NCBI GenBank assembly: GCA_016219185.1
Contig: JACRBZ010000070.1
Span: 1-64,000, forward strand
Length of the DNA: 64,000 nt
Source of the DNA: Deltaproteobacteria bacterium
Lineage (GTDB): Bacteria; Desulfobacterota; Desulfobacteria; Desulfobacterales; Desulfatirhabdiaceae
Direction of reading: 5' to 3'
This document shows, in pieces, positions 1 through 64,000 of the stretch. Positions within the stretch are counted from its first letter, which is position 1, and each line of letters starts with the position of its first letter. Both the position numbers and the translations under genes were made by a program. The notes under the pieces were generated by a model. It did no database searches. It saw only the letters and a program-made list of their open reading frames with translations, and was not told the origin of the DNA.

Positions 1-783
1 GGCGGTCATGAACAGGATAACGATCATCCATTCCCACCAGCCGAATACCCAGTGAACATGGGAAAAACCGACAATGCTGGTCCACCAGGGCGTATTCAGG
101 CCAAAGGAAGTCCCGAAAACCGTGCCGTAAAGAAAACCCCAGAACGGAACGATCAGAACGGAATAGAAGAAAAATGTTAAAATGGAGCACCAGCCGATTT
201 CCAGAAAACCGGCCTGGGGCTGTAGCAGGTCACTGGGCCGGACCGGCCATTTGCCGAAGAGAATGGTGACAAACGGATAGCTGAAAAACCCGATCAGCAC
301 AAAACACACGACGGCGCGCTGACCGAAAAGTGCGGATTTTGCCGTCATGGCGTCAAGCGTCAGGGGTTTGCCGCCCGGAAGCATGGTCTTGCCCACTTCT
401 GCAATCGCGTTGATATTGTCCTGACTGAGAAAGTTGAACCCGAGACCAAGGATTTTATAAAATACAATGTGGATCATGAACCAGGTGATAATCAGGTTCA
501 CGATGGTTTCCACGACGCCTCTCATGGGCTGGGGCATGTTCTGGAATGGCCAGTCCCCCAGAAACATGTGCTGATACAGTCCGACCAGGATCATCATGGC
601 CAGGTACATGACAAAGGGATAGGGAAATGCGCCCACCGGACCGCGGGGATCGCTGAAAATATACCAGGTGATCAGGGCGATCACCGTAAATGCCGTCAAA
701 GAGATAATACCGGTTAGGGGCTGTCCCCATTTGGGAACCAGTGCGCCTGCGGCCGCGGGGGCTGCCTGAACTTTTTCCACCAT
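1..783 (-). CDS. Multi-pass membrane protein, unknown function (3' end outside window)
   Basis: The frame is open from an ATG at 783 to the window edge, giving 261 residues with no stop, so the C-terminus is missing. An AGGGAGG ribosome site lies a few bases upstream of the ATG. The N-terminus is an Ala/Pro-rich tail of about 20 residues, then strongly hydrophobic segments at roughly residues 23-44, 57-75, 90-112, 155-178 and 195-220, and a Trp-rich stretch near the cut (NTPWWTS, HVHWVFGWWEW). I do not recognise the family. It follows the acyl-CoA ligase on the same strand after 83 bases and may be co-transcribed with it. Transporter or membrane enzyme subunit are both possible; the sequence does not decide. 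Confidence 0.75.
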   Translation of the reverse strand, partial: MVEKVQAAPAAAGALVPKWGQPLTGIISLTAFTVIALITWYIFSDPRGPVGAFPYPFVMYLAMMILVGLYQHMFLGDWPFQNMPQPMRGVVETIVNLIITWFMIHIVFYKILGLGFNFLSQDNINAIAEVGKTMLPGGKPLTLDAMTAKSALFGQRAVVCFVLIGFFSYPFVTILFGKWPVRPSDLLQPQAGFLEIGWCSILTFFFYSVLIVPFWGFLYGTVFGTSFGLNTPWWTSIVGFSHVHWVFGWWEWMIVILFMTA

Positions 784-866
784 TGATGCCTCCCTGATTA
801 TGTGTTTCATTTCTGTTGTTGATCCGCCCTTGATGGCTTCGGGGGAAGTCTGATATCCGTTATCAA

Positions 867-2477
867 TCAATTGACCATGCGTTTTCGACCCTGCCACTCT
901 TTTTCCCTCAGTTTGAATTTTTGTATCTTGCCGGTTGCAGTCTTGGGCAATTCCCCGAACTCCACTGTCTTGGGGGCTTTGAACCGGGCCAGGTTTGCCT
1001 TGCAAAAATCGATGATTGATTGCGCATCGGGCGTTGCACCGGGACGCAGCACAACAAAAGCCTTGGGCACTTCGCCCCATTTATCATCGGGCACCGGCAC
1101 CACCGCGACCTCCATGACATCCGGATGCCTGTACAACACACTTTCCACCTCGACCGTCGAGATGTTCTCCCCCCCGCTGATGATAATGTCTTTTTTACGG
1201 TCCATGATCTGGATATAACTATCCGGATGCATGACCGCCAGATCACCGCTGTGAAACCATCCTCCTTTGAATGCTTCCGCTGTCGCCTCGGGATCCTTGT
1301 AGTAACCCAGCATGACATTGTTGCCGCGCATGACGATTTCGCCCATGGTATTCCCATCGCGTTTCACAGGCTCCATGGTTTCCGAGTTCACAACGTCCAT
1401 GTGCTCGGTTACGATATACGGAACCCCCTGTCGGGCCTTGTATCCGGCCTTTTCTTCCGCGCTGAGACCATCCCATTGCGTTTGCCACTGGCATACGCTG
1501 TGCGGCCCGAACACCTCCGTAAGGCCGTACACTTGTGTAATGTTCGCTCCGACGCTTTCCATATTCAGAATCACGGTGGGGGCCGGAGGCGCTCCGGCTG
1601 TCATGATCTCCAGCTTCTTGTCCAGTTTGATCTCGTTTTTGATGGCGTGGGCCGACATGCCGATCAGCACCGTGGGGGCTGCGCAGAGGTTGGTGACGCC
1701 TTCGGTCCGGATCAGTTTATATATCTCTTCGGGAACCACCTGGCGCAGACAGATGTGGGTTGCCCCTGCGGCGGTAATGGCCCAGGTAAAGCACCAGCCG
1801 TTACAGTGGAACATGGGCAATGTCCACAGGTAGACCGAGCGGTCATTGACCCCGAATTCGAGCAGCTCTCCCAAAGCGTTGATGTAAGCACCGCGATGAT
1901 GATACATGACACCCTTGGGACGACCCGTTGTTCCGGAAGTATAATTAATGGTGGCAATATCATTTTCATCTTCAACGGCCGATGCCACGGGATCAGGGGA
2001 TGCGGAAGCCAGAAATTCCTCATATTCGCTTCCCTCGAGGGGCCTGTCGTCACTTGCATCGCAAATGTTGACCGTAAATCGGATATTGTGGAGTTTTGCC
2101 ATGATCGGAGAAACGGTTTGCGCAAACTCATTGTCCACAAACAGCGCCTTTGAATCCGAATGATTGATGATGTATTCGACTTCACCCGAAGAAAGCCGGA
2201 TGTTGATGCTGACAAGCGCTGCCCCGATCAGCGGCACCGCATAATGAGCCTCGATCATCGGTGAGATATTGGGACAGATGAATGCAACCTTGTCCCCCTT
2301 GCCGATGCCGTTTTTCTTCAGGGCATTGGCCAAACGGAATACACGATCCTGGAATTCCTTATAGGTATAGCGCTTAGAACCGTTTACGACAGCGGTCTTA
2401 TTCGGAAAAACCGCTGCACTTCGGAACAGGAAATTGACAGGGCTTAATACATGACGATTAACCGGTTGTTCAGACAT
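867..2477 (-). CDS. Acyl-CoA ligase (AMP-forming, ANL superfamily)
   Basis: Predicted to adenylate a carboxylic acid with ATP and transfer the acyl group to CoA. The 536-residue protein has the full ANL motif set: the P-loop (YTSGTTGRPKG), the FHCNGW substrate-side motif, YGLTE, GWFHSGDLA, the hinge DRKKDIIISGGENIS, and the C-terminal catalytic Lys in PKTATGKIQK. The FHCNGW signature is typical of the medium-chain/methylmercaptopropionyl-CoA ligase branch; the actual substrate cannot be read off. The start is placed at ATG 2477: the GGAGG sequence directly abuts an ATG at 2483, too close to use, but lies 6 bases before the ATG at 2477. A palindrome lies about 85 bases upstream. The membrane protein gene follows downstream. 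Confidence 0.93.
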   Translation of the reverse strand: MSEQPVNRHVLSPVNFLFRSAAVFPNKTAVVNGSKRYTYKEFQDRVFRLANALKKNGIGKGDKVAFICPNISPMIEAHYAVPLIGAALVSINIRLSSGEVEYIINHSDSKALFVDNEFAQTVSPIMAKLHNIRFTVNICDASDDRPLEGSEYEEFLASASPDPVASAVEDENDIATINYTSGTTGRPKGVMYHHRGAYINALGELLEFGVNDRSVYLWTLPMFHCNGWCFTWAITAAGATHICLRQVVPEEIYKLIRTEGVTNLCAAPTVLIGMSAHAIKNEIKLDKKLEIMTAGAPPAPTVILNMESVGANITQVYGLTEVFGPHSVCQWQTQWDGLSAEEKAGYKARQGVPYIVTEHMDVVNSETMEPVKRDGNTMGEIVMRGNNVMLGYYKDPEATAEAFKGGWFHSGDLAVMHPDSYIQIMDRKKDIIISGGENISTVEVESVLYRHPDVMEVAVVPVPDDKWGEVPKAFVVLRPGATPDAQSIIDFCKANLARFKAPKTVEFGELPKTATGKIQKFKLREKEWQGRKRMVN

Positions 2478-2561
2478 TTTCATCCTCCTTTGGTGTTATC
2501 TGCTGTAGGGTCTTTGCTGTTGTTTCAATGGAAAAGCAATGTCCATGGATTCCCCGAAATT

Positions 2562-2595
2562 TATACAGGTGTTATCAATGAATGAATCCTGTATA
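2562..2595. promoter_or_regulatory. Inverted repeat, candidate operator of the acyl-CoA ligase gene
   Basis: TATACAGG (2562-2569) and CCTGTATA (2588-2595) are perfect reverse complements separated by 18 bases. They lie 85-118 bases upstream of the acyl-CoA ligase start, in a gap between two minus-strand genes. A TetR- or FadR-type repressor site is a reasonable inference; no -35/-10 pair with good spacing was found. Confidence 0.45.
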
Positions 2596-2744
2596 TTCAA
2601 TTGATCCGTGTAAAACAATCGGCTCGGAGCGGATTTTGCGCCCATTGGAAAACAGGCTGCGACCGGGTGATGAACCTGATAAATATATAGGTTGAAAACC
2701 TATGGGGAAAATGGAGGAGGGGATGCGGGAAAGAAATAAGCAGG

Positions 2745-3416
2745 CTACATTTGTATTTTTTGCGACCAGTGAACCGCGGATTTGACCAATTCGGTGTAAT
2801 GTTTAAGCCCCAGTTTTTCTTTGATGTTTTCCCGGTATGTCCCGATGGTTTTATGGGACAGACGCATCTGGTCCGCAATTTCTTTTGTGGAATAACCGTC
2901 GCCGATCAGGCGGAAAACTTCAAGTTCGCGATTCGTCAGTAAATCCAGAGGCGTTTTTTCTTCCCGGTTTTGTTTCGCAACCAGGCGTTTAAAAACCTTT
3001 TCCTTGACCTTGTCGCTGGCGTATATATTGCCGCCCGCCACATGGCGAATAGCTTTGACCACCATTTCGATGGCTTCCTGTTTCATGATGTATCCGCGCG
3101 CTCCGGCCATAAGTGCCCGCTCGGCATAAAGGGATTCATCGTACATGGAAAGTACCAGAACCGGGAGATCCGGGTGAAGGCGATTGATTTCCTGAACAAT
3201 GTCGATGCCGTCGCTGTCCTTTAAGGATATATCCACGATAACGAGGTCCGGCTGGAGCTTAAGGATTGCATGGTATGCCTTTATGTCCGTTTCTTCACTG
3301 CCGACGACAACAAGGTCTTTTTCTTTGTTGATCAATTCGCTCATGCCGAGACAAAACACCGGGTGATCGTCAATGAGGAGAATCTTGTACGGGGTTCCGG
3401 CGGGTCTGTCACGCAT
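2745..3416 (-). CDS. NarL/FixJ-family response regulator
   Basis: A cytoplasmic transcription factor of 223 residues activated by phosphorylation. The receiver domain (about residues 10-128) has the acidic pair IDD and the phospho-acceptor Asp62 in LVIVD, and a Lys in the KQEA loop. The C-terminal LuxR-type helix-turn-helix (about 155-220) reads LTNRELEVFRLIGDGYSTKEIA...HKTIGTYRENI. It overlaps the end of the upstream histidine kinase gene by 8 bases, so the two form a translationally coupled two-component pair. An imperfect hairpin (ATAGGTT/AACCTAT at 2687-2703) lies downstream without a clear T-run. Targets are unknown. Confidence 0.93.
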   Translation of the reverse strand: MRDRPAGTPYKILLIDDHPVFCLGMSELINKEKDLVVVGSEETDIKAYHAILKLQPDLVIVDISLKDSDGIDIVQEINRLHPDLPVLVLSMYDESLYAERALMAGARGYIMKQEAIEMVVKAIRHVAGGNIYASDKVKEKVFKRLVAKQNREEKTPLDLLTNRELEVFRLIGDGYSTKEIADQMRLSHKTIGTYRENIKEKLGLKHYTELVKSAVHWSQKIQM

Positions 3417-5619
3417 GGATAAGGTTCATTTCGCCTGTTTTGACTTGGTTTTTTATCGAGATCCGGATTGTCGTTCCAAGATCGATACGGGTGTCGATTT
3501 CGATAGTTGCTCCGATTATTTTTGCACGATATTCCATGATTTGCAAACCGATTCCATTAAGGCTTTCATTTCTCACAAATCCGCGCCCGTTATCCGTAAT
3601 TGAAAGATTCAACGCGCCACGGCTTTGAAACAGGTCGATACGGATTTCGCTTGCCCTGGCATGTTTCACCGCGTTTGCGGCGGCTTCCTGGGCGATGAAA
3701 TACAAATGGGTGGCTACGGAATTTTCATTTAAACGGATGTGTTCGTCTCCTTCATACCGGCAAGGGATCCCCGAGGTCGTCGCTGTCCTGGCAGCCAGAT
3801 CTTCCAGGGCTGTAAAAAGTCCATGAGAAACCAGATGAACGGGGCACAGCCCTCTGGCAAGTGCTCTGGCCTTTTCAATGGCATCCGCGATCAATACGAC
3901 GATTTTAGCTGAAAGTTGCGTGTGTCTGGAAGTTTCTTCCTCAAGATTGGACTTCAGGACGGTACCCAGTCCCTGAATGCCGATCAGATGCGGACACAGA
4001 TCATCATGGAGATCCTGGCCGATTTTCTGGCGTTCGCTGTCGGCAATGTCCATGATCTGTTTGCGAAGACGTCTGGCATTGGTAATATCTCTTAAAATGA
4101 TCACGCTGCCGGCCAGTTTTCCATTATGATCACGGTAAGTGGCGCCGCTGATGGTGACCGGTACGGTGGCGCCCTGCTTATTGTACCGGCAGGTTTCGGC
4201 AAATATCAGGGACTCTCCCGAAAGAACGGTTTCTATCATCATCCGGGTCTCGGGCCAGTTTTCTTCGGGCACGAAATGGTCCATCCTGCCGCCGATGCAC
4301 TCTTCCAGGGACCACCCGAATACCCGCGTGAACGCCGGGTTGAAAAAGATGACTTCCCCGTTCATGTTGTAGACGACGATGGGGTCAGGGGCCGCATCCA
4401 TCACCGATCGGTAGCGCCCTTCACTTTCACGGAGCGCGTTTTCCGCGTTTTTGCGGTTTATGATTTCATCGTTTAAATCATTGCTATATCGCTCCAACTG
4501 TTCCATGAATTCATTGAAGTAGGTGGCAAGCTGGCCGATTTCATCATTTGAACTGCGCTCCATTCGCAAGGTGAAATTTGTTTCTCGAACCTGGTGAAAA
4601 TGATTCATCAGTTTTTTAAGCGGGGTGGTAATGGAATCGCTGATTTTAAAGGTCAGGGCCAGGATCAGAACCAGGGAGATCACGGCGGTTAACACCATCA
4701 GGGAGCGTATCGTGGCCAGTGGATGGTAAAATTCATCCTCGTAGCTCGAAGAGGCCACAATCCAGTCATATTCGGGGATGTGATTGTATATTACCAGTTT
4801 TTTTCGGGCCTTGGATTCATCGGGATTCTTCCAGGAATAGATGATTTTACCCATTTTGTCCGCCCACATGGTTTCCAGAAACTCGTTGGACATCGATTTG
4901 TCCTCGAGTACATTCACGCCTTGCAGTTTGGGATGGATGATTGCGATTCCCCGATTGTCGATCACAAAGGAATAGCCGGTCTTGCCGAATCGAAATCTTA
5001 AAATGTTTTCTTTAAAATCATCGACATTGACCAGATCCTTGAATTCTCCCCGGTAGGACGAGACCGAGATTATCCAATCCCAGGGTTCAAACCATTTCAT
5101 ATAAAGCGCTTTGGGGCGCGCTTTTGTTTCGCTCGGGTTTTTCCATTGGTATTCGATGTACCCTTCTTTTTGTTGCATCTGGTGCTTGACGAACTCAAAT
5201 TGAGCCACATTCACATCGATCAGATCCTTTTCAGGATGAACGCGTACGGTACCCGAGCTGTCGATGCAGTAAGTATATCCTGATTTGCCGATGGGCTGAC
5301 TGAGAAACAACGCCGCCGCGGCCTGTTTGGCCATGTCTTCGGTCATTTCACCGTTTTTGAATTTGCTAAAGAAATACTGCGCAATGCCAAGATTCTTTTC
5401 GGCAACGGCACGCAAGTGGTTTTTGATGGATACATCGGCGGAGGTTTTTACCATGTTTAAAATGGCTTCAGTTGTGTTTTTCAGCTCACTTTCAATATTG
5501 ATGGTAAGGCTTTGTTGCACAAAGGAATAAATGAAGATATTCCCTAAAGATAGCGAAACCGTGAACGCGAGGGAGTAATTCAACAATAGTTTATAGCGGA
5601 TAGCAATGTTTCTGAACAT
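3409..5619 (-). CDS. Membrane sensor histidine kinase with tandem Cache, HAMP and PAS domains (NarX/DegS-type core)
   Basis: A 736-residue inner-membrane kinase expected to phosphorylate the NarL-type regulator encoded next. Order: N-terminal transmembrane helix (about 10-32), two similar periplasmic Cache modules (GKSGYTYCID...VHP and GKTGYSFVID...IHP), second transmembrane helix near 310-330, HAMP, PAS (about 415-530), HisKA_3 with His538 in GQDLHDD, and HATPase_c with the NAVKHA and DNGRGF boxes. The frame could start at TTG 5658, but no ribosome site supports that; ATG 5619 gives the usual short tail before the first helix. The two Cache modules look like an internal duplication, suggesting extracellular small-molecule sensing. 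The ligand cannot be inferred. Confidence 0.92.
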   Translation of the reverse strand: MFRNIAIRYKLLLNYSLAFTVSLSLGNIFIYSFVQQSLTINIESELKNTTEAILNMVKTSADVSIKNHLRAVAEKNLGIAQYFFSKFKNGEMTEDMAKQAAAALFLSQPIGKSGYTYCIDSSGTVRVHPEKDLIDVNVAQFEFVKHQMQQKEGYIEYQWKNPSETKARPKALYMKWFEPWDWIISVSSYRGEFKDLVNVDDFKENILRFRFGKTGYSFVIDNRGIAIIHPKLQGVNVLEDKSMSNEFLETMWADKMGKIIYSWKNPDESKARKKLVIYNHIPEYDWIVASSSYEDEFYHPLATIRSLMVLTAVISLVLILALTFKISDSITTPLKKLMNHFHQVRETNFTLRMERSSNDEIGQLATYFNEFMEQLERYSNDLNDEIINRKNAENALRESEGRYRSVMDAAPDPIVVYNMNGEVIFFNPAFTRVFGWSLEECIGGRMDHFVPEENWPETRMMIETVLSGESLIFAETCRYNKQGATVPVTISGATYRDHNGKLAGSVIILRDITNARRLRKQIMDIADSERQKIGQDLHDDLCPHLIGIQGLGTVLKSNLEEETSRHTQLSAKIVVLIADAIEKARALARGLCPVHLVSHGLFTALEDLAARTATTSGIPCRYEGDEHIRLNENSVATHLYFIAQEAAANAVKHARASEIRIDLFQSRGALNLSITDNGRGFVRNESLNGIGLQIMEYRAKIIGATIEIDTRIDLGTTIRISIKNQVKTGEMNLIHA

Positions 5620-5721
5620 ATCAAACCGTCGATCTGAAAAAATACCGGAGAAGTCCAAGAAATGTGAAGCGAGTATAACAGAGAACAGGGGTTTGTCAAA
5701 TAGGGTTGCTTTTTCACATTA

Positions 5722-5751
5722 ATGTGTATATTTATATTAAACAATACACAT
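5722..5751. promoter_or_regulatory. Inverted repeat, probable vapBC operator
   Basis: ATGTGTAT (5722-5729) and ATACACAT (5744-5751) are perfect reverse complements 14 bases apart, ending directly at the vapB ribosome site (GAGGAGG). The A+T-rich centre could hold the -10 region. VapB-VapC complexes normally bind such palindromes to repress their own operon, so this is the expected autoregulatory site. Confidence 0.6.
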
Positions 5752-5763
5752 AGAGGAGGAAGC

Positions 5764-5958
5764 ATGCGCACCAATATCATCATTGACGACGCCTTAATGG
5801 AGCAAGCTCTTGGAATTTCGGGGTTTAAAACGAAAAAGGAAACCGTGGAAGAGGCACTGAAATTACTGATAAAAATAAAAAAACAAGCACAAATAAGAAA
5901 TTTTCGAGGAAAATTGAACTGGGAAGGCAACCTTGAAGATATGAGATCAGACTCATGA
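5764..5958 (+). CDS. vapB: VapB-type antitoxin
   Basis: A 64-residue antitoxin predicted to neutralise the PIN-domain RNase encoded next and to bind its own promoter. The N-terminus (MRTNIIIDDALMEQAL) has the beta-strand plus helix start of the ribbon-helix-helix VapB/DUF2191 family, followed by KTKKETVEEALK. The tail, ending at NLEDMRSDS, is the likely toxin-wrapping segment. The start is ATG 5764, preceded by GAGGAGGAAGC; an in-frame ATG at 5722 is rejected because it lies inside the operator. Its end overlaps vapC by four bases (ATGA). The pair is A+T-richer than the kinases on both sides, suggesting it was acquired. Confidence 0.88.
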   Translation: MRTNIIIDDALMEQALGISGFKTKKETVEEALKLLIKIKKQAQIRNFRGKLNWEGNLEDMRSDS

Positions 5959-6347
5959 TTGTTGCAGACACTTCGGCTTGGATCGATTATTTGCGAGGTG
6001 TGGATGCCCCTCACACGAATGCGCTTGATGATGAACTTCAAAATAATCGAATCATCGCGGGTGACTTGATTATTGCCGAATTTTTACAGGGCTTTAGAAA
6101 TGAAAAGCACTACTTGGAAGCAAAAAACATTATGGATGCCTTGGAGTATCGGGATTTTGTTGGAAGAGATATTGCTTTAAAAGCAGCACAAAATTTTCGA
6201 AGATTAAGAACAAAAGGAATAACAGTCAGAAAGACAATTGATGTCATCATCGCGACATTTTGCATTGAAAATAATTTCCCGTTAATTCATAACGACAGAG
6301 ACTTTGATCCAATGGAGCGCTATTTGGGGCTTAGAATAAGGAAATAA
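5955..6347 (+). CDS. vapC: VapC-type toxin, PIN-domain ribonuclease
   Basis: A 130-residue Mg-dependent endoribonuclease; family members cleave tRNA or rRNA to arrest growth. The PIN acidic residues are all present: Asp5 (VADTS), Glu42 (IAEFLQG), Asp96 (TIDVIIA) and Asp114/Asp116 (HNDRDFD), so the enzyme looks intact. Length is normal for the family. It starts in the ATGA overlap with vapB. Its stop codon is only four bases before the TTG start of a response regulator, so the module sits tightly against the next operon. Actual RNA target unknown. Confidence 0.93.
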   Translation: MIVADTSAWIDYLRGVDAPHTNALDDELQNNRIIAGDLIIAEFLQGFRNEKHYLEAKNIMDALEYRDFVGRDIALKAAQNFRRLRTKGITVRKTIDVIIATFCIENNFPLIHNDRDFDPMERYLGLRIRK

Positions 6348-6351
6348 CTAT

Positions 6352-7074
6352 TTGACGGCTCAGACGGTTCTGATTATCGAAGACGATCCCAACACCGCCA
6401 ATCTCGTGCGGCTCTATCTGGAGCGGGAGGCATTCCGGGTCCTTACTGCCGGAGACGGGAATTCGGGGCTGGCCCTGGCACGGCAGCACGCCCCTGATCT
6501 AGTTATTCTCGATCTGATGCTGCCGCATCTGGATGGCTGGGAGGTTTGCCGGAGACTCAGACAGCATTCGGATGTCCCGGTCATCATGCTGACGGCCAGG
6601 GCCGAGGAGATCGACCGGGTGGCGGGCCTGACCCTGGGGGCGGATGACTACGTGGTCAAACCGTTCAGCCCGCGCGAACTGGTGGCGCGGGTAAAGGCCG
6701 TCCTTCGGCGAGCGCCCCTGATGGGCCCTCCCAGGACGCCATCCCTTTTGATCCATGGCGATGTCCGTCTGGATCTGGAAAAGCGGAGCCTTTCCGTGTC
6801 GGGCAGGCGGGTGTCCCTGACCCCTCATGAATACGCCCTTCTGGAAGCGCTGATGTCCTCCCCCGGGCGCACTTACACCCGTGACGAGCTTCTGGAGCGA
6901 CTCTACCGCAGGGGAGAGGCCGTTGTGGTCGACCGGGTGGTGGATGTACACATGGGTAAATTGCGCCAGAAGATCGAAAAGGACCCCGCAAATCCGCGGC
7001 TGATTCTGACGGTTCGCGGCATCGGCTACCGATTCACCGACGACACCTTTCCCGCGGCCGGCAGCGCGCCATGA
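6352..7074 (+). CDS. OmpR/PhoB-family response regulator (BaeR-like)
   Basis: A 240-residue transcription factor. The receiver domain (1-120) has EDD, phospho-acceptor Asp54 in LVILDLMLP, and Lys in VVKPFSPREL. The winged-helix DNA-binding domain (about 132-232) includes LTPHEYALLEAL and the recognition segment VVDRVVDVHMGKLRQKI. The start is TTG 6352, with AAGGAA about ten bases upstream inside the end of vapC; no better start exists in frame. Its stop overlaps the partner kinase ATG. Family members bind direct repeats with a period near 11 bp; such repeats occur before msrAB downstream, the likely target. Confidence 0.93.
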   Translation: MTAQTVLIIEDDPNTANLVRLYLEREAFRVLTAGDGNSGLALARQHAPDLVILDLMLPHLDGWEVCRRLRQHSDVPVIMLTARAEEIDRVAGLTLGADDYVVKPFSPRELVARVKAVLRRAPLMGPPRTPSLLIHGDVRLDLEKRSLSVSGRRVSLTPHEYALLEALMSSPGRTYTRDELLERLYRRGEAVVVDRVVDVHMGKLRQKIEKDPANPRLILTVRGIGYRFTDDTFPAAGSAP

Positions 7075-8165
7075 ACCGGTATCTAATCGTCAAACTCCTG
7101 TCCATCACCATCGCGGTGGTCCTTTTCGTGGTAGTCATGACGTGGCTTTCCATCGATACGCTGGCTGCAGGCTATTTCGTCACCCTCATGGAGAAATACC
7201 ATATTTCGCCGGAGCCGGCCCATGATATGTTCGTCGGTGCCATTCACCGGTATCTGGTCTGGGTGTTTTTGGGGGCCGTCATCCTGGCAGCGGCATTGAG
7301 CTATTTGATGATGCGGAAAGTCCTTGGCCCCTTGACCCGCATGACCGCCATTACCCAAGACATTGCAGCCGGTGATTTTTCGGTCCGTGTGCCGCCGGGA
7401 AGCGCCGATGAAGTGGGTCGCCTGGCAAAGGCCTTTAACCACATGGCGGAAAACCTGGAAAAACTTGAAAAACTGCGCCGAAACCTCATGATCGATGTGG
7501 CCCACGAACTGCGGACCCCCCTGACCAATATCCGCGGATACCTGGAAGCCCTCATCGACCAGGTGGTGCCGCCGACGACCCAAACCTTCACCCTGCTCAT
7601 GAATGAGACCCTGCGCCTGGCAAGCCTGGTTGAGGATGTGCTTGACTTGGCCCGGGCCGACGCGGCCCGTGGAAAACTCGATCTTGAACCGGTCGATGTC
7701 AAAGACATCCTGAGCGATGTATTGACCGGCTTTGACGCACAGTTCCAACAAAAGAACATCGCCTTCCATCTGCAGGCACCCCCGCACCCCGTGGTAATCC
7801 CGGCGGATCGGGGACGGTTGATGCGCGTGCTGCGGAACCTGGCGGACAATACCGCCCGTTATGCGCCTACCGGCTGCAACGTGTCCTTTTGTTTGACGGC
7901 AGCGCCGGACGCGGCCAGGATCGAAATCGTCAATCCGGCGGGTGGCGTGACAGCCGGGGATTTGCCCTTTCTCTTCGAGCGCTTTTACCGGGGTGAAAAA
8001 TCCCGTTCCCGCGAACACGGCGGTGCCGGGATCGGCCTTTCCATTGTCAAAGAACTCGTGGAAGCACATGGGGGATCGGTGGGCGCATCTCTATCCGAAG
8101 ACCTTATCCACATTTCCGTGACCCTGCCCACGGCTCAAGACAGAAACGAAGCTGACCCGTCCTGA
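7071..8165 (+). CDS. Sensor histidine kinase (BaeS-like)
   Basis: A 364-residue inner-membrane kinase, partner of the OmpR-type regulator with which it overlaps by four bases (ATGA). Transmembrane helices lie near residues 7-28 and 60-82, enclosing only a short periplasmic loop, typical of kinases that sense envelope state rather than bind a soluble ligand. HAMP follows (about 83-135), then HisKA with His145 in VAHELRTPLTNI, and HATPase_c with NLADNTARYA, ERFYRGEKSRSREHGGAG and GIGLSIVKELV. The gene is followed after 138 bases by exported MsrAB. Together these suggest a redox or protein-damage response in the envelope (inference). Confidence 0.93.
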   Translation: MNRYLIVKLLSITIAVVLFVVVMTWLSIDTLAAGYFVTLMEKYHISPEPAHDMFVGAIHRYLVWVFLGAVILAAALSYLMMRKVLGPLTRMTAITQDIAAGDFSVRVPPGSADEVGRLAKAFNHMAENLEKLEKLRRNLMIDVAHELRTPLTNIRGYLEALIDQVVPPTTQTFTLLMNETLRLASLVEDVLDLARADAARGKLDLEPVDVKDILSDVLTGFDAQFQQKNIAFHLQAPPHPVVIPADRGRLMRVLRNLADNTARYAPTGCNVSFCLTAAPDAARIEIVNPAGGVTAGDLPFLFERFYRGEKSRSREHGGAGIGLSIVKELVEAHGGSVGASLSEDLIHISVTLPTAQDRNEADPS

Positions 8166-8181
8166 CATTCCCCGTTTATTG

Positions 8182-8214
8182 GATTCTTGTTCGAATCTTT
8201 ACCGAATCTTTATA
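8182..8214. promoter_or_regulatory. Tandem 11-bp repeats upstream of msrAB, candidate response-regulator site
   Basis: CGAATCTTTAC (8193-8203) and CGAATCTTTAT (8204-8214) are adjacent and identical at 10 of 11 positions; GGATTCTTGTT (8182-8192) is a degenerate third unit in phase. A possible promoter follows: TATACA at 8212-8217, 17 bases, then TATATT at 8235-8240. An OmpR-family dimer binding beside the -35 would activate. The regulator is inferred to be the product of 6352-7074. Confidence 0.5.
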
Positions 8215-8303
8215 CATTTGCTCGATTTCAGACTTATATTCAGGCCAAGATGAAAGTGAAGTAATAAATTGTTCATCTTCAACCTATTTCGAGGAGGTGT
8301 CTC

Positions 8304-9482
8304 ATGAAATATCTGCTACTGCTTTTTGTAATTTCGGTTATCGCCTTTATTGCCCTTGGACGGGTCGCAGCTCAGAATAACGCAGCCGAAACGCCCGTGT
8401 TGGAGAAGGGAATTCAAACCAAAACAGCCGTATTCGCCGGGGGGTGCTTTTGGTGCACGGAATCGGATTTTGAAAAGGTTCCGGGCGTTCTGGACGCTGT
8501 TTCGGGCTATACCGGCGGCACCGTTGCCAATCCCACCTACGAGCAGACGTCGGCAGGCGGCACCGGACATGTGGAGGCCGTTCAGGTCATTTATGATCCT
8601 GCAAGGGTCACCTATGAACAATTGCTGAATGCTTTCTGGCGCCATGTGGACCCCACGGATGCCGGAGGCCAGTTCGTGGACAGGGGATACCAATACCGTA
8701 GCGTTATTTTCTATGCCGATGATGAACAGCGGCGGGAAGCCGAGGCATCCAGGGCAGCCCTTACGGCATCGGGTCAGTTCGACCGTCCCATTGTCACGGA
8801 AATCCGGCCCCTGGGTCCGTTTTACAAGGCCGAGGACTACCATCAGGATTATTACAAGAAAAACCCCGTCCGGTATCATTATTACCGCTGGCATTCCGGA
8901 AGGGATCAATTTCTGACCGACGCCTGGAAGGTGGATAAATTCGCAGCATATACGGAGACGGAGCTGCAAAAGATGAAAACGACAACAAACGAAAAGGGAA
9001 CCGCCAGCATGGGTGATCCCATGGCCTCGAAGACTGAACCGATGACGTACAAGGTTCCGGACGATGCCACCCTGCGCCGTGAGCTGACCCCGATGCAATA
9101 TGAAGTGGCGCGCCGGAACGGTACCGAACCGGCGTTTCAAAACGAATACTGGAACAACCACGAATCCGGCATCTATGTGGACATCGTGTCCGGTGAACCT
9201 GTGTTCAGCTCCACCGATAAATTCGATTCCGGGACCGGATGGCCCAGCTTCACCCGCCCCCTGTCACCTGAAAATATCGTGGAAAAAACCGACAAAAGCT
9301 TTTTCATGACGCGCACCGAAGTGCGCAGCAAACATGCGGATTCCCACCTGGGGCACGTCTTCAAGGACGGCCCGGCGCCCACGGGCCTGCGGTATTGCAT
9401 CAACTCCGCGGCACTGCGCTTTATCCCCAGGGCGGATCTGGAGAAAGAGGGGTATGGTCAATACCTCGGCCTTTTTATGTGA
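8304..9482 (+). CDS. msrAB: Exported bifunctional methionine sulfoxide reductase MsrA-MsrB
   Basis: Repairs oxidised methionine: the MsrA domain reduces the S sulfoxide and MsrB the R form. The 392-residue protein starts with a signal peptide (hydrophobic 3-20, then VAAQNN), so it acts outside the cytoplasm. MsrA (about 40-200) has the catalytic Cys48 in GCFWC and [16 protein letters not shown]. MsrB (about 255-385) has GTGWPSF, SHLGHVF and catalytic Cys365 in [11 protein letters not shown]. The usual zinc-binding CxxC pairs of MsrB are absent, as in the MsrAB domain of neisserial PilB. A strong ribosome site (GGAGGTG) precedes ATG 8304. In an anaerobe it probably protects envelope proteins during oxygen exposure. 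Confidence 0.96.
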
Positions 9483-9565
9483 AAGGCGGTGTAACTGACC
9501 GCTAAAAACACAGTTAACCCGTAGCAGGAGTTGCATATCCGTTCCGGTATTCCGGCTCATAAAAA

Positions 9566-9613
9566 TATTTGACATGTTATCCTATGATATCATACAGAAT
9601 CATATGTCAAATA
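9566..9613. promoter_or_regulatory. Nested palindromes upstream of the LigB-type dioxygenase gene
   Basis: TATTTGACAT (9566-9575) and ATGTCAAATA (9604-9613) are perfect reverse complements. Almost concentric between them is the 12-bp palindrome TATGATATCATA (9583-9594). The outer left arm contains TTGACA, a perfect -35 hexamer, so a repressor bound here would block transcription. The right edge is 62 bases before the ATG at 9676. Confidence 0.5.
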
Positions 9614-9675
9614 AATTCAGCTTCTGAACGATTCCACTGCATAGTTGTGCTTCTCATATTTGAGGAGAGAGATCA

Positions 9676-10455
9676 ATGACTGATCTGATGCCGGCAATCT
9701 TCCTCGGACACGGCAATCCGATGAATGCGATATCGAAGAATGTTTACACCGATGGATGGGCTTCCATCGGCAAATCGATTCCGCGTCCAAGGGCCGTACT
9801 GGCCGTTTCCGCCCACTGGTATGTACCAGGCTGCGCCGTAACGGCAAGCCTTACCCCGGATACCATACACGATTTTGGCGGCTTTCCGAAAGAGCTTTAT
9901 CAGATTGAATATCCGGCACCCGGCAGTCCCGAACTTGCCCGGCGTGTCAGGGAGCTGCTGTCCCCGGTGATTGTGGGACTTGATGAAAGCCGGGGACTCG
10001 ATCACGGAACATGGGCGGTGCTGACCCACGTCTTTCCGGATGCGGATATCCCCATCGTTCAGCTCAGCATTGATAGAACACAGCCGCCGCAATTCCATTA
10101 TGAAATCGGGAAACGGCTTTCGTCGCTACGGGAAGAAGGTGTTTTGGTGATCGGCAGCGGCAATCTCGTTCATAATCTGTCTGTCTATGCATGGGGCAGG
10201 TCCGGGGTTCCCCCTTTTGACTGGGCGTTAAGATTCGAGAAAAACGTGCGGGAGTTGATGCTCAAGGGCGAAGACGCTCGGGTTGTGGCTTACGGGGGGC
10301 TCGGCCCTGATGCGATGCTGTCCGTCCCCACGCCGGACCATTACCTGCCGCTGCTTTATGTACTGGGCCTTCGGAAAAAAAATGAAGAGGTCCGTTTTCC
10401 GATTCAAGGCATTGATGGCGGCTCGGTTTCCATGCTGGCTGTCCAGATAGGCTGA
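9676..10455 (+). CDS. ygiD: LigB-family extradiol dioxygenase (YgiD/4,5-DOPA dioxygenase-like)
   Basis: A 259-residue cytoplasmic protein of the class III extradiol ring-cleavage family, closest in motifs to E. coli YgiD and plant DODA. Metal-ligand regions are present: LGHGNPMN near residue 12, VSAHWY near 47, and GSGNLVHNL near 157; DHGTWAVL is the family's catalytic-side motif. Length is normal. GAGGAGAG precedes ATG 9676. The physiological substrate of bacterial YgiD is uncertain, and an O2-using enzyme in an apparently anaerobic organism points to oxygen or aromatic detoxification rather than growth (inference). It has its own promoter region with nested palindromes. Confidence 0.88.
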   Translation: MTDLMPAIFLGHGNPMNAISKNVYTDGWASIGKSIPRPRAVLAVSAHWYVPGCAVTASLTPDTIHDFGGFPKELYQIEYPAPGSPELARRVRELLSPVIVGLDESRGLDHGTWAVLTHVFPDADIPIVQLSIDRTQPPQFHYEIGKRLSSLREEGVLVIGSGNLVHNLSVYAWGRSGVPPFDWALRFEKNVRELMLKGEDARVVAYGGLGPDAMLSVPTPDHYLPLLYVLGLRKKNEEVRFPIQGIDGGSVSMLAVQIG

Positions 10456-10549
10456 ACCCGATCGCTTGAGCAAGATTTTAAAAACTGCACTTGCTTCCGC
10501 TTTCTACGTTGCCACGCGCGCGGTAAAACCAATCGATATCAGATAAAAA

Positions 10550-10581
10550 ATGACAAGATTATACAATACGGGTATAATCTT
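10550..10581 (+). promoter_or_regulatory. Promoter overlapped by a perfect palindrome, upstream of the cupin gene
   Basis: AAGATTATAC (10555-10564) and GTATAATCTT (10572-10581) are perfect reverse complements with a 7-base spacer. The right arm contains TATAAT (10573-10578), a perfect -10 hexamer, with ATGACA at 10550-10555 exactly 17 bases upstream as -35. An operator fully covering the -35/-10 spacer indicates repression. The start of the cupin gene is 64 bases downstream. Confidence 0.6.
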
Positions 10582-10644
10582 ATTTGTTATTCTCCTTTCA
10601 TAACAGCGGGGCCTTGATATATTTTGGAGATGAAAGGAGACGAT

Positions 10645-11037
10645 ATGGAAACAAGAGAGCTTGCGGCATGTATGGCGAACGGGTCCATTACATTTATGGA
10701 CAGAGACGATGCAATGGGAGAGATTCCGTGGTGCCAACATCCTAAATTCAAAGGGGTTTATTTGAAGCATATCCTAAAAGGCAAGGATACCGGCGGGATG
10801 CTGAGTTGCCATATGGTAAAAATCGATCCCGATGCCATATTGGAAGAACATATCCATGAAAACCAGTGGGAACTTCATGAAATCATGGAGGGTGAAGGCA
10901 AGTTCATTTTGGAGTCAAGGGAAACGCCGTATCATCCGGGGCGAATGGGGATAATTCCAAGGGGCGCGAACCATAAAGTAATCGCCGGTAAAAGCGGCCT
11001 TGTTCTGCTTGCGAAGTTCTTTCCGGCATTGATTTAG
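10645..11037 (+). CDS. Cupin-domain protein
   Basis: A single-domain cupin of 130 residues. The metal-site motif is EEHIHENQWELHEIMEGEGKF (first cupin motif with two His and Glu) followed by the second motif around GIIPRGANHKVIAG with the last His. The start is ATG 10645, preceded by AAAGGAGACGAT; the upstream in-frame TTG at 10624 has no ribosome site. It sits directly before an AraC-type regulator that itself has an N-terminal cupin-like sensor. Substrate unknown; small cupins of this kind may be ligand-binding proteins or enzymes. Its promoter lies inside a palindrome. Confidence 0.82.
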   Translation: METRELAACMANGSITFMDRDDAMGEIPWCQHPKFKGVYLKHILKGKDTGGMLSCHMVKIDPDAILEEHIHENQWELHEIMEGEGKFILESRETPYHPGRMGIIPRGANHKVIAGKSGLVLLAKFFPALI

Positions 11038-11071
11038 CGGGTTGGTTTAAAACACGACAGGGGTATGGCGG

Positions 11072-11962
11072 ATGGGGGGAAATAACCAGCAAGCCGTTTG
11101 TTTTCTCAATCCCCCGGGCTTGCGGTACGTTCAAGTCGTTCATGGGATTAACGTGGCAAATGAATTCCGCCGTCACGTTCACGGCGGATTCTGTTTTGGT
11201 ATTGTACAAAAAGGAGTTCGGGTCATTAACCGTGGCGGAACATCGACAGAAATTCCCGAAGAGGGTCTGTTCGTGATTAATCCCGGGGAGTCCCACGCGT
11301 GCAAATCCCTGTGCGGAGATCACAGCTACGTCACGGTTTGCGTTGAAGCGGAAAACATGAAGGCCATTGCTTCGCAAATATCCGAGAAAGCCTGCGCTTC
11401 ACCGTATTTTAAAGACGTCCTCCTGCACGATTTAGAGCTATCTTCGGAAATTCGCCGTTTCTTTTCGCTTGTTGAAATGAAAAGCTCGGTATTGGAGACA
11501 GAATCCCTGCTGCTTTCGTTTCTATCCACCCTTATTCTGCGCCACGGGAATGGGGCGCCGGCCCCGTTCCGGATGGGTTCACAGGATGCTGCCATTAAAA
11601 GGGCCTGCGAATTCATGAGGATGAATTATGCGCGGGATCTGTCACTAAAACAGTTATCAAGAGAGGCCTGCCTGAGTCCATTTTACTTTCAACGCCTGTT
11701 TATTGAAAACACCGGAGTTTCGCCGCATGATTATCTCGTCCAGTTCAGAATTAAAAAGGCCAGGGCGCTTCTTTTGGAAGGGCATGGCATAGCCGGTGTT
11801 GCTCTGGATACGGGTTTTGCTGACCAAAGTCACTTTACCCGTTCTTTCAAGCGAGTCACGGGGGTTACGCCCGGCGGATATATTCGCGCGATTCAACCTG
11901 GTTTCCTGGCGAATGGTGTTGACGCAGCTCCTGAAACCCTGTACGAGAAAATACGCCGCTAA
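11072..11962 (+). CDS. AraC-family transcriptional regulator
   Basis: A 296-residue DNA-binding protein. The N-terminal half (about 10-150) is an AraC-type cupin ligand domain (VNRGGTSTEIPEEGLFVINPGESHACKS). The C-terminal half (about 180-285) holds two helix-turn-helix units: LSLKQLSREACLSPFYFQRLF and GIAGVALDTGFADQSHFTRSFKRVTGVTPGGY. The arrangement resembles regulators controlling adjacent LysE-type amino-acid exporters, and a LysE gene follows after 19 bases. The ligand may therefore be an amino acid or related amine (inference). The ribosome site is weak. Confidence 0.93.
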   Translation: MGGNNQQAVCFLNPPGLRYVQVVHGINVANEFRRHVHGGFCFGIVQKGVRVINRGGTSTEIPEEGLFVINPGESHACKSLCGDHSYVTVCVEAENMKAIASQISEKACASPYFKDVLLHDLELSSEIRRFFSLVEMKSSVLETESLLLSFLSTLILRHGNGAPAPFRMGSQDAAIKRACEFMRMNYARDLSLKQLSREACLSPFYFQRLFIENTGVSPHDYLVQFRIKKARALLLEGHGIAGVALDTGFADQSHFTRSFKRVTGVTPGGYIRAIQPGFLANGVDAAPETLYEKIRR

Positions 11963-11981
11963 AACACCCAAGGAATCCATC

Positions 11982-12644
11982 ATGTTTAATCCCGCCAGTT
12001 TCCATCTTTTTCTCGTGACGTGTATCATCCTGGTCATGACCCCCGGTCCCGATACGTTATATGTCCTGGCCCGTAGTCTCGGACAGGGGAGGCGCGCGGG
12101 CGTCATCTCTGCCATCGGCATTTGTTGCGGCTTTCTGGTCCATATTTCGGCAGCGGGTATCGGCTTATCCGCCATTTTGATGACCTCGTCCCTGGCCTTT
12201 ACGCTCGTCAAATACGCCGGCGCCTGCTATTTGATTTACCTGGGCATCCGTACCCTGATCACCCGGACAACTGTTCATGCAGTGCCGCTGCTCACGGCGG
12301 CAGCCTATCAGCGCCTGTTTACGCAAGGCTTTCTTACGAATGTCCTGAATCCCAAGGTCGCGCTCTTCTTTCTGGCCTTCATGCCGCAGTTCGTGGATCC
12401 GACGCGTAGCGCCGTCTCAAGTCAGGTCATCGTTTATGGGCTCATCGACATGGGAATGTGCCTGATCTGGTTGAGCGGAATCGCAGTCATCGCCGGTTCG
12501 GCGCGTCAGTGGCTTGTCCGCCAGCGCGCCTTCTGGGGCGTGCAGCGGTGGTTCACGGGGGGAATTCTGCTCTTTCTCGGCATCCGTTTGCTTCTGACGG
12601 AATCCAATTTTGAATGGCAACCCTGTAATATACACAATAATTAA
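11982..12644 (+). CDS. LysE/RhtB-family amino-acid exporter
   Basis: A 220-residue inner-membrane exporter; family members export amino acids or homoserine lactones by proton exchange. About six hydrophobic segments are visible, and the signature TPGPDTLYVLARSLGQGRRAG is near residue 18. Later comes GFLTNVLNPKVALFFLAFMPQF, the second conserved family block. The start is ATG 11982 with AAGGAA upstream; a longer open frame back to 11796 runs inside the AraC gene and is rejected. Likely co-transcribed with and regulated by that AraC protein. Confidence 0.92.
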   Translation: MFNPASFHLFLVTCIILVMTPGPDTLYVLARSLGQGRRAGVISAIGICCGFLVHISAAGIGLSAILMTSSLAFTLVKYAGACYLIYLGIRTLITRTTVHAVPLLTAAAYQRLFTQGFLTNVLNPKVALFFLAFMPQFVDPTRSAVSSQVIVYGLIDMGMCLIWLSGIAVIAGSARQWLVRQRAFWGVQRWFTGGILLFLGIRLLLTESNFEWQPCNIHNN

Positions 12645-12674
12645 ATGATTACGAAGAGATAGAAGGAGGTTTTA

Positions 12675-13670
12675 ATGTCCCTGTGGTATCTCAGTTATGA
12701 TGGCAATCAGATGGGGCCGATGGAAACCGAACAGGCGGTTCAGCAAGTAAAAATGAATTCAAGAGGCTATGCCTGGCGGGAAGGGTTTGCTTCGTGGATG
12801 CCGATGTTGCAGGTTCCGGAGCTTCAGATTTCGGCTGTGTCAGCGGTGAGTCCGCCGCCTTTTGCTGCCGGAAACCGGGCTGATGAAATCGATTATAAGA
12901 TTTTGGGTTCGGAAATGCAGTTTGTTGAAATCGAGCTGGATCCGGGAGAAAGCGCCGTGTCCGAAGCCGGGGCCATGATGTATAAGGACAGTACGGTTCA
13001 GATGGAAACCATTTTCGGTGACGGTTCCGCCTCCAGCATGAGCGGAACCTTCATGGATAAACTCATGGGCGCCGGAAAACGTCTTCTGACGGGCGAGACG
13101 CTGTTTATGACAGTTTTTACCCATACCGGAACCGGAAAAGCCCATGTGGCATTTGGTGCCCCATATCCCGGAAACATCCTTCCGATAAAGCTTACGGATG
13201 TCGGGGGATGTCTGATCTGCCAGAAGGACAGCTATTTATGCGCTGCCAAAGGGGTTGGCATCAGCATATATTTTCAGCGCAAAATCCTGACTGGTCTTTT
13301 TGGCGGCGAAGGCTTCATCATGCAAAAACTGGAGGGAAACGGCATGGTTTTTATTCACGCGGGCGGCACGGTCATGGAGCGCCGGCTTTCCGCGGGGGAA
13401 ATCCTTCATGTGGATACCGGATGCATCGTGGCTTTTGAACCCAGTGTGCAGTTTGATATCCAGCAGACCGGAAACATCAAGACAGCGCTTTTTGGTGGCG
13501 AGGGGTTCTTTTTTGCCGTGCTTCAGGGGCCGGGAAAAATCTGGCTCCAGTCCTTGCCGTTTTCCCGGCTTGCCGGAAGAATGTTGCGTGCCGCCCCCCA
13601 GCGCGGTGGCAGCCGGGAAGAAGGCTCTGTTCTGGGGAGTCTGGGAAACCTGATCGGCGGAGATCAGTGA
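12675..13670 (+). CDS. GYF_2 (DUF4339) plus AIM24/TIGR00266-family protein
   Basis: A 331-residue protein with two parts. Residues 1-50 (LWYLSYDGNQMGPME...WREGFASWMPM) form a GYF_2 domain, a short adaptor fold often attached to membrane or phage-shock-like proteins. Residues about 70-310 are an AIM24/TIGR00266 beta-rich domain (ILGSEMQFVEIELDPGESAVSEAGAMMYKD, LFGGEGFIMQKLEGNGMVFIHAGG, ALFGGEGFFFAVLQGPGKIWLQS). No signal peptide or membrane helix is seen, so it is probably cytoplasmic. An excellent ribosome site (AAGGAGG) precedes ATG 12675. Biochemical function of the family is unknown. It lies 49 bases before the FIST gene and may share its transcript. Confidence 0.92.
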   Translation: MSLWYLSYDGNQMGPMETEQAVQQVKMNSRGYAWREGFASWMPMLQVPELQISAVSAVSPPPFAAGNRADEIDYKILGSEMQFVEIELDPGESAVSEAGAMMYKDSTVQMETIFGDGSASSMSGTFMDKLMGAGKRLLTGETLFMTVFTHTGTGKAHVAFGAPYPGNILPIKLTDVGGCLICQKDSYLCAAKGVGISIYFQRKILTGLFGGEGFIMQKLEGNGMVFIHAGGTVMERRLSAGEILHVDTGCIVAFEPSVQFDIQQTGNIKTALFGGEGFFFAVLQGPGKIWLQSLPFSRLAGRMLRAAPQRGGSREEGSVLGSLGNLIGGDQ

Positions 13671-13719
13671 AGGATAGGGGTATACCGGCAAATTCACTCG
13701 ACAAACAAGGAATAACCGC

Positions 13720-14865
13720 GTGCGGATTGAACAAAAAAAGTGGACGGAAGAAGGCGGCTGGAAAACGGAATCTTCGGCCACTGCCGGGATTCCGGTCCAT
13801 CTCGTGCTGATCTTCGGCAGCGTCAACACGTTGAAGAAACAAGCCCTTTTTCAAGAGATTCAGCATGCCTATCCCGAGGCACTCTTGTTTGGATGCTCCA
13901 CGGCCGGTGAAATTTGTTCCACCCGGGTGTCGGATGAATCGCTGGTGACCACGGCCATTCACTTTGAACACAGTCGCTTGAAAGGTGCCAGGACAGTCGT
14001 GAAAACCCCGGGCGACAGCTTTTCCGCCGGCGAGCAACTGGCACGCTCGCTTCAAACGGACGGATTGCGTCACGTATTCGTGCTTTCCGATGGACTCAGC
14101 GTTAATGGCAGTGATCTGGTCAAGGGAATCACCCGGCACCTGCCCCCGGATGTGGCGGTGACGGGCGGTTTGTCTGCGGATGGCGATCGCTTCAAGGAAA
14201 CGTTTGTGATCATGGGCGGTCCTGCCGCCAGCGGTACCATTGCCTTGATCGGTTTTTACGGCGACCGGCTCAAAATCGGTTACGGCTCCCTGGGAGGCTG
14301 GGATTCTTTTGGTCCGGAACGGATGATTACAAAGTCCAGGGGTAACGTTTTGTTCGAACTGGACGGCAAATCCGCCTTGGAGCTTTATAAAAAATATCTG
14401 GGCGAGCATGCCGGCGGGCTTCCGGCCACCGGGCTGCTTTTTCCCTTGAGCATTCGCGCAAAAGAAGGCGAGCCCGGTCTGGTGCGAACGATCCTGTCCG
14501 TGGATGAAGCCACCCGGAGCATGACCTTTGCCGGCGACATGCCGGAAGGCGCTTATGCCCGCTTGATGAAAGCCAATTTCAACCGCCTGATCGAAGGCGC
14601 CGCCGGTGCCGCCAGGACGAGCTGCCGGAGTCTCTTGACGGCCGGTCCCGAGCTGGCGCTCCTGATCAGTTGCGTCGGGCGCAAGATGGTACTGAAACAG
14701 CGCATCGAGGAGGAAGTGGAGGCTGTGCGGGATATCGTGGGATCCGGGACGGTGTTGACGGGATTCTATTCTTACGGCGAAATATCGCCATTCACACCGG
14801 GCGCCGCATGCGAACTCCACAACCAGACCATGACCATCACCACCTTATCGGAAACATCCGCATGA
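13720..14865 (+). CDS. FIST domain sensory protein
   Basis: A 381-residue protein of the FIST family (FIST N followed by FIST C), predicted cytosolic ligand-binding sensors associated with signal transduction. FIST N spans about 20-215 (LIFGSV, LLFGCSTAGEICS, VTGGLSADGDRFKETFV); FIST C about 220-360 (ALELYKKYLG, FPLSIRAKEGEP, ISCVGRKMVLKQR, GFYSYGEISPF). The start is GTG 13720 with AAGGAA upstream. Its stop overlaps the ATG of a hybrid kinase by four bases, so the two are translationally coupled and probably form one sensing unit, with the kinase lacking its own periplasmic sensor. Ligand unknown. Confidence 0.93.
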   Translation: MRIEQKKWTEEGGWKTESSATAGIPVHLVLIFGSVNTLKKQALFQEIQHAYPEALLFGCSTAGEICSTRVSDESLVTTAIHFEHSRLKGARTVVKTPGDSFSAGEQLARSLQTDGLRHVFVLSDGLSVNGSDLVKGITRHLPPDVAVTGGLSADGDRFKETFVIMGGPAASGTIALIGFYGDRLKIGYGSLGGWDSFGPERMITKSRGNVLFELDGKSALELYKKYLGEHAGGLPATGLLFPLSIRAKEGEPGLVRTILSVDEATRSMTFAGDMPEGAYARLMKANFNRLIEGAAGAARTSCRSLLTAGPELALLISCVGRKMVLKQRIEEEVEAVRDIVGSGTVLTGFYSYGEISPFTPGAACELHNQTMTITTLSETSA

Positions 14866-16952
14866 AAGACATTCATAATCTACTGTCCAGACAGATCAAG
14901 CGCTATTTCGGAGAAGCGGCCACGCTTCCCAAAGAATGGAAACCATTTATCGAAGCGGTCAACGATGCCTACCGGGAATATGATGATGATCGCTCCATGC
15001 TGGAGCGATCCCTTGAACTGAGTTCCCAGGAACTGCTTCATTCCAATTCCGAAATGCGGGCGGTCATCAAAGCCTTTCCCGACCTGTTTCTGTGGATCGA
15101 TCGGGAAGGAAAAATCCTCGACTGCAAGGAAGGCAGCGCCGCCAATCTTTTCCTTCCAGCCCATCAACTGGTGGGCAAACGGATTCAGAACGTTCCGGAA
15201 AAAGACATTGGTGAAAAATTCGAGCAGGCCATCCGACGGGTGCAGCAGGAACGCACCATGTTCAGTCTGGAATACGCCCTCACCCTGAACGACAAACGGC
15301 ATTATTACGAATCGCGGATCCTGCCGCTTATAGAGGATCAATGCCTGTGTATCGTCCGCAACATTACGGAAAGGAAAGAAGCCGAGGCGGCCCTCAAACA
15401 AAGCGAAAAACAATTCAAAAAGCTCTATGAGGAATCCAGGAAGGCGGAAGAAGTCTATCGCTCCCTGATCCATTCTTCCGCGGACGCTATCGTGCTGTAT
15501 GATCTGACGGGCAACGTAAGATACATCAGTCCGGTATTTACGCAACTCTTCGGTTGGCCCCTGACGGAATTGGAAGGCCAAAAAATTCCCTTCATACCGG
15601 AGTCTGAAACCGAAGCAACGCGTTTCCTCATCGATGAAGTTGTCCGGAAAAACAGACCCATTCACGGATTCGAAACCCGGCGACTGACCCGGGACGGACG
15701 CATTCTGGATGTCAGCATCAGCGCTTCCCGTTTTGACGACCATGAAGGCAAGCCTTACGGAACCCTGGTGGTTCTGCGGGACATTACGGAAAGAAAACGC
15801 CTGGAAGCCCATTTCAGGCAGGCCCAGAAAATGGAGTCCATCGGCACCCTGGCGGGCGGTATCGCCCACGATTTCAATAACCTTCTGTCCGCCATCATGG
15901 GATACACGGAACTGTGTCTGGCTGAAACCCCCAAAAGCGGCATGGTTGAAAGACGCCTCACCCGCGTCATGCAGGCCAGCGAGCGGGCCAAGGACCTGGT
16001 CAATCAGATCCTGACCTTCAGCCGACAAAAGGAACAGGCCAAAAAACCGCTCCAGATCCGGCCGATCGTCAAGGAAGCCTTGAAACTCCTTCGGGCTTCC
16101 ATCCCCTCCATCATCCATTTTCAGATCGATATCGCGGAAGATACCGGCGCGATCCTGGCCGATCCCACCCAGATCCACCAGGTGCTCATGAACCTGTGCA
16201 CCAATGCGGCCCATGCCATGCAGGAGAAAGGCGGCATGCTCACCATCACCATCGCCAACGTTCAAATCGGCAAGAAAGACCTTTCGGCGCATTCCGATCT
16301 GATGGAAGGCGAATATGTCAGACTGACCGTTGCCGATACCGGACATGGCATGACACCGCACATCCTGGAAAAAATTTTCGAACCCTATTTCACCATGAAC
16401 AGACGCGGGGAAGGCACCGGCCTGGGACTTTCCCTCGTGCACGGTATCGTCAAAAGCATGGACGGAGTCATCCGGGTATCCAGCACGCCCGATGAAGGCA
16501 GCACTTTCGAGGTTTTTATCCCGCGCCTGGAAAACGACCAGGAAGAAGTAATCGCGGTGGAGACGGCTCTTCCCGTCGGCATGGAAACCATTCTTCTGGT
16601 GGATGATGAGGATTTTGTTCTGGATATGACCCGGGAGATGATCGAAAGCCTCGGGTATACCGTCATTGCCAGAACCAGCAGCCTGGAAGCCTTAAAAGCC
16701 TTCCGCGCCAATCCGGATCGGTTCGACCTGATCATCTCCGATCAAATGATGCCCAACATGACCGGACAAGAGCTGGCTATGAACATTCGGGCCATCAATC
16801 CGCGCATGCCGTTCATCCTTTGCACCGGCTTCAGCACGCGCGTCACGGAAGAAAAAGCCCGTCAGTCGGGAATTGCGGCCTTTGTTTATAAACCGGTTCT
16901 CAGGCAGGGCATGGCTGAAACCATCCGGAGGGTTTTGGACGAACGCGCATAG
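14862..16952 (+). CDS. Soluble hybrid histidine kinase (PAS-PAS-HisKA-HATPase-REC), FIST-associated
   Basis: A 696-residue cytoplasmic kinase without membrane helices. The N-terminal 60 residues (LLSRQIKRYFGE...FIEAVNDAYREYDDDRS) resemble the lead domain I know from other FIST-linked kinases. Then PAS domains at about 65-180 and 198-318, HisKA with His336 in GGIAHDFNNLLSA, HATPase_c (NLCTNAAHAM, DTGHGM, GEGTGLGLSLVHGI), and a C-terminal receiver with Asp627 in LIISDQMMP. The start is the ATG inside the FIST stop (ATGA); an in-frame open region further upstream lies within FIST and is rejected. No output regulator lies beside it. Its end is seven bases from the end of the convergent methyltransferase gene. 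Confidence 0.93.
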   Translation: MKDIHNLLSRQIKRYFGEAATLPKEWKPFIEAVNDAYREYDDDRSMLERSLELSSQELLHSNSEMRAVIKAFPDLFLWIDREGKILDCKEGSAANLFLPAHQLVGKRIQNVPEKDIGEKFEQAIRRVQQERTMFSLEYALTLNDKRHYYESRILPLIEDQCLCIVRNITERKEAEAALKQSEKQFKKLYEESRKAEEVYRSLIHSSADAIVLYDLTGNVRYISPVFTQLFGWPLTELEGQKIPFIPESETEATRFLIDEVVRKNRPIHGFETRRLTRDGRILDVSISASRFDDHEGKPYGTLVVLRDITERKRLEAHFRQAQKMESIGTLAGGIAHDFNNLLSAIMGYTELCLAETPKSGMVERRLTRVMQASERAKDLVNQILTFSRQKEQAKKPLQIRPIVKEALKLLRASIPSIIHFQIDIAEDTGAILADPTQIHQVLMNLCTNAAHAMQEKGGMLTITIANVQIGKKDLSAHSDLMEGEYVRLTVADTGHGMTPHILEKIFEPYFTMNRRGEGTGLGLSLVHGIVKSMDGVIRVSSTPDEGSTFEVFIPRLENDQEEVIAVETALPVGMETILLVDDEDFVLDMTREMIESLGYTVIARTSSLEALKAFRANPDRFDLIISDQMMPNMTGQELAMNIRAINPRMPFILCTGFSTRVTEEKARQSGIAAFVYKPVLRQGMAETIRRVLDERA

Positions 16953-16959
16953 CTCCCCT

Positions 16960-17793
16960 TTATTTTCTGGCCACGATCTGGGCCATAGCAATGCGGCCTT
17001 CTTCAAGGTTCTTTCTTTGATTCCGGGCCATGGCCTTGAAGTCGGCTCCGAGCAGAACATGGATGCCGAGCGGCGTCAGACCGTTTTGCTGAATGTTTTT
17101 TGAAACGTTCGTGAACCATGCCAGGGCCATATCGGTGGTGTCTTTCCAGCTTTCAATGGTGAAGCCGCTTTTTTCAAGGAGCGGACGCAGCTCTTCGGTC
17201 GTGACCAGGTGGCTGTCTTCCTGCCGGCACGCCCATGGCACCGGAAAATGAATGGGGCTCACGGGACCTGCGAGAATATCGTAGATGGCCAGGGTCCCTC
17301 CGTCTTTCAGCACCCGGAACATCTCCCGATAAAGCGTTATCTTATCGCTAATGTTAATTGCGGTGTGCTGGGTCCAGACCACATCGAATGTTGCATCCGG
17401 GAAGGGGAGGGCGCATGCATCCCCTTGCCGATACGTGACGAGATCGGAAAGGCCGATGCGCAGCGCGAGCATTTGCGCGACCCGGCAATATTCCTCGGTC
17501 AGGTCGATGCCCGTCACCCGGCATCCGAATTCCCGGGCAATGTAACGCGAGGGTCCCCCGATCCCACTGCCGACGTCGAGAACATGCATGTCCGGTCCCA
17601 GGCCGGCATCGCGTGCAAGCTCGACGGTTGCCTTTCGTCCCCGGACATGAAACTCGTCCACCGGGGCCAGGTCCTCGGGCTTGAGGTTGTTGACATCCTT
17701 TCCCGCTTTTTCAAGAGCTGCGAGAATCACATCCCCCAAATCCTGTCTGGAATAATGCTTCATGATATTGCTGTTATGTGTATTGGGCTGCAA
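16960..17793 (-). CDS. Class I SAM-dependent methyltransferase
   Basis: A 277-residue methyltransferase of the UbiE/Methyltransf_11 type. The SAM site is clear: motif I VLDVGSGIGGPSRYIA near residue 72, the acidic ribose contact TGIDLTEEYC, then GDACALPFPDATFDVVWTQ and VLKDGGTLAIYDI. The start is TTG 17793, chosen because AGGAGG lies 8 bases upstream; an ATG at 17763 (MKHYSRQD) is possible. The closest feel is to small-molecule or sarcosine/dimethylglycine-type methyltransferases, but the substrate cannot be set. It is divergent from the cysteine hydrolase across a 168-base A+T-rich gap. Confidence 0.88.
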   Translation of the reverse strand: MQPNTHNSNIMKHYSRQDLGDVILAALEKAGKDVNNLKPEDLAPVDEFHVRGRKATVELARDAGLGPDMHVLDVGSGIGGPSRYIAREFGCRVTGIDLTEEYCRVAQMLALRIGLSDLVTYRQGDACALPFPDATFDVVWTQHTAINISDKITLYREMFRVLKDGGTLAIYDILAGPVSPIHFPVPWACRQEDSHLVTTEELRPLLEKSGFTIESWKDTTDMALAWFTNVSKNIQQNGLTPLGIHVLLGADFKAMARNQRKNLEEGRIAMAQIVARK

Positions 17794-17961
17794 AATGGCG
17801 TCCTCCTTTTATCGACATATAACAATAATGGACGGCATTGTAAATCGTCATGATTTGTTTGCGGGAAAAATGAATAAATTGTGTTGCACTATTTATAAAT
17901 ATATTTATTTTCAATAAGGAAAATTTGAAAGCCGATTTATTCAAATAAATAAGGTGGAATT

Positions 17962-18753
17962 ATGAAAGCATGCTTGCTGATTGTTGATCCGCAGAAGGAT
18001 TTTTGTGACGCCAACGGTTCTCTTTTTGTGCCGGGTGCCGATGAGGATGTCATTCGTCTGGGTGCCATGATCGACCGGGTCGGATCAAAACTGGACAGCA
18101 TCAAGGTCACGCTTGACAGTCATCACCGCCTGCATATCGCCAATCCCATTTTTTGGCGGAATGCGTCAGGCGGCAAACCCGCACCTTTTACCATCATCAC
18201 GAATGAAGATGTACGAAACGGCGTTTGGATGCCGTTTGACCCCTCGTTGAATGCGCGCGTACTGGATTATACGGAGCAACTCGACCGCAATGGCCGGTAT
18301 CAGTTATGCATCTGGCCGGAACATTGTCTGATCGGTACATGGGGACATACCGTGGCGGACCCGGTGAGTCAGGCGCTTCTCAGATGGGAGGAAAGGCCGG
18401 CGGCTGTCAACTGGGTAACCAAGGGCAGTAACCTGTACACCGAACATTACTCGGTGGTTCAGGCGGATGTGCCGGACCCGGCAGATCCACTGACGCATTT
18501 GAACACCGTCCTTTTAAATGATCTTCAGTCTTATGATGTCATCGGGTTTACCGGCGAGGCGCTCAGTCATTGTGTCGCGAATACGGGCCGCGATATTGTG
18601 GCCAATTTTGCGGCCCAATACATTCGAAAGATTCATCTCATAACGGACTGCTCTTCAAGTGTCCCCGGTTTCAAACATATTGCGGATGATTTTCTTGCCG
18701 ATATGAAGGCCCTGGGAATGCAGCTCTGTACATCGGAAAACTTTTTAAAATGA
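17962..18753 (+). CDS. Isochorismatase-like/nicotinamidase-family cysteine hydrolase
   Basis: A 263-residue amidohydrolase fold protein. The catalytic triad of the family can be placed: Asp9 (IVDPQKDF), a Lys in WVTKGSN near residue 153, and Cys204 in GEALSHCVANT. The metal-side motif LDSHHRLHIANPIFW is nicotinamidase-like. The protein is somewhat longer than a typical nicotinamidase because of an insertion around 100-150, so a different amide substrate is possible. A GGTGG sequence precedes ATG 17962. It converges on ureG, separated by a hairpin. Confidence 0.85.
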   Translation: MKACLLIVDPQKDFCDANGSLFVPGADEDVIRLGAMIDRVGSKLDSIKVTLDSHHRLHIANPIFWRNASGGKPAPFTIITNEDVRNGVWMPFDPSLNARVLDYTEQLDRNGRYQLCIWPEHCLIGTWGHTVADPVSQALLRWEERPAAVNWVTKGSNLYTEHYSVVQADVPDPADPLTHLNTVLLNDLQSYDVIGFTGEALSHCVANTGRDIVANFAAQYIRKIHLITDCSSSVPGFKHIADDFLADMKALGMQLCTSENFLK

Positions 18754-18761
18754 TGAACCTT

Positions 18762-18780
18762 ACCCGGAATTACTCCGGGT
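18762..18780. terminator. Hairpin between convergent genes, possible bidirectional terminator
   Basis: ACCCGGA (18762-18768) and TCCGGGT (18774-18780) pair perfectly around a 5-base loop, between the end of the cysteine hydrolase gene and the end of the urease operon. No T-run follows on the plus strand; on the minus strand it is followed by AAGGTTCATCATTTTAAAAAG, so intrinsic termination is possible but weak. Confidence 0.45.
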
Positions 18781-18837
18781 CTGCTGAATCCCGCCTTTCC
18801 GCGGCTTACCCCGATTCCGTATCATCCCTGACCCACG

Positions 18838-19479
18838 TCATCGAAGCAAGCCCTGCTTTTCGATAAAGCGGATGATCTCATCCAGACCCTGGCCGGTTTT
18901 CAGATTCGTGAAAACAAAGGGGCGGTTGCCGCGCATTTTCCCGGCGTCCTGTTCCATAATCTCCAGTGAAGCGCCTACCATGGGGGCAAGGTCGATCTTG
19001 TTGATAACGAGCAGATCGGAGCGGGTAATGCCAGGGCCGCCTTTTCGCGGGATCTTATCGCCTGCCGCCACATCAATGACAAAGATGGTCAGATCGGAAA
19101 GCTCAGGGCTGAATGTTGCGGCAAGGTTGTCGCCGCCGCTTTCAATAAATATGATATCCAGATCCGGAAATTCCCGGTTGAGCCGGGCCACCGCCTCAAG
19201 GTTGATCGAAGCATCTTCACGGATGGCCGTGTGCGGACAGCCGCCTGTTTCCACGCCGAGAATCCGTTCCGGCGGCAGGGCCGAATGACGCACCAGGAAC
19301 TGCGCGTCTTCCGCGGTATAGATGTCGTTCGTCACAGCGGCAATGCTGTACCGGTCGCGAAGCTTTTTGCAAAGCAGGAGCGTCAGCGCGGTTTTACCGG
19401 AGCCGACCGGACCTCCGATGCCGATGCGCAAAGGGCCTGAAAGGGAAGTGCCTTGAACGGGTTGATGAGGGTCATGCAT
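18838..19479 (-). CDS. ureG: Urease accessory GTPase UreG
   Basis: A 213-residue GTPase that powers nickel transfer into apo-urease together with UreD and UreF. The P-loop [13 protein letters not shown] is near residue 20. Further motifs: [10 protein letters not shown], the nickel-binding CPH in [28 protein letters not shown], and the specificity motif NKIDLAP. Length is normal. It is the last gene of the urt-ure operon, 22 bases after ureF, and is followed by a hairpin before the convergent gene. Confidence 0.97.
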
Positions 19480-19501
19480 GATTTTTCCTTAACTCCTGTC
19501 A

Positions 19502-20179
19502 CTATGAGCGAAACAGCCGTGAATACTGGCTTTCATGGCGACTGCCGGCTATGGCAAGCCCTGGTGCGAAATTGCTCCAGCTCTCTTCCGGCAATTTCAG
19601 CGCCCTGTCTGCAACCTCCGGAATCCGTTCTCCCAGGCTTTGCAGCAGACGCTGTCCGGCGGATTGGCCAAGCGGCACCAGTTTTACCGCCGCCATGATT
19701 TGATTTTCGCACCAGTTGAAAAGATAGGCGCAAAGGGCTTCGGTAATCGGTATCTTCCAGACCGCGGCCATTGCTGTCCAGACCGTGGGAAAGGCCGTTT
19801 CCTCCATCCTTGAAAAAAAAGGTTCCAGATCGCAATCCGCCAACTCCCCCGCCAGGCGACGTAGCGAGTAGCCCATTTGCACGGTTTCGGCCCTGAGTTC
19901 GGATGTTTCGCGGGAAGCCAAAAATTCAGCGTTCAGTTGCCATACCCCATCATCGTTTCCATCCATCCAGGCCCGGTACAGGCAGGCAAACAGCGGCGCT
20001 TCGAGCAGGCCGACAGCATGCTGAAGCAGTCCGAACAACCAGTCATGCGCGGACTGCTCGTTGCAGACCACACCCGACTCAACCGCCCATTCAAGGCCCT
20101 GGGAGTAAGTGTAGGCGCCGACCGGCAATGCCGGGCTGGCCAACTGGAGCAAGCGGATAAGCGTCAGGGTGTCGGTCAT
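19502..20179 (-). CDS. ureF: Urease accessory protein UreF
   Basis: A 225-residue all-helical chaperone that bridges UreD and UreG in the urease activation complex. Recognisable by the N-terminal LQLASPALPVGAYTYSQGLEWAVESGVV and the conserved C-terminal region with VKLVPLGQSAGQRLL. The ATG at 20179 overlaps the ureE stop by four bases. Confidence 0.95.
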   Translation of the reverse strand: MTDTLTLIRLLQLASPALPVGAYTYSQGLEWAVESGVVCNEQSAHDWLFGLLQHAVGLLEAPLFACLYRAWMDGNDDGVWQLNAEFLASRETSELRAETVQMGYSLRRLAGELADCDLEPFFSRMEETAFPTVWTAMAAVWKIPITEALCAYLFNWCENQIMAAVKLVPLGQSAGQRLLQSLGERIPEVADRALKLPEESWSNFAPGLAIAGSRHESQYSRLFRS

Positions 20180-20700
20180 CGGAATGTGTGAATTCTCTGT
20201 TCGGACGTTTCATGCGCATGGGTGTCCGCTCCATGCGCATGTCCATGGTTGTGGCCATGTCCGCTGTAGGCCCCGCTTTCGGGCTGGAAGGGAGCCTTTA
20301 CCCGGGTGAGTCTGCAACCCAGCCGCTGAAGCATCTCCTCAAGAACATGATCCGGCTGCAGGCAGAGAAATAGTCCCTGTCCGTCTCTGCCGATTTCAAC
20401 CTTCACATGGCGGTTGCCCAGATGATAGGCAGCACGTGCAAAATGCAGGGCATCTCCCACCCTCACCTGTACCAAATCCTCAGCCTTAGCCACAATTGCC
20501 ACCACCCGCCGGATACCGCCTTCTTCCGCCAGAAGCTTATCTCCATCCTGCAGGCAGGTTCCCGGCGGCAGGTTGTACCCGAATTCCTCATTGCTTTGAA
20601 GAAGCAGATGCTGGCGGCTCTTCAGCCGCGCCTCATAGTCAAGCGCAAGGATGTCGGTGGCGGGACTGTCCGGCGCTGCAAAATTTCTGGCGATCAGCAT
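20176..20700 (-). CDS. ureE: Urease accessory nickel metallochaperone UreE
   Basis: A 174-residue nickel carrier. The N-terminal peptide-binding domain runs to about residue 75, and the metal-binding domain contains YHLGNRHVKVEI, with its conserved His at the dimer interface, and a GLFLCLQPDHVLEEMLQRLG helix. The C-terminal tail is His-rich (GHGHNHGHAHGADTHAH), expected to bind several nickel ions per monomer as in Klebsiella UreE. It starts after a very short gap from ureC and overlaps ureF by four bases. Confidence 0.96.
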   Translation of the reverse strand: MLIARNFAAPDSPATDILALDYEARLKSRQHLLLQSNEEFGYNLPPGTCLQDGDKLLAEEGGIRRVVAIVAKAEDLVQVRVGDALHFARAAYHLGNRHVKVEIGRDGQGLFLCLQPDHVLEEMLQRLGCRLTRVKAPFQPESGAYSGHGHNHGHAHGADTHAHETSEQRIHTFR

Positions 20701-20702
20701 GG

Positions 20703-22406
20703 CTAAAAGAGAAAATAACGCTGGGTCATGGGCAGGGAGATGGCCGGCTCACAGACCAGCAGCACTCCGTCGGCCCGTACCTGATAGGTCTCGGGATCCA
20801 CCTCGATCCTCGGCATGGCGTCATTGTGGATCATATCGGTTTTGCCGATTGCTCTGGTACCGGATACCGCGATCAGCGGTTTGACGAGCCCAAGACCCGT
20901 GACGGCCGGATTATCGAGCGCTGCCGACGAGACAAAGGTGACCGAGGATTTAAGCGCCCGGCCGAAAGCGCCGAACATCGGCCGGTAATGGACCGGCTGC
21001 GGCGTGGGGATGGAGGCGTTCGGATCACCCATGGCCGCGGCGGCGATAACGCCACCTTTGATGATAAGCGCGGGTTTTACGCCGAAAAAAGCCGGATTCC
21101 AGAGAATTAAATCGGCAAGTTTTCCCTTTTCCACCGAGCCCACGATCCGGGCGATGCCATGGGTGATGGCCGGGTTGATGGTGTATTTGGCAATATAGCG
21201 CTTTATCCGGAAATTATCGTTTCGGCCCGAGTCCTGCGGCAGGCTGCCGCGTTGCAGTTTCATTTTGTGGGCCGTCTGCCAGGTGCGGATAATCACCTCT
21301 CCCACACGGCCCATGGCCTGGGAGTCTGAGGACATCATCGAAAAGGCGCCAAGGTCGTGAAGGATATCCTCGGCTGCGATGGTCTCCCGCCGGATGCGTG
21401 ATTCGGCAAAAGCGATATCCTCGGCAATTGCCGGATCAAGGTGATGGCAGACCATCAGCATGTCGAGATGCTCGTCGATGGTGTTCACCGTGTAGGGCAT
21501 GGTGGGATTGGTGGAGGACGGCAGGACGTTTGGTTGCTCCACCGCCCTGATAATGTCCGGGGAATGGCCGCCGCCCGCCCCTTCGGTGTGGAAGGTGTGA
21601 ATGGTGCGGCCCTTGAAGGCGGCGATCGTGGTTTCAACAAAGCCGGATTCATTTAAGGTGTCGGTATGGATCGCCACCTGCACGTCCATCTCATCGGCCA
21701 CGGCAAGGCAATTGTCGATTGCGGCCGGAGTGGTGCCCCAGTCCTCATGAAGCTTCAGGCCCATGGCCCCGGCCCGGACCTGTTCACGCAGCGGCTCGGG
21801 CCTGCTGACATTACCCTTGCCCATAAAGCCCAGATTCATCGGGAAGGCGTCCGCCGCTTCCAGCATCCGGGCAAGATGCCAGGGGCCCGGGGTGCAGGTT
21901 GTGGCAAAGGTTCCGGTGGCAGGGCCCGTGCCGCCGCCGAGCATGGTGGTGATGCCGGCGGCCAGGGCCTCGTCGATCTGCTGCGGGCAAATAAAGTGAA
22001 TATGGGAATCAATGCCGCCTGCGGTGACGATCTTTCCTTCCCCTGCGATAATCTCGGTGGCGGCACCGATCGGGATGGTCACACCCGGCTGGATGTCGGG
22101 ATTGCCCGCCTTGCCGATGGCAAGGATGAGGCCGTCCTTGATCCCGATATCGGCCTTGACAATGCCCCAATGGTCGATAATGACCGCATTGGTAATGACC
22201 GTATCGGCAACTTCGGCGGCACAAAGCTGACCCTGGCCCATACCGTCGCGAATGACCTTGCCGCCGCCGAATTTCACCTCTTCACCGTAAATGGTGAAAT
22301 CTTTTTCAATTTCTATAAAGAGATCCGTATCGGCAAGCCGCATCCGGTCGCCCTGGGTAGGGCCGAACATCTCTGCATAGGCCTGGCGGGAAATTTGTGT
22401 GCTCAT
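20703..22406 (-). CDS. ureC: Urease alpha subunit, catalytic
   Basis: Catalyses urea + H2O to ammonia and carbamate at a dinickel site. The 567-residue length is standard. Nickel ligands and catalytic residues are visible: HIH in [11 protein letters not shown], the carbamylated Lys in GLKLHEDWG (about 217), His in [11 protein letters not shown], His in [14 protein letters not shown], the flap MVCHHLD with the catalytic His (about 320), and the Asp in [16 protein letters not shown] sits at the end of ureB, and the ATG overlaps the ureB stop (ATGA). All key residues are intact. Confidence 0.98.
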
Positions 22407-22711
22407 ACCAATCCTCCTTGAATTCTAGCCTGAAAACCGTAAACCGCGCGATGACCATCATAGGCCACCAGATGCACGGTGCGCTTCTGGCCCGGCTCAA
22501 ACCGCACGGCCGTGCCGGCTGCGATGTCCAGACGAAAGCCTTTGGTCGCCTCACGGTCAAAGACCAGGGCGGCGTTGGTTTCGTAAAAATGGTAATGGGA
22601 ACCGACCTGAACCGGCCGGTCTCCACTATTGGCAACTTCGATGGTCAGGTTTGGCCGGCCGCTGTTCAGCTCGATCTGGCCGGACTCAATCTGCATTTCT
22701 CCTGGAATCAT
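22403..22711 (-). CDS. ureB: Urease beta subunit
   Basis: A 102-residue structural subunit of the (UreABC)3 complex. Starts [18 protein letters not shown] and contains [15 protein letters not shown] and [15 protein letters not shown], the standard UreB blocks. GGAGGAGTCC lies just before the ATG. It is a separate gene, not fused to ureA as in Helicobacter. It ends in a four-base overlap with ureC. Confidence 0.97.
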
Positions 22712-22747
22712 GGACTCCTCCTTTTAAACAATCGATCCGGTAATCAA

Positions 22748-23050
22748 TCAGGCAATCGGTTGGTGCACGGTAATGAGCTTGGTGCCGTCGGCAAAGGTGG
22801 CTTCTACCTGAATTTCGGGAATCATTTCTGGCACCCCCTCCATCACGTCATCCCGGCCAAGAAGCGTGGTGCCGAATTCCATCAATTCGGCAACCGACCT
22901 GCCGTCCCTCACCCCTTCCATGATAGCGGCGGTGATATAGGCGATCGCCTCAGGATAATTGAGTTTCAGACCCCGGTTTTTCCGGCGCTCAGCCAGAAGT
23001 GCCGCGGTAAAGATAAGTAGTTTGTCCTTTTCGCGTGGCGTTAGTTTCAT
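22748..23050 (-). CDS. ureA: Urease gamma subunit
   Basis: A 100-residue structural subunit. Starts [27 protein letters not shown] and has [21 protein letters not shown], with [24 protein letters not shown] at the end, all standard for UreA. AAGGAGG precedes the ATG. Spacing to ureD is 27 bases and to ureB 36 bases, within one operon. Confidence 0.97.
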
Positions 23051-23077
23051 GCATCTACCTCCTTGAATCGTCTCATT

Positions 23078-23938
23078 TTAAGTATACCACAGGCGAGGCA
23101 CCCGGGCTTGCCTGCCAAGAAGGGCCGGCCGAAGCACGGTCCATAGTTTCATAAACCATTCCCGCAAGGGTTCCACGCCGTGGCCAAGACAGCGCGCCAC
23201 AAGAAACCCTCCCGGGAGCAGCGTCATTCCGTTAAGCGTTTTTTCTTGCACGGCTTGTCCGCGGCAGCTCGTAAGGAGCGAATTGTCAATTGCGGGTGAA
23301 ACAGCCAGCAGGGTCGCACAGTACGGATAGCCGGCAAGACCCGCAGGGGCATGAAGCCAGGGGGATCCGCCTTCAAGAAGGCCGCGCTCCGACCAGAGCA
23401 GCCTGCCGTCGCGCTCTATCGTGGTTCTGAGTCTGATCTGCCCGTGATCAAAGGATTCACCGGCTGCAACTCGGCCCAGACAGAGGGTCTCAATCCCCAG
23501 AAACACGGCATCATCTGAAAGCTTTACTTCCATGGACAGCCCGGCATCAACCCCATCAAAGAAAATGGTTTCCTGCGGCAGCCACTCAAGCGCTCCTCCG
23601 GATGCCACCCGCGCGGACACACGCTGGCTGGCTTGCCTGCCGCCGCTGCGATACCATTTTCCGGCGCCCGGTGTCGTGATAAGTGCTTTTGCGCCGGCTT
23701 CAGCCGCAAGCCTTATTTCCAGCCGGTCGCCGCCGGCAATGCCGCCCGGTGGATGAAGGATGACGGCATGGCAGAGATCCGACCCTTCCGGATACAAGGC
23801 CTTCTGTACCCGTAGCGGGCCGCGGTGCGAGCGCCCGGCCAGTATCGTCTCGTTGTCGCGCCGTGCAAAGCGCAGATCAAGCAGGGCCCGCCACTCGGTG
23901 CCATTTCCTTGTTCATGAGACTTATCTGAGGTCATCAC
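23078..23938 (-). CDS. ureD: Urease accessory protein UreD (UreH)
   Basis: A 286-residue scaffold protein that binds apo-urease and guides nickel from UreG/UreF. Family blocks: RGPLRVQKALYPEG, HPPGGIAGGDRLEI, ALITTPGAGKWYRSGG, LEWLPQETIFFDG and GIETLCLGRVAAGE. The ATG at 23938 overlaps the urtE stop by four bases; a second ATG at 23935 is equally possible. It connects the transport half with the enzyme half of the operon. Confidence 0.95.
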   Translation of the reverse strand: MMTSDKSHEQGNGTEWRALLDLRFARRDNETILAGRSHRGPLRVQKALYPEGSDLCHAVILHPPGGIAGGDRLEIRLAAEAGAKALITTPGAGKWYRSGGRQASQRVSARVASGGALEWLPQETIFFDGVDAGLSMEVKLSDDAVFLGIETLCLGRVAAGESFDHGQIRLRTTIERDGRLLWSERGLLEGGSPWLHAPAGLAGYPYCATLLAVSPAIDNSLLTSCRGQAVQEKTLNGMTLLPGGFLVARCLGHGVEPLREWFMKLWTVLRPALLGRQARVPRLWYT

Positions 23939-24627
23939 ACGGACAGCACTTTCTGCACGCCATCTTTTTCCATATTCGCACCTTCGCCTCGCATGATGAT
24001 TTCGCCCCGTTCCACAATCAGGTAGGAGTCAGCCAGGGATCTGGCAAAGTCGTAATACTGCTCGACCAGTAAAATGGCCATTTCACCGCCTGCGGCCAGA
24101 TTCCGGATGACGCCCTCGATATCTTTTATAATGGATGGCTGAATGCCCTCGGTCGGTTCGTCGAGGATCAGCAGTTTGGGCTTTGCGGCCAGTGCCCTGC
24201 CAATGGCGAGCTGCTGCTGCTGGCCGCCCGAGAGGTCACCGCCCCGGCGGGACAGCATCTGGCCGAGCACCGGGAACATGTCGAAAATACGCTTCGGAAC
24301 CGTTTTGCCGGTGGAACAGCCGGCCATGCCGATGAGCAGATTTTCATTCACGGTCAGGCGTGGAAAGATTTCACGGCCCTGGGGAACAAAACCGATGCCC
24401 GCCCGTGCGCGTTTATGCGAGGGCGCGTTGGTGATATCCCGCTCATCGAAGGTGATGCTGCCGGAAGCGATCGGCAGAAGGCCCATCAGGCATTTCAGCA
24501 GGGTGGTCTTGCCGACGCCGTTTCGGCCGAGAATGGCGGTTACCTTACCAGGGTGCACATCCAAATCGATATCCCGGAGAATATGGCTGCCGCCGTAGAA
24601 TTGATTGAGTTTTTTCACGGATAGCAT
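23935..24627 (-). CDS. urtE: Urea ABC transporter ATP-binding protein UrtE
   Basis: A 230-residue LivF-type ATPase. Walker A GRNGVGKTT near residue 37, Q-loop in FVPQGREIFPRLTVNENL, signature LSGGQQQQLAIGRAL, Walker B LLILDEPTEGIQPSI and switch His region VEQYYDFA. The GCSTGK loop and EGIQPSII stretch are typical of UrtE rather than LivF. It follows urtD after five bases and overlaps ureD. Confidence 0.95.
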   Translation of the reverse strand: MLSVKKLNQFYGGSHILRDIDLDVHPGKVTAILGRNGVGKTTLLKCLMGLLPIASGSITFDERDITNAPSHKRARAGIGFVPQGREIFPRLTVNENLLIGMAGCSTGKTVPKRIFDMFPVLGQMLSRRGGDLSGGQQQQLAIGRALAAKPKLLILDEPTEGIQPSIIKDIEGVIRNLAAGGEMAILLVEQYYDFARSLADSYLIVERGEIIMRGEGANMEKDGVQKVLSV

Positions 24628-24632
24628 GGCTG

Positions 24633-25508
24633 TCAGCGCCCCAGATACACTTCAATAACCCGTTGATCGTTCTGAACAGTGGCCAAATCGCCTTCGGCCA
24701 GAACCCTGCCCTCGTGCAGCACCGTCACCTTGCTGTCCAGCAGCTTGATGAAGGCCATATCATGTTCTACTACCACAAGGGAATGCTTGCCCGCAAGAGA
24801 GAGGAAAAGCTCCGCGGTGCGCTCGGTCTCCTCATCGGTCATGCCGGCGACAGGTTCATCCAGCAGAAGCAGTTTCGGCTCCTGCATCAGGAGCATGCCA
24901 ATCTCCAGCCATTGTTTCTGCCCATGGGAAAGCCGGCCGGCCGGCCGGTACACCGCGCTGCTTAAGCGGATCAGATCGAGCGTTGCGGCGATGCGGTCCC
25001 TGGCCTCGCTGTCAAGATGGGCAAATAGCGTCTTCCACGCGCCCTTGTTGGTCTTCATGGCCAGCTCCAGATTCTCGAAAACCGTGTGCTGATCAAAAAT
25101 CGTCGGTTTCTGGAATTTACGGCCGATTCCAGCGTGCGCAATTTCCGGCTCGCTCAAATGGAGAAGATCGATGCTCTGGCCAAGAAAGGCGGTTCCGGTG
25201 TCCGGCCGGGTCTTGCCGGTGATGACATCCATCATCGTTGTTTTGCCTGCCCCGTTCGGACCGATGATACAACGAAGCTCACCGGCATCGATATGCAGGG
25301 TAAGGGCGTCCAGGGCCTTGAATCCATCAAAACTGACGGTGATGTTTTCAAGATAGAGGATGACCTTATGGGAGATGTCGATACCTTCAGCTACCGGTGG
25401 TATCCACACATATTCAGCCTCAAGCAGGGGACCTGTGTTGTGACCGACGTCCGCGGGCCCGGCCGGTAAAGAAAGACTGTTGCCGGAAATGAACAAAGCG
25501 GCACTCAT
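24633..25508 (-). CDS. urtD: Urea ABC transporter ATP-binding protein UrtD
   Basis: A 291-residue LivG-type ATPase. Walker A GPNGAGKTTMMDVITGKTRPD, a Q-loop region GIGRKFQKPTIFDQHTVFENLELAM, signature LSHGQKQWLEIGMLLMQ and Walker B LLLLDEPVAGM are the UrtD pattern. A longer frame up to 25763 exists but lies in the urtC coding region. The start is one of two adjacent ATGs (25511 or 25508) behind AAGGAG; 25508 has the better 7-base spacing. An N-terminal extension of about 50 residues precedes the ATPase core, as in other proteobacterial UrtD proteins. Confidence 0.93.
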   Translation of the reverse strand: MSAALFISGNSLSLPAGPADVGHNTGPLLEAEYVWIPPVAEGIDISHKVILYLENITVSFDGFKALDALTLHIDAGELRCIIGPNGAGKTTMMDVITGKTRPDTGTAFLGQSIDLLHLSEPEIAHAGIGRKFQKPTIFDQHTVFENLELAMKTNKGAWKTLFAHLDSEARDRIAATLDLIRLSSAVYRPAGRLSHGQKQWLEIGMLLMQEPKLLLLDEPVAGMTDEETERTAELFLSLAGKHSLVVVEHDMAFIKLLDSKVTVLHEGRVLAEGDLATVQNDQRVIEVYLGR

Positions 25509-26683
25509 CATCTCTCTCCTTTGGGTTGCAGCCTGCGAAGAATATTTTCCCAGAGTCCGACCACGCCGTTTGGCAGATAGAGGGTCACCAGCACAAATAC
25601 CGCTCCGAGGAAGAACAGCCAGTATTCGGGAAAGCTCACGGTGAACCAGCTTTTGGCCAGATTCACGATAAAGGCGCCAAGTACCGCTCCGATCAGTTTG
25701 CCGCGGCCACCCACCGCCACCCATATGGCGATCTCGATGGAGTTTGCCGGACTCATCTCGCAAGGATTGATAATACCGACCTGCGGCACATACAGTGCTC
25801 CGGCAATGGCGCAGAGCACGGCGCTCAGGGTCCAGATGAAAAGCTTGAAGCCGATGGGGTTGTAGCCGATGAACATCACCCGCGATTCCGCATCACGGAT
25901 GGCGGTCAGGACCCTGCCGAATTTTGAGGTCACGAGAAAACGCGCGATGAAAAGGGTAAAGAGCAGCATCAGGGCCGACAGGGCGAACAGCGTTACCCGC
26001 ATTTCCGGCGCGGTGATCGAGTAGCCGAGAATCCGCTTAAAATCGGTAAAGCCGTTATTGCCGCCAAAACCCGTCTCGTTACGGAAAAAGAGGAGCATGC
26101 AGGCATAAGTCAGGGCCTGGGTGATGATTGAAAAATACACGCCGCGGATTCGTGAACGAAAGGCGAAAAAACCGAAAACCAGAGCCAGGAGAGCGGGTAC
26201 TGCCAGCACCAGAAAAACGGCCCAGAGGATATGATCGCTTCCGGTCCAGTACCAGGGCAGCTCCTTCCAGTTGAGAAATACCATGAAATCGGGCAGATTG
26301 CTATGGTAGCTGCCGTCCCGGCCGATGCTGCGCATCAGGTACATGCCAAAGGCATAGCCGCCCAGAGCGAAAAATATCCCGTGCCCGAGCGAGAGAATAC
26401 CGGTATAGCCCCAAATCAGATCAAAGGCCACGGCCACGATCACGTAACAGAGGATCTTGCCGATCAAAGTTACAAAATAATCCGAGAGATGCAGGGGATG
26501 CCCGGCCGGCAGGGCCAGGTGGAGGATCGGCACCAGAACGCAGGCAAAGAAGGCGGCCGCCGCACCCATGGCAATGGTCCTGGGGCCGAGTCCGCTTGTA
26601 AGCCGCGTTATCAGTGAAGGCATGGTCGCCTCAGGCGAATCGAAAGTGGCGGCAAGTGAATGGGCCGTATTCTGTGCAGACAT
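25508..26683 (-). CDS. urtC: Urea ABC transporter permease UrtC
   Basis: A 391-residue LivM-type inner-membrane permease with about ten hydrophobic segments. Conserved blocks: DLIWGYTGILSLGHGIFFALGGYAFGMYLM, FGGNNGFTDFK, TAIRDAESRVMFIGYNP and SPANSIEIAIWVAVGGRGKLIGAVLGA. The start is ATG 26683, two bases after the urtB stop; the frame remains open further upstream but only in the urtB region. Its stop overlaps the urtD start. Confidence 0.94.
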   Translation of the reverse strand: MSAQNTAHSLAATFDSPEATMPSLITRLTSGLGPRTIAMGAAAAFFACVLVPILHLALPAGHPLHLSDYFVTLIGKILCYVIVAVAFDLIWGYTGILSLGHGIFFALGGYAFGMYLMRSIGRDGSYHSNLPDFMVFLNWKELPWYWTGSDHILWAVFLVLAVPALLALVFGFFAFRSRIRGVYFSIITQALTYACMLLFFRNETGFGGNNGFTDFKRILGYSITAPEMRVTLFALSALMLLFTLFIARFLVTSKFGRVLTAIRDAESRVMFIGYNPIGFKLFIWTLSAVLCAIAGALYVPQVGIINPCEMSPANSIEIAIWVAVGGRGKLIGAVLGAFIVNLAKSWFTVSFPEYWLFFLGAVFVLVTLYLPNGVVGLWENILRRLQPKGER

Positions 26684-26685
26684 GA

Positions 26686-28287
26686 TCAGGACTCCACGGT
26701 TCGCCCCTTGAGGGCAAAAATACCCTGGGGTCGTTTTTGAATGAATACGATAATAAAGACCAGAATGGCGATCTTGGCAATCACCGCGCCGGACCAGCCT
26801 TCCAGAAATTTGCTGAACACGCCAAGACCCAGCGCGGCCCATACGGCTCCGGCCAGTTGTCCGACCCCGCCAAGCACCACGACCATAAAGGAGTCGACAA
26901 TGTAATTCTGGCCCATATCCGGCCCGACATTGGATACCTGGGTGAGCGCCACGCCGCCAAGACCTGCGATACCGGCGCCGAGCCCAAAGGCAAGGGTGTC
27001 GATTCTGCCGGTCGGCACACCGACGCAACCGGACATGGAGCGATTCTGGGTAACGGCACGAATAAAGAGACCCAGACGGGTCAGGTTGAGAATCGCCCAC
27101 ATGCCGGCAAGTACGGCAACGGCAAAACCGATGATGACAATCCGGTTCCAGGGCAGAACCAGATTGGGCAGAAGGGCGATACCTCCGGACATCCATGTCG
27201 GGTTGGCGACTTCCACGTTCTGAGCGCCAAAGAATGTGCGAACCGTTTGAATGAGAAAGAGCGACAGGCCCCAGGTGGCAAGCAGGGTTTCCAGCGGTCT
27301 GCCGTAGAGATGTCGGATGACCAGACGCTCAAGGATCATGCCGATAAGGGCCGCGGCAAGAAAGCCACAGGGAAGCGCGGCCGGCAGATACCAGTCGATC
27401 CATTCGGGAAAATGGAGGCGGAAAAAAGACTGAACAACATAGGTGGCGTAGGCGCCGATCATCAGCAATTCGCCGTGGGCCATGTTGATGATGCCCATGA
27501 CGCCATAAGTGATTGCAAGACCCATGGCCGCAAGGAGCAATAAAGAGCCGAGTGAAAGCCCGGTGAAGATCCGGTCGAGATTTTCGCCGAAAGCCAGTTT
27601 GCGTTCAATTTCCTTCAGGGAAACCGTGGCAGCAGACCGCACCGCAGCATCCGGCTCCTGCCAGACGCCGCCGTTTTTGACCAGCAGTGCGGACAGCAAC
27701 TGACGGGTAGCGGGAGTCGCCTCATTTTTGAGATCCTCCACGGCCCGCAGACGAACCTTCGCATCGGAAGCACCCAGAGATGCTATGCTGCGGGCAATCA
27801 TGAGGCGGGTTTTGATTTCCGGATCCGTTTCTTTTTGCAATGCCTTTTCGATCAGGAAAAGGCTGTCGAGGGTCGCGTTTTTCGCCAGATACCCGGCGGA
27901 ATTCAGACGCGTTTTCTTATCGGCGGCAAAAAGATTCAAGGAAGACAGGGTCGCAGAAATGATTCGCCGTATGCGGTTGTTGATGGTAATCTTCTCCGGG
28001 GTTTCGGGAGCAGCTTCAATTTTTTCACCACTCACGGCATCACGTGCCGTATCGCCATCAATGATGACCAGGCGGCTGCCCGCCGATGCAAGCCGGCCTT
28101 CTGAAAGCGCTTGCAGGATCGTCAGGGCCTCGGCCGGAGCCTCCTCGACGAGTTGGCTGATGGCGCTGATCTTTTCATCCGAATCGCCGCCGGCAAGACG
28201 GGCGCTCAGGTCGCTGTCCAGCGCGATAGCCGGCCGGGCAGCAAGGCATAAACAGATCAGGGTGAGAAATAGCGTTACAACGCGCAT
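26686..28287 (-). CDS. urtB: Urea ABC transporter permease UrtB
   Basis: A 533-residue LivH-type permease with the long N-terminal extracytoplasmic region seen in proteobacterial UrtB. A signal peptide-like start (MRVVTLFLTLICLCLAARPAIA) is followed by about 230 residues of helical HEAT-like sequence (DPEIKTRLMIARSIASLGASDAKVRLRAVEDL), then the membrane permease part (GLAITYGVMGIINMAHGELLMIGAYATYVVQ, RAVTQNRSMSGCVGVPTGRID). The ATG at 28287 is preferred over 28338 because GGAG lies seven bases upstream and the signal peptide then begins at residue 1. Confidence 0.93.
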   Translation of the reverse strand: MRVVTLFLTLICLCLAARPAIALDSDLSARLAGGDSDEKISAISQLVEEAPAEALTILQALSEGRLASAGSRLVIIDGDTARDAVSGEKIEAAPETPEKITINNRIRRIISATLSSLNLFAADKKTRLNSAGYLAKNATLDSLFLIEKALQKETDPEIKTRLMIARSIASLGASDAKVRLRAVEDLKNEATPATRQLLSALLVKNGGVWQEPDAAVRSAATVSLKEIERKLAFGENLDRIFTGLSLGSLLLLAAMGLAITYGVMGIINMAHGELLMIGAYATYVVQSFFRLHFPEWIDWYLPAALPCGFLAAALIGMILERLVIRHLYGRPLETLLATWGLSLFLIQTVRTFFGAQNVEVANPTWMSGGIALLPNLVLPWNRIVIIGFAVAVLAGMWAILNLTRLGLFIRAVTQNRSMSGCVGVPTGRIDTLAFGLGAGIAGLGGVALTQVSNVGPDMGQNYIVDSFMVVVLGGVGQLAGAVWAALGLGVFSKFLEGWSGAVIAKIAILVFIIVFIQKRPQGIFALKGRTVES

Positions 28288-28367
28288 ACGGTTACTCCAA
28301 TCGGCAAGGGCAGCTAATGCCCTTGCCGCGAATGTCATGCGTACGATTGAAATGATATGGACAGAAA

Positions 28368-29636
28368 TCAGATACCGTCCGGCTCATCTTTTTTCTGATC
28401 GTTTCCGGGAATATAAGGACTCCATGGTTCGGCCTTGACAGGTCCCTTGGTCTTCCAGACAACATTGAACTGACCGTCAGCCCGTATTTCGCCGATGAAA
28501 ACAGGCTTATGCAGATGGTGATTTTTTTCGTCCATCTTGATCGAAAATCCCGATGGCGCCTGGAAGCTCTGACCACTCATCGCGGCGATTACTTTATCGA
28601 CATCTGTTGACTTGGCCTTTTCAACCGCCTGTTTCCACATATGCAGGCCGATATAGGTTGCCTCCATGGGGTCGTTGGTCACAACTTTCTCGGCGTTTGG
28701 CAATTTCTGCTTTTTTGCCCATTCCTGATACATCGTGATGAATTTGGTGTTTTCGCCATTTTTCAGCGTCATGAAGTAATTCCATGCGGCAAGATGGCCA
28801 ACCAGCGGTTTTGTATCGACACCCCTCAGCTCTTCCTCTCCAACGGAAAACGCCACAACCGGAACGTCGGTAGCTTTCAGGCCGGCATTGCCCAGCTCTT
28901 TATAGAAAGGTACGTTCGAGTCGCCATTGATGGTGGAGATCACACAGGTTTTCTTCCCTTCGCTGGCGAACTTTTTAATGTTGGCGATAATGGTTTGATA
29001 GTCATTGTGACCGAACGGTGTATAATCCTCCATGATGTCTGTTTCCGAAACGCCCTTTGATTTCAGGAAGGCGCGGAGAATTTTATTGGTCGTTCGGGGA
29101 TATACATAGTCGGTGCCCAGAAGAACAAATCGCTTGGCACCGCCGCCGTCTTCACTCATCAGATACTCAACTGCGGGAATGGCCTGTTGATTCGGTGCAG
29201 CCCCGGTATAGAACACATTCTTCTCAAGCTCCTCGCCCTCATACTGTAACGGGTAGAAAAGCAATCCGTTCAATTCCTTGAAAACGGGCAGAACAGATTT
29301 ACGGGAAACCGAGGTCCAGCAACCGAATACCACGGCGACTTTATCCTGGGTCAGAAGCTGGCGGGCTTTTTCGGCAAAAAGCGGCCAGTTCGAGGCTGGA
29401 TCAACCACTACCGGTTCAAGCTGTTTACCCAGAACGCCGCCCTTGGCATTGATATCTGCAATGGTCATCAGCGCGGTTTCCTTCAAAGCGGTTTCCGAGA
29501 TGGCCATGGTGCCGGAAAGAGAATGCAGGATGCCAACCTTGATGGTATCGGCTGCATAAGACGTGTGGGCAGTCAACCCGGCCAGTGTGCCGACTGCCAA
29601 TGAGAGGAATAGTTTCAGTACTGTTCTGCGTTGCAT
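28368..29636 (-). CDS. urtA: Urea ABC transporter substrate-binding protein UrtA
   Basis: A 422-residue periplasmic binding protein that delivers urea to UrtBC. The N-terminus MQRRTVLKLFLSLAVGTLAGL has a twin-arginine-like motif, then a cleavage region near TSYAADT. Family blocks: IKVGILHSLSGTMAISE, VFGCWTSVSRKSVLPVF, LLFYPLQYEGEE, GTDYVYPRTTNKIL and GHLAAWNYF. AAGGAG lies ten bases before the ATG. First gene of the operon, 79 bases downstream of a sigma-54-type promoter. Confidence 0.96.
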   Translation of the reverse strand: MQRRTVLKLFLSLAVGTLAGLTAHTSYAADTIKVGILHSLSGTMAISETALKETALMTIADINAKGGVLGKQLEPVVVDPASNWPLFAEKARQLLTQDKVAVVFGCWTSVSRKSVLPVFKELNGLLFYPLQYEGEELEKNVFYTGAAPNQQAIPAVEYLMSEDGGGAKRFVLLGTDYVYPRTTNKILRAFLKSKGVSETDIMEDYTPFGHNDYQTIIANIKKFASEGKKTCVISTINGDSNVPFYKELGNAGLKATDVPVVAFSVGEEELRGVDTKPLVGHLAAWNYFMTLKNGENTKFITMYQEWAKKQKLPNAEKVVTNDPMEATYIGLHMWKQAVEKAKSTDVDKVIAAMSGQSFQAPSGFSIKMDEKNHHLHKPVFIGEIRADGQFNVVWKTKGPVKAEPWSPYIPGNDQKKDEPDGI

Positions 29637-29725
29637 TTTTTTGTTTCTCCTTATTGTTCAGAAGTGAATAAAAAAAACCGGCAAGAGGCTTTATCCAGCC
29701 GATGTGTCCGTATGAATTTTCTTAA

Positions 29726-29742
29726 AGCAATAATTGAGCCAA
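29726..29742 (-). promoter_or_regulatory. Sigma-54 type -24/-12 promoter of the urt-ure operon
   Basis: On the minus strand the sequence is TTGGCTC, AATTA, TTGCT. It matches the RpoN consensus with GG (at 29739-29740) and GC (29727-29728) separated by exactly the required spacing (TGGC, 7 bases, TTGC). Transcription would begin near 29715 and leave a leader of about 80 bases before urtA. Sigma-54 control fits nitrogen-limited induction through NtrC, but no clear NtrC site was found in the A+T-rich DNA upstream. Confidence 0.65.
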
Positions 29743-30056
29743 CCTATATATAACTGATAATAATTATATAACTAATTTGATTTACATGAAATATAAAACA
29801 ATAATAAACTGTAATATTAGAAATAAAGAAATAAAATATCCATTTTCGTAATTTAAATTTTTTTTATTTACATTATTGTATCTGTCATTCAGCGAATGAG
29901 ATCGAAAAAATACGAGGAAGGATTTAATTTCAAGCAGAACCTCTTTGTTATACTTTATGGCTTTACAAGCTGCCCAGTTCTTGAGGGGGAAACTACATAT
30001 TGTAGGCAGTGCAGTTTTGCGACAGGAAAGAGAAATCCGATAAAGGAGTTCCGGGC
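29743..30056. other. A+T-rich intergenic DNA upstream of the urea operon
   Basis: About 310 bases without a convincing gene. The part at 29743-29890 is very A+T-rich and could carry enhancer-binding sites, though none is recognisable. A small open frame beginning at 29896 encodes a Cys-containing peptide (FTSCPVLEGETTYCRQCSFATGK) that I do not recognise and that runs into the ferredoxin remnant in another frame. Confidence 0.4.
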
Positions 30057-30167
30057 ATGCAAAGTTCGAAGACCAGTGCGATACTGCCTGAAGGAGGACC
30101 AAAAGAGTGTGCCGAGGAGGTTATCGATACCTGCCCGGTATCCTGCATCCATTGGAATGAAGAATGA
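30057..30167 (+). pseudogene. Ferredoxin C-terminal remnant
   Basis: The frame from ATG 30057 reads 36 residues ending ILPEGGPKECAEEVIDTCPVSCIHWNEE, which matches the C-terminal third of single-cluster bacterial ferredoxins, including the last cluster Cys in DTCPV. The N-terminal CxxCxxC half that should precede it is missing: the same frame is closed by TAG at 30003, and neighbouring frames do not supply it. AAAGGAG lies before the ATG, so a 36-residue peptide could be made, but it could not hold a cluster alone. Most likely a decayed ferredoxin gene. Confidence 0.5.
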
Positions 30168-30315
30168 TCAATAGTTCCCGGCTGATGATCAACAAGAAAT
30201 TGCCCTGATGATGTTAAAAATTTCCGCGCGAATACCCTATATATTCAGGAACCGGAAATCATCAATGCCCGGTGAAACAAGAGGGGTTGCCATGTCATTG
30301 CCACCGCGACCCGAA

Positions 30316-32079
30316 TCAATTTCCCAATTGCCGCTTGATCGTAGTCCAGAGTTTTCGCCTGCGGCTGTGTTCAAATTGCCATTGATCGATGATTTGTTGA
30401 TAGGCTTCGGGATTAAGCTCTTTGACGACAGCCAGCCAGCGGACATGCAGGTTGTAATTGGAACCGATCACGACTATGGGGCTTGGAACCATTTTGGGAG
30501 CATATTTGATCCAACATTCCATAATAATGGGAAGATGGTTTTCGCCCATCATTTTCTTGAGCCATTCCCGCCGGCTGTTGTTGTGGGATTTGTCGCCGAT
30601 GATGCTGGCGGTACATGTCTGAACCACCTGGGGAAAACGGGTTTTGATATCGGTCAGTTCCGCCATATCCCGGGTCAGAACAAAAAAAGCCTGTTTCTGA
30701 TCCATAAACGCCTTGAGATTGGACTGAATGAATATCAGCCATTCCTGCAGTTTTGCTGAAAACCAGGGCTTTCCCTTGGCATCGTCCAGCCCGGCTTCAA
30801 TCAGCCAGTTTATCCAGCAGTCGGAGAGGTTTTTTACCCTTCCCGGTTTAAAACCCAGGGCAACGGAAAGGACGTGCTGCTGCCAGGCCTCCAGCAGACC
30901 GGACACGGCGGGTAAACCGGTTTGGTGAACCAGTCCGGCCACGCTGTCCCAGTCAAAGGGATTCTGGTAGGTGATCTGCTGAAACCGAACCACCTGGTTG
31001 CGTTCGACCCAGCCGATTTTTTCGGTGGCACGGGTCCAGTCCTGGAGAATCGTTGAAATCGCTTCATCCGGATAGTGATGAATGCCGCGTTTAACGGCTG
31101 CGGCCAGAAGGTGGATTTCCGGATCCCAGGAAGCGATTTCTCCTTCCTGAACAGCGTAACTGGTCACAATAAGATTGCAGACTTTTTCCGCCGCTTCCCA
31201 CTGATTGTTTTTGAGAAGGTTTTTTAAAGGGGGAACCCCGTACAGCCAGTTTTCATTCATGAGTTTTAAACAGTTATCGAGATAAACCCGCGTGTCGAAC
31301 CGACGCGACAGGCTCAGGTATATCTGATGCCAGAACGAGTCCACATGGTTTAACCGGCTTTCCCACACCGGATCCTCTTCGTGCAGCTTGATATCATCAA
31401 AAACCTGTTTCTGATGATCCTCGGGCAGGGATTCAAAGAAATAGATCACCCCCTGGCTGCTCAACTGAATGATTTTTAAAAGTTTTTCTATAAGGTTCAA
31501 TCGGTTGATGAATTGTTCCGGGGTTGGGGATGTCATCCATGTCCATTTTAAAATGCACTGGGTGGCAAATGTCCCGAGCACGCATCCTTTTTTTTCAAGG
31601 TTCATCCAATCCGGATAATCCTTCATGTTTTTTTCAATTCCGACAATGGCATTCATAAAAATGTCGGGGTCCGCCGCATTGAGGGGGGCTATTCTTTCGA
31701 CCAGGGGAAGAAGATACCGGCAGACTTCTTCCAGATCATCCGCAAACTGGGTATTGTTGAAAATCGGTGATTCCCATGTATGCTGGCGATAGGCGTATTC
31801 CCCGTCTTCATCACCGATTTTGGCGACAATACTGTTCCAGAGGTCCCAGAGACGTAGCCATTGTTGAATGATTTTTGCATCCGGGGAAACGATTTTTTTG
31901 GATTTGGCGCGGACCGAGGGAATGAGTCGGACAACGGTATCTGCCGTGCCCCCATCCAGGCGGGACAGCAGCACTTCCAGATGGTCGGGATTGAGGATGG
32001 AAAATGCAGCATCGAATACTTTTGCGAGCTCATCATACGTCAATGCTTCCAGCAGCCGATATCCAATCTTTCTTTTCAT
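30316..32079 (-). CDS. Conserved-looking protein of unknown function (587 residues)
   Basis: I do not recognise this family. The protein is 587 residues, predicted mostly helical, soluble, with no signal peptide or membrane segment. It is rich in Trp and charged residues, begins MKRKIGYRLLEALTYDELAKVFDAAF and ends with a basic tail (HSRRRKLWTTIKRQ). A GGAG site lies eight bases upstream of ATG 32079. It follows the DsrE-like gene on the same strand by 50 bases and probably shares its transcript. Codon use looks like that of the neighbours and the frame is uninterrupted, so it is a real gene. Helical-repeat scaffold is a guess only. Confidence 0.8.
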   Translation of the reverse strand: MKRKIGYRLLEALTYDELAKVFDAAFSILNPDHLEVLLSRLDGGTADTVVRLIPSVRAKSKKIVSPDAKIIQQWLRLWDLWNSIVAKIGDEDGEYAYRQHTWESPIFNNTQFADDLEEVCRYLLPLVERIAPLNAADPDIFMNAIVGIEKNMKDYPDWMNLEKKGCVLGTFATQCILKWTWMTSPTPEQFINRLNLIEKLLKIIQLSSQGVIYFFESLPEDHQKQVFDDIKLHEEDPVWESRLNHVDSFWHQIYLSLSRRFDTRVYLDNCLKLMNENWLYGVPPLKNLLKNNQWEAAEKVCNLIVTSYAVQEGEIASWDPEIHLLAAAVKRGIHHYPDEAISTILQDWTRATEKIGWVERNQVVRFQQITYQNPFDWDSVAGLVHQTGLPAVSGLLEAWQQHVLSVALGFKPGRVKNLSDCWINWLIEAGLDDAKGKPWFSAKLQEWLIFIQSNLKAFMDQKQAFFVLTRDMAELTDIKTRFPQVVQTCTASIIGDKSHNNSRREWLKKMMGENHLPIIMECWIKYAPKMVPSPIVVIGSNYNLHVRWLAVVKELNPEAYQQIIDQWQFEHSRRRKLWTTIKRQLGN

Positions 32080-32129
32080 TCATTTATCTCCGGAAAAAAC
32101 GATTCATGGCCTCTGACCCCTGGTTCCCG

Positions 32130-32489
32130 TTACAGACTGATGACCGATCCATTGCAGGAAAGCTCAATCAGTTCGGCGCCGGTGGCCATTCTTGCGCCTT
32201 TGATCAGATCCTGGGCACTGATTTTGCGGGATACCGCACAGGGGGTGCATACCAGAATCGGCACTTCATATTCCTGAAGGTAGGACAGATGATCATCCGC
32301 GGCATCGCCGGTGGCTGCCCGCAAATGCGCGGACATGCCTTCCTTGGCCAGATACACGCCTTCATCCAGAAGAAAAAGGGTCGTATTTTTCCCCTGTTTT
32401 TTGGCGGTGGCGGCCAGAAAAAAAGCCCGGGTTGCCCGGTTGGGATTATCGGTTCCACATGAAAGTACAATTACCATATTTTCCGTCAT
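32130..32489 (-). CDS. DsrE-family protein
   Basis: A 119-residue single-domain protein of the DsrE/YchN fold, a group including sulfur carriers. It begins MTENMVIVLSCGTDNPNRATRAFFLAATAKKQGK and has LFLLDEGVYLAKEG and the Cys pair region ILVCTPCAVSRKI, which contains a candidate persulfide-carrying Cys, then ATGAELIELSCNG. AGGAGAG precedes ATG 32489; the open frame upstream to 32615 is not supported. In a sulfur-metabolising organism it may take part in sulfur relay, but many DsrE-fold proteins have unknown roles. It leads the short operon with the 587-residue protein and is divergent from mtnA. Confidence 0.9.
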   Translation of the reverse strand: MTENMVIVLSCGTDNPNRATRAFFLAATAKKQGKNTTLFLLDEGVYLAKEGMSAHLRAATGDAADDHLSYLQEYEVPILVCTPCAVSRKISAQDLIKGARMATGAELIELSCNGSVISL

Positions 32490-32662
32490 TTGCTCTCTCC
32501 TATGTTTTCGGGTTATTGCCCTGTCCGAGGGTATCCAGTCTGGCAATTTGAACACAGTTGTGATAAGATCCTTCCAAATGGTTTTTCCTATACCATCAAA
32601 CCCGGGTCGAATCAATGGTATTCACCATGATTCTGAACAGATACTTTAAGCTTCAGGTAAAC

Positions 32663-33775
32663 ATGATTCCCGATACGATTTATACCCGGCCGATCTGGCT
32701 GGACAGTGACCATCAAACCTTGAAAGTCATCGATCAGAGACTGCTTCCCCATACCGTTAACGTGCTGAACCTGAAAACAGCCGATGATGTCATCATGGCC
32801 ATTGGCGACATGGTGGTCAGGGGCGCGCCCCTGATTGGCGTTACGGCTGCCTACGGGGTTTATCTTTCCGTGGTGAATTCAAAAACGCAGGATGATCCGG
32901 ATAATTATCTGAAGCAGGAATGCAGCCGCATCAAGTCCAGCCGTCCGACTGCGGTAAATCTGTTTTGGGCTGTGGACCGCATGCTGGAAAGGATTTCCGG
33001 CGTAAAAACCCTTTCGGCTAAAATTGAAGCCGCAAGACAAGAGGCGGAAAGCATCACGGAGGCCGAGGTTGAAAACTGCCGCCGAATCGGTATTCATGGG
33101 CTTTCGCTGCTTCAGGCAATCGCGGCCGAAAAGCCGGGAAAACCCCTTCAAGTGCTTACGCACTGCAATGCCGGATGGCTGGCCTGCGTGGAGCATGGAA
33201 CTGCCACGGCCCCGATATATGCTGCTTTTGACGCCGGCATGGATATTCATGTGTGGGTGGATGAGACCCGGCCCCTGAATCAGGGCGCCCGGCTGACCGC
33301 CTGGGAACTGGGGCAGCGCGGGGTCAGCCATACGGTGATTACGGATAATGCCGGGGGTCACCTCATGCAGCACGGCCTGGTGGATATGGTGATTGTCGGC
33401 TCGGACCGGGCAACCCGGACAGGGGATATCGCCAATAAGATCGGAACCTATCTTAAAGCACTGGCGGCAAGGGACAACAACGTTCCGTTTTACGTGGCGC
33501 TGCCGTCCAGCACATTTGACTGGAGCCTGACCAATGGGCTGACGGACATCCCCATCGAAGTTCGAAATCCGGATGAAGTCCGGTATGTTCAGGGATTGGC
33601 TGGCAATGCCCTTTCCCGAATTCTGGTTCCGCCCGAGAACAGTCCGGCTGCCAATTACGCATTTGATGTAACGCCGGCAAGGCTCATTACCGGTCTAATT
33701 ACCGAAAGAGGCATCTGTAGATCCAATGAGGCCGATATCCTGAGACTTTTTCCCGAGCATTCTCAAGGCATATGA
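32663..33775 (+). CDS. mtnA: S-methyl-5-thioribose-1-phosphate isomerase
   Basis: Converts methylthioribose-1-phosphate to methylthioribulose-1-phosphate in methionine salvage; homologues also act on 5-deoxyribose-1-phosphate. The start at ATG 32663 (MIPDTIYTRPIWLD) gives 370 residues, slightly longer than usual; an upstream ATG at 32630 is possible. Motifs: VRGAPLIGVTAAYG, the catalytic Cys in THCNAGWLA, DETRPLNQGARLTAWEL, ITDNAGGHLM, the catalytic Asp in VGSDRATRTGDIANKIGTY and FYVALPSSTFD. The remaining salvage genes are not nearby, so the enzyme may mainly remove by-products of radical SAM chemistry (inference). Confidence 0.93.
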   Translation: MIPDTIYTRPIWLDSDHQTLKVIDQRLLPHTVNVLNLKTADDVIMAIGDMVVRGAPLIGVTAAYGVYLSVVNSKTQDDPDNYLKQECSRIKSSRPTAVNLFWAVDRMLERISGVKTLSAKIEAARQEAESITEAEVENCRRIGIHGLSLLQAIAAEKPGKPLQVLTHCNAGWLACVEHGTATAPIYAAFDAGMDIHVWVDETRPLNQGARLTAWELGQRGVSHTVITDNAGGHLMQHGLVDMVIVGSDRATRTGDIANKIGTYLKALAARDNNVPFYVALPSSTFDWSLTNGLTDIPIEVRNPDEVRYVQGLAGNALSRILVPPENSPAANYAFDVTPARLITGLITERGICRSNEADILRLFPEHSQGI

Positions 33776-33785
33776 GAAATAATCC

Positions 33786-33814
33786 TTGACATCTATCGGA
33801 AATATCACTTAAAT
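33786..33814 (+). promoter_or_regulatory. Predicted promoter of ahbB, giving a leaderless start
   Basis: TTGACA (33786-33791, perfect -35) is followed after exactly 17 bases by TTAAAT (33809-33814, 4 of 6 matches to the -10). Transcription would begin at about 33820-33822, at the ahbB ATG itself, and no ribosome site precedes that ATG. Confidence 0.45.
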
Positions 33815-33821
33815 CGCCCCC

Positions 33822-34307
33822 ATGCTGACAGATCTGGAAAAAAAAATCATCACCGCCATTCAGGACGACATTCCCATTACCGCTCGCCCGTTTAAGGCCA
33901 TTTCCGAAAACATCGGGATTTCTGAAACAGATTTTCTGAAATCCCTTCAGGATCTGTGCAACCGGGGCGTTATCCGTCGGTTGGGTGCCACCCTTCGTCA
34001 TCAGAAATCCGGATATGAGGCCAATGCCATGACCGCCTGGCAGGTGGAAGAAGATCGGGTGGAAGAAGTGGGACGAAAAATGGCCTCGTTTCGGGAAGTC
34101 TCCCATTGTTACCGTCGAAATCCCAGCAGCCAATGGCCGTATAATCTCTATACGATGATTCATGCCCGCGATGAAGCCGTCTGCGAGGGAATCGCCCGCA
34201 GAATCTCCCTGGCCACCGCCGTCACTTCCTATAAACTTCTTTTCAGCCGCAGGGAATTAAAGAAAACATCCATGGAATATTTCCCGAACGGCAATGAAGA
34301 TGGATAA
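33822..34307 (+). CDS. ahbB: Siroheme decarboxylase subunit AhbB-like (Lrp/AsnC fold)
   Basis: A 161-residue protein of the AhbA/AhbB (NirD/L-like) family, which decarboxylates siroheme to didecarboxysiroheme in the alternative haem pathway of sulfate reducers and archaea. The N-terminal winged helix (LTDLEKKIITAIQDDIPIT...) is followed by the family signatures VIRRLGATLRHQKSGYEANAMTAW, REVSHCYRRN with the haem-side His, and WPYNLYTMIHARDE, then LFSRRELKKTSMEYF, all typical of AhbB. No AhbA, AhbC or AhbD is next to it. It overlaps a B12/radical SAM gene by 14 bases. Confidence 0.9.
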   Translation: MLTDLEKKIITAIQDDIPITARPFKAISENIGISETDFLKSLQDLCNRGVIRRLGATLRHQKSGYEANAMTAWQVEEDRVEEVGRKMASFREVSHCYRRNPSSQWPYNLYTMIHARDEAVCEGIARRISLATAVTSYKLLFSRRELKKTSMEYFPNGNEDG

Positions 34308-35700
34308 GGATTTTCGCGGACCGGTCGCATTTCCTGCCTTGACATCAGCCGGCTCTCCCCGCATTCTTCTGGTTAATCCCTGGATACACGATTTTGCAGC
34401 CTATGATTTCTGGGCCACCCCCCTGGGGCTCTTGACGCTCGGGGCCATGCTGCGAGATCATGGCGCCAGGGTGTCTTATGTGGACTGTCTTGACCGGTTC
34501 CATCCCCGGTTGCCCCCTGCCGATCCGTCCGCCCGGTTCGGCAGGGGACCTTATCTGAAAACGCGTATTTCAAAGCCCGCCGGAATGGAAGATATCCCGA
34601 GAAACTACTGCCGCTACGGGATTTTGCCGGAATGGTTCGAAGCGGATTTAAAGTCCCTTGTCCGGCCCGACCTGGTGCTGGTCACATCGATGATGACTTA
34701 CTGGTATCCGGGGGTCCAGGAAGCCATATCGATCGTCAAGGCCGTATTCCCCGATGTACCGGTGATTCTGGGAGGGATTTATGCCACGCTCTGTCCGGAA
34801 CACGCCATCCGGTTTTCCGGAGCGGATCTTGTTATTGCGGGTCCCGGCGAAACCCGGCTCTTTGTCGCGGCTCAAAAGCTTATCGGATGGTCCGCAGGCC
34901 CTGAAATCGATTCGGACGATCTGGATGCCTTCCCGTTTCCCGCGGCGGATCTTCAGCGAAAAATCCCTTTTGTCGCCTTGTTGACATCAACCGGCTGCCC
35001 GTTTTCCTGTGCCTACTGCGCATCCGGGTATCTGAATTCAAGGCGGCGGCTGCGATCTTCGGATCGGATTGTTGAAGAAATCCGCTTCTGGAATTCTGGT
35101 TACGGTGTCAGGGACATGGTGTTTTATGATGATGCCCTGCTGGTGGATTCCCGGCGCCACGCCATTCCCTTGTTTGAAAAGATCATTGCCGGCGGGCTCG
35201 CCAAGAGGGTCCGGTTTCATACGCCCAATGCGGTTCATATTCGGGAGATCACGCCCACAACCGCCCGGCTCATGGCGGCAGCGGGCTTTCAGACCCTGAG
35301 GCTCGGTCTTGAGACAACGGCAGGCGATCGGCGGGATCTTGACCACAAAGTGACCCGGAAAGAATTTCTTGCCGCGGTGTCTTGCCTGAAATCCGCGGGA
35401 TTTCGCGGGGACCAGATCGGTGCCTATCTGCTGACAGGGCTGCCGGGTCAATCCCGGGACTCGATTGAAGTCTCGGTTGAAACGGTTCGAAATGCCGGAG
35501 TAACGCCGATCCCGGCGCATTTTACGCCGATCCCGCACACGGCCCTGTGGCCCGCGGCCGTGGCATCTTCCCGATACGACCTGGAATCCGATCCGGTTTT
35601 TACCAATAACGCGATATTTCCCTGTCAAAAGGAGCCTTTTTCATGGGAGCCGCTGATCAAATTGAAAAATCTGATCAAAGCACCGGCTTTCCAGGCATAA
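34294..35700 (+). CDS. B12-binding domain radical SAM protein
   Basis: A 468-residue iron-sulfur enzyme. Residues about 20-190 form a cobalamin-binding-type domain (ILLVNPWIHDFAAYDFWATPLGLLTLGAML, VPVILGGIYATLCPEHA). The radical SAM core follows with the cluster motif CPFSCAYC (CxxxCxxC) near residue 232, then MVFYDDALL, LRLGLET and a GAYLLTGLPGQSRD segment. Cobalamin radical SAM enzymes mainly methylate or rearrange unactivated carbons; here the substrate is unknown. Translational overlap with ahbB suggests a link to tetrapyrrole modification, but it is not AhbC or AhbD, which lack a B12 domain. An ATG at 34300 is an alternative start. Confidence 0.92.
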   Translation: MKMDKDFRGPVAFPALTSAGSPRILLVNPWIHDFAAYDFWATPLGLLTLGAMLRDHGARVSYVDCLDRFHPRLPPADPSARFGRGPYLKTRISKPAGMEDIPRNYCRYGILPEWFEADLKSLVRPDLVLVTSMMTYWYPGVQEAISIVKAVFPDVPVILGGIYATLCPEHAIRFSGADLVIAGPGETRLFVAAQKLIGWSAGPEIDSDDLDAFPFPAADLQRKIPFVALLTSTGCPFSCAYCASGYLNSRRRLRSSDRIVEEIRFWNSGYGVRDMVFYDDALLVDSRRHAIPLFEKIIAGGLAKRVRFHTPNAVHIREITPTTARLMAAAGFQTLRLGLETTAGDRRDLDHKVTRKEFLAAVSCLKSAGFRGDQIGAYLLTGLPGQSRDSIEVSVETVRNAGVTPIPAHFTPIPHTALWPAAVASSRYDLESDPVFTNNAIFPCQKEPFSWEPLIKLKNLIKAPAFQA

Positions 35701-35816
35701 TGACAGAATTCATTTGACTTGTGTCCGACAATTTCATATTCAACAAGATCAAGCGGTTGCATATCGTAACAATAACCCTTTTTCCATCAACAAAGGAGGA
35801 TACCACAAAATCATAT

Positions 35817-37301
35817 ATGAGCTGTAAAATCATCATTAATGCCATTGATCCCGCGGAATGCCGGATCGCCAAGGTACAAGACAGCAAACTCGAAGAATTC
35901 TATGTTGAAACCGCTTCCCGGGAATTTACACAGGGAAACATATATAAAGCCATCATTACCCGCGTGGAGCCCAGTCTTCAGGCGGTTTTCGTGGATTATG
36001 GAGCGGAGCGGCACGGATTTCTTCAAAAAAGTGAAATTCACAGCGACTATTATCAGGATGTTTCCTCGGGGGACTATTCCATTCAAAATCTTGTCAAGCG
36101 CGGTCAGGAGCTTCTGGTTCAGGTGATCAAGGAACCGTTCATGAAAAAAGGGGCCATGCTGACCACATTTATTTCGCTTGCCGGCAGGCATGTGGTGCTG
36201 ATGCCCGGCAGCGAAAATCGCGGTATTTCCCGGAAAATTGAAGATGAAGAAGAGCGCAAGCGGCTGAAAGAAATCATTACCGGGATCAAACTGCCGGAAG
36301 GCTACGGCATCATTGTCCGCACTGCTGGGGTAGACTGCACCAAGACCGATATCACCAAGGATTTGAATTATTTGATGCGGCTCTGGAAAAATATCAAGGG
36401 CAATGTCATGAAGGAAAAAGCTCCGGTCCTTCTCTACAAGGAGCGCAATCTGGTGCTGCGGTCCCTGCGGGATTATTTTACGCCGGACATCACGGAAATC
36501 CTCATCGACGAGCCCGGGGTCTATCGGGATGCCAAGGAATTCATCGAGATCATCTCTCCCAAGCAAACCAAGATCGTCAAGCTCTACAAAGGTCCCAAAC
36601 CCATATTTACAAAATGCGAACTGGAAACCCAGATTGCATCGATTTTTGAAAGTCGGGTGAATTTGAAATCCGGCGGATCCATTGTCATCGATCAGACCGA
36701 AGCGCTGGTAGCCATTGACGTCAATTCCGGAAAGGCGACGCAGAATAAATCCATTGAGCAGACCGCGCTGGTGACCAATCTTGAGGCAGCCGAAGAAATT
36801 GCCAGGCAATTGCGATTGCGGGATCTGGGGGGACTCTTGGTCCTGGATTTTATTGACATGCGGGACCAGAAACATAAGTTGGATATTGAAAAAGCCCTGA
36901 AAAACCATCTCAAAATAGACAAAGCCAAATCCAAACTCGGCAAAATATCCAAGTTCGGCCTCTTGGAGATGTCCCGCCAGCGCATCCGTCCCTCCATCGA
37001 ATTCGGCAGTCACGAACCCTGCCGGTTCTGTAAGGGAAAAGGGGTGACGCCTTCCGCCGAAACCTTGGGCCTGGGATTTTTACGCCAGCTTAACCTTGAA
37101 ACCCTGAAAGAGGATATTACCGGGGTCAAAGGAATTGTTCCGTCTGAGGTCGCCTTCTTTTTACTGAACCGCAAACGCCGGGAAATCCTGGATCTGGAAG
37201 AGAGCAGGGGATTTAAGGTCACCATAGAAGCAGATCCGCTCATGGTGCCCGGGGACAGTCGTATTGTCTGTGACAGAAAGGCGGCACAGGAGGGCGTGTA
37301 A
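35817..37301 (+). CDS. rng: Ribonuclease G/E family
   Basis: A 494-residue endoribonuclease for rRNA processing and mRNA decay, RNase G-sized without the long RNase E tail. An S1 RNA-binding domain spans about 38-125 (GNIYKAIITRVEPSLQAVFVDYGAERHGFLQ). The catalytic DNase I-like part holds Asp in VAIDVNSGKAT and Asp in LLVLDFIDM; the zinc link CRFC is in GSHEPCRFCKGKG. ATG 35817 matches the family start (MSCKIIINAIDPAECRIA), although the strong AAAGGAGG lies 17 bases upstream, unusually far. Confidence 0.95.
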   Translation: MSCKIIINAIDPAECRIAKVQDSKLEEFYVETASREFTQGNIYKAIITRVEPSLQAVFVDYGAERHGFLQKSEIHSDYYQDVSSGDYSIQNLVKRGQELLVQVIKEPFMKKGAMLTTFISLAGRHVVLMPGSENRGISRKIEDEEERKRLKEIITGIKLPEGYGIIVRTAGVDCTKTDITKDLNYLMRLWKNIKGNVMKEKAPVLLYKERNLVLRSLRDYFTPDITEILIDEPGVYRDAKEFIEIISPKQTKIVKLYKGPKPIFTKCELETQIASIFESRVNLKSGGSIVIDQTEALVAIDVNSGKATQNKSIEQTALVTNLEAAEEIARQLRLRDLGGLLVLDFIDMRDQKHKLDIEKALKNHLKIDKAKSKLGKISKFGLLEMSRQRIRPSIEFGSHEPCRFCKGKGVTPSAETLGLGFLRQLNLETLKEDITGVKGIVPSEVAFFLLNRKRREILDLEESRGFKVTIEADPLMVPGDSRIVCDRKAAQEGV

Positions 37302-37316
37302 CAGGGTAAAGGGGGG

Positions 37317-38087
37317 ATGATGACGGAAGAAAAACCAAAGTCCGGCCGAAGTTTTTCGGGTGTATCCAAGGGGGTTGTCTTTCTGGCGATTTTTCTGGCT
37401 GTGCTAGGGTTTTGGTTCGTAAAAGATAAGGTTTTTTTTGAAACCCAGCCTCAGATCGAGCTGCCGGCGCCCGTGCGCGGACGCATTTATCCTCCTGTCA
37501 TCGATTACAGTCAGATCCATAAAGACGGCGAACTCCAGGACCTCATGAAAAGCCGAAAAACGGAATATGGCGTGGATTCCGGTGTGGATATGATTGCCAA
37601 ACCCGAAGAAACGCTTAAAGTCGGGGATGCGGTTGTTCCGATGAAAGAAATCCTGGACAAAATCCGACTGAATCAGCGGCAAGTGACTGAAGCCGACTTG
37701 GCCGCCCCCTTGGATCAGCGCCCTGCCGATGTATATGGAATCCATGTGGTAAAGCCAGGAGACAGCATCTGGAAGATTCATTTCAACCTGCTGAAGGGTT
37801 ATTTTGCCCAAAAAGGGATCGTCCTTTCCCGATGGGCCGATGAGCCGGTGAGGACCGGAAAGAGTTCCGGGGTGGGGAGAATTTTAAAGTTTTCCGAGAC
37901 AATGGTATCCATTTACAATGTTAAAGAGCGAAAACTCGAAACGAATCTGAATCTGCTTCAACCCGACAGCAAAATCGCCGTGTTCAACATCGGCCAGGCC
38001 CTTGACCTGTTCAAGCAGATCGATTACCGGCAGGTCAACCGTGTCCGGTTTGATGGAAAAAATCTCTGGGTGCCTGCTGAACAATGA
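37317..38087 (+). CDS. Membrane-anchored LysM-like protein, unknown function
   Basis: A 256-residue protein with a short cytoplasmic tail, one membrane helix (about 19-36, VVFLAIFLAVLGFWFV) and a periplasmic part. Near residues 140-155 the stretch YGIHVVKPGDSIWKIHFNLL matches a LysM-type start (peptidoglycan or chitin-oligosaccharide binding), although the rest of the module is not obvious. It lies 15 bases after rng with AAAGGGGGG before ATG 37317, so the two may be co-transcribed. No specific function recognised; a cell-wall-linked role is inferred. Confidence 0.82.
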   Translation: MMTEEKPKSGRSFSGVSKGVVFLAIFLAVLGFWFVKDKVFFETQPQIELPAPVRGRIYPPVIDYSQIHKDGELQDLMKSRKTEYGVDSGVDMIAKPEETLKVGDAVVPMKEILDKIRLNQRQVTEADLAAPLDQRPADVYGIHVVKPGDSIWKIHFNLLKGYFAQKGIVLSRWADEPVRTGKSSGVGRILKFSETMVSIYNVKERKLETNLNLLQPDSKIAVFNIGQALDLFKQIDYRQVNRVRFDGKNLWVPAEQ

Positions 38088-38159
38088 TTTGTCCGTGGAA
38101 TGTTACCGATTATTTTTCATGGCACATAATGCCATAGACCATTTATTACAGGAAATGTT

Positions 38160-39455
38160 ATGATCAAGCGTTATACCCGTAAACCCATGGGGGATATCTG
38201 GACTGAGGAGAACAAATACCGGACCTGGCTGAAGGTGGAAATCGCCGCCTGCCGGGCGATGGCGGAAGCGGGGAAAATCCCCCAAAGCGCTCTGGATGTC
38301 ATTTGCGCCAGGGCCGATTTTTCGGTTGACCGCATCGAAGCCATCGAAGCCGAAACCCGGCATGATGTGATTGCATTTTTGACCAGCGTGGCTGAATTCG
38401 TGGGTCCGGATTCCCGTTATATCCACCTGGGACTGACCTCCTCGGATGTGCTGGATACGAGCATGGCCTGCCTCTTGAAACAAGCCGGTGAAATGATTCT
38501 GGACGACTGCGACCGGCTGCTGTCCGCGATCAAAGCCCGGGCCTTTGAACACAAGGATACGGTCATGATCGGCAGATCCCACGGCATTCATGCCGAGCCC
38601 ATCACCTTTGGCCTGAAACTTGCCGTCTGGTATGATGAGATGCGGCGAAACCGCGGCCGGATGGAGCGGGCAATTGAAACCATCGGCGTTGGCAAGATTT
38701 CCGGGGCCGTGGGGACATTTGCCAATATTTCCCCGGCCGTGGAAGCCCGGGTCTGCCAGATACTGGATCTGAAGCCGGCTCCGGCATCCACCCAGATCAT
38801 TCAGCGGGACCGGTATGCGGAATATTTTACCACACTGGCGGTCATGGCCTCTTCAATTGAAAAAATGGCCATTGAAATCCGGCATCTTCAGCGTACCGAG
38901 GTCCTCGAGGCCGAAGAGTATTTTTCGACTGGCCAGAAGGGATCTTCGTCCATGCCGCACAAGCGAAATCCCATCGGTTCGGAAAATCTCTGCGGTCTGG
39001 CCCGGGTGATTCGGGCCAATGCCCTGGCATCGCTTGAAAATGTTCCGCTCTGGCATGAACGGGACATCAGTCATTCTTCCGTGGAACGGGTGATTGCGCC
39101 GGACAGCACGATTTTGATGGATTACATGCTCAGCCGTTTAACCGGCCTGATTGCTAATCTTCTCGTCTATCCCGAGAACATGAAGGAAAATCTGAACCGG
39201 ATGAAGGGCCTGGTGTTTTCCCAGCAGATCCTGCTTGCCCTTGCGGAAGCCGGCATCAGTCGTGAAGAAGCCTATCAACTCGTTCAGTTTCAGGCCATGA
39301 AAGTATGGCGGGAAAAAGTCGATTTTCAGTCCCTGATTCAAAACGATGCCAGAATTTCCGAGGTTCTCGGCCAGGAAAAGATCAAAGAAATATTTGACCT
39401 TAATTACCATTTAAAGTATATCAACGACATTTTCGATCGCGTATTCGGGTCGTGA
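38160..39455 (+). CDS. purB: Adenylosuccinate lyase
   Basis: Catalyses two steps of purine synthesis, releasing fumarate from SAICAR and from adenylosuccinate. The 431-residue protein has the bacterial PurB start (MIKRYTRKPMGDIWTEENKYRTWL), the region HLGLTSSDVLDT, GRSHGIHAEP with the catalytic His, and the fumarase/lyase signature GSSSMPHKRNP with the catalytic Ser. An AGGAAATGTT site precedes ATG 38160. A small hairpin, ATGGCA/TGCCAT (38119-38135), lies upstream. Confidence 0.97.
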   Translation: MIKRYTRKPMGDIWTEENKYRTWLKVEIAACRAMAEAGKIPQSALDVICARADFSVDRIEAIEAETRHDVIAFLTSVAEFVGPDSRYIHLGLTSSDVLDTSMACLLKQAGEMILDDCDRLLSAIKARAFEHKDTVMIGRSHGIHAEPITFGLKLAVWYDEMRRNRGRMERAIETIGVGKISGAVGTFANISPAVEARVCQILDLKPAPASTQIIQRDRYAEYFTTLAVMASSIEKMAIEIRHLQRTEVLEAEEYFSTGQKGSSSMPHKRNPIGSENLCGLARVIRANALASLENVPLWHERDISHSSVERVIAPDSTILMDYMLSRLTGLIANLLVYPENMKENLNRMKGLVFSQQILLALAEAGISREEAYQLVQFQAMKVWREKVDFQSLIQNDARISEVLGQEKIKEIFDLNYHLKYINDIFDRVFGS

Positions 39456-39718
39456 AATGCGTTGATTTTCATTTCCGCATGTTTCCTGTTATGGTGCGCC
39501 GCTTACCAGGTGTGATTTCCCGTTCGTTTTCCGGGTGAATTCCTGCCCCATCGTGGAGAGCCTCTTTTTGGGTAAAACTGGTGATGACTCCCGCCGGGCA
39601 GTGCTGAAATGGTGCAGGATAAGAATTGCTGGATCTCATTGAGATGAAAATGTCAGGTGGCGCTTGACGCTTCACCGTAAATTAACAATTAAATTATAAT
39701 TCATTTGGAGGTTCTATC

Positions 39719-40078
39719 GTGGTGAATATGGCTTATGCAATGGGTGCGGGTGGGGCTGCCAGTCCTGGGTCAGCCGGGGGATTGGCATCATTTATACCGC
39801 TGGTCCTGATGTTTGTCATTTTTTATTTTCTGCTCATCCGGCCTCAGCAGAAAAAGACCAAGGAACATCGGGACATGGTCGCCGGGATCAAAAAAGGCGA
39901 CCGGATCATCACCAGCGGCGGCATTCATGGCCAGGTAACGTCAGTGGATGACACCACCCTTACCGTTGAAATATCGGATAAGGTTCGGGTTAAGCTGAAC
40001 CGGGCCAATGTTGCCGGAATGGTTCAGACCCAGACGCAACCGCCCAAAAAAGCAGTCGAACCCGAAAAATCCAAATAA
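39719..40078 (+). CDS. yajC: Preprotein translocase accessory subunit YajC
   Basis: A 119-residue single-span membrane protein that forms a complex with SecDF. After a Gly/Ala-rich lead comes a membrane helix (LASFIPLVLMFVIFYFLLI, about 25-42), then RPQQKKTKEHRDMV, the family motif, and KKGDRIITSGGIHGQV. The start is GTG 39719, seven bases after GGAGG; a second GTG and an ATG follow in frame. Standard gene order yajC-secD-secF, but here with a repeat element in between. The 263-base gap upstream to purB holds no gene. Confidence 0.95.
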   Translation: MVNMAYAMGAGGAASPGSAGGLASFIPLVLMFVIFYFLLIRPQQKKTKEHRDMVAGIKKGDRIITSGGIHGQVTSVDDTTLTVEISDKVRVKLNRANVAGMVQTQTQPPKKAVEPEKSK

Positions 40079-40137
40079 CCCTTCAACAGTGAACTACATT
40101 ACCGGTAACGGTCTGATTTGATGGCCTTGTATAATTG

Positions 40138-40264
40138 GGATGACTTTGAAAAAAGCTCCGGATGCGAGGCGCGCAAATCCTGTCAGTGAGGTGTACTTTT
40201 GGGTACGCCGCAATGACGAAGGATACCGCGCAACGAAGCAGATGGACTTTTTACGAAGTCATCC
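40138..40264. repeat. 127-bp element with terminal inverted repeats between yajC and secD
   Basis: The ends GGATGACTTTGAAAAA (40138-) and TTTTTACGAAGTCATCC (-40264) are near-perfect inverted repeats (mismatches at two positions). Inside is a second hairpin, GGTGTAC and GTACGCC around TTTTGG (about 40190-40208), and the sequence is G+C-rich with several GCG/CGC. It resembles intergenic REP- or MITE-like elements; I believe related sequences occur in Desulfobacterales genomes, but this could not be checked. It has no coding capacity. Confidence 0.55.
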
Positions 40265-40291
40265 GGTTTGATCAGTGAAAGGATTCGATCA

Positions 40292-41869
40292 TTGAAGAAT
40301 ATTTCATGGAAACTGGCAGCCAGCGTACTGGTCATACTGGCTGCTATTGTTTACACCGTACCCACATTCAAGTCCGAGATCTGGCCGTATAAGAAAATCA
40401 ACCTGGGCCTGGATCTTCAGGGCGGCATGCACCTTGTCCTGGAAGTTCAGACCGAAAAGGCCGTGGAAAGTACCATCGAGCGGCTGGCCCAGGATATGCG
40501 CATTGCCTTAAAAAAAGAACAGATTCGGGCAACGGGCCTGGACCAGATTCAAGGCTCGAAAATATCCGTCCGGATCGAGGGAAAGGATCAAATCGATAAA
40601 TTCGATAAAATCCTTAATGATTCTTTTAAAGATCTCAGAATTCAATCCCGCAATATCGATAACGACGTCTTATCCGTATCGCTGGATCTGCCGGACAAGG
40701 AAACGATCCGGATCAAAAAAATGGCCGTGGAACAAGCCCTTGAGACCATCCGAAACCGAATCGATCAATTCGGGGTCAGCGAGCCCGACATTCGTCTCGA
40801 GGGAGAAAAACGACTGCTCATTCAGCTTCCCGGGGTCAAAGACACGCAGCGTGCCAAGGACCTGATCGGTAAAACCGCGCTCCTGGAGTTTAAGCTCCTG
40901 GATGAGAACCATGATGTGGATGCTGCGGTCAAGGGCGCGGTGCCTCCGGGATCGGAAGTACTCTATGAAGTCCGGGAAGATCCTCAGACCCGAAGATCCA
41001 TCAAAACGCCTTATCTGTTGATGAAGCGCGCGATATTGACCGGATCGTATCTGACAGACGCCAAGGTTCAGATCGATTCTCAGTATAATGAACCCTATGT
41101 ATCGATCAAATTCGACAAAAAAGGCGCCCAGCTCTTTGAAAAAATAACCGAAGAAAACGTTAAAAAACGTCTGGCCATTGTTCTGGATCAAAAAGTGTAT
41201 TCCGCGCCCGTGATTCAGGAAAAAATAGGCGGCGGCGAGGCCCGGATTACCGGCCGCTTTTCTCCCGAGGAAGCCCGTGATCTGGCCATTGTCCTTCGCG
41301 CCGGGGCCTTGCCCGCTCCTGTGAAAATTCTTGAGGAACGCACTGTCGGACCTTCCCTGGGAACGGACTCCATCAATAAAGGCTTATTGGCCGGGCTTGT
41401 CGGCGGGATTCTTGTCATTTTGTTCATGGCTGTTTACTATAAAGGCTCGGGTTTAATTGCCGATATCGCCCTGCTGTTTAATATTGTCATGATTGCCGGC
41501 GGTCTTGCAGCGTTTCAGGCAACGCTGACCATGCCGGGTATTGCCGGCATTGTCCTGACCATTGGGATGGCTGTTGATGCCAACGTGCTGATATTTGAAC
41601 GGATTCGCGAAGAGCTCAGACTGGGCAAACCCTTGCGCGCCGCGGTTGACGCGGGTTTTCACATGGCGTCCTGGACGATTCTGGATGCCAATATGACCAC
41701 GCTGATCGCCGCCCTGGTGCTTTTTCAGTTCGGCACGGGACCGGTCAAGGGATTTGCCGTGACGCTCAGCCTGGGGGTTGTTTCCAGTGTATTTACAGCG
41801 CTGGTATTGACCCGTGTCATCTTCGATTTTTTAATTGTCCAGCGAAAAATTAAACACTTGAGTATCTAA
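40292..41869 (+). CDS. secD: Protein translocase subunit SecD
   Basis: A 525-residue inner-membrane protein that uses the proton gradient to pull exported proteins through SecYEG. A helix near 8-27 is followed by the DLQGGMHLVLEV motif, a long periplasmic region, then five helices near the C-terminus with the SSD-type GIAGIVLTIGMAVDANVLIFERIREELRLG signature and its conserved Asp. TTG 40292 is preferred (GAAAGG eight bases upstream, giving MKNISWKLAASV, the usual SecD start); the frame is open to TTG 40268. Confidence 0.95.
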   Translation: MKNISWKLAASVLVILAAIVYTVPTFKSEIWPYKKINLGLDLQGGMHLVLEVQTEKAVESTIERLAQDMRIALKKEQIRATGLDQIQGSKISVRIEGKDQIDKFDKILNDSFKDLRIQSRNIDNDVLSVSLDLPDKETIRIKKMAVEQALETIRNRIDQFGVSEPDIRLEGEKRLLIQLPGVKDTQRAKDLIGKTALLEFKLLDENHDVDAAVKGAVPPGSEVLYEVREDPQTRRSIKTPYLLMKRAILTGSYLTDAKVQIDSQYNEPYVSIKFDKKGAQLFEKITEENVKKRLAIVLDQKVYSAPVIQEKIGGGEARITGRFSPEEARDLAIVLRAGALPAPVKILEERTVGPSLGTDSINKGLLAGLVGGILVILFMAVYYKGSGLIADIALLFNIVMIAGGLAAFQATLTMPGIAGIVLTIGMAVDANVLIFERIREELRLGKPLRAAVDAGFHMASWTILDANMTTLIAALVLFQFGTGPVKGFAVTLSLGVVSSVFTALVLTRVIFDFLIVQRKIKHLSI

Positions 41870-41881
41870 AAGGACGTTTTC

Positions 41882-42922
41882 ATGGAGTTTATCAAACCCA
41901 ATATTAACGTTGATTTTGTCGGCAAACGAAAAATCGCCTACAGTGTTTCCCTTGGGCTGATCCTGCTCAGCATCGTCAGCCTCATTTATCATGGCGGCCC
42001 GAAATATGGCATTGATTTTGCCGGCGGAACGGTCATTCAAATCAAATTTCCGGCTCCGGTCGACATCGGCAATATTAAATCCGGGCTGGGTGGTGTCGGG
42101 CTGGAAAATACGACCATTCAGACCTTTGGAGATCCTAAAGATAATGAATTCCTGATCCGAACGGAAATCCCGCTTAAAACGGATGATAATTTTTCCCAGC
42201 AGATCAAGGACGCCGTGCAGAAAACCACCGGCAGCGAGCCTGATATTCGCCGAATCGAAATGGTTGGACCTCAGGTGGGAAAGGATCTTCAGGAAAAGGC
42301 ATTGTTCGCCATTTATTATTCCATGCTGTTTATTGCCATATATATCTCCGGACGGTTTGAATTCAAATGGGTTGCCTGTGCCACAATTGCCGGCGTGCTC
42401 ATGGGGGGGATCTATCTGCTGAGCAAGTTAAGCATCAGCATGGCCATTTTAACCGCGCTGGCGCTGATCATTACGCTGGTGCTGTTCTGGATTCTGAATC
42501 TGAAATACGCCATGGGTGCAATCGTTGCACTGATCCACGATGTCGTCATTACCGTGGGCTGCTTTTCGCTTTTGGGAAAAGAGTTTTCCCTCCCCATCAT
42601 TGCAGCGGTGCTTTCCATCATGGGGTATTCCCTGAATGATACGATTATTGTTTACGACCGTATTCGGGAAAATCTGCGCAAACATCCCAAAAAACCGCTG
42701 GGTGAGAACATCAACCGAAGTGTGAATGAAACCCTCAGCCGAACGATATTGACATCCGGGATCACGCTGGTGGCAGTACTATCCCTGTTTATTTTAGGCG
42801 GCGGAACTATCCAGGATTTTGCGCTTGCCATGCTTGTGGGTATTGTCGTGGGAACTTATTCCTCTGTTTATGTGGCCAGCCCCATCCTTCTGGCCTGGCA
42901 GGATGTCGGTAAAAAGAAGTGA
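41882..42922 (+). CDS. secF: Protein translocase subunit SecF
   Basis: A 346-residue partner of SecD with six membrane helices. Recognisable blocks: YGIDFAGGTVIQIKF near residue 45, EMVGPQVGKDLQEKAL, and MGAIVALIHDVVITVGCFSLLGKEFSLPIIAAVLSIMGYSLNDTIIVYDRIREN, the SecF core. AGGACG precedes ATG 41882, 12 bases after secD. Confidence 0.97.
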   Translation: MEFIKPNINVDFVGKRKIAYSVSLGLILLSIVSLIYHGGPKYGIDFAGGTVIQIKFPAPVDIGNIKSGLGGVGLENTTIQTFGDPKDNEFLIRTEIPLKTDDNFSQQIKDAVQKTTGSEPDIRRIEMVGPQVGKDLQEKALFAIYYSMLFIAIYISGRFEFKWVACATIAGVLMGGIYLLSKLSISMAILTALALIITLVLFWILNLKYAMGAIVALIHDVVITVGCFSLLGKEFSLPIIAAVLSIMGYSLNDTIIVYDRIRENLRKHPKKPLGENINRSVNETLSRTILTSGITLVAVLSLFILGGGTIQDFALAMLVGIVVGTYSSVYVASPILLAWQDVGKKK

Positions 42923-42926
42923 GTGA

Positions 42927-44021
42927 ATGGACGCCTATCTGCCATGGTTTACCCTGAAATATGTTCCGGGCATCGGCAATCATCTGTATAAACGGCTCAT
43001 CGAGCGGTTCGGATCTCCGGAACATGTTTTTGACGCTTCAAAGGATCGCCTTCTTGAAGTTGAAGGCATCAGCCCCCGATTGATATCAGCGCTCCGGCAG
43101 GCCAAACTGCCGGATGAAGCGCAACAAGACCTGGATCTGGCCGCGCGGAAAGGGTATCGCATCATCTGCCTGACCGATCCGCTTTACCCCTCCCTGCTGC
43201 GGGAAATTCCCGATCCCCCGCCGTTTTTATACGTTTCCGGTACGCTTGATTCATCGGAGCATTCGCTGGCCGTGGTGGGCTCCCGGAATGCCACGGCTTA
43301 TGGCGTGACCACGACCCGGCGGCTGTGCGGCGATCTGGTGGGTAAGGGCCTTAGCATTGTCAGCGGCATGGCAAGGGGAATTGATACGGCGGCCCATGAA
43401 GGGGCCCTGATGGGAAAGGGACGCACCATCGCGGTTCTGGGAAGCGGCCTGGAGCAGATTTATCCGGCAGAAAATCGTGAGCTGTTTCATAAAATCACTG
43501 AAAACGGCGCCGTGATTTCGGAGTTTGCGCTTCAGGCATTGCCGGAAGCCCATCATTTTCCCCAGCGCAACCGCGTCATCAGCGGCATGTCCCTGGGAAC
43601 CCTGGTGGTTGAGGCAACCCGGAACAGCGGCTCCCTGATCACCGCGCGCTTTGCCGCGGAGCAGAACCGGGAAGTGTTTGCCATTCCGGGGAGCATCCAC
43701 TCGTTCAAAAGCGCCGGAACCCATATTCTGATCAAACAGGGCGCCAAGCTGGTGGAGCATGTTCAGGATATTTTGGATGAGCTGAATCTTGAGAACCGGA
43801 TCCTTTCACAGGGCCGCGGCGCCCGTGTCCTGCCGCCGCTTTCCGAAGCAGAAGCCGTTGTCTTTGATGCGCTGAGTCCTTATCCGGTCCACAGCGACGA
43901 GTTGGTCCGCAGGCTTTCCCTGACAGCCGGAAAACTCATGGCGATTTTGCTTCAGCTTGAAGTCAAGGGGCTGGTTCAGCAGACGGCGGGTAATTATTTT
44001 TCAATCAAGGCTGAAGACTGA
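42927..44021 (+). CDS. dprA: DNA processing protein DprA
   Basis: A 364-residue protein that binds single-stranded DNA and loads RecA during natural transformation. The N-terminal part (1-80) has a helix-hairpin-helix-like region (LKYVPGIGNHLYKRLIERFG). The Rossmann-like core has the DprA motifs VVGSRNATAYG, SGMARGIDTAAHEGAL, TIAVLGSGLEQIYPAENR and FPQRNRVISGMS, ending with a winged-helix DML1-like domain (SELVRRLSLTAGKLMAILLQLEVKGLV region). It begins four bases after secF. ComEC, another transformation protein, is encoded in the same window. Confidence 0.97.
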   Translation: MDAYLPWFTLKYVPGIGNHLYKRLIERFGSPEHVFDASKDRLLEVEGISPRLISALRQAKLPDEAQQDLDLAARKGYRIICLTDPLYPSLLREIPDPPPFLYVSGTLDSSEHSLAVVGSRNATAYGVTTTRRLCGDLVGKGLSIVSGMARGIDTAAHEGALMGKGRTIAVLGSGLEQIYPAENRELFHKITENGAVISEFALQALPEAHHFPQRNRVISGMSLGTLVVEATRNSGSLITARFAAEQNREVFAIPGSIHSFKSAGTHILIKQGAKLVEHVQDILDELNLENRILSQGRGARVLPPLSEAEAVVFDALSPYPVHSDELVRRLSLTAGKLMAILLQLEVKGLVQQTAGNYFSIKAED

Positions 44022-44067
44022 AAGCTTCGGCCGGATCATTCAACCTATTTAATAAAAAGGACAATCT

Positions 44068-46347
44068 GTGTCAAAACCCCTGCTCATTGTCGAGTCGCCG
44101 ACCAAGGTTAAAACCCTTAAAAAATATCTTGGCGATCAATATGCCATTGCCGCCACTGTCGGCCATATTCGGGATCTGCCGGAAAAAGAGATGGGAATCG
44201 ATGTCGAGGATGGCTTTAAAGCCAAATACAGCACCATTCCGGGCAAACAGAAAGTGATCACGGCATTAAAGCAGGCGGCCGGAGATACCGAGCTCGTATA
44301 TCTGGCGCCTGACCCGGATCGCGAAGGCGAGGCCATTGCCTGGCATACCGCGGAGATCCTGAAGAAAAAAGGCCGGATCTTTCAACGCGTCCTGTTTCAT
44401 GAACTGACCCGAAACGCCATCCTGAAGGCCATGGAGTCGCCCATCGAACTGGATCGCAATAAATTCGAAGCCCAGCAGGCAAGGCGCATTCTGGACCGGC
44501 TGGTCGGCTATCAGATATCCCCGCTGCTCTGGAGAAAGGTCAAGGGGGGTCTTAGCGCCGGCCGGGTGCAGTCGGTCGCGGTCCGCATGATCTGTGAGCG
44601 GGAGCGGGCCATTCAGGCATTTGAAACCGAAGAATACTGGAGTATTACCGCAACCCTTGAGGGCAGCGCGCCGCCTGTGTTTTCGGCCAAGCTGGTCAAG
44701 AATCTGGGTAAAAAAATCAAGATTTCGGATGAATCCACGGCCATGGGCATTCGGGACGAGTTGTCCCAACAAGCCTTCGTGATTGATAACATCGTCAATA
44801 AGACCACGAAGCGAAATCCGCTTCCGCCGTTCATTACCAGCAAGCTTCAGCAGGAAGCCATTCGAAAGCTGCGGTTTTCCGCCAAAAAAACCATGTCGAT
44901 CGCCCAGGAACTCTATGAAGGGATCGAGCTGGGATCGGGCGGACCGGTCGGCCTGATCACCTATATGCGAACGGACTCCACGCGAATCTCGGCGGAAGCT
45001 GCCGGAGAAGCCCTTGCGCTGATTCAGGAGCGTTTCGGCAAGGATTATGCCCCTTCAAAACCCCGGTTTTTTAAGAATTCCAAAAAAGTTCAGGATGCTC
45101 ATGAAGCCATTCGGCCTGCGTCGGTTTTTGTGACACCCGAAAAAACGGAACCCTATCTTTCAAAAGATCAGCAGGCGCTTTATGCCCTGATCTGGAAACG
45201 CTTTGTTGCCTCGCAGATGACCGAAGCCCTGATCGATGGCTGTACCATCACCATTCAGGCCGGAACCTATCAGTTGACAGCCACGGGATCGGTGATCAAA
45301 TTTCCAGGCTTCATGGCTCTCTACCTGTCCGCGGACGATGAAATGGACAGTGAATCAAATCCCGCCAAGACACGGCTTCCGATACTTTCCAAAGGCGAGA
45401 CCCTGATTCTGAAACAGCTTGAACCCAAGCAGCATTTTACCCAGCCCCCGCCCCGGTTTTCAGAGGCTTCCCTGGTAAAGGCCCTTGAGGAAAACGGTAT
45501 CGGACGGCCCAGTACCTATGCCGCGATCCTGACCACCATTCGCGGAAAAGCCTACGTGGAGATGGTCAAGGGCTTTTTTGTCCCCAGTGAGCTGGGGTTT
45601 ATCGTCAATGACCTGATCATCGCCAGCTTCCCCGAGGTGTTCGATATCGAATTTACGGCCAAAATGGAAGATAATCTGGATCAGATCGAAACGGCAGAAG
45701 CCGCCTCCCTTGAAGTGTTGACGCGGTTTTATGAGCCGTTTAAGCAGCGGCTCGATACCGCTGCCACGCAGATGATCAGCATGAAGGGGGTGGGCACATT
45801 AACCGATCTGGACTGCCCCCTGTGCAAGACCCGGAAACTGCACATCAAGATGGGAAAAAATGGTCATTTTCTGGCTTGCAACGGCTATCCGGAGTGTAAA
45901 TTCACCAGCAATTACACGCGCGATGAAAAAGGCCGGATCCAGACGGTTGAACCGCCCCCGGAGTCGGCAACCGATCAGGTTTGCGGAAAGTGCGGTCAAC
46001 CCATGATCATGCGCCAGGGGAAATTCGGCCCCTTTCTGGCCTGCAGCGGCTATCCGGGTTGTAAGAACACCCAGTCCGTGACCCCGGCCGGATCTCCTCA
46101 GGAAACCGGGATTTCCTGCCCGGAACCCGGTTGCACCGGCAAGCTGGTTCAGAAAATGTCCAAACGCGGCAAAGTGTTTTTCGGATGCAACCGGTATCCG
46201 GACTGCTCTTATGCCATGTGGGATAAGCCGGTCAACCAGGAATGCCCGCTCTGTCATGCGAAATTCGTGGTGGAAAAAACATCCAAAAAAGAAGGCACGT
46301 TTTTAACCTGCCTGAATCCGGACTGCGGGTATAAAACAACGATCTGA
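44068..46347 (+). CDS. topA: DNA topoisomerase I
   Basis: A 759-residue type IA topoisomerase that relaxes negative supercoils. The TOPRIM domain is at the N-terminus (LLIVESPTKVKTLKKYLG, LAPDPDREGEAIAWH); the catalytic Tyr299 is in GLITYMRTDSTRIS. Four C-terminal four-cysteine zinc modules follow after about residue 580 (CPLC...CNGYPEC; CGKC...CSGYPGC; CPEPGC...CNRYPDC; CPLC...CLNPDC). The start is GTG 44068 behind AAAAGG. It follows dprA by 46 bases, a common dprA-topA pairing. Confidence 0.97.
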   Translation: MSKPLLIVESPTKVKTLKKYLGDQYAIAATVGHIRDLPEKEMGIDVEDGFKAKYSTIPGKQKVITALKQAAGDTELVYLAPDPDREGEAIAWHTAEILKKKGRIFQRVLFHELTRNAILKAMESPIELDRNKFEAQQARRILDRLVGYQISPLLWRKVKGGLSAGRVQSVAVRMICERERAIQAFETEEYWSITATLEGSAPPVFSAKLVKNLGKKIKISDESTAMGIRDELSQQAFVIDNIVNKTTKRNPLPPFITSKLQQEAIRKLRFSAKKTMSIAQELYEGIELGSGGPVGLITYMRTDSTRISAEAAGEALALIQERFGKDYAPSKPRFFKNSKKVQDAHEAIRPASVFVTPEKTEPYLSKDQQALYALIWKRFVASQMTEALIDGCTITIQAGTYQLTATGSVIKFPGFMALYLSADDEMDSESNPAKTRLPILSKGETLILKQLEPKQHFTQPPPRFSEASLVKALEENGIGRPSTYAAILTTIRGKAYVEMVKGFFVPSELGFIVNDLIIASFPEVFDIEFTAKMEDNLDQIETAEAASLEVLTRFYEPFKQRLDTAATQMISMKGVGTLTDLDCPLCKTRKLHIKMGKNGHFLACNGYPECKFTSNYTRDEKGRIQTVEPPPESATDQVCGKCGQPMIMRQGKFGPFLACSGYPGCKNTQSVTPAGSPQETGISCPEPGCTGKLVQKMSKRGKVFFGCNRYPDCSYAMWDKPVNQECPLCHAKFVVEKTSKKEGTFLTCLNPDCGYKTTI

Positions 46348-46390
46348 TCTCCGGTTTCCCGGCCTCCGTTAAAAAAGGATAACCTTTAAA

Positions 46391-46813
46391 ATGCCTCCAG
46401 TCTACCGGCATGAATTCACGGTTTCTTCGGAAGCCATCGATGGCAACGGGCATGTGAACAATGTGGCCTATGTTCAATGGATGCAGGATGTCGCGGTCCG
46501 GCATTCGGAAGCATCGGGCTGTACGCAGGCTGCCAGGGATGCCGGTGCAACCTGGGTCGTCCGAAAACATAGCATCGCGTACCTTCGGCCTGCTTTCGAG
46601 GGTGATCCGATCATTGTTATGACCTGGGTAACCCATTTTCGAAGGGCGTTGTCGCTTCGAAAATATAAGTTCATCCGGGCTTCCGACAATACGGTTTTGT
46701 CCAGGGGAGAGACGGACTGGGTCTTTGTGGATGCAATCACCGGCCGTCCCCGGATCATTCCGCTGGAGGTAAAGGGCGTATTCACGCTTGTTCCGCAGGA
46801 TCAAGAGCCTTAA
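46391..46813 (+). CDS. Acyl-CoA thioesterase, 4HBT hotdog family
   Basis: A 140-residue hotdog-fold thioesterase, probably hydrolysing acyl-CoA or acyl-ACP. The family signature EAIDGNGHVNNVAYVQWMQDVAVRHSE lies near residue 15-40, with Asp and His placed as in 4-hydroxybenzoyl-CoA thioesterase/YbgC proteins; SIAYLRPAFEGDPI and SRGETDWVFVD follow. Aaggat precedes ATG 46391. Substrate unknown. The stop codon lies within a run of heptamer repeats. Confidence 0.9.
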   Translation: MPPVYRHEFTVSSEAIDGNGHVNNVAYVQWMQDVAVRHSEASGCTQAARDAGATWVVRKHSIAYLRPAFEGDPIIVMTWVTHFRRALSLRKYKFIRASDNTVLSRGETDWVFVDAITGRPRIIPLEVKGVFTLVPQDQEP

Positions 46814-46844
46814 GCCAGAAGTCTTAAGCTATAAGCCTTAAGAT
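46803..46844. repeat. Short heptamer tandem repeat
   Basis: Five to six imperfect copies of a 7-bp unit near TTAAGCC occupy the end of the thioesterase gene and the 34-base gap to the convergent gene. CTTAAG recurs at 46809, 46823 and 46837, exactly 14 bp apart. The array includes the thioesterase stop codon, so slippage could alter the protein end. Confidence 0.5.
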
Positions 46845-46847
46845 AGG

Positions 46848-47393
46848 TCATTTTTTTCGCAGCACGCGCTTTCCGGTCAGTTTCCGGCCATCGTCAAAGG
46901 TGAGTACGTGCTCGACGATCAGCGTCCTGCCCTGGTCCTGAAGATAACGCCGGGTGGCATATTCGGCTATCTGGCTGCCCGGTTTTTTGCCGTTTGGCGA
47001 TGCGGATTTCGTGACGGTTACAAGGGATGTACCGTCTTTGTCCCAGAAACTTCGGTACTCGACCTTGCCTTTTTCGTCCGAGTCCTGAATCTGTGCGCTG
47101 CCATCCAGATGCAGGACCTGGGTCCGGGCGCCAAGCCCGGTGTCGACCTTGATGGTCAGTGTCTTTTCGGTCTGGGTGATCACCTGGGTCATGGGCATGG
47201 TGTCCATGGCTTTTCGTTTGATCCAGGGAGCTCCTTGCGCTTTCAGAATGGCTTCCATGGAAGTGGCTTCCGGTGCATTCAGGTCCAGTGTCCAGGTGCC
47301 CGAGAAATCCGGCGGACCTGCCGCATGAAGCGAATAACCTCCCAATGCCACCATCAGACTCAAAACAAAGATTATTAGTCGATAACGTGCCAT
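46848..47393 (-). CDS. Exported lipocalin-like small protein, unknown function
   Basis: A 181-residue secreted or periplasmic protein. The N-terminus is a signal peptide (YRLIIFVLSLMVALGGYSLHAAG, cleavage near residue 25). The mature part starts PDFSGTWTLDLN and is predicted beta-rich (TLTIKVDTG, TQVLHLDGSAQIQ, RTLIVEHVLTFDDGRKLTG), like lipocalin-type beta-barrel proteins. Cysteines are absent from the mature part. A GGGGGG run serves as ribosome site before ATG 47393. Function not recognised. Confidence 0.82.
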   Translation of the reverse strand: MARYRLIIFVLSLMVALGGYSLHAAGPPDFSGTWTLDLNAPEATSMEAILKAQGAPWIKRKAMDTMPMTQVITQTEKTLTIKVDTGLGARTQVLHLDGSAQIQDSDEKGKVEYRSFWDKDGTSLVTVTKSASPNGKKPGSQIAEYATRRYLQDQGRTLIVEHVLTFDDGRKLTGKRVLRKK

Positions 47394-47525
47394 GTATTTC
47401 CCCCCTTATTAAGGAAATTCGCTTCAGCTTCCGGATGAAAATCAAATTTCATCGTCCAAAACTTTCTCTGATTCTCGCAAAAACCTGATCGCCCGGAACG
47501 GGATTGATACCGCCTTATCCACCGG

Positions 47526-48779
47526 TCAATGAAAAAGCCGCTCAACTTCTTTCATCCCCAGCTTGACTTCCTCCGCGATTCCTTCAATCGTCTTCTCATC
47601 AATCCCAAGCGCCTTTGCCGATTCAAGGTTGGTCAAATCGGCATCTCCGTCAAAAAAACCGAATTTGATTTTACTGGATATTTTGTCGGCAAGATTCACG
47701 ATCAGTATTTCCCTCTTGGTTCTTTTCTCAAAGCTGCTCCATTTGTGGAGTCTTACGACTTCGGAAAACTCACGGTCAAAACCCCACTTATCGAGCAAGG
47801 CCGCTCCAAAGCTGGTATGGACTTCGTTAAGGCTCTCCATCAACTCGTTCTTGTCGAATTCCATCTTGCCAGTGGCGATATCGCCAATACTCTTTATCAG
47901 AATTACACACCCGATGTTGTGTGTAAGCCCCATGAGAAAAACCTTACCGCTGTCCAGGCCGCCCAGTTTGACCGCAATTGCCCGGCAAGAATAGGCACAG
48001 GCAAGAGAATTCAGCCAGAGACATTTAAGCAAATCGTGGAATTGTTTGTTCTTGCTTTCATAAAGATCCTTGTTGGAAATGACGGAAACAATATTTTGAA
48101 CTTCTTTGGCGCCGAGTCTTGTTATGGCGGTTCTCAAGTCCTGCACCTTGTCCACCCCCCTGTAAAGCGCGGAATTTGAAGTGGCGATGAGTTTAACGGA
48201 TATTGCGGCATCCTTTTCCAGGATTCGGGCCAGATCTTCAACGCCTGAGCTCGGATTATTAATGATAGCGTCAATTTCTCTTGAAATTTGCGAGAGCACC
48301 GGCAGACTGATATTTCCTTTTTTGAACCTGTCAATTGTTTCCATGACTATTTTACGGATACTTTGATCCTCTCGAACAGGAACCGGAACTTTTATTCCAA
48401 GTTCCGCAAGTTTCTTTGCGACGATGGCTCTGTCAAAAGGTTTTGTGATATAATTGTCACAACCGACCTGAATACATAACGTCACTGTATCTTTATCTGA
48501 TTGGGCAGTCACCATGACTACCTTTGACCAGCTTCCCCTGGGGATGTTCCTTTGTTTTTCGATTTTTCTGATTTCATATAACACTTCGGTACCGTCCATC
48601 TGGGGCATCGAAACATCCAGCGTTATCACATCAAATGGCCGTCCCTTTGCTATTGCGTCCCCAAAGGCCTTTAGCGCGGCTTCTCCGCTGTCAACAGCGA
48701 CACATTGGCCAAAAATGTCCATAATTTTTTCCATCTTTTTTCTGCTGACAACTTCATCGTCAACGACAAGGATTCTCAT
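47526..48779 (-). CDS. Response regulator with HDOD output domain
   Basis: A 417-residue protein: N-terminal receiver (1-125) with VVDDE, phospho-acceptor Asp55 in VITLDVSMPQ and KPFDRAIVAKK, followed by an HDOD domain (about 160-360; LPVLSQISREIDAIINNPSS, LARILEKDAAISVKLIATSNSALY, TRLGAKEVQNIVSVISN). HDOD proteins control signalling, motility or stress rather than bind DNA. Its ribosome site (GAGGG) lies inside the last codons of the upstream hybrid kinase, three bases away from that gene's stop; the kinase is its likely partner. Confidence 0.93.
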   Translation of the reverse strand: MRILVVDDEVVSRKKMEKIMDIFGQCVAVDSGEAALKAFGDAIAKGRPFDVITLDVSMPQMDGTEVLYEIRKIEKQRNIPRGSWSKVVMVTAQSDKDTVTLCIQVGCDNYITKPFDRAIVAKKLAELGIKVPVPVREDQSIRKIVMETIDRFKKGNISLPVLSQISREIDAIINNPSSGVEDLARILEKDAAISVKLIATSNSALYRGVDKVQDLRTAITRLGAKEVQNIVSVISNKDLYESKNKQFHDLLKCLWLNSLACAYSCRAIAVKLGGLDSGKVFLMGLTHNIGCVILIKSIGDIATGKMEFDKNELMESLNEVHTSFGAALLDKWGFDREFSEVVRLHKWSSFEKRTKREILIVNLADKISSKIKFGFFDGDADLTNLESAKALGIDEKTIEGIAEEVKLGMKEVERLFH

Positions 48780-48782
48780 GGC

Positions 48783-51700
48783 TTATCCCTCAAGACTGCC
48801 CGGGTTTAATTTATCAGCAAGTTCCTGGAAGTTCTCTTGAACAAAGTGCCTCAGTGCTTCAAATTCCCTCTCAAGGTCATCTATTATTTCATTAGCGCCA
48901 TTGAGTTCTTTGCTTTTTCCCCTGTTCTCAAGCTCAAGGGCGATTCTTGAAAGCGTCCTTGCAGTGATATTTGCGGCTCCTCCTTTGATGGAATGAGCCG
49001 CTTCTCTCACGGTTTCAGCATCTCCACAAGACAGGGCCTTACGGATAGTTTCTATCTGCTCACCAACCTCATTGGTAAAACTCTCTAAGACTTCAGACAG
49101 AAATTGCTTATCCCCCTCAAATTCTTCAATTGCCTTTTCAATATCGATTGGCTTACCGGGACAGGCTGTGATTGGCAGGATGTTCTGGTCGGTCATTACA
49201 ATCGGATCCAATGTCTGCACAGGCCGGTTCGTTTGTTTCGCGCTTACTTTAAGCCATTTTGAGGTTATCAGGAACAACTCTTCCCTGGTAAATGGTTTGG
49301 TTAGAAAGTCATCCATGCCGGCCTCAAGGCAGAGCGCTTTATTCTCCCGCATGGTATGAGCCGTCATCGCGATGATCGGGACCCTTTGCATCGTCTTATC
49401 AGCATTTTTATTGCCCATTGCTGCAATCTCTGATTCTATTTCCCGGATGGCTTTTGTAGCGTGGTATCCATCCATGACAGGCATCTGTACGTCCATGAAG
49501 ATCAGTTCATAATGCTTATGCCTGAATGCGTCAACAGCCTGCTTGCCGTCTTCTGCCAAATCCACCTGAAAGCCCGCATATTCAAGGTGCTTTTTTGCAA
49601 TCAACTGGTTTGTGGGATAGTCTTCCGCTAGCAGGACAGGAATCTCTTTTTTATCTTCCTGCGCGATCGCGGGTCTGGTCACAATGTCAATTTCTCCACC
49701 ACATTCTCCGCTCATATTGCCCAGGGGTACTTCATTGCTTCCGCGAAAATCAGTTTCGCGCTGTTTTGAAAAAACAACGGTAAACCAGAACGTGGAGCCT
49801 TTGCCTTCTTCGCTGTCCAGTCCTATTTCTCCTCCCATCATTTCAGCCAGTTGCTTTGAAATGGTGGTACCCAGCCCTGTTCCGCCATATTTTCTCGTGG
49901 TCGAGCCGTCCGCCTGCGTGAAGCTCTCAAAAACGATTGCCTGCTTTTCTTTGGGGATTCCGATGCCCGTATCTTTTACCATAAATCGCAGCTTGATTTT
50001 GTCTCTCAGATCTTGTGCCGGTTCAGCCTTAACGAAAATCCGGCCTTCCTGGGTAAATTTAAATGCATTCCCTATCAGATTCTTCAGTACCTGTCTGAGG
50101 CGACCGGGGTCTCCCACCACAAGGGTCGGTGTTTCCGGCGAGATAAAGGATATTAATTCAATTCCATTATTAATCGTCAGGTATGAAAAACTCTCTGTCA
50201 GGTCTTTAAAAAGATTTCTCAGGTCAAAGGGAATCTGCTCGATCTCAAGTTTTCCAGCCTCGATTTTAGAGAAATCCAGGATTTGATTGATGATCCACAG
50301 CAGTGAGTTGGCCTCCTTGAGGATGGTGCTGACAAAGTGTGTCTGATCCCCATCAAGCGCTGTTTTAAGGCACAGTTCCGCCATTCCCATGATGCCGTTT
50401 AGAGGCGTTCGTATTTCGTGACTCATGTTGGCAAGAAACTGACTTTTGGCCTGGTTTGCGAATTCAGCTTTCCGCATGGCTTCCGCCAGTTCATCCGTAC
50501 GCGCGGTTATCATTTCCTCCAGGTGTTCCCTGTGTTTTCGGAGCTCAAGCTCTATATTTTTCCTCTCCGAGACATCACGGGCAATGCCACGAAACCCGGT
50601 TGGGATCCCCTGCGGACTTACAATAAGAGATACGGATAGATCGAGATGCTTTCTGGCGCCATCCTTTTGAATAACTTCCCATTCAAAGCCCTTGGAGGGG
50701 ATTCCGGTTACATAAATTTTATTAAAAGCCTGAAACACCTTCTTCGCATTTTCGGAGTCCATGTATGCCCTGTAGTTCAGGCCCATGATTTCTTCTTCGG
50801 GGTAACCCAGGATATTGCAAAGAGAAGGATTGAAGAATGTGAAGTTGCCGACCAGGTCAACTTCAAAATATCCATCTTCGATGCTCTCGAGGATGTTTCG
50901 ATATTTTTCCTCGCCTTTTCGAAGGGCTGCTTCGATTCGCTGCCGCTCTTCGACTTCAAGTGTCAATTCAAGTGTCCGTTTTTCGAGGTTTTCTTTGAGG
51001 TCGGCAATATTCTTGTAGATGGCCGAGTTGGAAAAAGCCAGCCCCGTAACGGATAACTGGTCCAGTACTTTGAATTCATCCAGCGACAGGTCGGTACCAT
51101 GATCGGGCAGGGGCAATAAGACAAGACCCGCTAACCGTCTTGATTGAACGAGTGGGACGATATACCTGAACCCGTTTTCCATCATCAGTTTAAGTAGTTT
51201 CGGTGCCACATCCGAATATTTGGGATGGGACTCTATCATATCGATACTGACGGTGTACGGCCTTGACTCTATCAATTTCAATGCGTTGTCGGATATATCA
51301 AGGGTTTTCCCGGTTATCGGATTGACCATTTCGCCTGAAGTTTCACGGAAGAGAAAAAAAGTTGCATGTGGGATATCCAAACAGCGCCTCATGAAGTCCT
51401 GGAATTCCGTCACCAGCTCTTCAAGATCCTTTAAAAAGACGGCGCTGGCGATAAAGTCCTTTGCCGCGCGATTCAGATGGCTGCGGTTACGATGAAACCG
51501 GTTGTTGATAGCGGGCTGCAGCTTTCTAAAGTAATAATAATTCAGAATAAACCACAGCGACAGAAATACCATGAATGACCCACGGCCGGCTTGAGGGGAG
51601 ATTTTGTAAAACCATATCAGAAAAAACACATTGGGCACCAGTATCAGCGAAGATACGATGATCCATGATGCGGTTTGCAGCAAGATGCTGCGAATATCCA

Positions 51701-52349
51701 TCAGACGATATCTCAGCACCCCGTACGCCAGTATGGACAGGGGTAGGAACAGAAAATTGCCCGCCGGATATAAATCGTACCCATTCATTGACGGAATGTT
51801 TAGAATCGTCAAAAAACCCGACAGGCACAAGGAGAAGATAATATACGTTTGTTTCCGAATCCGGACGAGATTGGTCTCTGTTTTTATCCGATGTACTGTT
51901 TGCGAAACAATATAGCCAAGCGTTACAATGCAATAAAAACCAAAGACTTGAAAAGCCGGCCCCCCCTTTGCGATATATCCCCAATTATATTTATATAGCC
52001 CGTAGATATAAAGGTTCGAGGGGGTCGTGGCAGCCAGCAGGCCACTCAGGGCAAAGGCGCATAAGACGACCGGTTTTTTACGGATGCCGAGCAGGTGGTG
52101 CACGAACACGATGTTCAATGCCGGCAGGAAAACATAAAAGAAGTGGATGAATCGTTCAATGGCCAGGATCTGGGGGATATTGTTCAGAAAGTGGTGACAG
52201 ATAAAAACGGGTGACAGGAGTCCCCACCACAGACAGACGACCGAAAACAGTTTACGCTCTGTTGTCCTTGGCTTGGTGCGAATTGCGATTCCAGCCAGTA
52301 TCAGGCTGACCGACAATGATAAAATCGGCGGGATCAGGTAAATCGTCAT
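48783..52349 (-). CDS. Membrane hybrid histidine kinase (multi-TM, GAF, PAS, HisKA, HATPase, REC, HPt)
   Basis: A 1,188-residue phosphorelay kinase. The N-terminus has about nine membrane helices (first at residues 2-22, last near 275-295). Then a GAF-like region (about 310-460), a PAS domain (about 490-610) with a coiled linker, HisKA with the His in NMSHEIRTPLNGIMGM, HATPase_c (NLIGNAFKFT, DTGIGIP, YGGTGLGTTISKQL), a receiver with Asp in LIFMDVQMPVMDGYHA, and a C-terminal HPt domain with His in AAHSIKGGAANI. The start is set at ATG 52349, which begins the first helix; ATG 52418 is possible. Phosphate probably passes to the REC-HDOD protein. Confidence 0.92.
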   Translation of the reverse strand: MTIYLIPPILSLSVSLILAGIAIRTKPRTTERKLFSVVCLWWGLLSPVFICHHFLNNIPQILAIERFIHFFYVFLPALNIVFVHHLLGIRKKPVVLCAFALSGLLAATTPSNLYIYGLYKYNWGYIAKGGPAFQVFGFYCIVTLGYIVSQTVHRIKTETNLVRIRKQTYIIFSLCLSGFLTILNIPSMNGYDLYPAGNFLFLPLSILAYGVLRYRLMDIRSILLQTASWIIVSSLILVPNVFFLIWFYKISPQAGRGSFMVFLSLWFILNYYYFRKLQPAINNRFHRNRSHLNRAAKDFIASAVFLKDLEELVTEFQDFMRRCLDIPHATFFLFRETSGEMVNPITGKTLDISDNALKLIESRPYTVSIDMIESHPKYSDVAPKLLKLMMENGFRYIVPLVQSRRLAGLVLLPLPDHGTDLSLDEFKVLDQLSVTGLAFSNSAIYKNIADLKENLEKRTLELTLEVEERQRIEAALRKGEEKYRNILESIEDGYFEVDLVGNFTFFNPSLCNILGYPEEEIMGLNYRAYMDSENAKKVFQAFNKIYVTGIPSKGFEWEVIQKDGARKHLDLSVSLIVSPQGIPTGFRGIARDVSERKNIELELRKHREHLEEMITARTDELAEAMRKAEFANQAKSQFLANMSHEIRTPLNGIMGMAELCLKTALDGDQTHFVSTILKEANSLLWIINQILDFSKIEAGKLEIEQIPFDLRNLFKDLTESFSYLTINNGIELISFISPETPTLVVGDPGRLRQVLKNLIGNAFKFTQEGRIFVKAEPAQDLRDKIKLRFMVKDTGIGIPKEKQAIVFESFTQADGSTTRKYGGTGLGTTISKQLAEMMGGEIGLDSEEGKGSTFWFTVVFSKQRETDFRGSNEVPLGNMSGECGGEIDIVTRPAIAQEDKKEIPVLLAEDYPTNQLIAKKHLEYAGFQVDLAEDGKQAVDAFRHKHYELIFMDVQMPVMDGYHATKAIREIESEIAAMGNKNADKTMQRVPIIAMTAHTMRENKALCLEAGMDDFLTKPFTREELFLITSKWLKVSAKQTNRPVQTLDPIVMTDQNILPITACPGKPIDIEKAIEEFEGDKQFLSEVLESFTNEVGEQIETIRKALSCGDAETVREAAHSIKGGAANITARTLSRIALELENRGKSKELNGANEIIDDLEREFEALRHFVQENFQELADKLNPGSLEG

Positions 52350-52693
52350 GGCCTTAATGCTTGAATCGCTGCTTGTTTCATATTGGCATCCACGGGTGAC
52401 TGTGTCGAAAGGAACCATCCACAGGCGTTTTACTTCATCAGTGACTTATATCATGCATTTCATTGGAAATGGGGTCAAATTTTTGTTGTTATGTAAAAAA
52501 CATTTCAACAACCAGCATCGAAAATCCTCGTAGCAGTAAGCAGCACCTTCGGCTGACGCCGAAGGGCAGGGCACTATTCGATTCGTAAATGTCCTTGACT
52601 GCATCTATGACAGGTGCTAACTGAAAAACTCTCAAAAAGCTATTTCTTAGTGCGCCAGGCAAAGCTTGGCGAATTCAGTTGAAAAGCCAAGCC
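52350..52693. other. Intergenic region with two hairpins before comEC
   Basis: About 340 bases between divergent genes with no gene seen. CCTTCGGC and GCCGAAGG (52546-52565) form a perfect 8-bp stem with a 4-base loop. At about 52653-52671, CGCCAGGC and GCTTGGCG pair with one mismatch, and TTGGCGAATTCAGTT/GAAAAGCCAA follows. The region may be a degraded mobile or intron-like element. TTGACT (about 52592) with TAACTG 17 bases on is a poor promoter candidate for comEC. Confidence 0.4.
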
Positions 52694-55252
52694 ATGCCAA
52701 ACTCCCCGGTTTCGTATTATTCCCGGCCGCTGGCCGCCCTGCTCGGGGCATTGATGGCCGGTATTTTGATAGGATGCGAAGCGCCGGACCACCAGATGTG
52801 GGCTTGGTCCGTGGTTCTGGCCGGAATATCCGGAGTCCTATATGGCATTGTCCGGAGTGCTCCGATGCGGTTTTCACCGCTTATCCTCTTTGTCGCGGCT
52901 GGCTATATTTCAATCCAGCCCTGGGTGACCCCCCAACTTCCCGATCGTCATATTTCGCACTTTATCACCAATACCCGGTGGAACGTCGTCGGCATCATGG
53001 ACTCTCCGGCCTGGACCGATAACCAGCGCCAGAAATTCGATTTAACGGTTGAAACCCTGGAAAACGATCATGGCATGGTTCCGGTCACCGGAAGACTTCG
53101 GGTGACGCTTGAAGGAGAGCCCCTGGATCTGAACATGGGGGATCGCATCTGTTTTGCGGGCAGGATCCATCCGCTTCGCAATTTTCAAAACCCCGGCGGG
53201 TTCGACTACCGGCGGTTCATGGCGTTTAATGGCATTTACGGATCTGTTTTCATTCCAAGCAGCGGGATCGAACAGGCAGCGCTACATCAAAGCGGGTTTT
53301 TGCAGTGGGTTTACCGCATGCGAAAAATAATTTCCCAAACCCTGGATACTATCGGCGAAGCAGATGAAAGGGCCGTGTTAAAAGCCCTTCTCATCGGGGA
53401 GCGCGGCGATGTTTCGGACCGGATAACCGAGAATTTCAGCAAAACCGGAGTCAGCCATTTACTGGCCATCTCCGGGCTTCATGTCGGGATTGTGGCAACG
53501 ACATCATTTTTCATATTTCGATGGATGCTGAGCTGGTTTCCGTTTTTCCTCTGGCGGGCCTGGACACGAAAGGGCGCGGCGCTGCTTTCCCTGATACCGG
53601 TTCTGGGATATGGCCTGGTTTCCGGCATGTCGCCTTCAACCCAACGCGCCGTCATCATGATCGTCATCTTCCTGATGACGTTTCTGATTCACAAGGAACA
53701 CGAATCTCTGAACTCGCTGGCCACGGCGGCAATCCTGATTCTGATGTTTCACCCGCCCGCCCTTTTTGCCATTTCATTTCAGCTCTCCTTTGCATCGGTC
53801 TTTGCCATTCTCTATTTTCTTCCCAGGCTCTGGCAGCCGGGCGGCGATGTTTCCGGTATCCGAAAGCGCATCAAGAATTACGTGTTATCCTCCCTGTGGG
53901 TGACCCTGTCGGCCACCCTTGGCGTCCAGCCGTTGGTGATGCTTTATTTTAACCAGATCTCACTGATCAGTCCAGTTGCCAATTTAATTCTGATTCCGCT
54001 CGTGGGGTTTGGGGTGGTCCCTCTGGGACTTTTTTCCGCCGGCATATCGCTGAGTTATCCAATCGCTTCCCTGTGGGGATTTGAACTTTGTGCCGCAATT
54101 TTGAAAATATCCCTGAATCTTGCCGATTTTTTGGCAGACCTTCCTTTTTCAGCACTTAAGACCGTTACGCCATCCCTGCTGGAACTGATCTGTATTTATA
54201 CGCTGTTAGTGGCGCTGATGACATTAAAAAGAAAACCGCTTTCGGATTCACAACTCTTAAGAGCCCTTTCCATTCCAAATAAAAAAAGTCTTTCGCCCGG
54301 GGCAAAAAACATTTTATTGATGCTGTCCGTTGCCTCGCTAATGATACTTGGCCTGGATGTGCTCTACTGGGGATATCAGCGATTTTTGCGTTCCGATTTC
54401 AGGGTGACTGTCCTGGATGTCGGGCAGGGCACGGCCAGCCTTCTGGAATTTCCCAAGGGTCCGGTCATGCTGATTGATGCCGGTGGGTTTTCGAGCTTTT
54501 CAGCCTTTGACATCGGAAAAATGGTGGTGGCGCCGCTGCTATGGCGGAAAAAAATCAGGTCCGTGGACATTCTTGTCCTCTCCCATGCCAACAGCGACCA
54601 TGTCAATGGAATGTCCTACATTGCCGAGAATTTCCATGTGAAAGCCATCTGGGCCAACACGGAGCCGGAAGACAGTTCGGGATATCGGCGCTTCATGGAC
54701 GTACTTCGGGAGCAAAGTCTGTTTCCCGCGGACTTTGAAACCTTTCCCAGGCACCATGAAATTAACGGCGTGTCCCTGGACATCGTCAATCCGCCGCCGG
54801 ATTTCATGAAAAGGCGGCAAATGGAGACCTGGCGGGATATCAACAACAATTCCCTTGCGGTTCATGTTGGTTTTGGTAATGTCACCCTGCTTTTCCCCGG
54901 AGACATCAAATCCGGGGCTGAAAAAGAAATGGTTGCCTGTTATGGAGATCAGCTTCAAAGCCGGATTCTGGTTGTTCCGCACCACGGCAGCAAGTCATCG
55001 AGTTCCGCTGCCTTTGTCGAAACAATCAAGCCTGAAACCGTTATTTTTACAACCGGCTTGAATAATCGCTTTAATTTTCCACATCCATCGGTTATAACGC
55101 GTTATCAGGACATGGGCGCGACACTTTTGAATACGGCAACACACGGAGCGGTTCGAATCCGAACGGATGGAAATGCGCTGACAATCCAGCCGTTCAACGC
55201 CGCAAACAAGGCAGTTGATTCAAATGATTCATCCGAGAGCCCATCACCTTGA
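52694..55252 (+). CDS. comEC: DNA internalisation competence protein ComEC/Rec2
   Basis: A large polytopic membrane protein (852 residues) that forms the inner-membrane channel for DNA uptake. The N-terminal soluble DUF4131 part is at about 30-200; the membrane Competence domain (about 230-560) has GVSHLLAISGLHVGIVA and SGMSPSTQRAVIMI; the C-terminal metallo-beta-lactamase-like part (about 580-830) has VLDVGQGTASLLEF, LSHANSDHVNGMSY, LLFPGDIKS and VPHHGSKSSSS. ATG 52694 is preferred to TTG 52679, but neither has a clear ribosome site. Confidence 0.95.
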   Translation: MPNSPVSYYSRPLAALLGALMAGILIGCEAPDHQMWAWSVVLAGISGVLYGIVRSAPMRFSPLILFVAAGYISIQPWVTPQLPDRHISHFITNTRWNVVGIMDSPAWTDNQRQKFDLTVETLENDHGMVPVTGRLRVTLEGEPLDLNMGDRICFAGRIHPLRNFQNPGGFDYRRFMAFNGIYGSVFIPSSGIEQAALHQSGFLQWVYRMRKIISQTLDTIGEADERAVLKALLIGERGDVSDRITENFSKTGVSHLLAISGLHVGIVATTSFFIFRWMLSWFPFFLWRAWTRKGAALLSLIPVLGYGLVSGMSPSTQRAVIMIVIFLMTFLIHKEHESLNSLATAAILILMFHPPALFAISFQLSFASVFAILYFLPRLWQPGGDVSGIRKRIKNYVLSSLWVTLSATLGVQPLVMLYFNQISLISPVANLILIPLVGFGVVPLGLFSAGISLSYPIASLWGFELCAAILKISLNLADFLADLPFSALKTVTPSLLELICIYTLLVALMTLKRKPLSDSQLLRALSIPNKKSLSPGAKNILLMLSVASLMILGLDVLYWGYQRFLRSDFRVTVLDVGQGTASLLEFPKGPVMLIDAGGFSSFSAFDIGKMVVAPLLWRKKIRSVDILVLSHANSDHVNGMSYIAENFHVKAIWANTEPEDSSGYRRFMDVLREQSLFPADFETFPRHHEINGVSLDIVNPPPDFMKRRQMETWRDINNNSLAVHVGFGNVTLLFPGDIKSGAEKEMVACYGDQLQSRILVVPHHGSKSSSSAAFVETIKPETVIFTTGLNNRFNFPHPSVITRYQDMGATLLNTATHGAVRIRTDGNALTIQPFNAANKAVDSNDSSESPSP

Positions 55253-55281
55253 TTCATATCAAATATTCGTGGAGAATCACC

Positions 55282-56592
55282 ATGGTAACCTTTGAATCCC
55301 TGTCTCAACGAAAGGATAAGATCGCTGTTGTCGGGCTGGGATATGTGGGGCTGCCGCTGGCCGTTCACCTTTCCCGGCATTTTGAGGTTGTCGGATACGA
55401 TTTAAAGCCCGACCGGATCCGGGAACTGAAAAACGGCAGGGACAGAACCCTTGAAATTTCCGATAGCGATCTTGCCGATGCCCGCATTTTTTTTACGGCG
55501 GACCCATCGGAGCTCGGCCAATGCCGGCTGATTATCGTTGCGGTTCCAACACCCATCGATGCCTACCGCATACCGGATTTAAGCCCGCTTAAGGGCGCAT
55601 CCGCCACGGCCGGGAAATTCATGAAGCCTGGCACCTGTGTTGTCTTTGAATCCACGGTTTACCCCGGCACCACCGAGGAAGTCTGCGTGCCGATCATGGA
55701 AAAAGAGTCCGGACTGAAGCTTGGGATTGATTTTACAGCCGGCTATTCGCCGGAGCGGATCAACCCCGGGGACAAGGAACATACCATCGATAAAATCGTC
55801 AAAGTCGTATCCGGATCGGACCCTGCCACCACCGCGCTGCTCGGAAAGGTTTACGGAACGGTTGTTTCCGCGGGCGTTCATCCGGTTTCCTCCATCCGGG
55901 TGGCCGAGGCCGCAAAGGTGATCGAAAATACCCAGCGGGACCTCAATATCGCCCTGATGAACGAGCTGGCCATGATATTCGACAAGATGGACATCGATAC
56001 TTCCGAAGTGCTGAGGGCTGCCGGAACCAAGTGGAATTTTTTGCCCTTCAGACCCGGTCTTGTCGGCGGGCACTGTATCGGCGTGGATCCGTATTACCTG
56101 ACCTTCAAGGCCGAATCCCTGGGATACCATCCGGAGATGATTCTGGCCGGAAGGCGCATCAACGACAATATGGCCAAATTCATTGCCGAGAGGACCGTCA
56201 AAATCCTCATCAATTCCAGCAAACAGGTGCGCAATTCCCGCGTGGCCGTCATGGGTCTCACTTTCAAGGAAAATGTTCCGGATCTCAGAAACACGAAGGT
56301 CGTGGATATCATTTCCGAATTGAACACTTATGGCGTGAATGTCGTGGTGCATGACCCGATTGCGGACCCGGATGAAGCCAGGGCCTATTACGGCATTGAC
56401 CTTCAGCCCCTGGAAGCCTTGGGCCGGGTGGATGCGGTCATCGTGGCCGTGATTCACGATGCCTACAAGTCCATGGGGCTTTCCCGAATGGCCCGGATCT
56501 GCTACGACGGATGCCCGATCGTCATCGACATCAAGGGCGCATTCGATCCGGATGAGGCCAGGAATGAACAGATTCGTTATTGGAGGCTTTAG
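55282..56592 (+). CDS. UDP-N-acetylhexosamine/UDP-glucose-type nucleotide sugar dehydrogenase
   Basis: A 436-residue NAD-dependent oxidoreductase that oxidises C6 of a UDP-sugar twice to the uronic acid. The NAD fold IAVVGLGYVGLPLA is near residue 13; FESTVYPGTTEE, a catalytic-side Asn/Lys region and the nucleophile Cys265 in GGHCIGVDPYYL are present. The resemblance is strongest to TviB/WbpO-type UDP-N-acetyl-galactosamine/glucosamine 6-dehydrogenases used in surface polysaccharides. GGAG lies before ATG 55282; the frame is open up to 55249 without support. No other polysaccharide genes are adjacent. Confidence 0.93.
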   Translation: MVTFESLSQRKDKIAVVGLGYVGLPLAVHLSRHFEVVGYDLKPDRIRELKNGRDRTLEISDSDLADARIFFTADPSELGQCRLIIVAVPTPIDAYRIPDLSPLKGASATAGKFMKPGTCVVFESTVYPGTTEEVCVPIMEKESGLKLGIDFTAGYSPERINPGDKEHTIDKIVKVVSGSDPATTALLGKVYGTVVSAGVHPVSSIRVAEAAKVIENTQRDLNIALMNELAMIFDKMDIDTSEVLRAAGTKWNFLPFRPGLVGGHCIGVDPYYLTFKAESLGYHPEMILAGRRINDNMAKFIAERTVKILINSSKQVRNSRVAVMGLTFKENVPDLRNTKVVDIISELNTYGVNVVVHDPIADPDEARAYYGIDLQPLEALGRVDAVIVAVIHDAYKSMGLSRMARICYDGCPIVIDIKGAFDPDEARNEQIRYWRL

Positions 56593-56653
56593 ATGATCCC
56601 TGTCTTTTGACTTCCGATCCCTTTCCCATCAACCCACTCAATTGGAGGATGCC

Positions 56654-57961
56654 ATGAAAAAACGCTTTGCCTTAGTTCTGCCGTTGATGCTCGTGTTGAC
56701 CCTTGTCCTTGGAATGCAGCCATGCCTTGCCACGGAGTCCATCAAGATCGGTGTCTTGTACCCCCTGACCGGAGGCGCCGCGGCCGAGGGCCGGGAACTT
56801 CGGGCCGGGGCCGAGCTGGCCGCTGAAATCGCCAACACCAGCATTCCGGAAATCAAGATGGACATGGCCAAACGTGTGGGTATCGCCTCGATGGGCGGCG
56901 CAAAGATCGAGCTGATTTTCAAGGATCATGAAGGCAATCCCACCCTTGGGGCCGATCAGGCCAAAAAACTGATTCAGGACGACAAGGTGATCGGCATCAT
57001 GGGCTGCTATCACAGCGCGGTGACCAAAACCGTGAGCGCGGTCTGCGAGGAAATGGGCATTCCCATGATCAACGATTCCTCCACGTCGCCCGCCCTGACC
57101 ACGCGCGGATTCAAATGGTTCTGGCGGACAACGCCGCATGACATCACGTTTACCCAGGATCTTTTCGAATTTTTAAAAGGCATTACCGAAGGAAAAGCCA
57201 TGGGTGTTCCGGCGATTCCCAAGGCCCAGATCAAAACCCTGGCCGCTGCCTGTGAAAAAACCGAGTGGGGGTCCCAGGTGTCTGATACCATCGGAACCCT
57301 TTCCAAGGAGTATGGGTTTGATTTGAAAAAATCCCTTCTCTATGCCGCAAAATCGCCGGATCTCTCCAGCGAGGTCCGGTCCCTGAAATCCGCCAAACCC
57401 GATATCATGCTCTTTGCCTCCTATGCCTCGGATGCCATCCTGATGATGAAGACCCTGAAGGCTGAAAAAGCCGGCCCCAAAATGATCTGGGGACAGGATG
57501 CCGGTTTTGAGGCCCCTGAATTCAGAAGCACGCTTGGCGATGACGTGATCGGCATTCTGACCCGAACGGTTTTCGCCCCCCAGGTCGGCCAGGTCAAGGA
57601 CGTTTCCGGACAGGTCAATTTTCTGTATAAAAAGAACATGGGCCGGGATTTGAGCGGGGCCTCGGCCAGAGCCTTTACCGGCGTTCAGACCTGGGTCGAG
57701 GTTCTGGAAAAAGCAGGTTCTACAGCTCCTGCCGCCATTCAAAAGGCCGCCAACACCATCATGATTCCCGGCGAGCAGTTGATCGTTCCCTGGAAAGGCA
57801 TTCGCTTTGCCGCCTCGGGCAGCGATCAGGGCCAGAACGAGCTGGGCTCCGGCATGATCGGCCAGTACCAGAAAAACAAGGCTGGCGATATCGTGATGGA
57901 AATCGTTTATCCCTTTGATGTGGCCACCGCCAAACTGATTTACCCGCTCAAGGGGTTTTGA
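56654..57961 (+). CDS. livK: Branched-chain amino acid-type ABC transporter, substrate-binding protein
   Basis: A 435-residue periplasmic protein with a signal peptide (KRFALVLPLMLVLTLVLG...LA, cleavage near residue 25). The type I periplasmic-binding fold starts IKIGVLYPLTGGAAAEGRELRAGAEL and contains GIMGCYHSAVTKTVSAVCEE and the hinge region FKWFWRTTPHDITFTQ. The length suits the LivJ/LivK-type group (Peripla_BP_6); the ligand may be an amino acid, amide or aromatic acid. ATG 56654 follows GGAGG by six bases. Its stop overlaps livH by one base. Confidence 0.92.
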   Translation: MKKRFALVLPLMLVLTLVLGMQPCLATESIKIGVLYPLTGGAAAEGRELRAGAELAAEIANTSIPEIKMDMAKRVGIASMGGAKIELIFKDHEGNPTLGADQAKKLIQDDKVIGIMGCYHSAVTKTVSAVCEEMGIPMINDSSTSPALTTRGFKWFWRTTPHDITFTQDLFEFLKGITEGKAMGVPAIPKAQIKTLAAACEKTEWGSQVSDTIGTLSKEYGFDLKKSLLYAAKSPDLSSEVRSLKSAKPDIMLFASYASDAILMMKTLKAEKAGPKMIWGQDAGFEAPEFRSTLGDDVIGILTRTVFAPQVGQVKDVSGQVNFLYKKNMGRDLSGASARAFTGVQTWVEVLEKAGSTAPAAIQKAANTIMIPGEQLIVPWKGIRFAASGSDQGQNELGSGMIGQYQKNKAGDIVMEIVYPFDVATAKLIYPLKGF

Positions 57962-58875
57962 TGGAAATACTGGCCGGATCCATCAGCGCGGGTCTTTTGA
58001 TCGGAATGGTATTTGCCCTGGTTGCGCTGGGCCTGACCATCATTTTCGGGGTCATGGATATCGTGAACTTCGCTCACGGCGAATTTCTCATGCTCGGCAT
58101 GTACACGGCCCTTCTCACGGCCCAGGCAACCGGGGTTGATCCGCTTCTGACCATTCCTTTCGCCGGACTGGTCGGATTTCTTCTGGGGGTCATCTGCTAC
58201 CTGGGATTCGTGAAATACCTGATTCGCGGTCCCATGGTGGCGCAGCTCCTGGGCACGTTCGGGCTGATGCTCGTCTTGAGAAACCTGGCCCTGTTTCTGT
58301 TCGGGTCCGAGGATCGCACGATCCACGAAGGCATTCTGGTCGGCAAAAGCTTTGATCTGGGAATGGGCATCATTCTTCCGGCCACCAAACTTGCGGCAGC
58401 CTTTTTATCGGTCATATCCTTTGTCGCTGTCTGGCTGTTGATCAACCGGACCCGCATCGGCAAGGCACTGATGGCAACGGCCTTGAACGCCCAGGGCGCC
58501 CGTTACATGGGCATCCCCACAGAGCGGATGAATGCCTTTGCCTGGGGGATCGGCGGCGCGTCCGTGACCATGGCGGGTGCCCTTTTGGTCAATTTCTGGT
58601 CGGTGACGCCCTATGTGGGCCTTCTCTTTACCATGATCGCCTTTGCCATCGTGGCCCTGGGGGGGTTCGGGAGCATTCCCGGCGCGTTTTTCGCGGGTCT
58701 CATCGTGGGCCTGATCACTGAACTGCCGGGAATCTGGGATTTTGTGGCCGATGCGACCGGTTTTGACTGGATGGCTTCTGTTCCCATGACGTCTTTTAAA
58801 TACACCTGGGTGTATCTGGCGTATTTTCTCATCATGCTCGTTCGGCCAAGGGGAATATTTGGATGGAAACATTAA
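57961..58875 (+). CDS. livH: LIV-type ABC transporter permease LivH
   Basis: A 304-residue inner-membrane permease with about eight hydrophobic segments. Contains VALGLTIIFGVMDIVNFAHGEFLMLGMYTALL, the LivH start pattern, and YMGIPTERMNAFAWGIGGA near the cytoplasmic loop. ATG 57961 is in the TGATG junction with livK. It overlaps livM by 13 bases. Confidence 0.94.
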   Translation: MEILAGSISAGLLIGMVFALVALGLTIIFGVMDIVNFAHGEFLMLGMYTALLTAQATGVDPLLTIPFAGLVGFLLGVICYLGFVKYLIRGPMVAQLLGTFGLMLVLRNLALFLFGSEDRTIHEGILVGKSFDLGMGIILPATKLAAAFLSVISFVAVWLLINRTRIGKALMATALNAQGARYMGIPTERMNAFAWGIGGASVTMAGALLVNFWSVTPYVGLLFTMIAFAIVALGGFGSIPGAFFAGLIVGLITELPGIWDFVADATGFDWMASVPMTSFKYTWVYLAYFLIMLVRPRGIFGWKH

Positions 58876-59870
58876 AGAACGCGCTGGATTTCTCCGATTT
58901 TCCCGGGCTGGATCTGATTCTTGCCGCAAGTGTCGCCGTTTTTCTGATGGTGTTTCCGTTTTTTGCCCATTCCTCCTTTGCCATGTCCACCCTGATCCAG
59001 TTTCTGATTTTTTCCCTCTATGGCATGGGATGGAACACCATCGGCGGATACGGCGGTCAGGTGGACCTCGGGAAGGCCCAGTATCTGGGTATCGGCGCAT
59101 ATACCACCGCGGTCATGCTGCTGCGATGGAACATGCCTTTCTGGATTTCCATGCCCATCGGCGTCTTATTTTCCGTTACCTGGTCGTTTATCATCGGGTA
59201 TCCCCTGTTTAAGCTGAAAGGCCATTATTTTGCCATTGCCACCATTGCCACATCCCTGGTTCTGAAGGATTTTTTCGAGGTCTGGGATCTGGTCGGCGGC
59301 TCCCGCGGCATCGAAATCCTGGCAGGCAAGTATCAGACGCCGGATTTTGTCCACCTGATCTTCAAGGGGGACGATTATTACTATTATGTGATTCTCGTTT
59401 TCTTCTTTATCGGCATTCTTTTCATGAACGCATTCCGAAAATCCCGCCTGGGCTTTCAGCTCCGGTCCATCAAGGACAACGAGGACATTGCCCGGTCCCT
59501 CGGGATCAACGTCCACTGGGCCAAGATCAAAACCTATGCCATTGCAACGGCCTTTGTCAGCGCCGTGGGGTCGTTTCACGCCTGCTATGTCAAAAACATC
59601 GAGCCGGAAGACACCATGAGCCTGGATATCTCCATTCTGATCGCGCTCATGGCCATGCTGGGCGGGGCCGGGTCCCTCTGGGGCCCCATCATCGGGGCCG
59701 CGGTCCTGGTGCCGCTGAAAAGCTATCTGAAGGAATGGCTGGGGGCTCAGGCCGGCATGGTGGGCATTGACCTGATTCTTTACGGTGCCATCATCATGAT
59801 CATTTCCGCGGCCGAGCCCCGCGGCATCTGGGGCATGGTGGAAAAAGCCAGACGGAGGAAACAGAGCTGA
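58863..59870 (+). CDS. livM: LIV-type ABC transporter permease LivM
   Basis: A 335-residue second permease. Blocks GYGGQVDLGKAQYLGIGAYTTAV, FKLKGHYFAIATIATSLVLKDFF, RSIKDNEDIARSLGINVHWAKIKTYAIATAF and MLGGAGSLWGPIIGAAVLVPLKSYL define the family. It begins inside the end of livH and ends in the livG start (TGATG). Confidence 0.94.
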   Translation: METLKNALDFSDFPGLDLILAASVAVFLMVFPFFAHSSFAMSTLIQFLIFSLYGMGWNTIGGYGGQVDLGKAQYLGIGAYTTAVMLLRWNMPFWISMPIGVLFSVTWSFIIGYPLFKLKGHYFAIATIATSLVLKDFFEVWDLVGGSRGIEILAGKYQTPDFVHLIFKGDDYYYYVILVFFFIGILFMNAFRKSRLGFQLRSIKDNEDIARSLGINVHWAKIKTYAIATAFVSAVGSFHACYVKNIEPEDTMSLDISILIALMAMLGGAGSLWGPIIGAAVLVPLKSYLKEWLGAQAGMVGIDLILYGAIIMIISAAEPRGIWGMVEKARRRKQS

Positions 59871-60604
59871 TGGCGCTTCTTGAAGTAAAGGATCTCACCA
59901 AGCGGTTCGGGGGGCTTACGGCCAACCAATCCATTTCCTTTCAGGTTTCGGAAGGCGAGATGCTGGGGCTGATCGGGCCAAACGGCGCCGGAAAGACCAC
60001 GCTCTTTAACTGCATCGCAGGGCTTCATCCGATCGATGAGGGGACCATTCTTTTTAACGGAACGGACATTACGCGCCTTGCGTCCCATGAAATCGCAAGG
60101 CTCGGACTTGCCAGAACCTTTCAGATCATGGTGGCATCCGGCGATTTGAATGTTCTTGAAAACATCATGGTCGGCTGTTTCATGCACACCGCATCCCGGA
60201 TGAAGGCAAAGGCGGAAGCACAGCGTATTCTAAAGGATATGGACTTATCGGACCTGGGGGGATACCTGGTGAGCGAGCTGCCGGTGGCGGCCCAGAAACG
60301 GGTGGCCATGGCCACGGCTCTTGGCACGAGGCCCAAACTTCTTCTTTTGGATGAAGTCGCCGCTGGACTCAATCCCAGCGAAATCGAGGGCATCACCGCC
60401 ACCATCCACCGGATTCACTCTGAGATAGGGGTGACGGTCATGCTGATCGAGCATGTGATGGAAATGGTGATGAACCTCAGCCAGCGGGTCGTGGTTCTGG
60501 ACTACGGCCGGAAAATCGCCGAAGGCGATCCCCGGCTCGTCGTAAAGGATCCGAACGTGATCAAGGCCTACTTGGGCGAACGCTATGCAAAGGAACATGC
60601 CTGA
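59870..60604 (+). CDS. livG: LIV-type ABC transporter ATP-binding protein LivG
   Basis: A 244-residue ATPase. Walker A GPNGAGKTTLFNCIAG, GLARTFQIMVASGDLNVLENIMVG (Q-loop), Walker B LLLLDEVAAGLNPSE and switch IEHVMEMVMNLSQ. The signature region reads LPVAAQKRVAMATAL in place of the usual LSxGQ, a feature worth checking but seen in some LivG proteins. One-base overlaps with livM and livF. Confidence 0.93.
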   Translation: MALLEVKDLTKRFGGLTANQSISFQVSEGEMLGLIGPNGAGKTTLFNCIAGLHPIDEGTILFNGTDITRLASHEIARLGLARTFQIMVASGDLNVLENIMVGCFMHTASRMKAKAEAQRILKDMDLSDLGGYLVSELPVAAQKRVAMATALGTRPKLLLLDEVAAGLNPSEIEGITATIHRIHSEIGVTVMLIEHVMEMVMNLSQRVVVLDYGRKIAEGDPRLVVKDPNVIKAYLGERYAKEHA

Positions 60605-61317
60605 TGTCCCCAGTTCTTGAAGTCAATCACATCAAGGTGCGATATTCCGGGCTGCCGGTCGTTCAGGACATCAGTCTTGCGGTGAATGCGGGCCAGACCG
60701 TCTGCGTGGTAGGCGCGAACGGCTCCGGAAAATCAACGCTTCTGCGGGCCATCATGGGAACCCAGAGAATCTTTCACGGCGAGATTCTTTTCCAGGGACA
60801 GCCCATTCATCATCTGAGCACCGAAGCCATTGTCCGCAAAGGAATCGTCTATGTGCCCGAGGAAAAAATGCTCTTTAAACCCCTGTCGGTCGCGGACAAT
60901 CTGCTTTTGGGAGCGTACACGTTAAAAGATGCCAAGAGAATTCAGGAGAATCTGGCCTATGTGTACGCCATGTTTCCCCGGTTGAAGGAAAGAAGCAACC
61001 AGGCGGTCTCTACCCTTTCCGGCGGCGAGCAGCAAATGGTGGCCGTGGGAAGGGGGCTGATGAGCAATCCCCAAATCCTCATGCTGGATGAACCGTCTCT
61101 GGGCCTTGCCCCGCGCCTGGTGGACGAGCTGCTGGATACGGTGTGCAAGCTGAAAAACGAAGGCATGACGATCCTCTTGGTCGAGCAGAACGTCCGGGAA
61201 GCCCTGGGCATCGCGGATCACGGATATATCCTCCAGACCGGAAAAATCGTTCAGGAAGGTACCGGAAAAGAGCTTCTTGAAAGCAATGTGGTGCAGAAAG
61301 CCTTTCTGGGTCTTTAG
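60604..61317 (+). CDS. livF: LIV-type ABC transporter ATP-binding protein LivF
   Basis: A 237-residue ATPase. Walker A GANGSGKSTLLRAIMG, Q-loop region VYVPEEKMLFKPLSVADNLLLG (Glu in the place of the usual Gln), signature LSGGEQQMVAVGRGLMSNPQILMLDEPSLGLAPR, and switch VEQNVREALGIADHGYILQTGKI. Last gene of the livKHMGF block; no clear terminator follows in the 154-base gap to brnT. Confidence 0.95.
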   Translation: MSPVLEVNHIKVRYSGLPVVQDISLAVNAGQTVCVVGANGSGKSTLLRAIMGTQRIFHGEILFQGQPIHHLSTEAIVRKGIVYVPEEKMLFKPLSVADNLLLGAYTLKDAKRIQENLAYVYAMFPRLKERSNQAVSTLSGGEQQMVAVGRGLMSNPQILMLDEPSLGLAPRLVDELLDTVCKLKNEGMTILLVEQNVREALGIADHGYILQTGKIVQEGTGKELLESNVVQKAFLGL

Positions 61318-61471
61318 ATGACATCGTAATAAGCTTATCTGTTAGTCTTGACACACAAGTACCCTTTTCTTATAGTTGACGTAGGGAAGAGTAAGGTTTT
61401 GTACGTCTCTGAAAATGTCTTTCAAAAATTTACTGGCAATCAAAAAGATCATGAAAGGTAATTGACCTCCG

Positions 61472-61756
61472 ATGGCGCTGCTTTTTGAATGGGATACCAA
61501 GAAGGCGAGACGAAACCTCAAGATGCATGAAGTCTCATTCGACGAGGCAAGTACAGCGTTTCGGGACCCATTGTCGAAGGCTATAGACGATCCGCTTCAC
61601 TCGCAGGAGGAAGAACGCATAGTCCTGATTGGGAATTCGCAACAAGGGCGATAAATAGTCATTGTTCATGCCGAACGGGGAGACCGAATCCGAATCATAA
61701 GCGCCAGATTGGCCACAAAAAAGGAGAGACTGAAATATGAAGAGAATGAAGAATGA
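61472..61756 (+). pseudogene. brnT: BrnT-type toxin gene interrupted by an in-frame stop
   Basis: The reading frame encodes a BrnT-family RNase toxin (LFEWDTKKARRNLKMHEVSFDEASTAFRDPLSKAIDDPLHSQEEERIVLIGNSQQGR), but codon 61 is TAA (61652-61654). After it the same frame continues without a shift as IVIVHAERGDRIRIISARLATKKERLKYEENEE, the conserved BrnT C-terminal half. A single base change from a Leu codon would produce this. The 60-residue product lacks the second half of the fold, so it is probably inactive. It overlaps the brnA start by 20 bases. Confidence 0.82.
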
Positions 61757-61985
61757 TCCAGACATGTTAGAAGAATATGATTTCACTGGCGGAATTCGAG
61801 GTAAGTATGCGATGCGCTATGCTGAAGGCACTAATGTCATTGTTATCGATCCCGATGTTATCGAATATTTCCCCGATAATGAATCGGTCAACAACGCCCT
61901 TCGCGGCTTGGCCGCAATCATCAAGAGGCGGGTGAAAACCGAACAAATAGCTACACGCAGCCGTGCTCACACCCACGGTAATTAA
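61737..61985 (+). CDS. brnA: BrnA-like antitoxin
   Basis: An 82-residue antitoxin. The N-terminal MKRMKNDPDMLEEYDFTGGIRGKYAMRYAEG plus NVIVIDPDVIEYFPDNESVNNALRGLAAIIKRR is the pattern of antitoxins paired with BrnT (ribbon-helix-helix type C-terminus). Intact; AAGGAG lies about ten bases before ATG 61737. It would still act as a DNA-binding autorepressor even with the toxin broken. The tail after RR is slightly extended. Confidence 0.85.
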   Translation: MKRMKNDPDMLEEYDFTGGIRGKYAMRYAEGTNVIVIDPDVIEYFPDNESVNNALRGLAAIIKRRVKTEQIATRSRAHTHGN

Positions 61986-62103
61986 TAACGTTTTCAGCAG
62001 ATAGGTCAGGGTATCCCGGCATTTGATAAGCGTGAAGACATGGAAGTTTACAAAATCGTCTTGAAAAGAATACAATCAAAGGAATAAAAGCCTTTCTGCG
62101 ATT

Positions 62104-63384
62104 CTATGATGTTTTATCGATCATGATGCCCAGCATCGTGTCATCGACCTTGGCCATGCCCAGCTTACTGATTGCCGTCAGATTCCAGATGGTTTCCTCC
62201 GCCGTTCTTCCGATGAAGCCTTCGGTCTGCGTGATGCCGTGGTCGTTCATGGCCATGTAGGCGGCGCGGATTGCCGAATCCGTCGAGCTGGCCACTTTCA
62301 GGGCGCATCCGGCCTTGGCGCCGTCGCAGAGCATTCCCCCCAGATCGCTGATCAGGTTATTGACGGCCAGCGTGATTTTCTTCATGTCTTTCCCGTACTG
62401 CTGATAAACGATGGCAACGGCCGCGCCGACTCCCGCAGCAATCGCGCATCCGCAAAGCGGAGACAGGTCCCCGGTAAAACATTTGATATAGCTGTTGATC
62501 AAATGGGAAAGCGCGATACTCCGAATAATCCTTGTTTCTTCGATGTGAAAAAATTCGCCGACCTTATAGGGAACCAGAATCGCCACAATCCCCTGGTTTC
62601 CGCTGCCGCCGCTGGACATCACCGGAAAGCTCAGGCCCGCCATTCGGGCGTCCGCGGCAGAGGCGGTCAGGATTTTGATGGTGGAAAACACATCTTCCTG
62701 AAGAAATCCTTTTTTCATCAAATCGGAAATGTAATAGCCCACCTTATGCAGCTTCTGGCCGGCGTCGGCGATTTCAAGGTTCATATCGATGCCGCGCCGG
62801 ATTTCGCGGCGGTCTTCATCGTCCATGCCTTCGGCCAGATCCACGAATTCGGCGATGGTCATCTGTTTCAGGGCCTGTTTATAGGGCTGGCCGCCGGCGC
62901 TCTTCTCCGTCTCTTCCCCGGTAAAAATCGATTGATTGTTTTTTTCAAGAAGCACCAGATTCGTATGGGAGCCTTCCAAGACGGCCCGGGCTGAGCCCTG
63001 ATCGGTTTTGACTGTCACATCGATATACAGATCCCTTCGGGTCGGATCATAGCCGATCCTGGCTTTTTTCTCCGCTATGAGTGCTCTGGCCTGCGCCAAT
63101 ACATCCGGGCCTGCTCCTTTCAGGATCTCCATCTTCAGTTCGGGTCTTTTAATCAAGGCGCCCAGGGTACCTGCGATCAGATTGCCTTTTTCTCCCCCCG
63201 CATTGGGCACGGTGACGGCAAACCCGTTCTTGAAGACCCCGGGATCCACGATGATGCGGATTTCCTGAATCGCGCCTTCTGTCTGCTGGCCGGCAATGCT
63301 TGCGGCATAGGCCACGGCGATCGGCTCGGTGCAGCCCAGTGCCGGAAAAACCTCGTGTTTCAAAACTTCCTTCAGAATATTCAA
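62104..63384 (-). CDS. L-cysteine desulfidase/UPF0597 family (CyuA/YhaM-like)
   Basis: A 426-residue enzyme of the serine dehydratase alpha-like family, whose members include L-cysteine desulfidase (cysteine to pyruvate, ammonia and sulfide). Cys residues for an iron-sulfur cluster are conserved: Cys in ALGCTEPIAVAYAA near the N-terminus, CGCAIAAGVGAAVAIVYQ and LCDGAKAGCALKVASS. The start is set at TTG 63384 (NILKEVLKHEV), seven bases after AAGGAG; ATG 63405 lies upstream of that site and ATG 63390 is too close to it. Substrate not proven. It follows the DUF3786 gene on the same strand by 37 bases. Confidence 0.9.
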   Translation of the reverse strand: MNILKEVLKHEVFPALGCTEPIAVAYAASIAGQQTEGAIQEIRIIVDPGVFKNGFAVTVPNAGGEKGNLIAGTLGALIKRPELKMEILKGAGPDVLAQARALIAEKKARIGYDPTRRDLYIDVTVKTDQGSARAVLEGSHTNLVLLEKNNQSIFTGEETEKSAGGQPYKQALKQMTIAEFVDLAEGMDDEDRREIRRGIDMNLEIADAGQKLHKVGYYISDLMKKGFLQEDVFSTIKILTASAADARMAGLSFPVMSSGGSGNQGIVAILVPYKVGEFFHIEETRIIRSIALSHLINSYIKCFTGDLSPLCGCAIAAGVGAAVAIVYQQYGKDMKKITLAVNNLISDLGGMLCDGAKAGCALKVASSTDSAIRAAYMAMNDHGITQTEGFIGRTAEETIWNLTAISKLGMAKVDDTMLGIMIDKTS

Positions 63385-63421
63385 GATCATTCTCCTTGTC
63401 GGCATTGCCGCAATCCGGCGT

Positions 63422-64000
63422 CTATTCGGTGCTTGCCGCTTTTTTCAGCCAGGTGTAAAGCAGCCTTCCGATTATGGCCAGGCATTCCGGGTCCAGATAG
63501 CTTTCGGCCCGGCGTTCAAAAAGCAGGGAACACGTTGCCGGCCAAAAGTTCCCCTGGTCATCGTCCTTGTCGTTAAACAGCAGGATGACGGGAATCCGGG
63601 GAAGCGCGTCAAACTGCACGGACAGGTCATACGCGGTCTGCACCGCGGGCGGGTAACCGCCCAAATCGCTGCATGATGCCTGTAATTGCCCGAGTTTTCC
63701 CGCGAAATGGGTGGCAATGGCCCGTTCGACATCATTTGCGAAATAGGTTGTCAGCGGACCCGAATCCTTCAGGTCTCTGAAGGCTACCCATTCGTTTTCT
63801 TTCGGATCCATATCGGGGCAAAGCAGAAGATATTTACACAAAATGACGCGAATATCAAAACCGGGCGCTTTCCCTGACGGATCCGATATGCCGTCTTTGG
63901 AAACCCGGTAATGTCTGCCGAAGAGCGGAATGATCGCTTCCTTTCCCCGCACCTGCACCCCGAGCCGATGGGCAGCAGAATTCAGGTCTATTCCGCCAAT
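63422..64000 (-). CDS. DUF3786 family protein (5' end outside window)
   Basis: The frame is open from the window edge (codon 64000) to the stop at 63422, 192 residues without the start. The sequence before GTG 63958 (LNSAAHRLGVQVRGKEAIIPLFGRHYRVSKDGI) fits the DUF3786 N-terminal pattern, so the gene extends beyond the window rather than starting at 63958. Conserved blocks: LCKYLLLC, WVAFRDLKDSGPLTTYFAND, RIPVILLFNDKDDDQGNFWPATCSLLFERRAESYLDPECLAIIG. DUF3786 is found mainly in anaerobes, often beside corrinoid/methyltransferase genes; function unknown. Confidence 0.9.
   Translation of the reverse strand: MGGIDLNSAAHRLGVQVRGKEAIIPLFGRHYRVSKDGISDPSGKAPGFDIRVILCKYLLLCPDMDPKENEWVAFRDLKDSGPLTTYFANDVERAIATHFAGKLGQLQASCSDLGGYPPAVQTAYDLSVQFDALPRIPVILLFNDKDDDQGNFWPATCSLLFERRAESYLDPECLAIIGRLLYTWLKKAASTE

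What the first reader, a model, noticed from the sequence alone, without database searches (positions are those of the whole stretch)
8182..8240. Phased 11-bp repeats link the BaeRS-like pair to msrAB
Two adjacent near-identical 11-bp units, with a third degenerate one in phase, abut a plausible promoter of exported MsrAB, directly downstream of an OmpR-type two-component system. The 11-bp period matches tandem binding by this regulator family. It suggests a circuit sensing envelope oxidation, parallel to but distinct from the YedWV-MsrPQ type.
Basis: partly seen in the sequence, partly recalled or inferred. Interest (0 to 1): 0.55.

Follow-up and report, generated by a model that had tools for sequence, protein, structure and literature searches.

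The report
Four-repeat switch for methionine-repair gene
A short, evenly spaced DNA repeat in front of an exported protein-repair gene is most likely the docking site of the two-component regulator encoded next door, because the same site, regulator and repair genes recur together in many related bacteria.

Summary
The repeat is real: 11-bp units at 8182/8193/8204, the best phased triple in the 64-kb window, reached by 0 of 4000 shuffles. The repeat follows the orthologous kinase's stop codon in 40 of 68 test loci (1 of 1360 shuffles, 0 of 68 coding controls). In 9 of 19 hand-picked genomes, mostly without an msr gene beside the kinase, 11 of 40 pattern sites lie just upstream of distant msr genes (0.005 expected). 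Aligned sites show four 11-bp units (core CTTTA), 8 bp, then a -10 box at fixed offset 52 (56 of 70); here 8183-8226 and TATATT 8235-8240. The regulator probably binds as tandem dimers and activates exported MsrAB. The kinase has only a helical-hairpin sensor; Met40 is present in 50 of 50 msr-linked copies and missing in one clade without linked msr (plus one outlier), so methionine oxidation is a plausible but unproven signal. "BaeRS-like" does not hold. Parallels: HprSR-MsrPQ, ModRS-MsrAB, OrhKR. A new variant of a known kind; no binding experiment. Thirteen of 68 loci remain without a site found for an msr gene.

The parts
6352..7074 (+). OmpR/PhoB-type response regulator (receiver + winged helix; TTG start)
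   Evidence: Pfam Response_reg and Trans_reg_C; no NCBIfam cut-off reached among the 25 families listed of 105
7071..8165 (+). Sensor histidine kinase: helical-hairpin sensor (about residues 2-99), HAMP, HisKA (His145), HATPase
   Evidence: Pfam; alignment; AlphaFold2 model, mean pLDDT 84.7
8183..8226 (+). Predicted operator: four 11-bp direct-repeat units (8183, 8194, 8205, 8216), two strong (8194, 8205) and two degenerate
8235..8240 (+). Predicted -10 box TATATT, at offset 52 from unit 1
8291..8299 (+). Likely ribosome-binding site (gaggaggtg)
   Evidence: sequence
8304..9482 (+). MsrAB fusion (PMSR + SelR) with hydrophobic, signal-like N terminus; the only MsrAB match in this genome at E <= 1e-10

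Best explanation
The two-component pair at 6352-8165 controls the exported methionine sulfoxide reductase MsrAB. When the kinase is activated, the phosphorylated regulator binds head to tail, probably as two dimers, to four 11-bp direct repeats (8183-8226). This places it over the -35 region, 8 bp upstream of the -10 box (8235-8240), and it recruits RNA polymerase (PhoB-type, class II activation). Shown by comparison: the array, its fixed distance to the -10 box, and the co-occurrence of pair, array and msr genes, next to each other and at a distance. Inferred: physical binding, activation rather than repression, and the signal. The most likely signal is oxidation of the envelope, read by the bare helical hairpin of the kinase, possibly at Met40.
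For: Repeat above chance and single in the genome. Orthologous pair plus msrAB plus repeat in L002, L003, L005 and, weaker, L027, and in G135, G167 and others; in G281 and G355 msr genes follow a first gene. Test loci outside the training set: site of at least 18 bits in the 330 bp around and after the kinase stop in 40 of 68, versus 1 of 1360 shuffles and 0 of 68 stretches inside the kinase gene. Exact pattern ATCTTTACNNNATCTTTAC in 395 genomes: 4 of the 10 non-own kinase-positive genomes and 2 of the 384 others. At a distance: 11 of 40 pattern sites in 19 genomes lie within 400 bp upstream of an msr match, same strand; 0.005 expected; the reversed control pattern has 8 sites in those genomes. 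msrAB loci without the adjacent pair: 2 of 75 rows carry the site (L004, L051), and both genomes have the kinase elsewhere, as only 3 of 49 searched genomes do. TAnnnT at offset 52 in 56 of 70 non-duplicate sites; the next commonest offset has 12 of 73 rows. CTTTA is the commonest core in all four units.
Against: No experiment. 27 of 68 test loci lack a site of 15 bits or more beside the kinase. Of these, 5 have it before an msr gene nearby (L166, L238, L239, L240, L249) and 9 before an msr gene elsewhere; 13 remain (L106, L165, L225, L229, L230, L235, L244, L246, L265, L266, L275, L279, L282). L265 and L266 reach 13.3 bits; in L279 and L225 the msr match begins within 12 bp of the kinase stop, so no promoter fits between; G285 (L106) has the kinase but no pattern site at all. 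One clade of the kinase family has the repeat before other genes, a B12-binding radical-SAM gene in L110 and L112. A second site lies before a sigma factor gene in G135 and a DUF7482 gene in G400. Five same-genus genomes lack the kinase at E <= 1e-75, so the circuit is patchy here.
Confidence: 0.87

Rival explanations
1. The circuit is as described, but the kinase senses something other than methionine or envelope oxidation (oxygen, a metal, membrane state, a quinone), and msrAB is one of its outputs.
For: No sensor domain. Met40 loss maps to one clade plus one long-branch row, so the Met40-msr association is 1-2 events. Other hairpin residues (W25, Y35, L39, F54, H59, W64) are invariant in the 34-row alignment in which Met40 is only nearly so. 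One clade has another target.
Against: In the Met40-bearing loci examined, the genes behind the site that I could name are msr genes for the most part, or stand with them: a sulfite-oxidase-fold Tat-type protein and msrB in G355, a Met-rich secreted protein before msrAB in G281. HprS senses reactive chlorine by two periplasmic Met (PMC10151825, passage).
Confidence: 0.45
2. The repeat is the site of a different OmpR-type regulator encoded elsewhere, and its place beside this pair is coincidence.
For: OmpR-type regulators commonly use 10-11-bp direct repeats (recalled), so the pattern alone does not name the protein.
Against: The site tracks presence of this kinase across genomes, at a distance as well.
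Confidence: 0.06
3. The regulator represses msrAB by covering the promoter, with the signal lifting repression.
For: The array overlaps the -35 region.
Against: The consensus has no TTGACA-like -35 where one would be expected, and the -10 distance is fixed, as in activator-dependent promoters (inference). In the parallel ModRS system, cells without the regulator ModR had reduced msrAB, trx and ccdA expression, while loss of the kinase raised it (PMC9239216, passage).
Confidence: 0.15
4. The repeat is a chance or microsatellite feature.
For: One genome without the kinase (G374) has the same unit as a satellite with five overlapping pattern matches, and another (G107) has three units in a row.
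Against: Shuffles, fixed -10 offset and conservation in otherwise diverged intergenic DNA.
Confidence: 0.01

Closest known systems
HprSR (YedVW) - MsrPQ, Escherichia coli
   Same: OmpR-type pair controlling a periplasmic methionine sulfoxide reductase; the kinase reads reactive chlorine through two periplasmic Met (PMC10151825, passages read).
   Different: Here the enzyme is an exported MsrAB fusion, not MsrPQ. The regulator scores 151 against the HprR cut-off of 353. The operator is a four-unit direct repeat, whereas HprR is recalled to use an inverted repeat. The sensor is a bare hairpin.
ModRS - MsrAB, Fusobacterium nucleatum
   Same: A linked two-component pair controls a fused MsrAB in an anaerobe and is induced by H2O2 (PMC9239216, abstract and passages read).
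   Different: ModRS lies downstream of msrAB with trx and ccdA upstream, and steers a large regulon. No operator or sensor residue was named in the passages I read. Homology to ModRS was not tested here.
OrhK/OrhR - C3566/C3567, uropathogenic E. coli
   Same: A pair that directly activates an Msr system; a Met-rich peptide gene lies beside it (PMC8550376, passages read), like the Met-rich secreted protein in G281.
   Different: The target is MsrPQ-like, on a pathogenicity island, and the kinase has a periplasmic domain.
PhoB and the pho box (recalled)
   Same: 11-bp direct repeats bound head to tail, replacing the -35 element upstream of a -10 box.
   Different: Unit AATCTTTACC instead of the CTGTCAT type; four units; other signal and targets. 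PhoB equivalog cut-off not reached (227 of 296 bits).

Membership tests
OmpR/PhoB-type response regulators | Receiver domain plus C-terminal winged helix | tested here: met
   PF00072 and PF00486, both full length
OmpR/PhoB-type response regulators | Tandem direct-repeat operator | tested here: met
   Four 11-bp units with fixed -10 distance in 56 of 70 sites; binding itself not tested
BaeSR envelope-stress system | BaeR / BaeS equivalog scores | tested here: not met
   BaeR 211 of 380 bits; BaeS 234 of 603 bits, matching only from residue 64 on
BaeSR envelope-stress system | Folded periplasmic sensor domain | tested here: not met
   Model: helix 2-43, turn 44-47, helix 48-99; that BaeS has such a domain is recalled
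HprSR (YedVW) | HprR equivalog | tested here: not met
   151 of 353 bits
HprSR (YedVW) | MsrP/MsrQ as linked target | tested here: not met
   Linked target is MsrAB; of the loci examined, a sulfite-oxidase-fold protein (MsrP model 48 of 207 bits) was seen as linked target in G355 only; the others were not scanned for MsrP
HprSR (YedVW) | Sensing by periplasmic Met | not testable with these tools
   Met40 in 67 and Met53 in 58 of 78 non-duplicate kinases; function needs mutants
ModRS | Orthology to Fusobacterium ModR/ModS | not tested
   Sequence not at hand; gene order differs
MsrAB fusion | MsrA and MsrB domains in one exported chain | tested here: met
   PMSR 41-192, SelR 261-375; export judged from the N terminus only

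The most novel reading that the evidence does not exclude
A family of two-component systems spread through the window's phylum is devoted to repair of oxidised methionine outside the cytoplasm. The kinase has about the smallest possible sensor, a membrane hairpin with a four-residue turn whose near-tip methionine (Met40) is itself the oxidised signal and is reset by the MsrAB it induces. The whole regulon can be read from one rigid promoter code: four 11-bp units, 8 bp, -10 box.
Probability: 0.3. Interest if true: 0.75.

Novelty: new variant of a known kind. Interest (0 to 1): 0.6.

Why it matters
How anaerobes such as sulfate reducers notice and mend oxidative damage in the cell envelope is, to my recollection, little described; the searches, judged from titles and abstract starts, listed no paper on a two-component system for msr genes in this phylum. 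The result gives a regulator, a kinase, a base-exact promoter code and a target list that can be read off a genome, and one candidate sensing residue that a single mutant would test.

Tried and rejected
BaeRS membership: rejected on NCBIfam scores and sensor shape. HprSR membership: rejected. Chance repeat: rejected. Regulon in the own genome beyond msrAB: the pattern with up to 3 mismatches gave 27 sites against 23 control sites, so nothing beyond the msrAB site could be claimed. Met40 as proof of methionine sensing: held back, because the tree needs only two changes. A general msrAB promoter element independent of the pair: rejected. More distant two-component pairs next to msrAB (L041, L044, L054 upstream; regulators 39-45%, kinases 27-29% identical): no comparable repeat was reported there, so they were set aside as other systems.

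Rows and limits. The 22-bp matrix was trained on 11 sites from 12 loci; those and 3 duplicate loci (L234, L237, L241, the same stretches as in L005, L003, L027) were left out of the 68 test loci. still holds the 3 duplicates (58 of 73 sites at offset 52); removes them (56 of 70). The window's own row counts as offset 41 there, because it was anchored on its best unit, one unit downstream. 'msr-linked' means an msr match within 2.6 kb of the kinase stop on either strand; genomes with the site before a distant msr gene count as unlinked. In the control of 75 msrAB rows, L012 was dropped for lack of upstream DNA and L030 was sliced wrongly (no upstream DNA held), so 74 rows are valid. Of the 76 msrAB loci without the adjacent pair, 50 (49 genomes) were searched for the kinase: the first 47 in list order plus L065, L072 and L079 added by hand. 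Script 63 prints a Fisher value for a looser table; the plain reading is that both motif-bearing loci fall among 3 of 49 genomes (3/1176). Of 66 kinase matches in the G063 class, 36 were fetched, picked by hand down the score list, in addition to four genomes already fetched; of the 25 in the own class all 24 others were fetched. The 19 genomes were hand-picked: mostly genomes whose kinase has no msr gene beside it; G285 has msr matches 1.6-3.5 kb away, G063 and G287 are Met40-less, and G527 and G702 gave no msr match at E <= 1e-25, so they could not be tested.

Full report
What is there. A response regulator (6352-7074), a histidine kinase (7071-8165) and an exported-looking MsrAB fusion (8304-9482) follow one another on the + strand. 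The 138-bp gap between kinase and msrAB holds GATTCTTGTTC, GAATCTTTACC and GAATCTTTATA at 8182, 8193 and 8204. This is the best 11-bp-phased triple in the window and exceeds all 4000 shuffles of the gap. The strong pair occurs once in the genome, and the genome has one MsrAB match at E <= 1e-10.

Same pair, same gap. Of 80 MsrAB loci fetched from genome contigs, four have an orthologous regulator and kinase directly upstream (L002, L003, L005, L027). In the first three the otherwise diverged gap keeps AATCTTTAC-type units at 11-bp spacing; L027 keeps a weaker version. Searching the kinase in whole genomes found it in 11 of 395 genomes across the phylum (own included), 8 of 55 in one class, 25 of 340 in the own class (own included) and 63 of 195 in another class; the named relatives belong to Thermodesulfobacteriota (Desulfobacterota) by their records. 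Fetched loci often show the repeat just after the kinase stop codon. With a matrix trained on the first 11 sites, 40 of 68 further loci carry a site of 18 bits or more there, against 1 of 1360 shuffles and 0 of 68 stretches inside the kinase gene. Of the 27 loci below 15 bits, 5 have the site before an msr gene nearby, 9 before an msr gene elsewhere in the genome, and 13 are unexplained.

Tests at a distance. If the repeat is this regulator's site, it should stay with msr genes when the pair moves away. In G267 and G307 the pair lies on one contig and msrAB on another, and the only zero-mismatch pattern site of each genome lies 88 bp upstream of the start of the msrAB match. In 19 hand-picked genomes, mostly without an msr gene beside the kinase, 11 of 40 pattern sites lie 88-271 bp upstream of an msr match on the same strand, in 9 genomes; 0.005 are expected within 400 bp. 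The reversed control pattern has 8 sites there in all. No such site was found in G522, G738, G571, G782, G430, G285, G063 and G287; G527 and G702 gave no msr match to test. Conversely, among msrAB loci without the adjacent pair only L004 and L051 have the site (2 of 75 rows, 74 valid), both with the -10 box at offset 52, and both genomes encode the kinase elsewhere, which only 3 of 49 searched genomes do. The third, L047, appears to be a second msrAB copy: the kinase match of its genome has the same contig coordinates and score as that of G664, whose msrAB (L228) lies beside the pair and has the site. The exact 16-base pattern occurs in 4 of the 10 other kinase-positive genomes and in 2 of the 384 remaining genomes of the phylum sample; of these two, G374 has it as a satellite and G107 as three units in a row about 500 bp before a chemoreceptor-like ORF.

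Promoter code. Aligned on unit 1, a TAnnnT hexamer begins at offset 52 in 58 of 73 sites (56 of 70 without duplicates); the next commonest offset has 12 and the mean is 2. In the 56 sites the commonest base at each position of the core C-T-T-T-A is that base in all four units: 92-100% in units 1 and 2, 60-98% in unit 3 and 71-98% in unit 4. So the site is four 11-bp units, 8 bp, -10 box, with no TTGACA-like consensus at the -35 place. In the window this is 8183-8226 and TATATT 8235-8240; units 2 and 3 are the strong ones. By established knowledge of the PhoB type (recalled), such an array holds two regulator dimers head to tail and replaces the -35 contact. Activation is therefore the likelier mode; it is inferred.

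Targets. Besides msrAB fusions these sites precede separate msrB and msrA genes (G867, G848, G760, G834), a selenocysteine MsrA (G424), a sulfite-oxidase-fold protein and an MsrB, both with Tat-like signals, in G355, and a small secreted-looking Met-rich protein (14 Met in 93 residues after the putative signal) followed by msrAB in G281. In G135 and G400 a second site precedes a sigma factor gene and a DUF7482 protein respectively, upstream of the regulator.

Sensor. The AlphaFold2 model (mean pLDDT 84.7) shows helix 2-43, a turn at 44-47 and helix 48-99: no periplasmic domain. Met40 lies near the end of the first helix and Met53 near the start of the second. Met40 is present in 50 of 50 non-duplicate msr-linked kinases with a complete N terminus and in 17 of 28 unlinked ones; Met53 in 45 of 50 and 13 of 28. 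All eleven kinases without Met40 are unlinked, but they form one clade plus a long-branch row, so this is suggestive only. In the Met40-less genomes G063 and G287 the site precedes a B12-binding radical-SAM gene, and no pattern site lies near their msr matches. HprS of E. coli senses reactive chlorine through two periplasmic Met (PMC10151825, passage), which makes the idea reasonable.

Known kinds. HprSR-MsrPQ, ModRS-MsrAB (PMC9239216, abstract and passages) and OrhKR (PMC8550376, abstract and passages) are the nearest systems: a two-component pair for Msr genes is a known kind. The pair here reaches none of the BaeR, BaeS, HprR or PhoB equivalog cut-offs. The full-text searches listed no paper on such a pair in this phylum, judged from titles and abstract starts; subscription papers are largely outside that library. 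Verdict: real, well conserved, a new variant of a known kind; binding, sign of control and signal remain to be shown.

Noticed in passing
window 5764-6347: A VapBC-like pair (small 64-aa antitoxin-like ORF and a PIN-domain gene) sits directly upstream of the regulator; the PIN gene ends 4 bp before the regulator's start. It may have been inserted between the pair and its own promoter.
   Followed up: partly
own genus (G295, G434, G471, G513, G733): Five same-genus genomes lack the kinase at E <= 1e-75, so the circuit may have come by transfer or been lost repeatedly.
   Followed up: no
L110, L112, L272, L277, L281: A Met40-less kinase clade keeps the two strong repeat units; in L110 and L112 they precede a B12-binding radical-SAM gene, and by eye a -10-like hexamer sits at offset 43 instead of 52.
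   Followed up: partly
G821 (L252, L274) and G843 (L266, L276): Two genomes carry both kinds of kinase: a Met40 copy with msr beside it and a Met40-less copy without.
   Followed up: no
L164:5700-6749: MsrA with selenocysteine: in-frame TGA at the place of the catalytic Cys, reading ALGUFWG. L109 may have the same (a reading frame ends at ATFALG); not checked.
   Followed up: partly
L109:7068-8427: Sulfite-oxidase-fold protein (Oxidored_molyb) and an MsrB, both with Tat-like signals, each behind its own copy of the array; an MsrA-like match follows.
   Followed up: partly
L111:8971-9324 and L164:6990-7475: Small secreted-looking Met-rich proteins without Pfam match (14 Met in 93 and 16 Met in 132 residues after the putative signal), near or under the array; they recall the scavenger MrpX (MrpX from the passage).
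   Followed up: partly
L168:4458-5135 and L162:7682-8065: A second array upstream of the regulator precedes a sigma-70-family factor in one genome and a DUF7482 protein in another.
   Followed up: no
L109 (regulator region 9768-10440): The regulator of G355 matches in two overlapping pieces, which suggests a frameshift or assembly error.
   Followed up: no
window 2745-5658 (- strand): A second two-component pair of another type: Cache-HAMP-PAS kinase with HisKA_3 and, from its sequence only, a LuxR/NarL-looking regulator.
   Followed up: no

Follow-up and report, generated by a model that had tools for sequence, protein, structure and literature searches.

A MITE-like inverted-repeat element in the yajC-secD spacer of a Desulfobacterales genome and the dispersed family to which it belongs

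The spacer between yajC and secD, two genes that are normally close together in one operon, raises the question how a palindromic sequence came to lie between them and whether it matters for their expression. The initial annotation of the window (the whole stretch of 64,000 nucleotides analysed here, contig C49:1-64000 of a genome of 6.38 Mb named G000) had described a 127-bp inverted-repeat element, had suspected a non-coding mobile or REP-like family and had suggested that it could fold in the mRNA and alter SecD expression relative to YajC. According to the present analysis the element is very probably a non-autonomous inverted-repeat MITE, represented in the window by an old and slightly damaged copy. 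Its family shows what is typical of MITEs, i.e. short non-coding units with terminal inverted repeats, target duplications of fixed length, and dispersed copies together with empty sites.

The ends of the element, for which about 16 bp of inverted repeat had been claimed, are indeed complementary over 18 nt at 89% (40138-40155 and 40247-40264) and form the only inverted repeat found within 39900-40500. For 40138-40264 a near full-length RNA hairpin of -63.4 kcal/mol is predicted, compared with -36.1 +/- 3.2 for shuffled sequences (z -8.6; none of 200 dinucleotide shuffles was equally good), which supports the proposed folding in the mRNA, and the second hairpin expected inside the element is found at the apex of this fold. 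The palindrome thus stands but its boundaries do not. Similarity among the copies reaches to the left of 40138, and alignment with other copies and their flanks places the left end at 40120 and the right end at 40263. As the complete family unit has about 152 bp, 40138-40264 comprises the inner core only; bases 40138 and 40264 are flanking and their pairing is due to chance. Inside the element there are no ORFs of at least 80 codons, and neither a promoter-like nor a terminator-like site (stem plus T-run) was found in 39950-40400. Rfam gave no match at the element at the gathering score and a chance match only (E 4.2) with a relaxed threshold. Elsewhere in the window the Rfam entry 5_ureB_sRNA (RF02514) matches 21970-22251 on the + strand with 110.8 bits, antisense to the urease alpha-subunit gene (20703-22406, - strand); this probably reflects conservation of the coding sequence on the opposite strand and is not evidence of an antisense RNA.

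Table 1. Coordinates of the element, its parts and the neighbouring genes in the window
Feature	Position	Strand	Remarks
yajC	39719-40078	+	upstream gene, same strand
Presumed target duplication, left half	40114-40119	+	TGATTT, 6 bp, decayed; compared with empty site GTCTAGTTTGATCAGTG of G005
Complete element, current form	40120-40263	+	144 bp, with 8-bp deletion; aligned to some 40 copies from the own genome and to congeners
Outer left inverted repeat, remnant	40120-40138	+	GATGGCCTTGTA, followed by the 8-bp deletion; family consensus GATGNNNTCGTAAAAAGTC
Inner left inverted repeat	40139-40157	+	125-bp core begins here; partner is the right end
Apical hairpin	40190-40209	+	GGTGTAC-TTTTGG-GTACGCC; fold and pair analysis
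Right inverted repeat	40245-40263	+	GACTTTTTACGAAGTCATC; comparison with family ends
Presumed target duplication, right half	40264-40269	+	CGGTTT, decayed; compared with empty site GTCTAGTTTGATCAGTG of G005
secD	40268-41869 (ORF)	+	conserved TTG start probably at 40292; ORF call and comparison with relatives
secD ribosome-binding site	40277-40284	+	GAAAGGAT; outside the hairpin
secF	41882-42922		after secD, co-directional with yajC and secD

The full unit of the family consists of GATGAACTCGTAAAAAGTCAAAATTGG followed by a 125-bp core (GATGGCAAAGTAAAAAGTTC ... GGACTTTTTACGAAGCCATC) and has 152 bp in total. The core is a long hairpin with the ends GAYGRC...GYCRTC. Normally the 27-bp left extension is present and carries a second left inverted repeat, and the units have GATGNNNTCGTAAAAAGTC as terminal inverted repeat on both sides (the ends bounding family units are written as GATGNNNTCGYAAAAAGTC). 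At least 40 copies with 73-100% identity occur in the own genome. One of them (L109, G000:C49:68541-68679) lies on the same contig about 4.5 kb past the end of the window. In several copies of this genome (L006, L008, L010, L015, L018, L019, L024, L025 and L030) a short GC-rich module, ACCGGCGTTCCGCCTGC or GCACCGGAGCTNTTGGCGACAA, is swapped into the hairpin at varying places. Matches at the DNA level were obtained in 28 of 57 relatives. With a covariance model derived from 28 copies, 103 of the 297 phylum genomes sampled gave matches (E<=1e-5), the strong ones being mostly full length (positions 1-151). Exact-pattern matches confirmed by the model come, among others, from Desulfobacteraceae, Syntrophaceae/Syntrophales, Desulfobulbaceae and several MAGs labelled Nitrospirae; misbinning of MAGs may play a part here. 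The core was also seen in 13 stretches of viral contigs (L489-L501, IMG/VR), in some of them repeatedly and again confirmed by the covariance model; such contigs may be a means of transfer between hosts, or may be host DNA wrongly classed as viral. The end-richest congener, G003 (98% complete), contains 419 ends with at most one mismatch, compared with 0 for a reversed control pattern, and half of this number corresponds to roughly 200 copies. Many contigs of G003 start in or next to an element, among them C20, C93, C123, C126, C132, C141, C144, C146 and C147. The repeat breaks short-read assemblies and therefore copy numbers from drafts are probably underestimates.

The suspected non-coding mobile family is borne out by the numerous copies in the same order, by target-site duplications and by empty sites. 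Among 157 distinct end-bounded units of 145-170 bp, collected from all fetched loci, 79 have exact direct duplications of 6 or 7 bp at their ends, compared with a mean of 1.8 and a maximum of 7 in randomly paired flanks (2000 shuffles). The duplicated target follows the roughly palindromic preference A-A-N-N-T-T. The two flanks of copies with duplications were joined and compared with congener genomes. Two copies have contiguous empty sites with a single copy of the target, C101:44097 in G001 and C108:1841 in G005. For C101:56797 the empty site in G001 is length-matched, and for C15:20107 the one in G006 agrees less exactly and has extra bases. The 125-bp core can also stand alone with its own duplication, namely AAAAGT at C30:14266 and ATTCTT in a Nitrospirota MAG. 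This means that the right end is usable with either of the two left ends, which are 27 bp apart. Additionally, the same ends enclose unrelated interiors in the G003 yajC-secD unit, in the L213 unit at 5974 and in the L402 unit at 4438.

The copies are not distributed evenly with respect to genes. At most 60 bp separate 53 of 84 duplication-flanked copies (63%) from the 3' end of an ORF, compared with 15% of random placements (ORFs of at least 120 codons; the gene calls are simple ORF calls). In 13 cases the stop codon spans the junction (T/GA) and in 10 it is a TAA inside the element end. The orientation relative to transcription is mixed, with the right end facing the gene stop in 21 versus 8 tandem cases, and the window copy is oriented in the less frequent way. 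Besides this placement the hairpin itself is conserved. In 28 copies from several families standard pairs occupy 95.7% of the cells and both-sided changes occur in 19 of 35 pairs (61 cells); the controls gave 16.4 +/- 3.9 with shuffled 3' letters and at most 13 with slid partners. Since both-sided changes are far above these controls, the fold has been kept over the sampled families. Its retention may be due to transposase recognition of the ends, to selection on the RNA or to template-switching correction of imperfect palindromes. The covariation exceeds the expectation for plain MITE decay, so that a function or palindrome correction may be involved. One could regard the element primarily as a host-selected RNA or DNA structure for mRNA processing or stability at gene 3' ends, which is spread by transposition and in the window tunes SecD versus YajC. 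The covarying pairs, the position behind genes and the hairpins of other kinds that are found in the same spacer of several relatives are all in line with such a role; the latter mean at the same time that a yajC-secD hairpin is neither new nor special to the source genome. However, occupancy of sites varies between congeners, the interiors within the same ends can be unrelated, the orientation to transcription is mixed and template-switching correction also yields paired changes, so that we regard this explanation as quite improbable.

The preferred reading of a non-autonomous MITE calls for a transposase that is encoded elsewhere. The initial annotation had proposed to look for one with the same ends; it was not found among the loci of four transposase families or within the roughly 3.7 Mb of sequence scanned. 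None of the examined Y1_Tnp loci is flanked by element ends, the checked DDE_Tnp_1, ISNCY_1 and ISNCY_2 loci are not bounded by them either, and no kb-scale unit with element ends and its own transposase gene is present in the roughly 3.7 Mb. BLAST against plasmids and phages gave no match to the element. Several candidates for a partner or parent were rejected. The ISNCY_1 elements have their own ends of the AGTGTCTGACCG type. The 1052-bp unit L360 17651-18703 (G156), with an exact AATGTT duplication, is a normal family copy, interrupted by a transposase gene that is decayed, IS481-like by eye and has a separate 7-bp duplication, ATGGCTA. A 1.6-kb pair in G003 is without transposase and has other small genes between separate elements. 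The 1755-bp unit L402 4438-6193 (Desulfobacterales MAG CG23) is formed by two separate elements, both with the duplication AATCTT, on either side of rubrerythrin-type oxidative-stress genes, and its composite-transposon-like layout may be a coincidence of target preference. ISDol1 may be a possible parent. We infer that the enzyme acts in trans and recognises only the ends, which matches the occurrence of several interiors that share them. A wider version of this reading, in which the family extends across Desulfobacterota and seemingly into viral contigs and some Nitrospirota MAGs, its structure is selected, and it is moved in trans by a host transposase without the same ends, in a RAYT-like partnership with a different, duplication-making enzyme, appears doubtful.

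That the element is a REP/BIME-type palindrome which owes its spread to a RAYT (Y1) transposase is highly unlikely and largely refuted. The element is admittedly multi-copy, palindromic and intergenic, and the own genome has five Y1_Tnp matches, of which four exceed the cut-off. However, REPs are palindromes of 20-40 bp with a GTAG or CGTC head (PMC3733652), whereas the unit here has 125-152 bp, GATG ends and target duplications of 6-7 bp. Moreover, G003 with its 419 ends has 0 Y1_Tnp matches. Because of these duplications and of the greatest abundance in a genome without any Y1/RAYT transposase the family has to be called MITE-like, and the earlier label "REP-like" is abandoned.

How, then, did the element reach its place in front of secD? 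With it the yajC-secD spacer measures 189 bp, versus 66 bp in G005, the closest congener with an empty site. A long gap between these genes is not unusual in the order, since spacers of between 40 and 328 bp, with a median of 116 bp, occur in 21 relatives. The G005 spacer reads ...GTCTAGTTTGATCAGTGAAAGG without the element and the window ...GTCTGATTT[element]CGGTTTGATCAGTGAAAGG; the comparison of this empty site with the window flanks suggests TAGTTT as the probable original target, which has since decayed (the presumed halves of the duplication match at 4 of 6 positions). A multi-copy sequence that is missing from the G005 spacer excludes the outcome which the initial annotation had set against its own proposal, namely a single-copy and ordinarily conserved spacer. 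At the same spot G003 and G004 contain a different unit of 101 bp, whose ends are of the same kind and whose AAGTTT duplication is clean, G006 retains one end-like fragment, and in G002 the stop codon of yajC is formed by an element end. From this differing occupancy it follows that the yajC-secD site was hit repeatedly. An ordinary intrinsic terminator or attenuator of this spacer, which the strong hairpin and the frequent hairpins of relatives might suggest, is refuted as origin of the sequence and has practically no probability, as no stem with T-run was found in 39950-40400 and the sequence recurs at no fewer than 40 unrelated places and is lacking in the G005 spacer.

For the MITE the following course of events would fit. 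A trans-acting transposase would recognise the 19-bp ends and cut with a stagger of 6 bp, sometimes 7 bp, at AT-rich and roughly palindromic targets, where the element would then be inserted. The copies that survive would be mostly those just behind genes, partly because the ends can supply stop codons (T/GA at the junction, TAA 10 bp inside). In an ancestor of the source organism the window copy would have entered the TAGTTT target in front of secD. Transcription would then produce a long intercistronic hairpin that leaves the ribosome-binding site of secD free. The putative effect on SecD expression is plausible; that the hairpin might set the YajC:SecD ratio, as a signal for nucleases or for stability, is speculative.

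Present in a third of the phylum genomes sampled, the family would rank among the most widely distributed bacterial MITE families, and it has kept both its ends and a covarying fold. Genes receive stop codons and intercistronic hairpins from it, and it breaks draft assemblies. As its ends are defined and its targets are of the form AANNTT, the missing transposase can be searched for, and the odd yajC-secD spacer is explained as an insertion and not as regulatory design.

In a limited search of the open literature neither a name for this family nor a named MITE of the Desulfobacterales was found. Unnamed multicopy intergenic inverted-repeat families are described for the deltaproteobacterium Geobacter metallireducens (PMC2700814), and the one palindrome compared, GRCGTAGCGCTGCTACGCC, is different. 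Chunjie of the related bacterium Geobacter uraniireducens (178-235 bp) is a MITE inserted inside an operon (PMC10969869) and in this respect resembles the window copy by description. RUP of Streptococcus pneumoniae is a 107-bp MITE with about 100 copies, presumably moved in trans by an IS630-type transposase (PMC2229807). It has a partner IS with matching ends, whereas none was found for the family described here, and the targets here are not TA. The ERIC or IRU sequences of enterobacteria are 127-bp intergenic hairpins which are co-transcribed and for which an orientation-dependent effect on mRNA stability was reported (PMC2229807). Their length of 127 bp is shared only by coincidence of the first boundaries, as the true unit has 152 or 125 bp, and with TA termini and a TIR of 7 bp (PMC2229807) they are set apart by description from a family with AANNTT duplications. 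The Correia or NEMIS elements of Neisseria, with forms of about 107 and 155 bp, TIRs of about 24 bp and target duplications, are non-coding, form a hairpin over the whole unit and are co-transcribed with their neighbours (PMC2229807, PMC10969869). The present family resembles them in having a long and a short form and a hairpin over the whole length, but differs in its 6-7-bp AANNTT duplications (TA at the termini in Correia, PMC2229807), in its GATGNNNTCGTAAAAAGTC ends and in its unrelated sequence. Cutting by RNase III is a known feature of Correia elements, and by analogy our best guess for the yajC-secD mRNA would be an RNase-sensitive intercistronic hairpin of the same kind.
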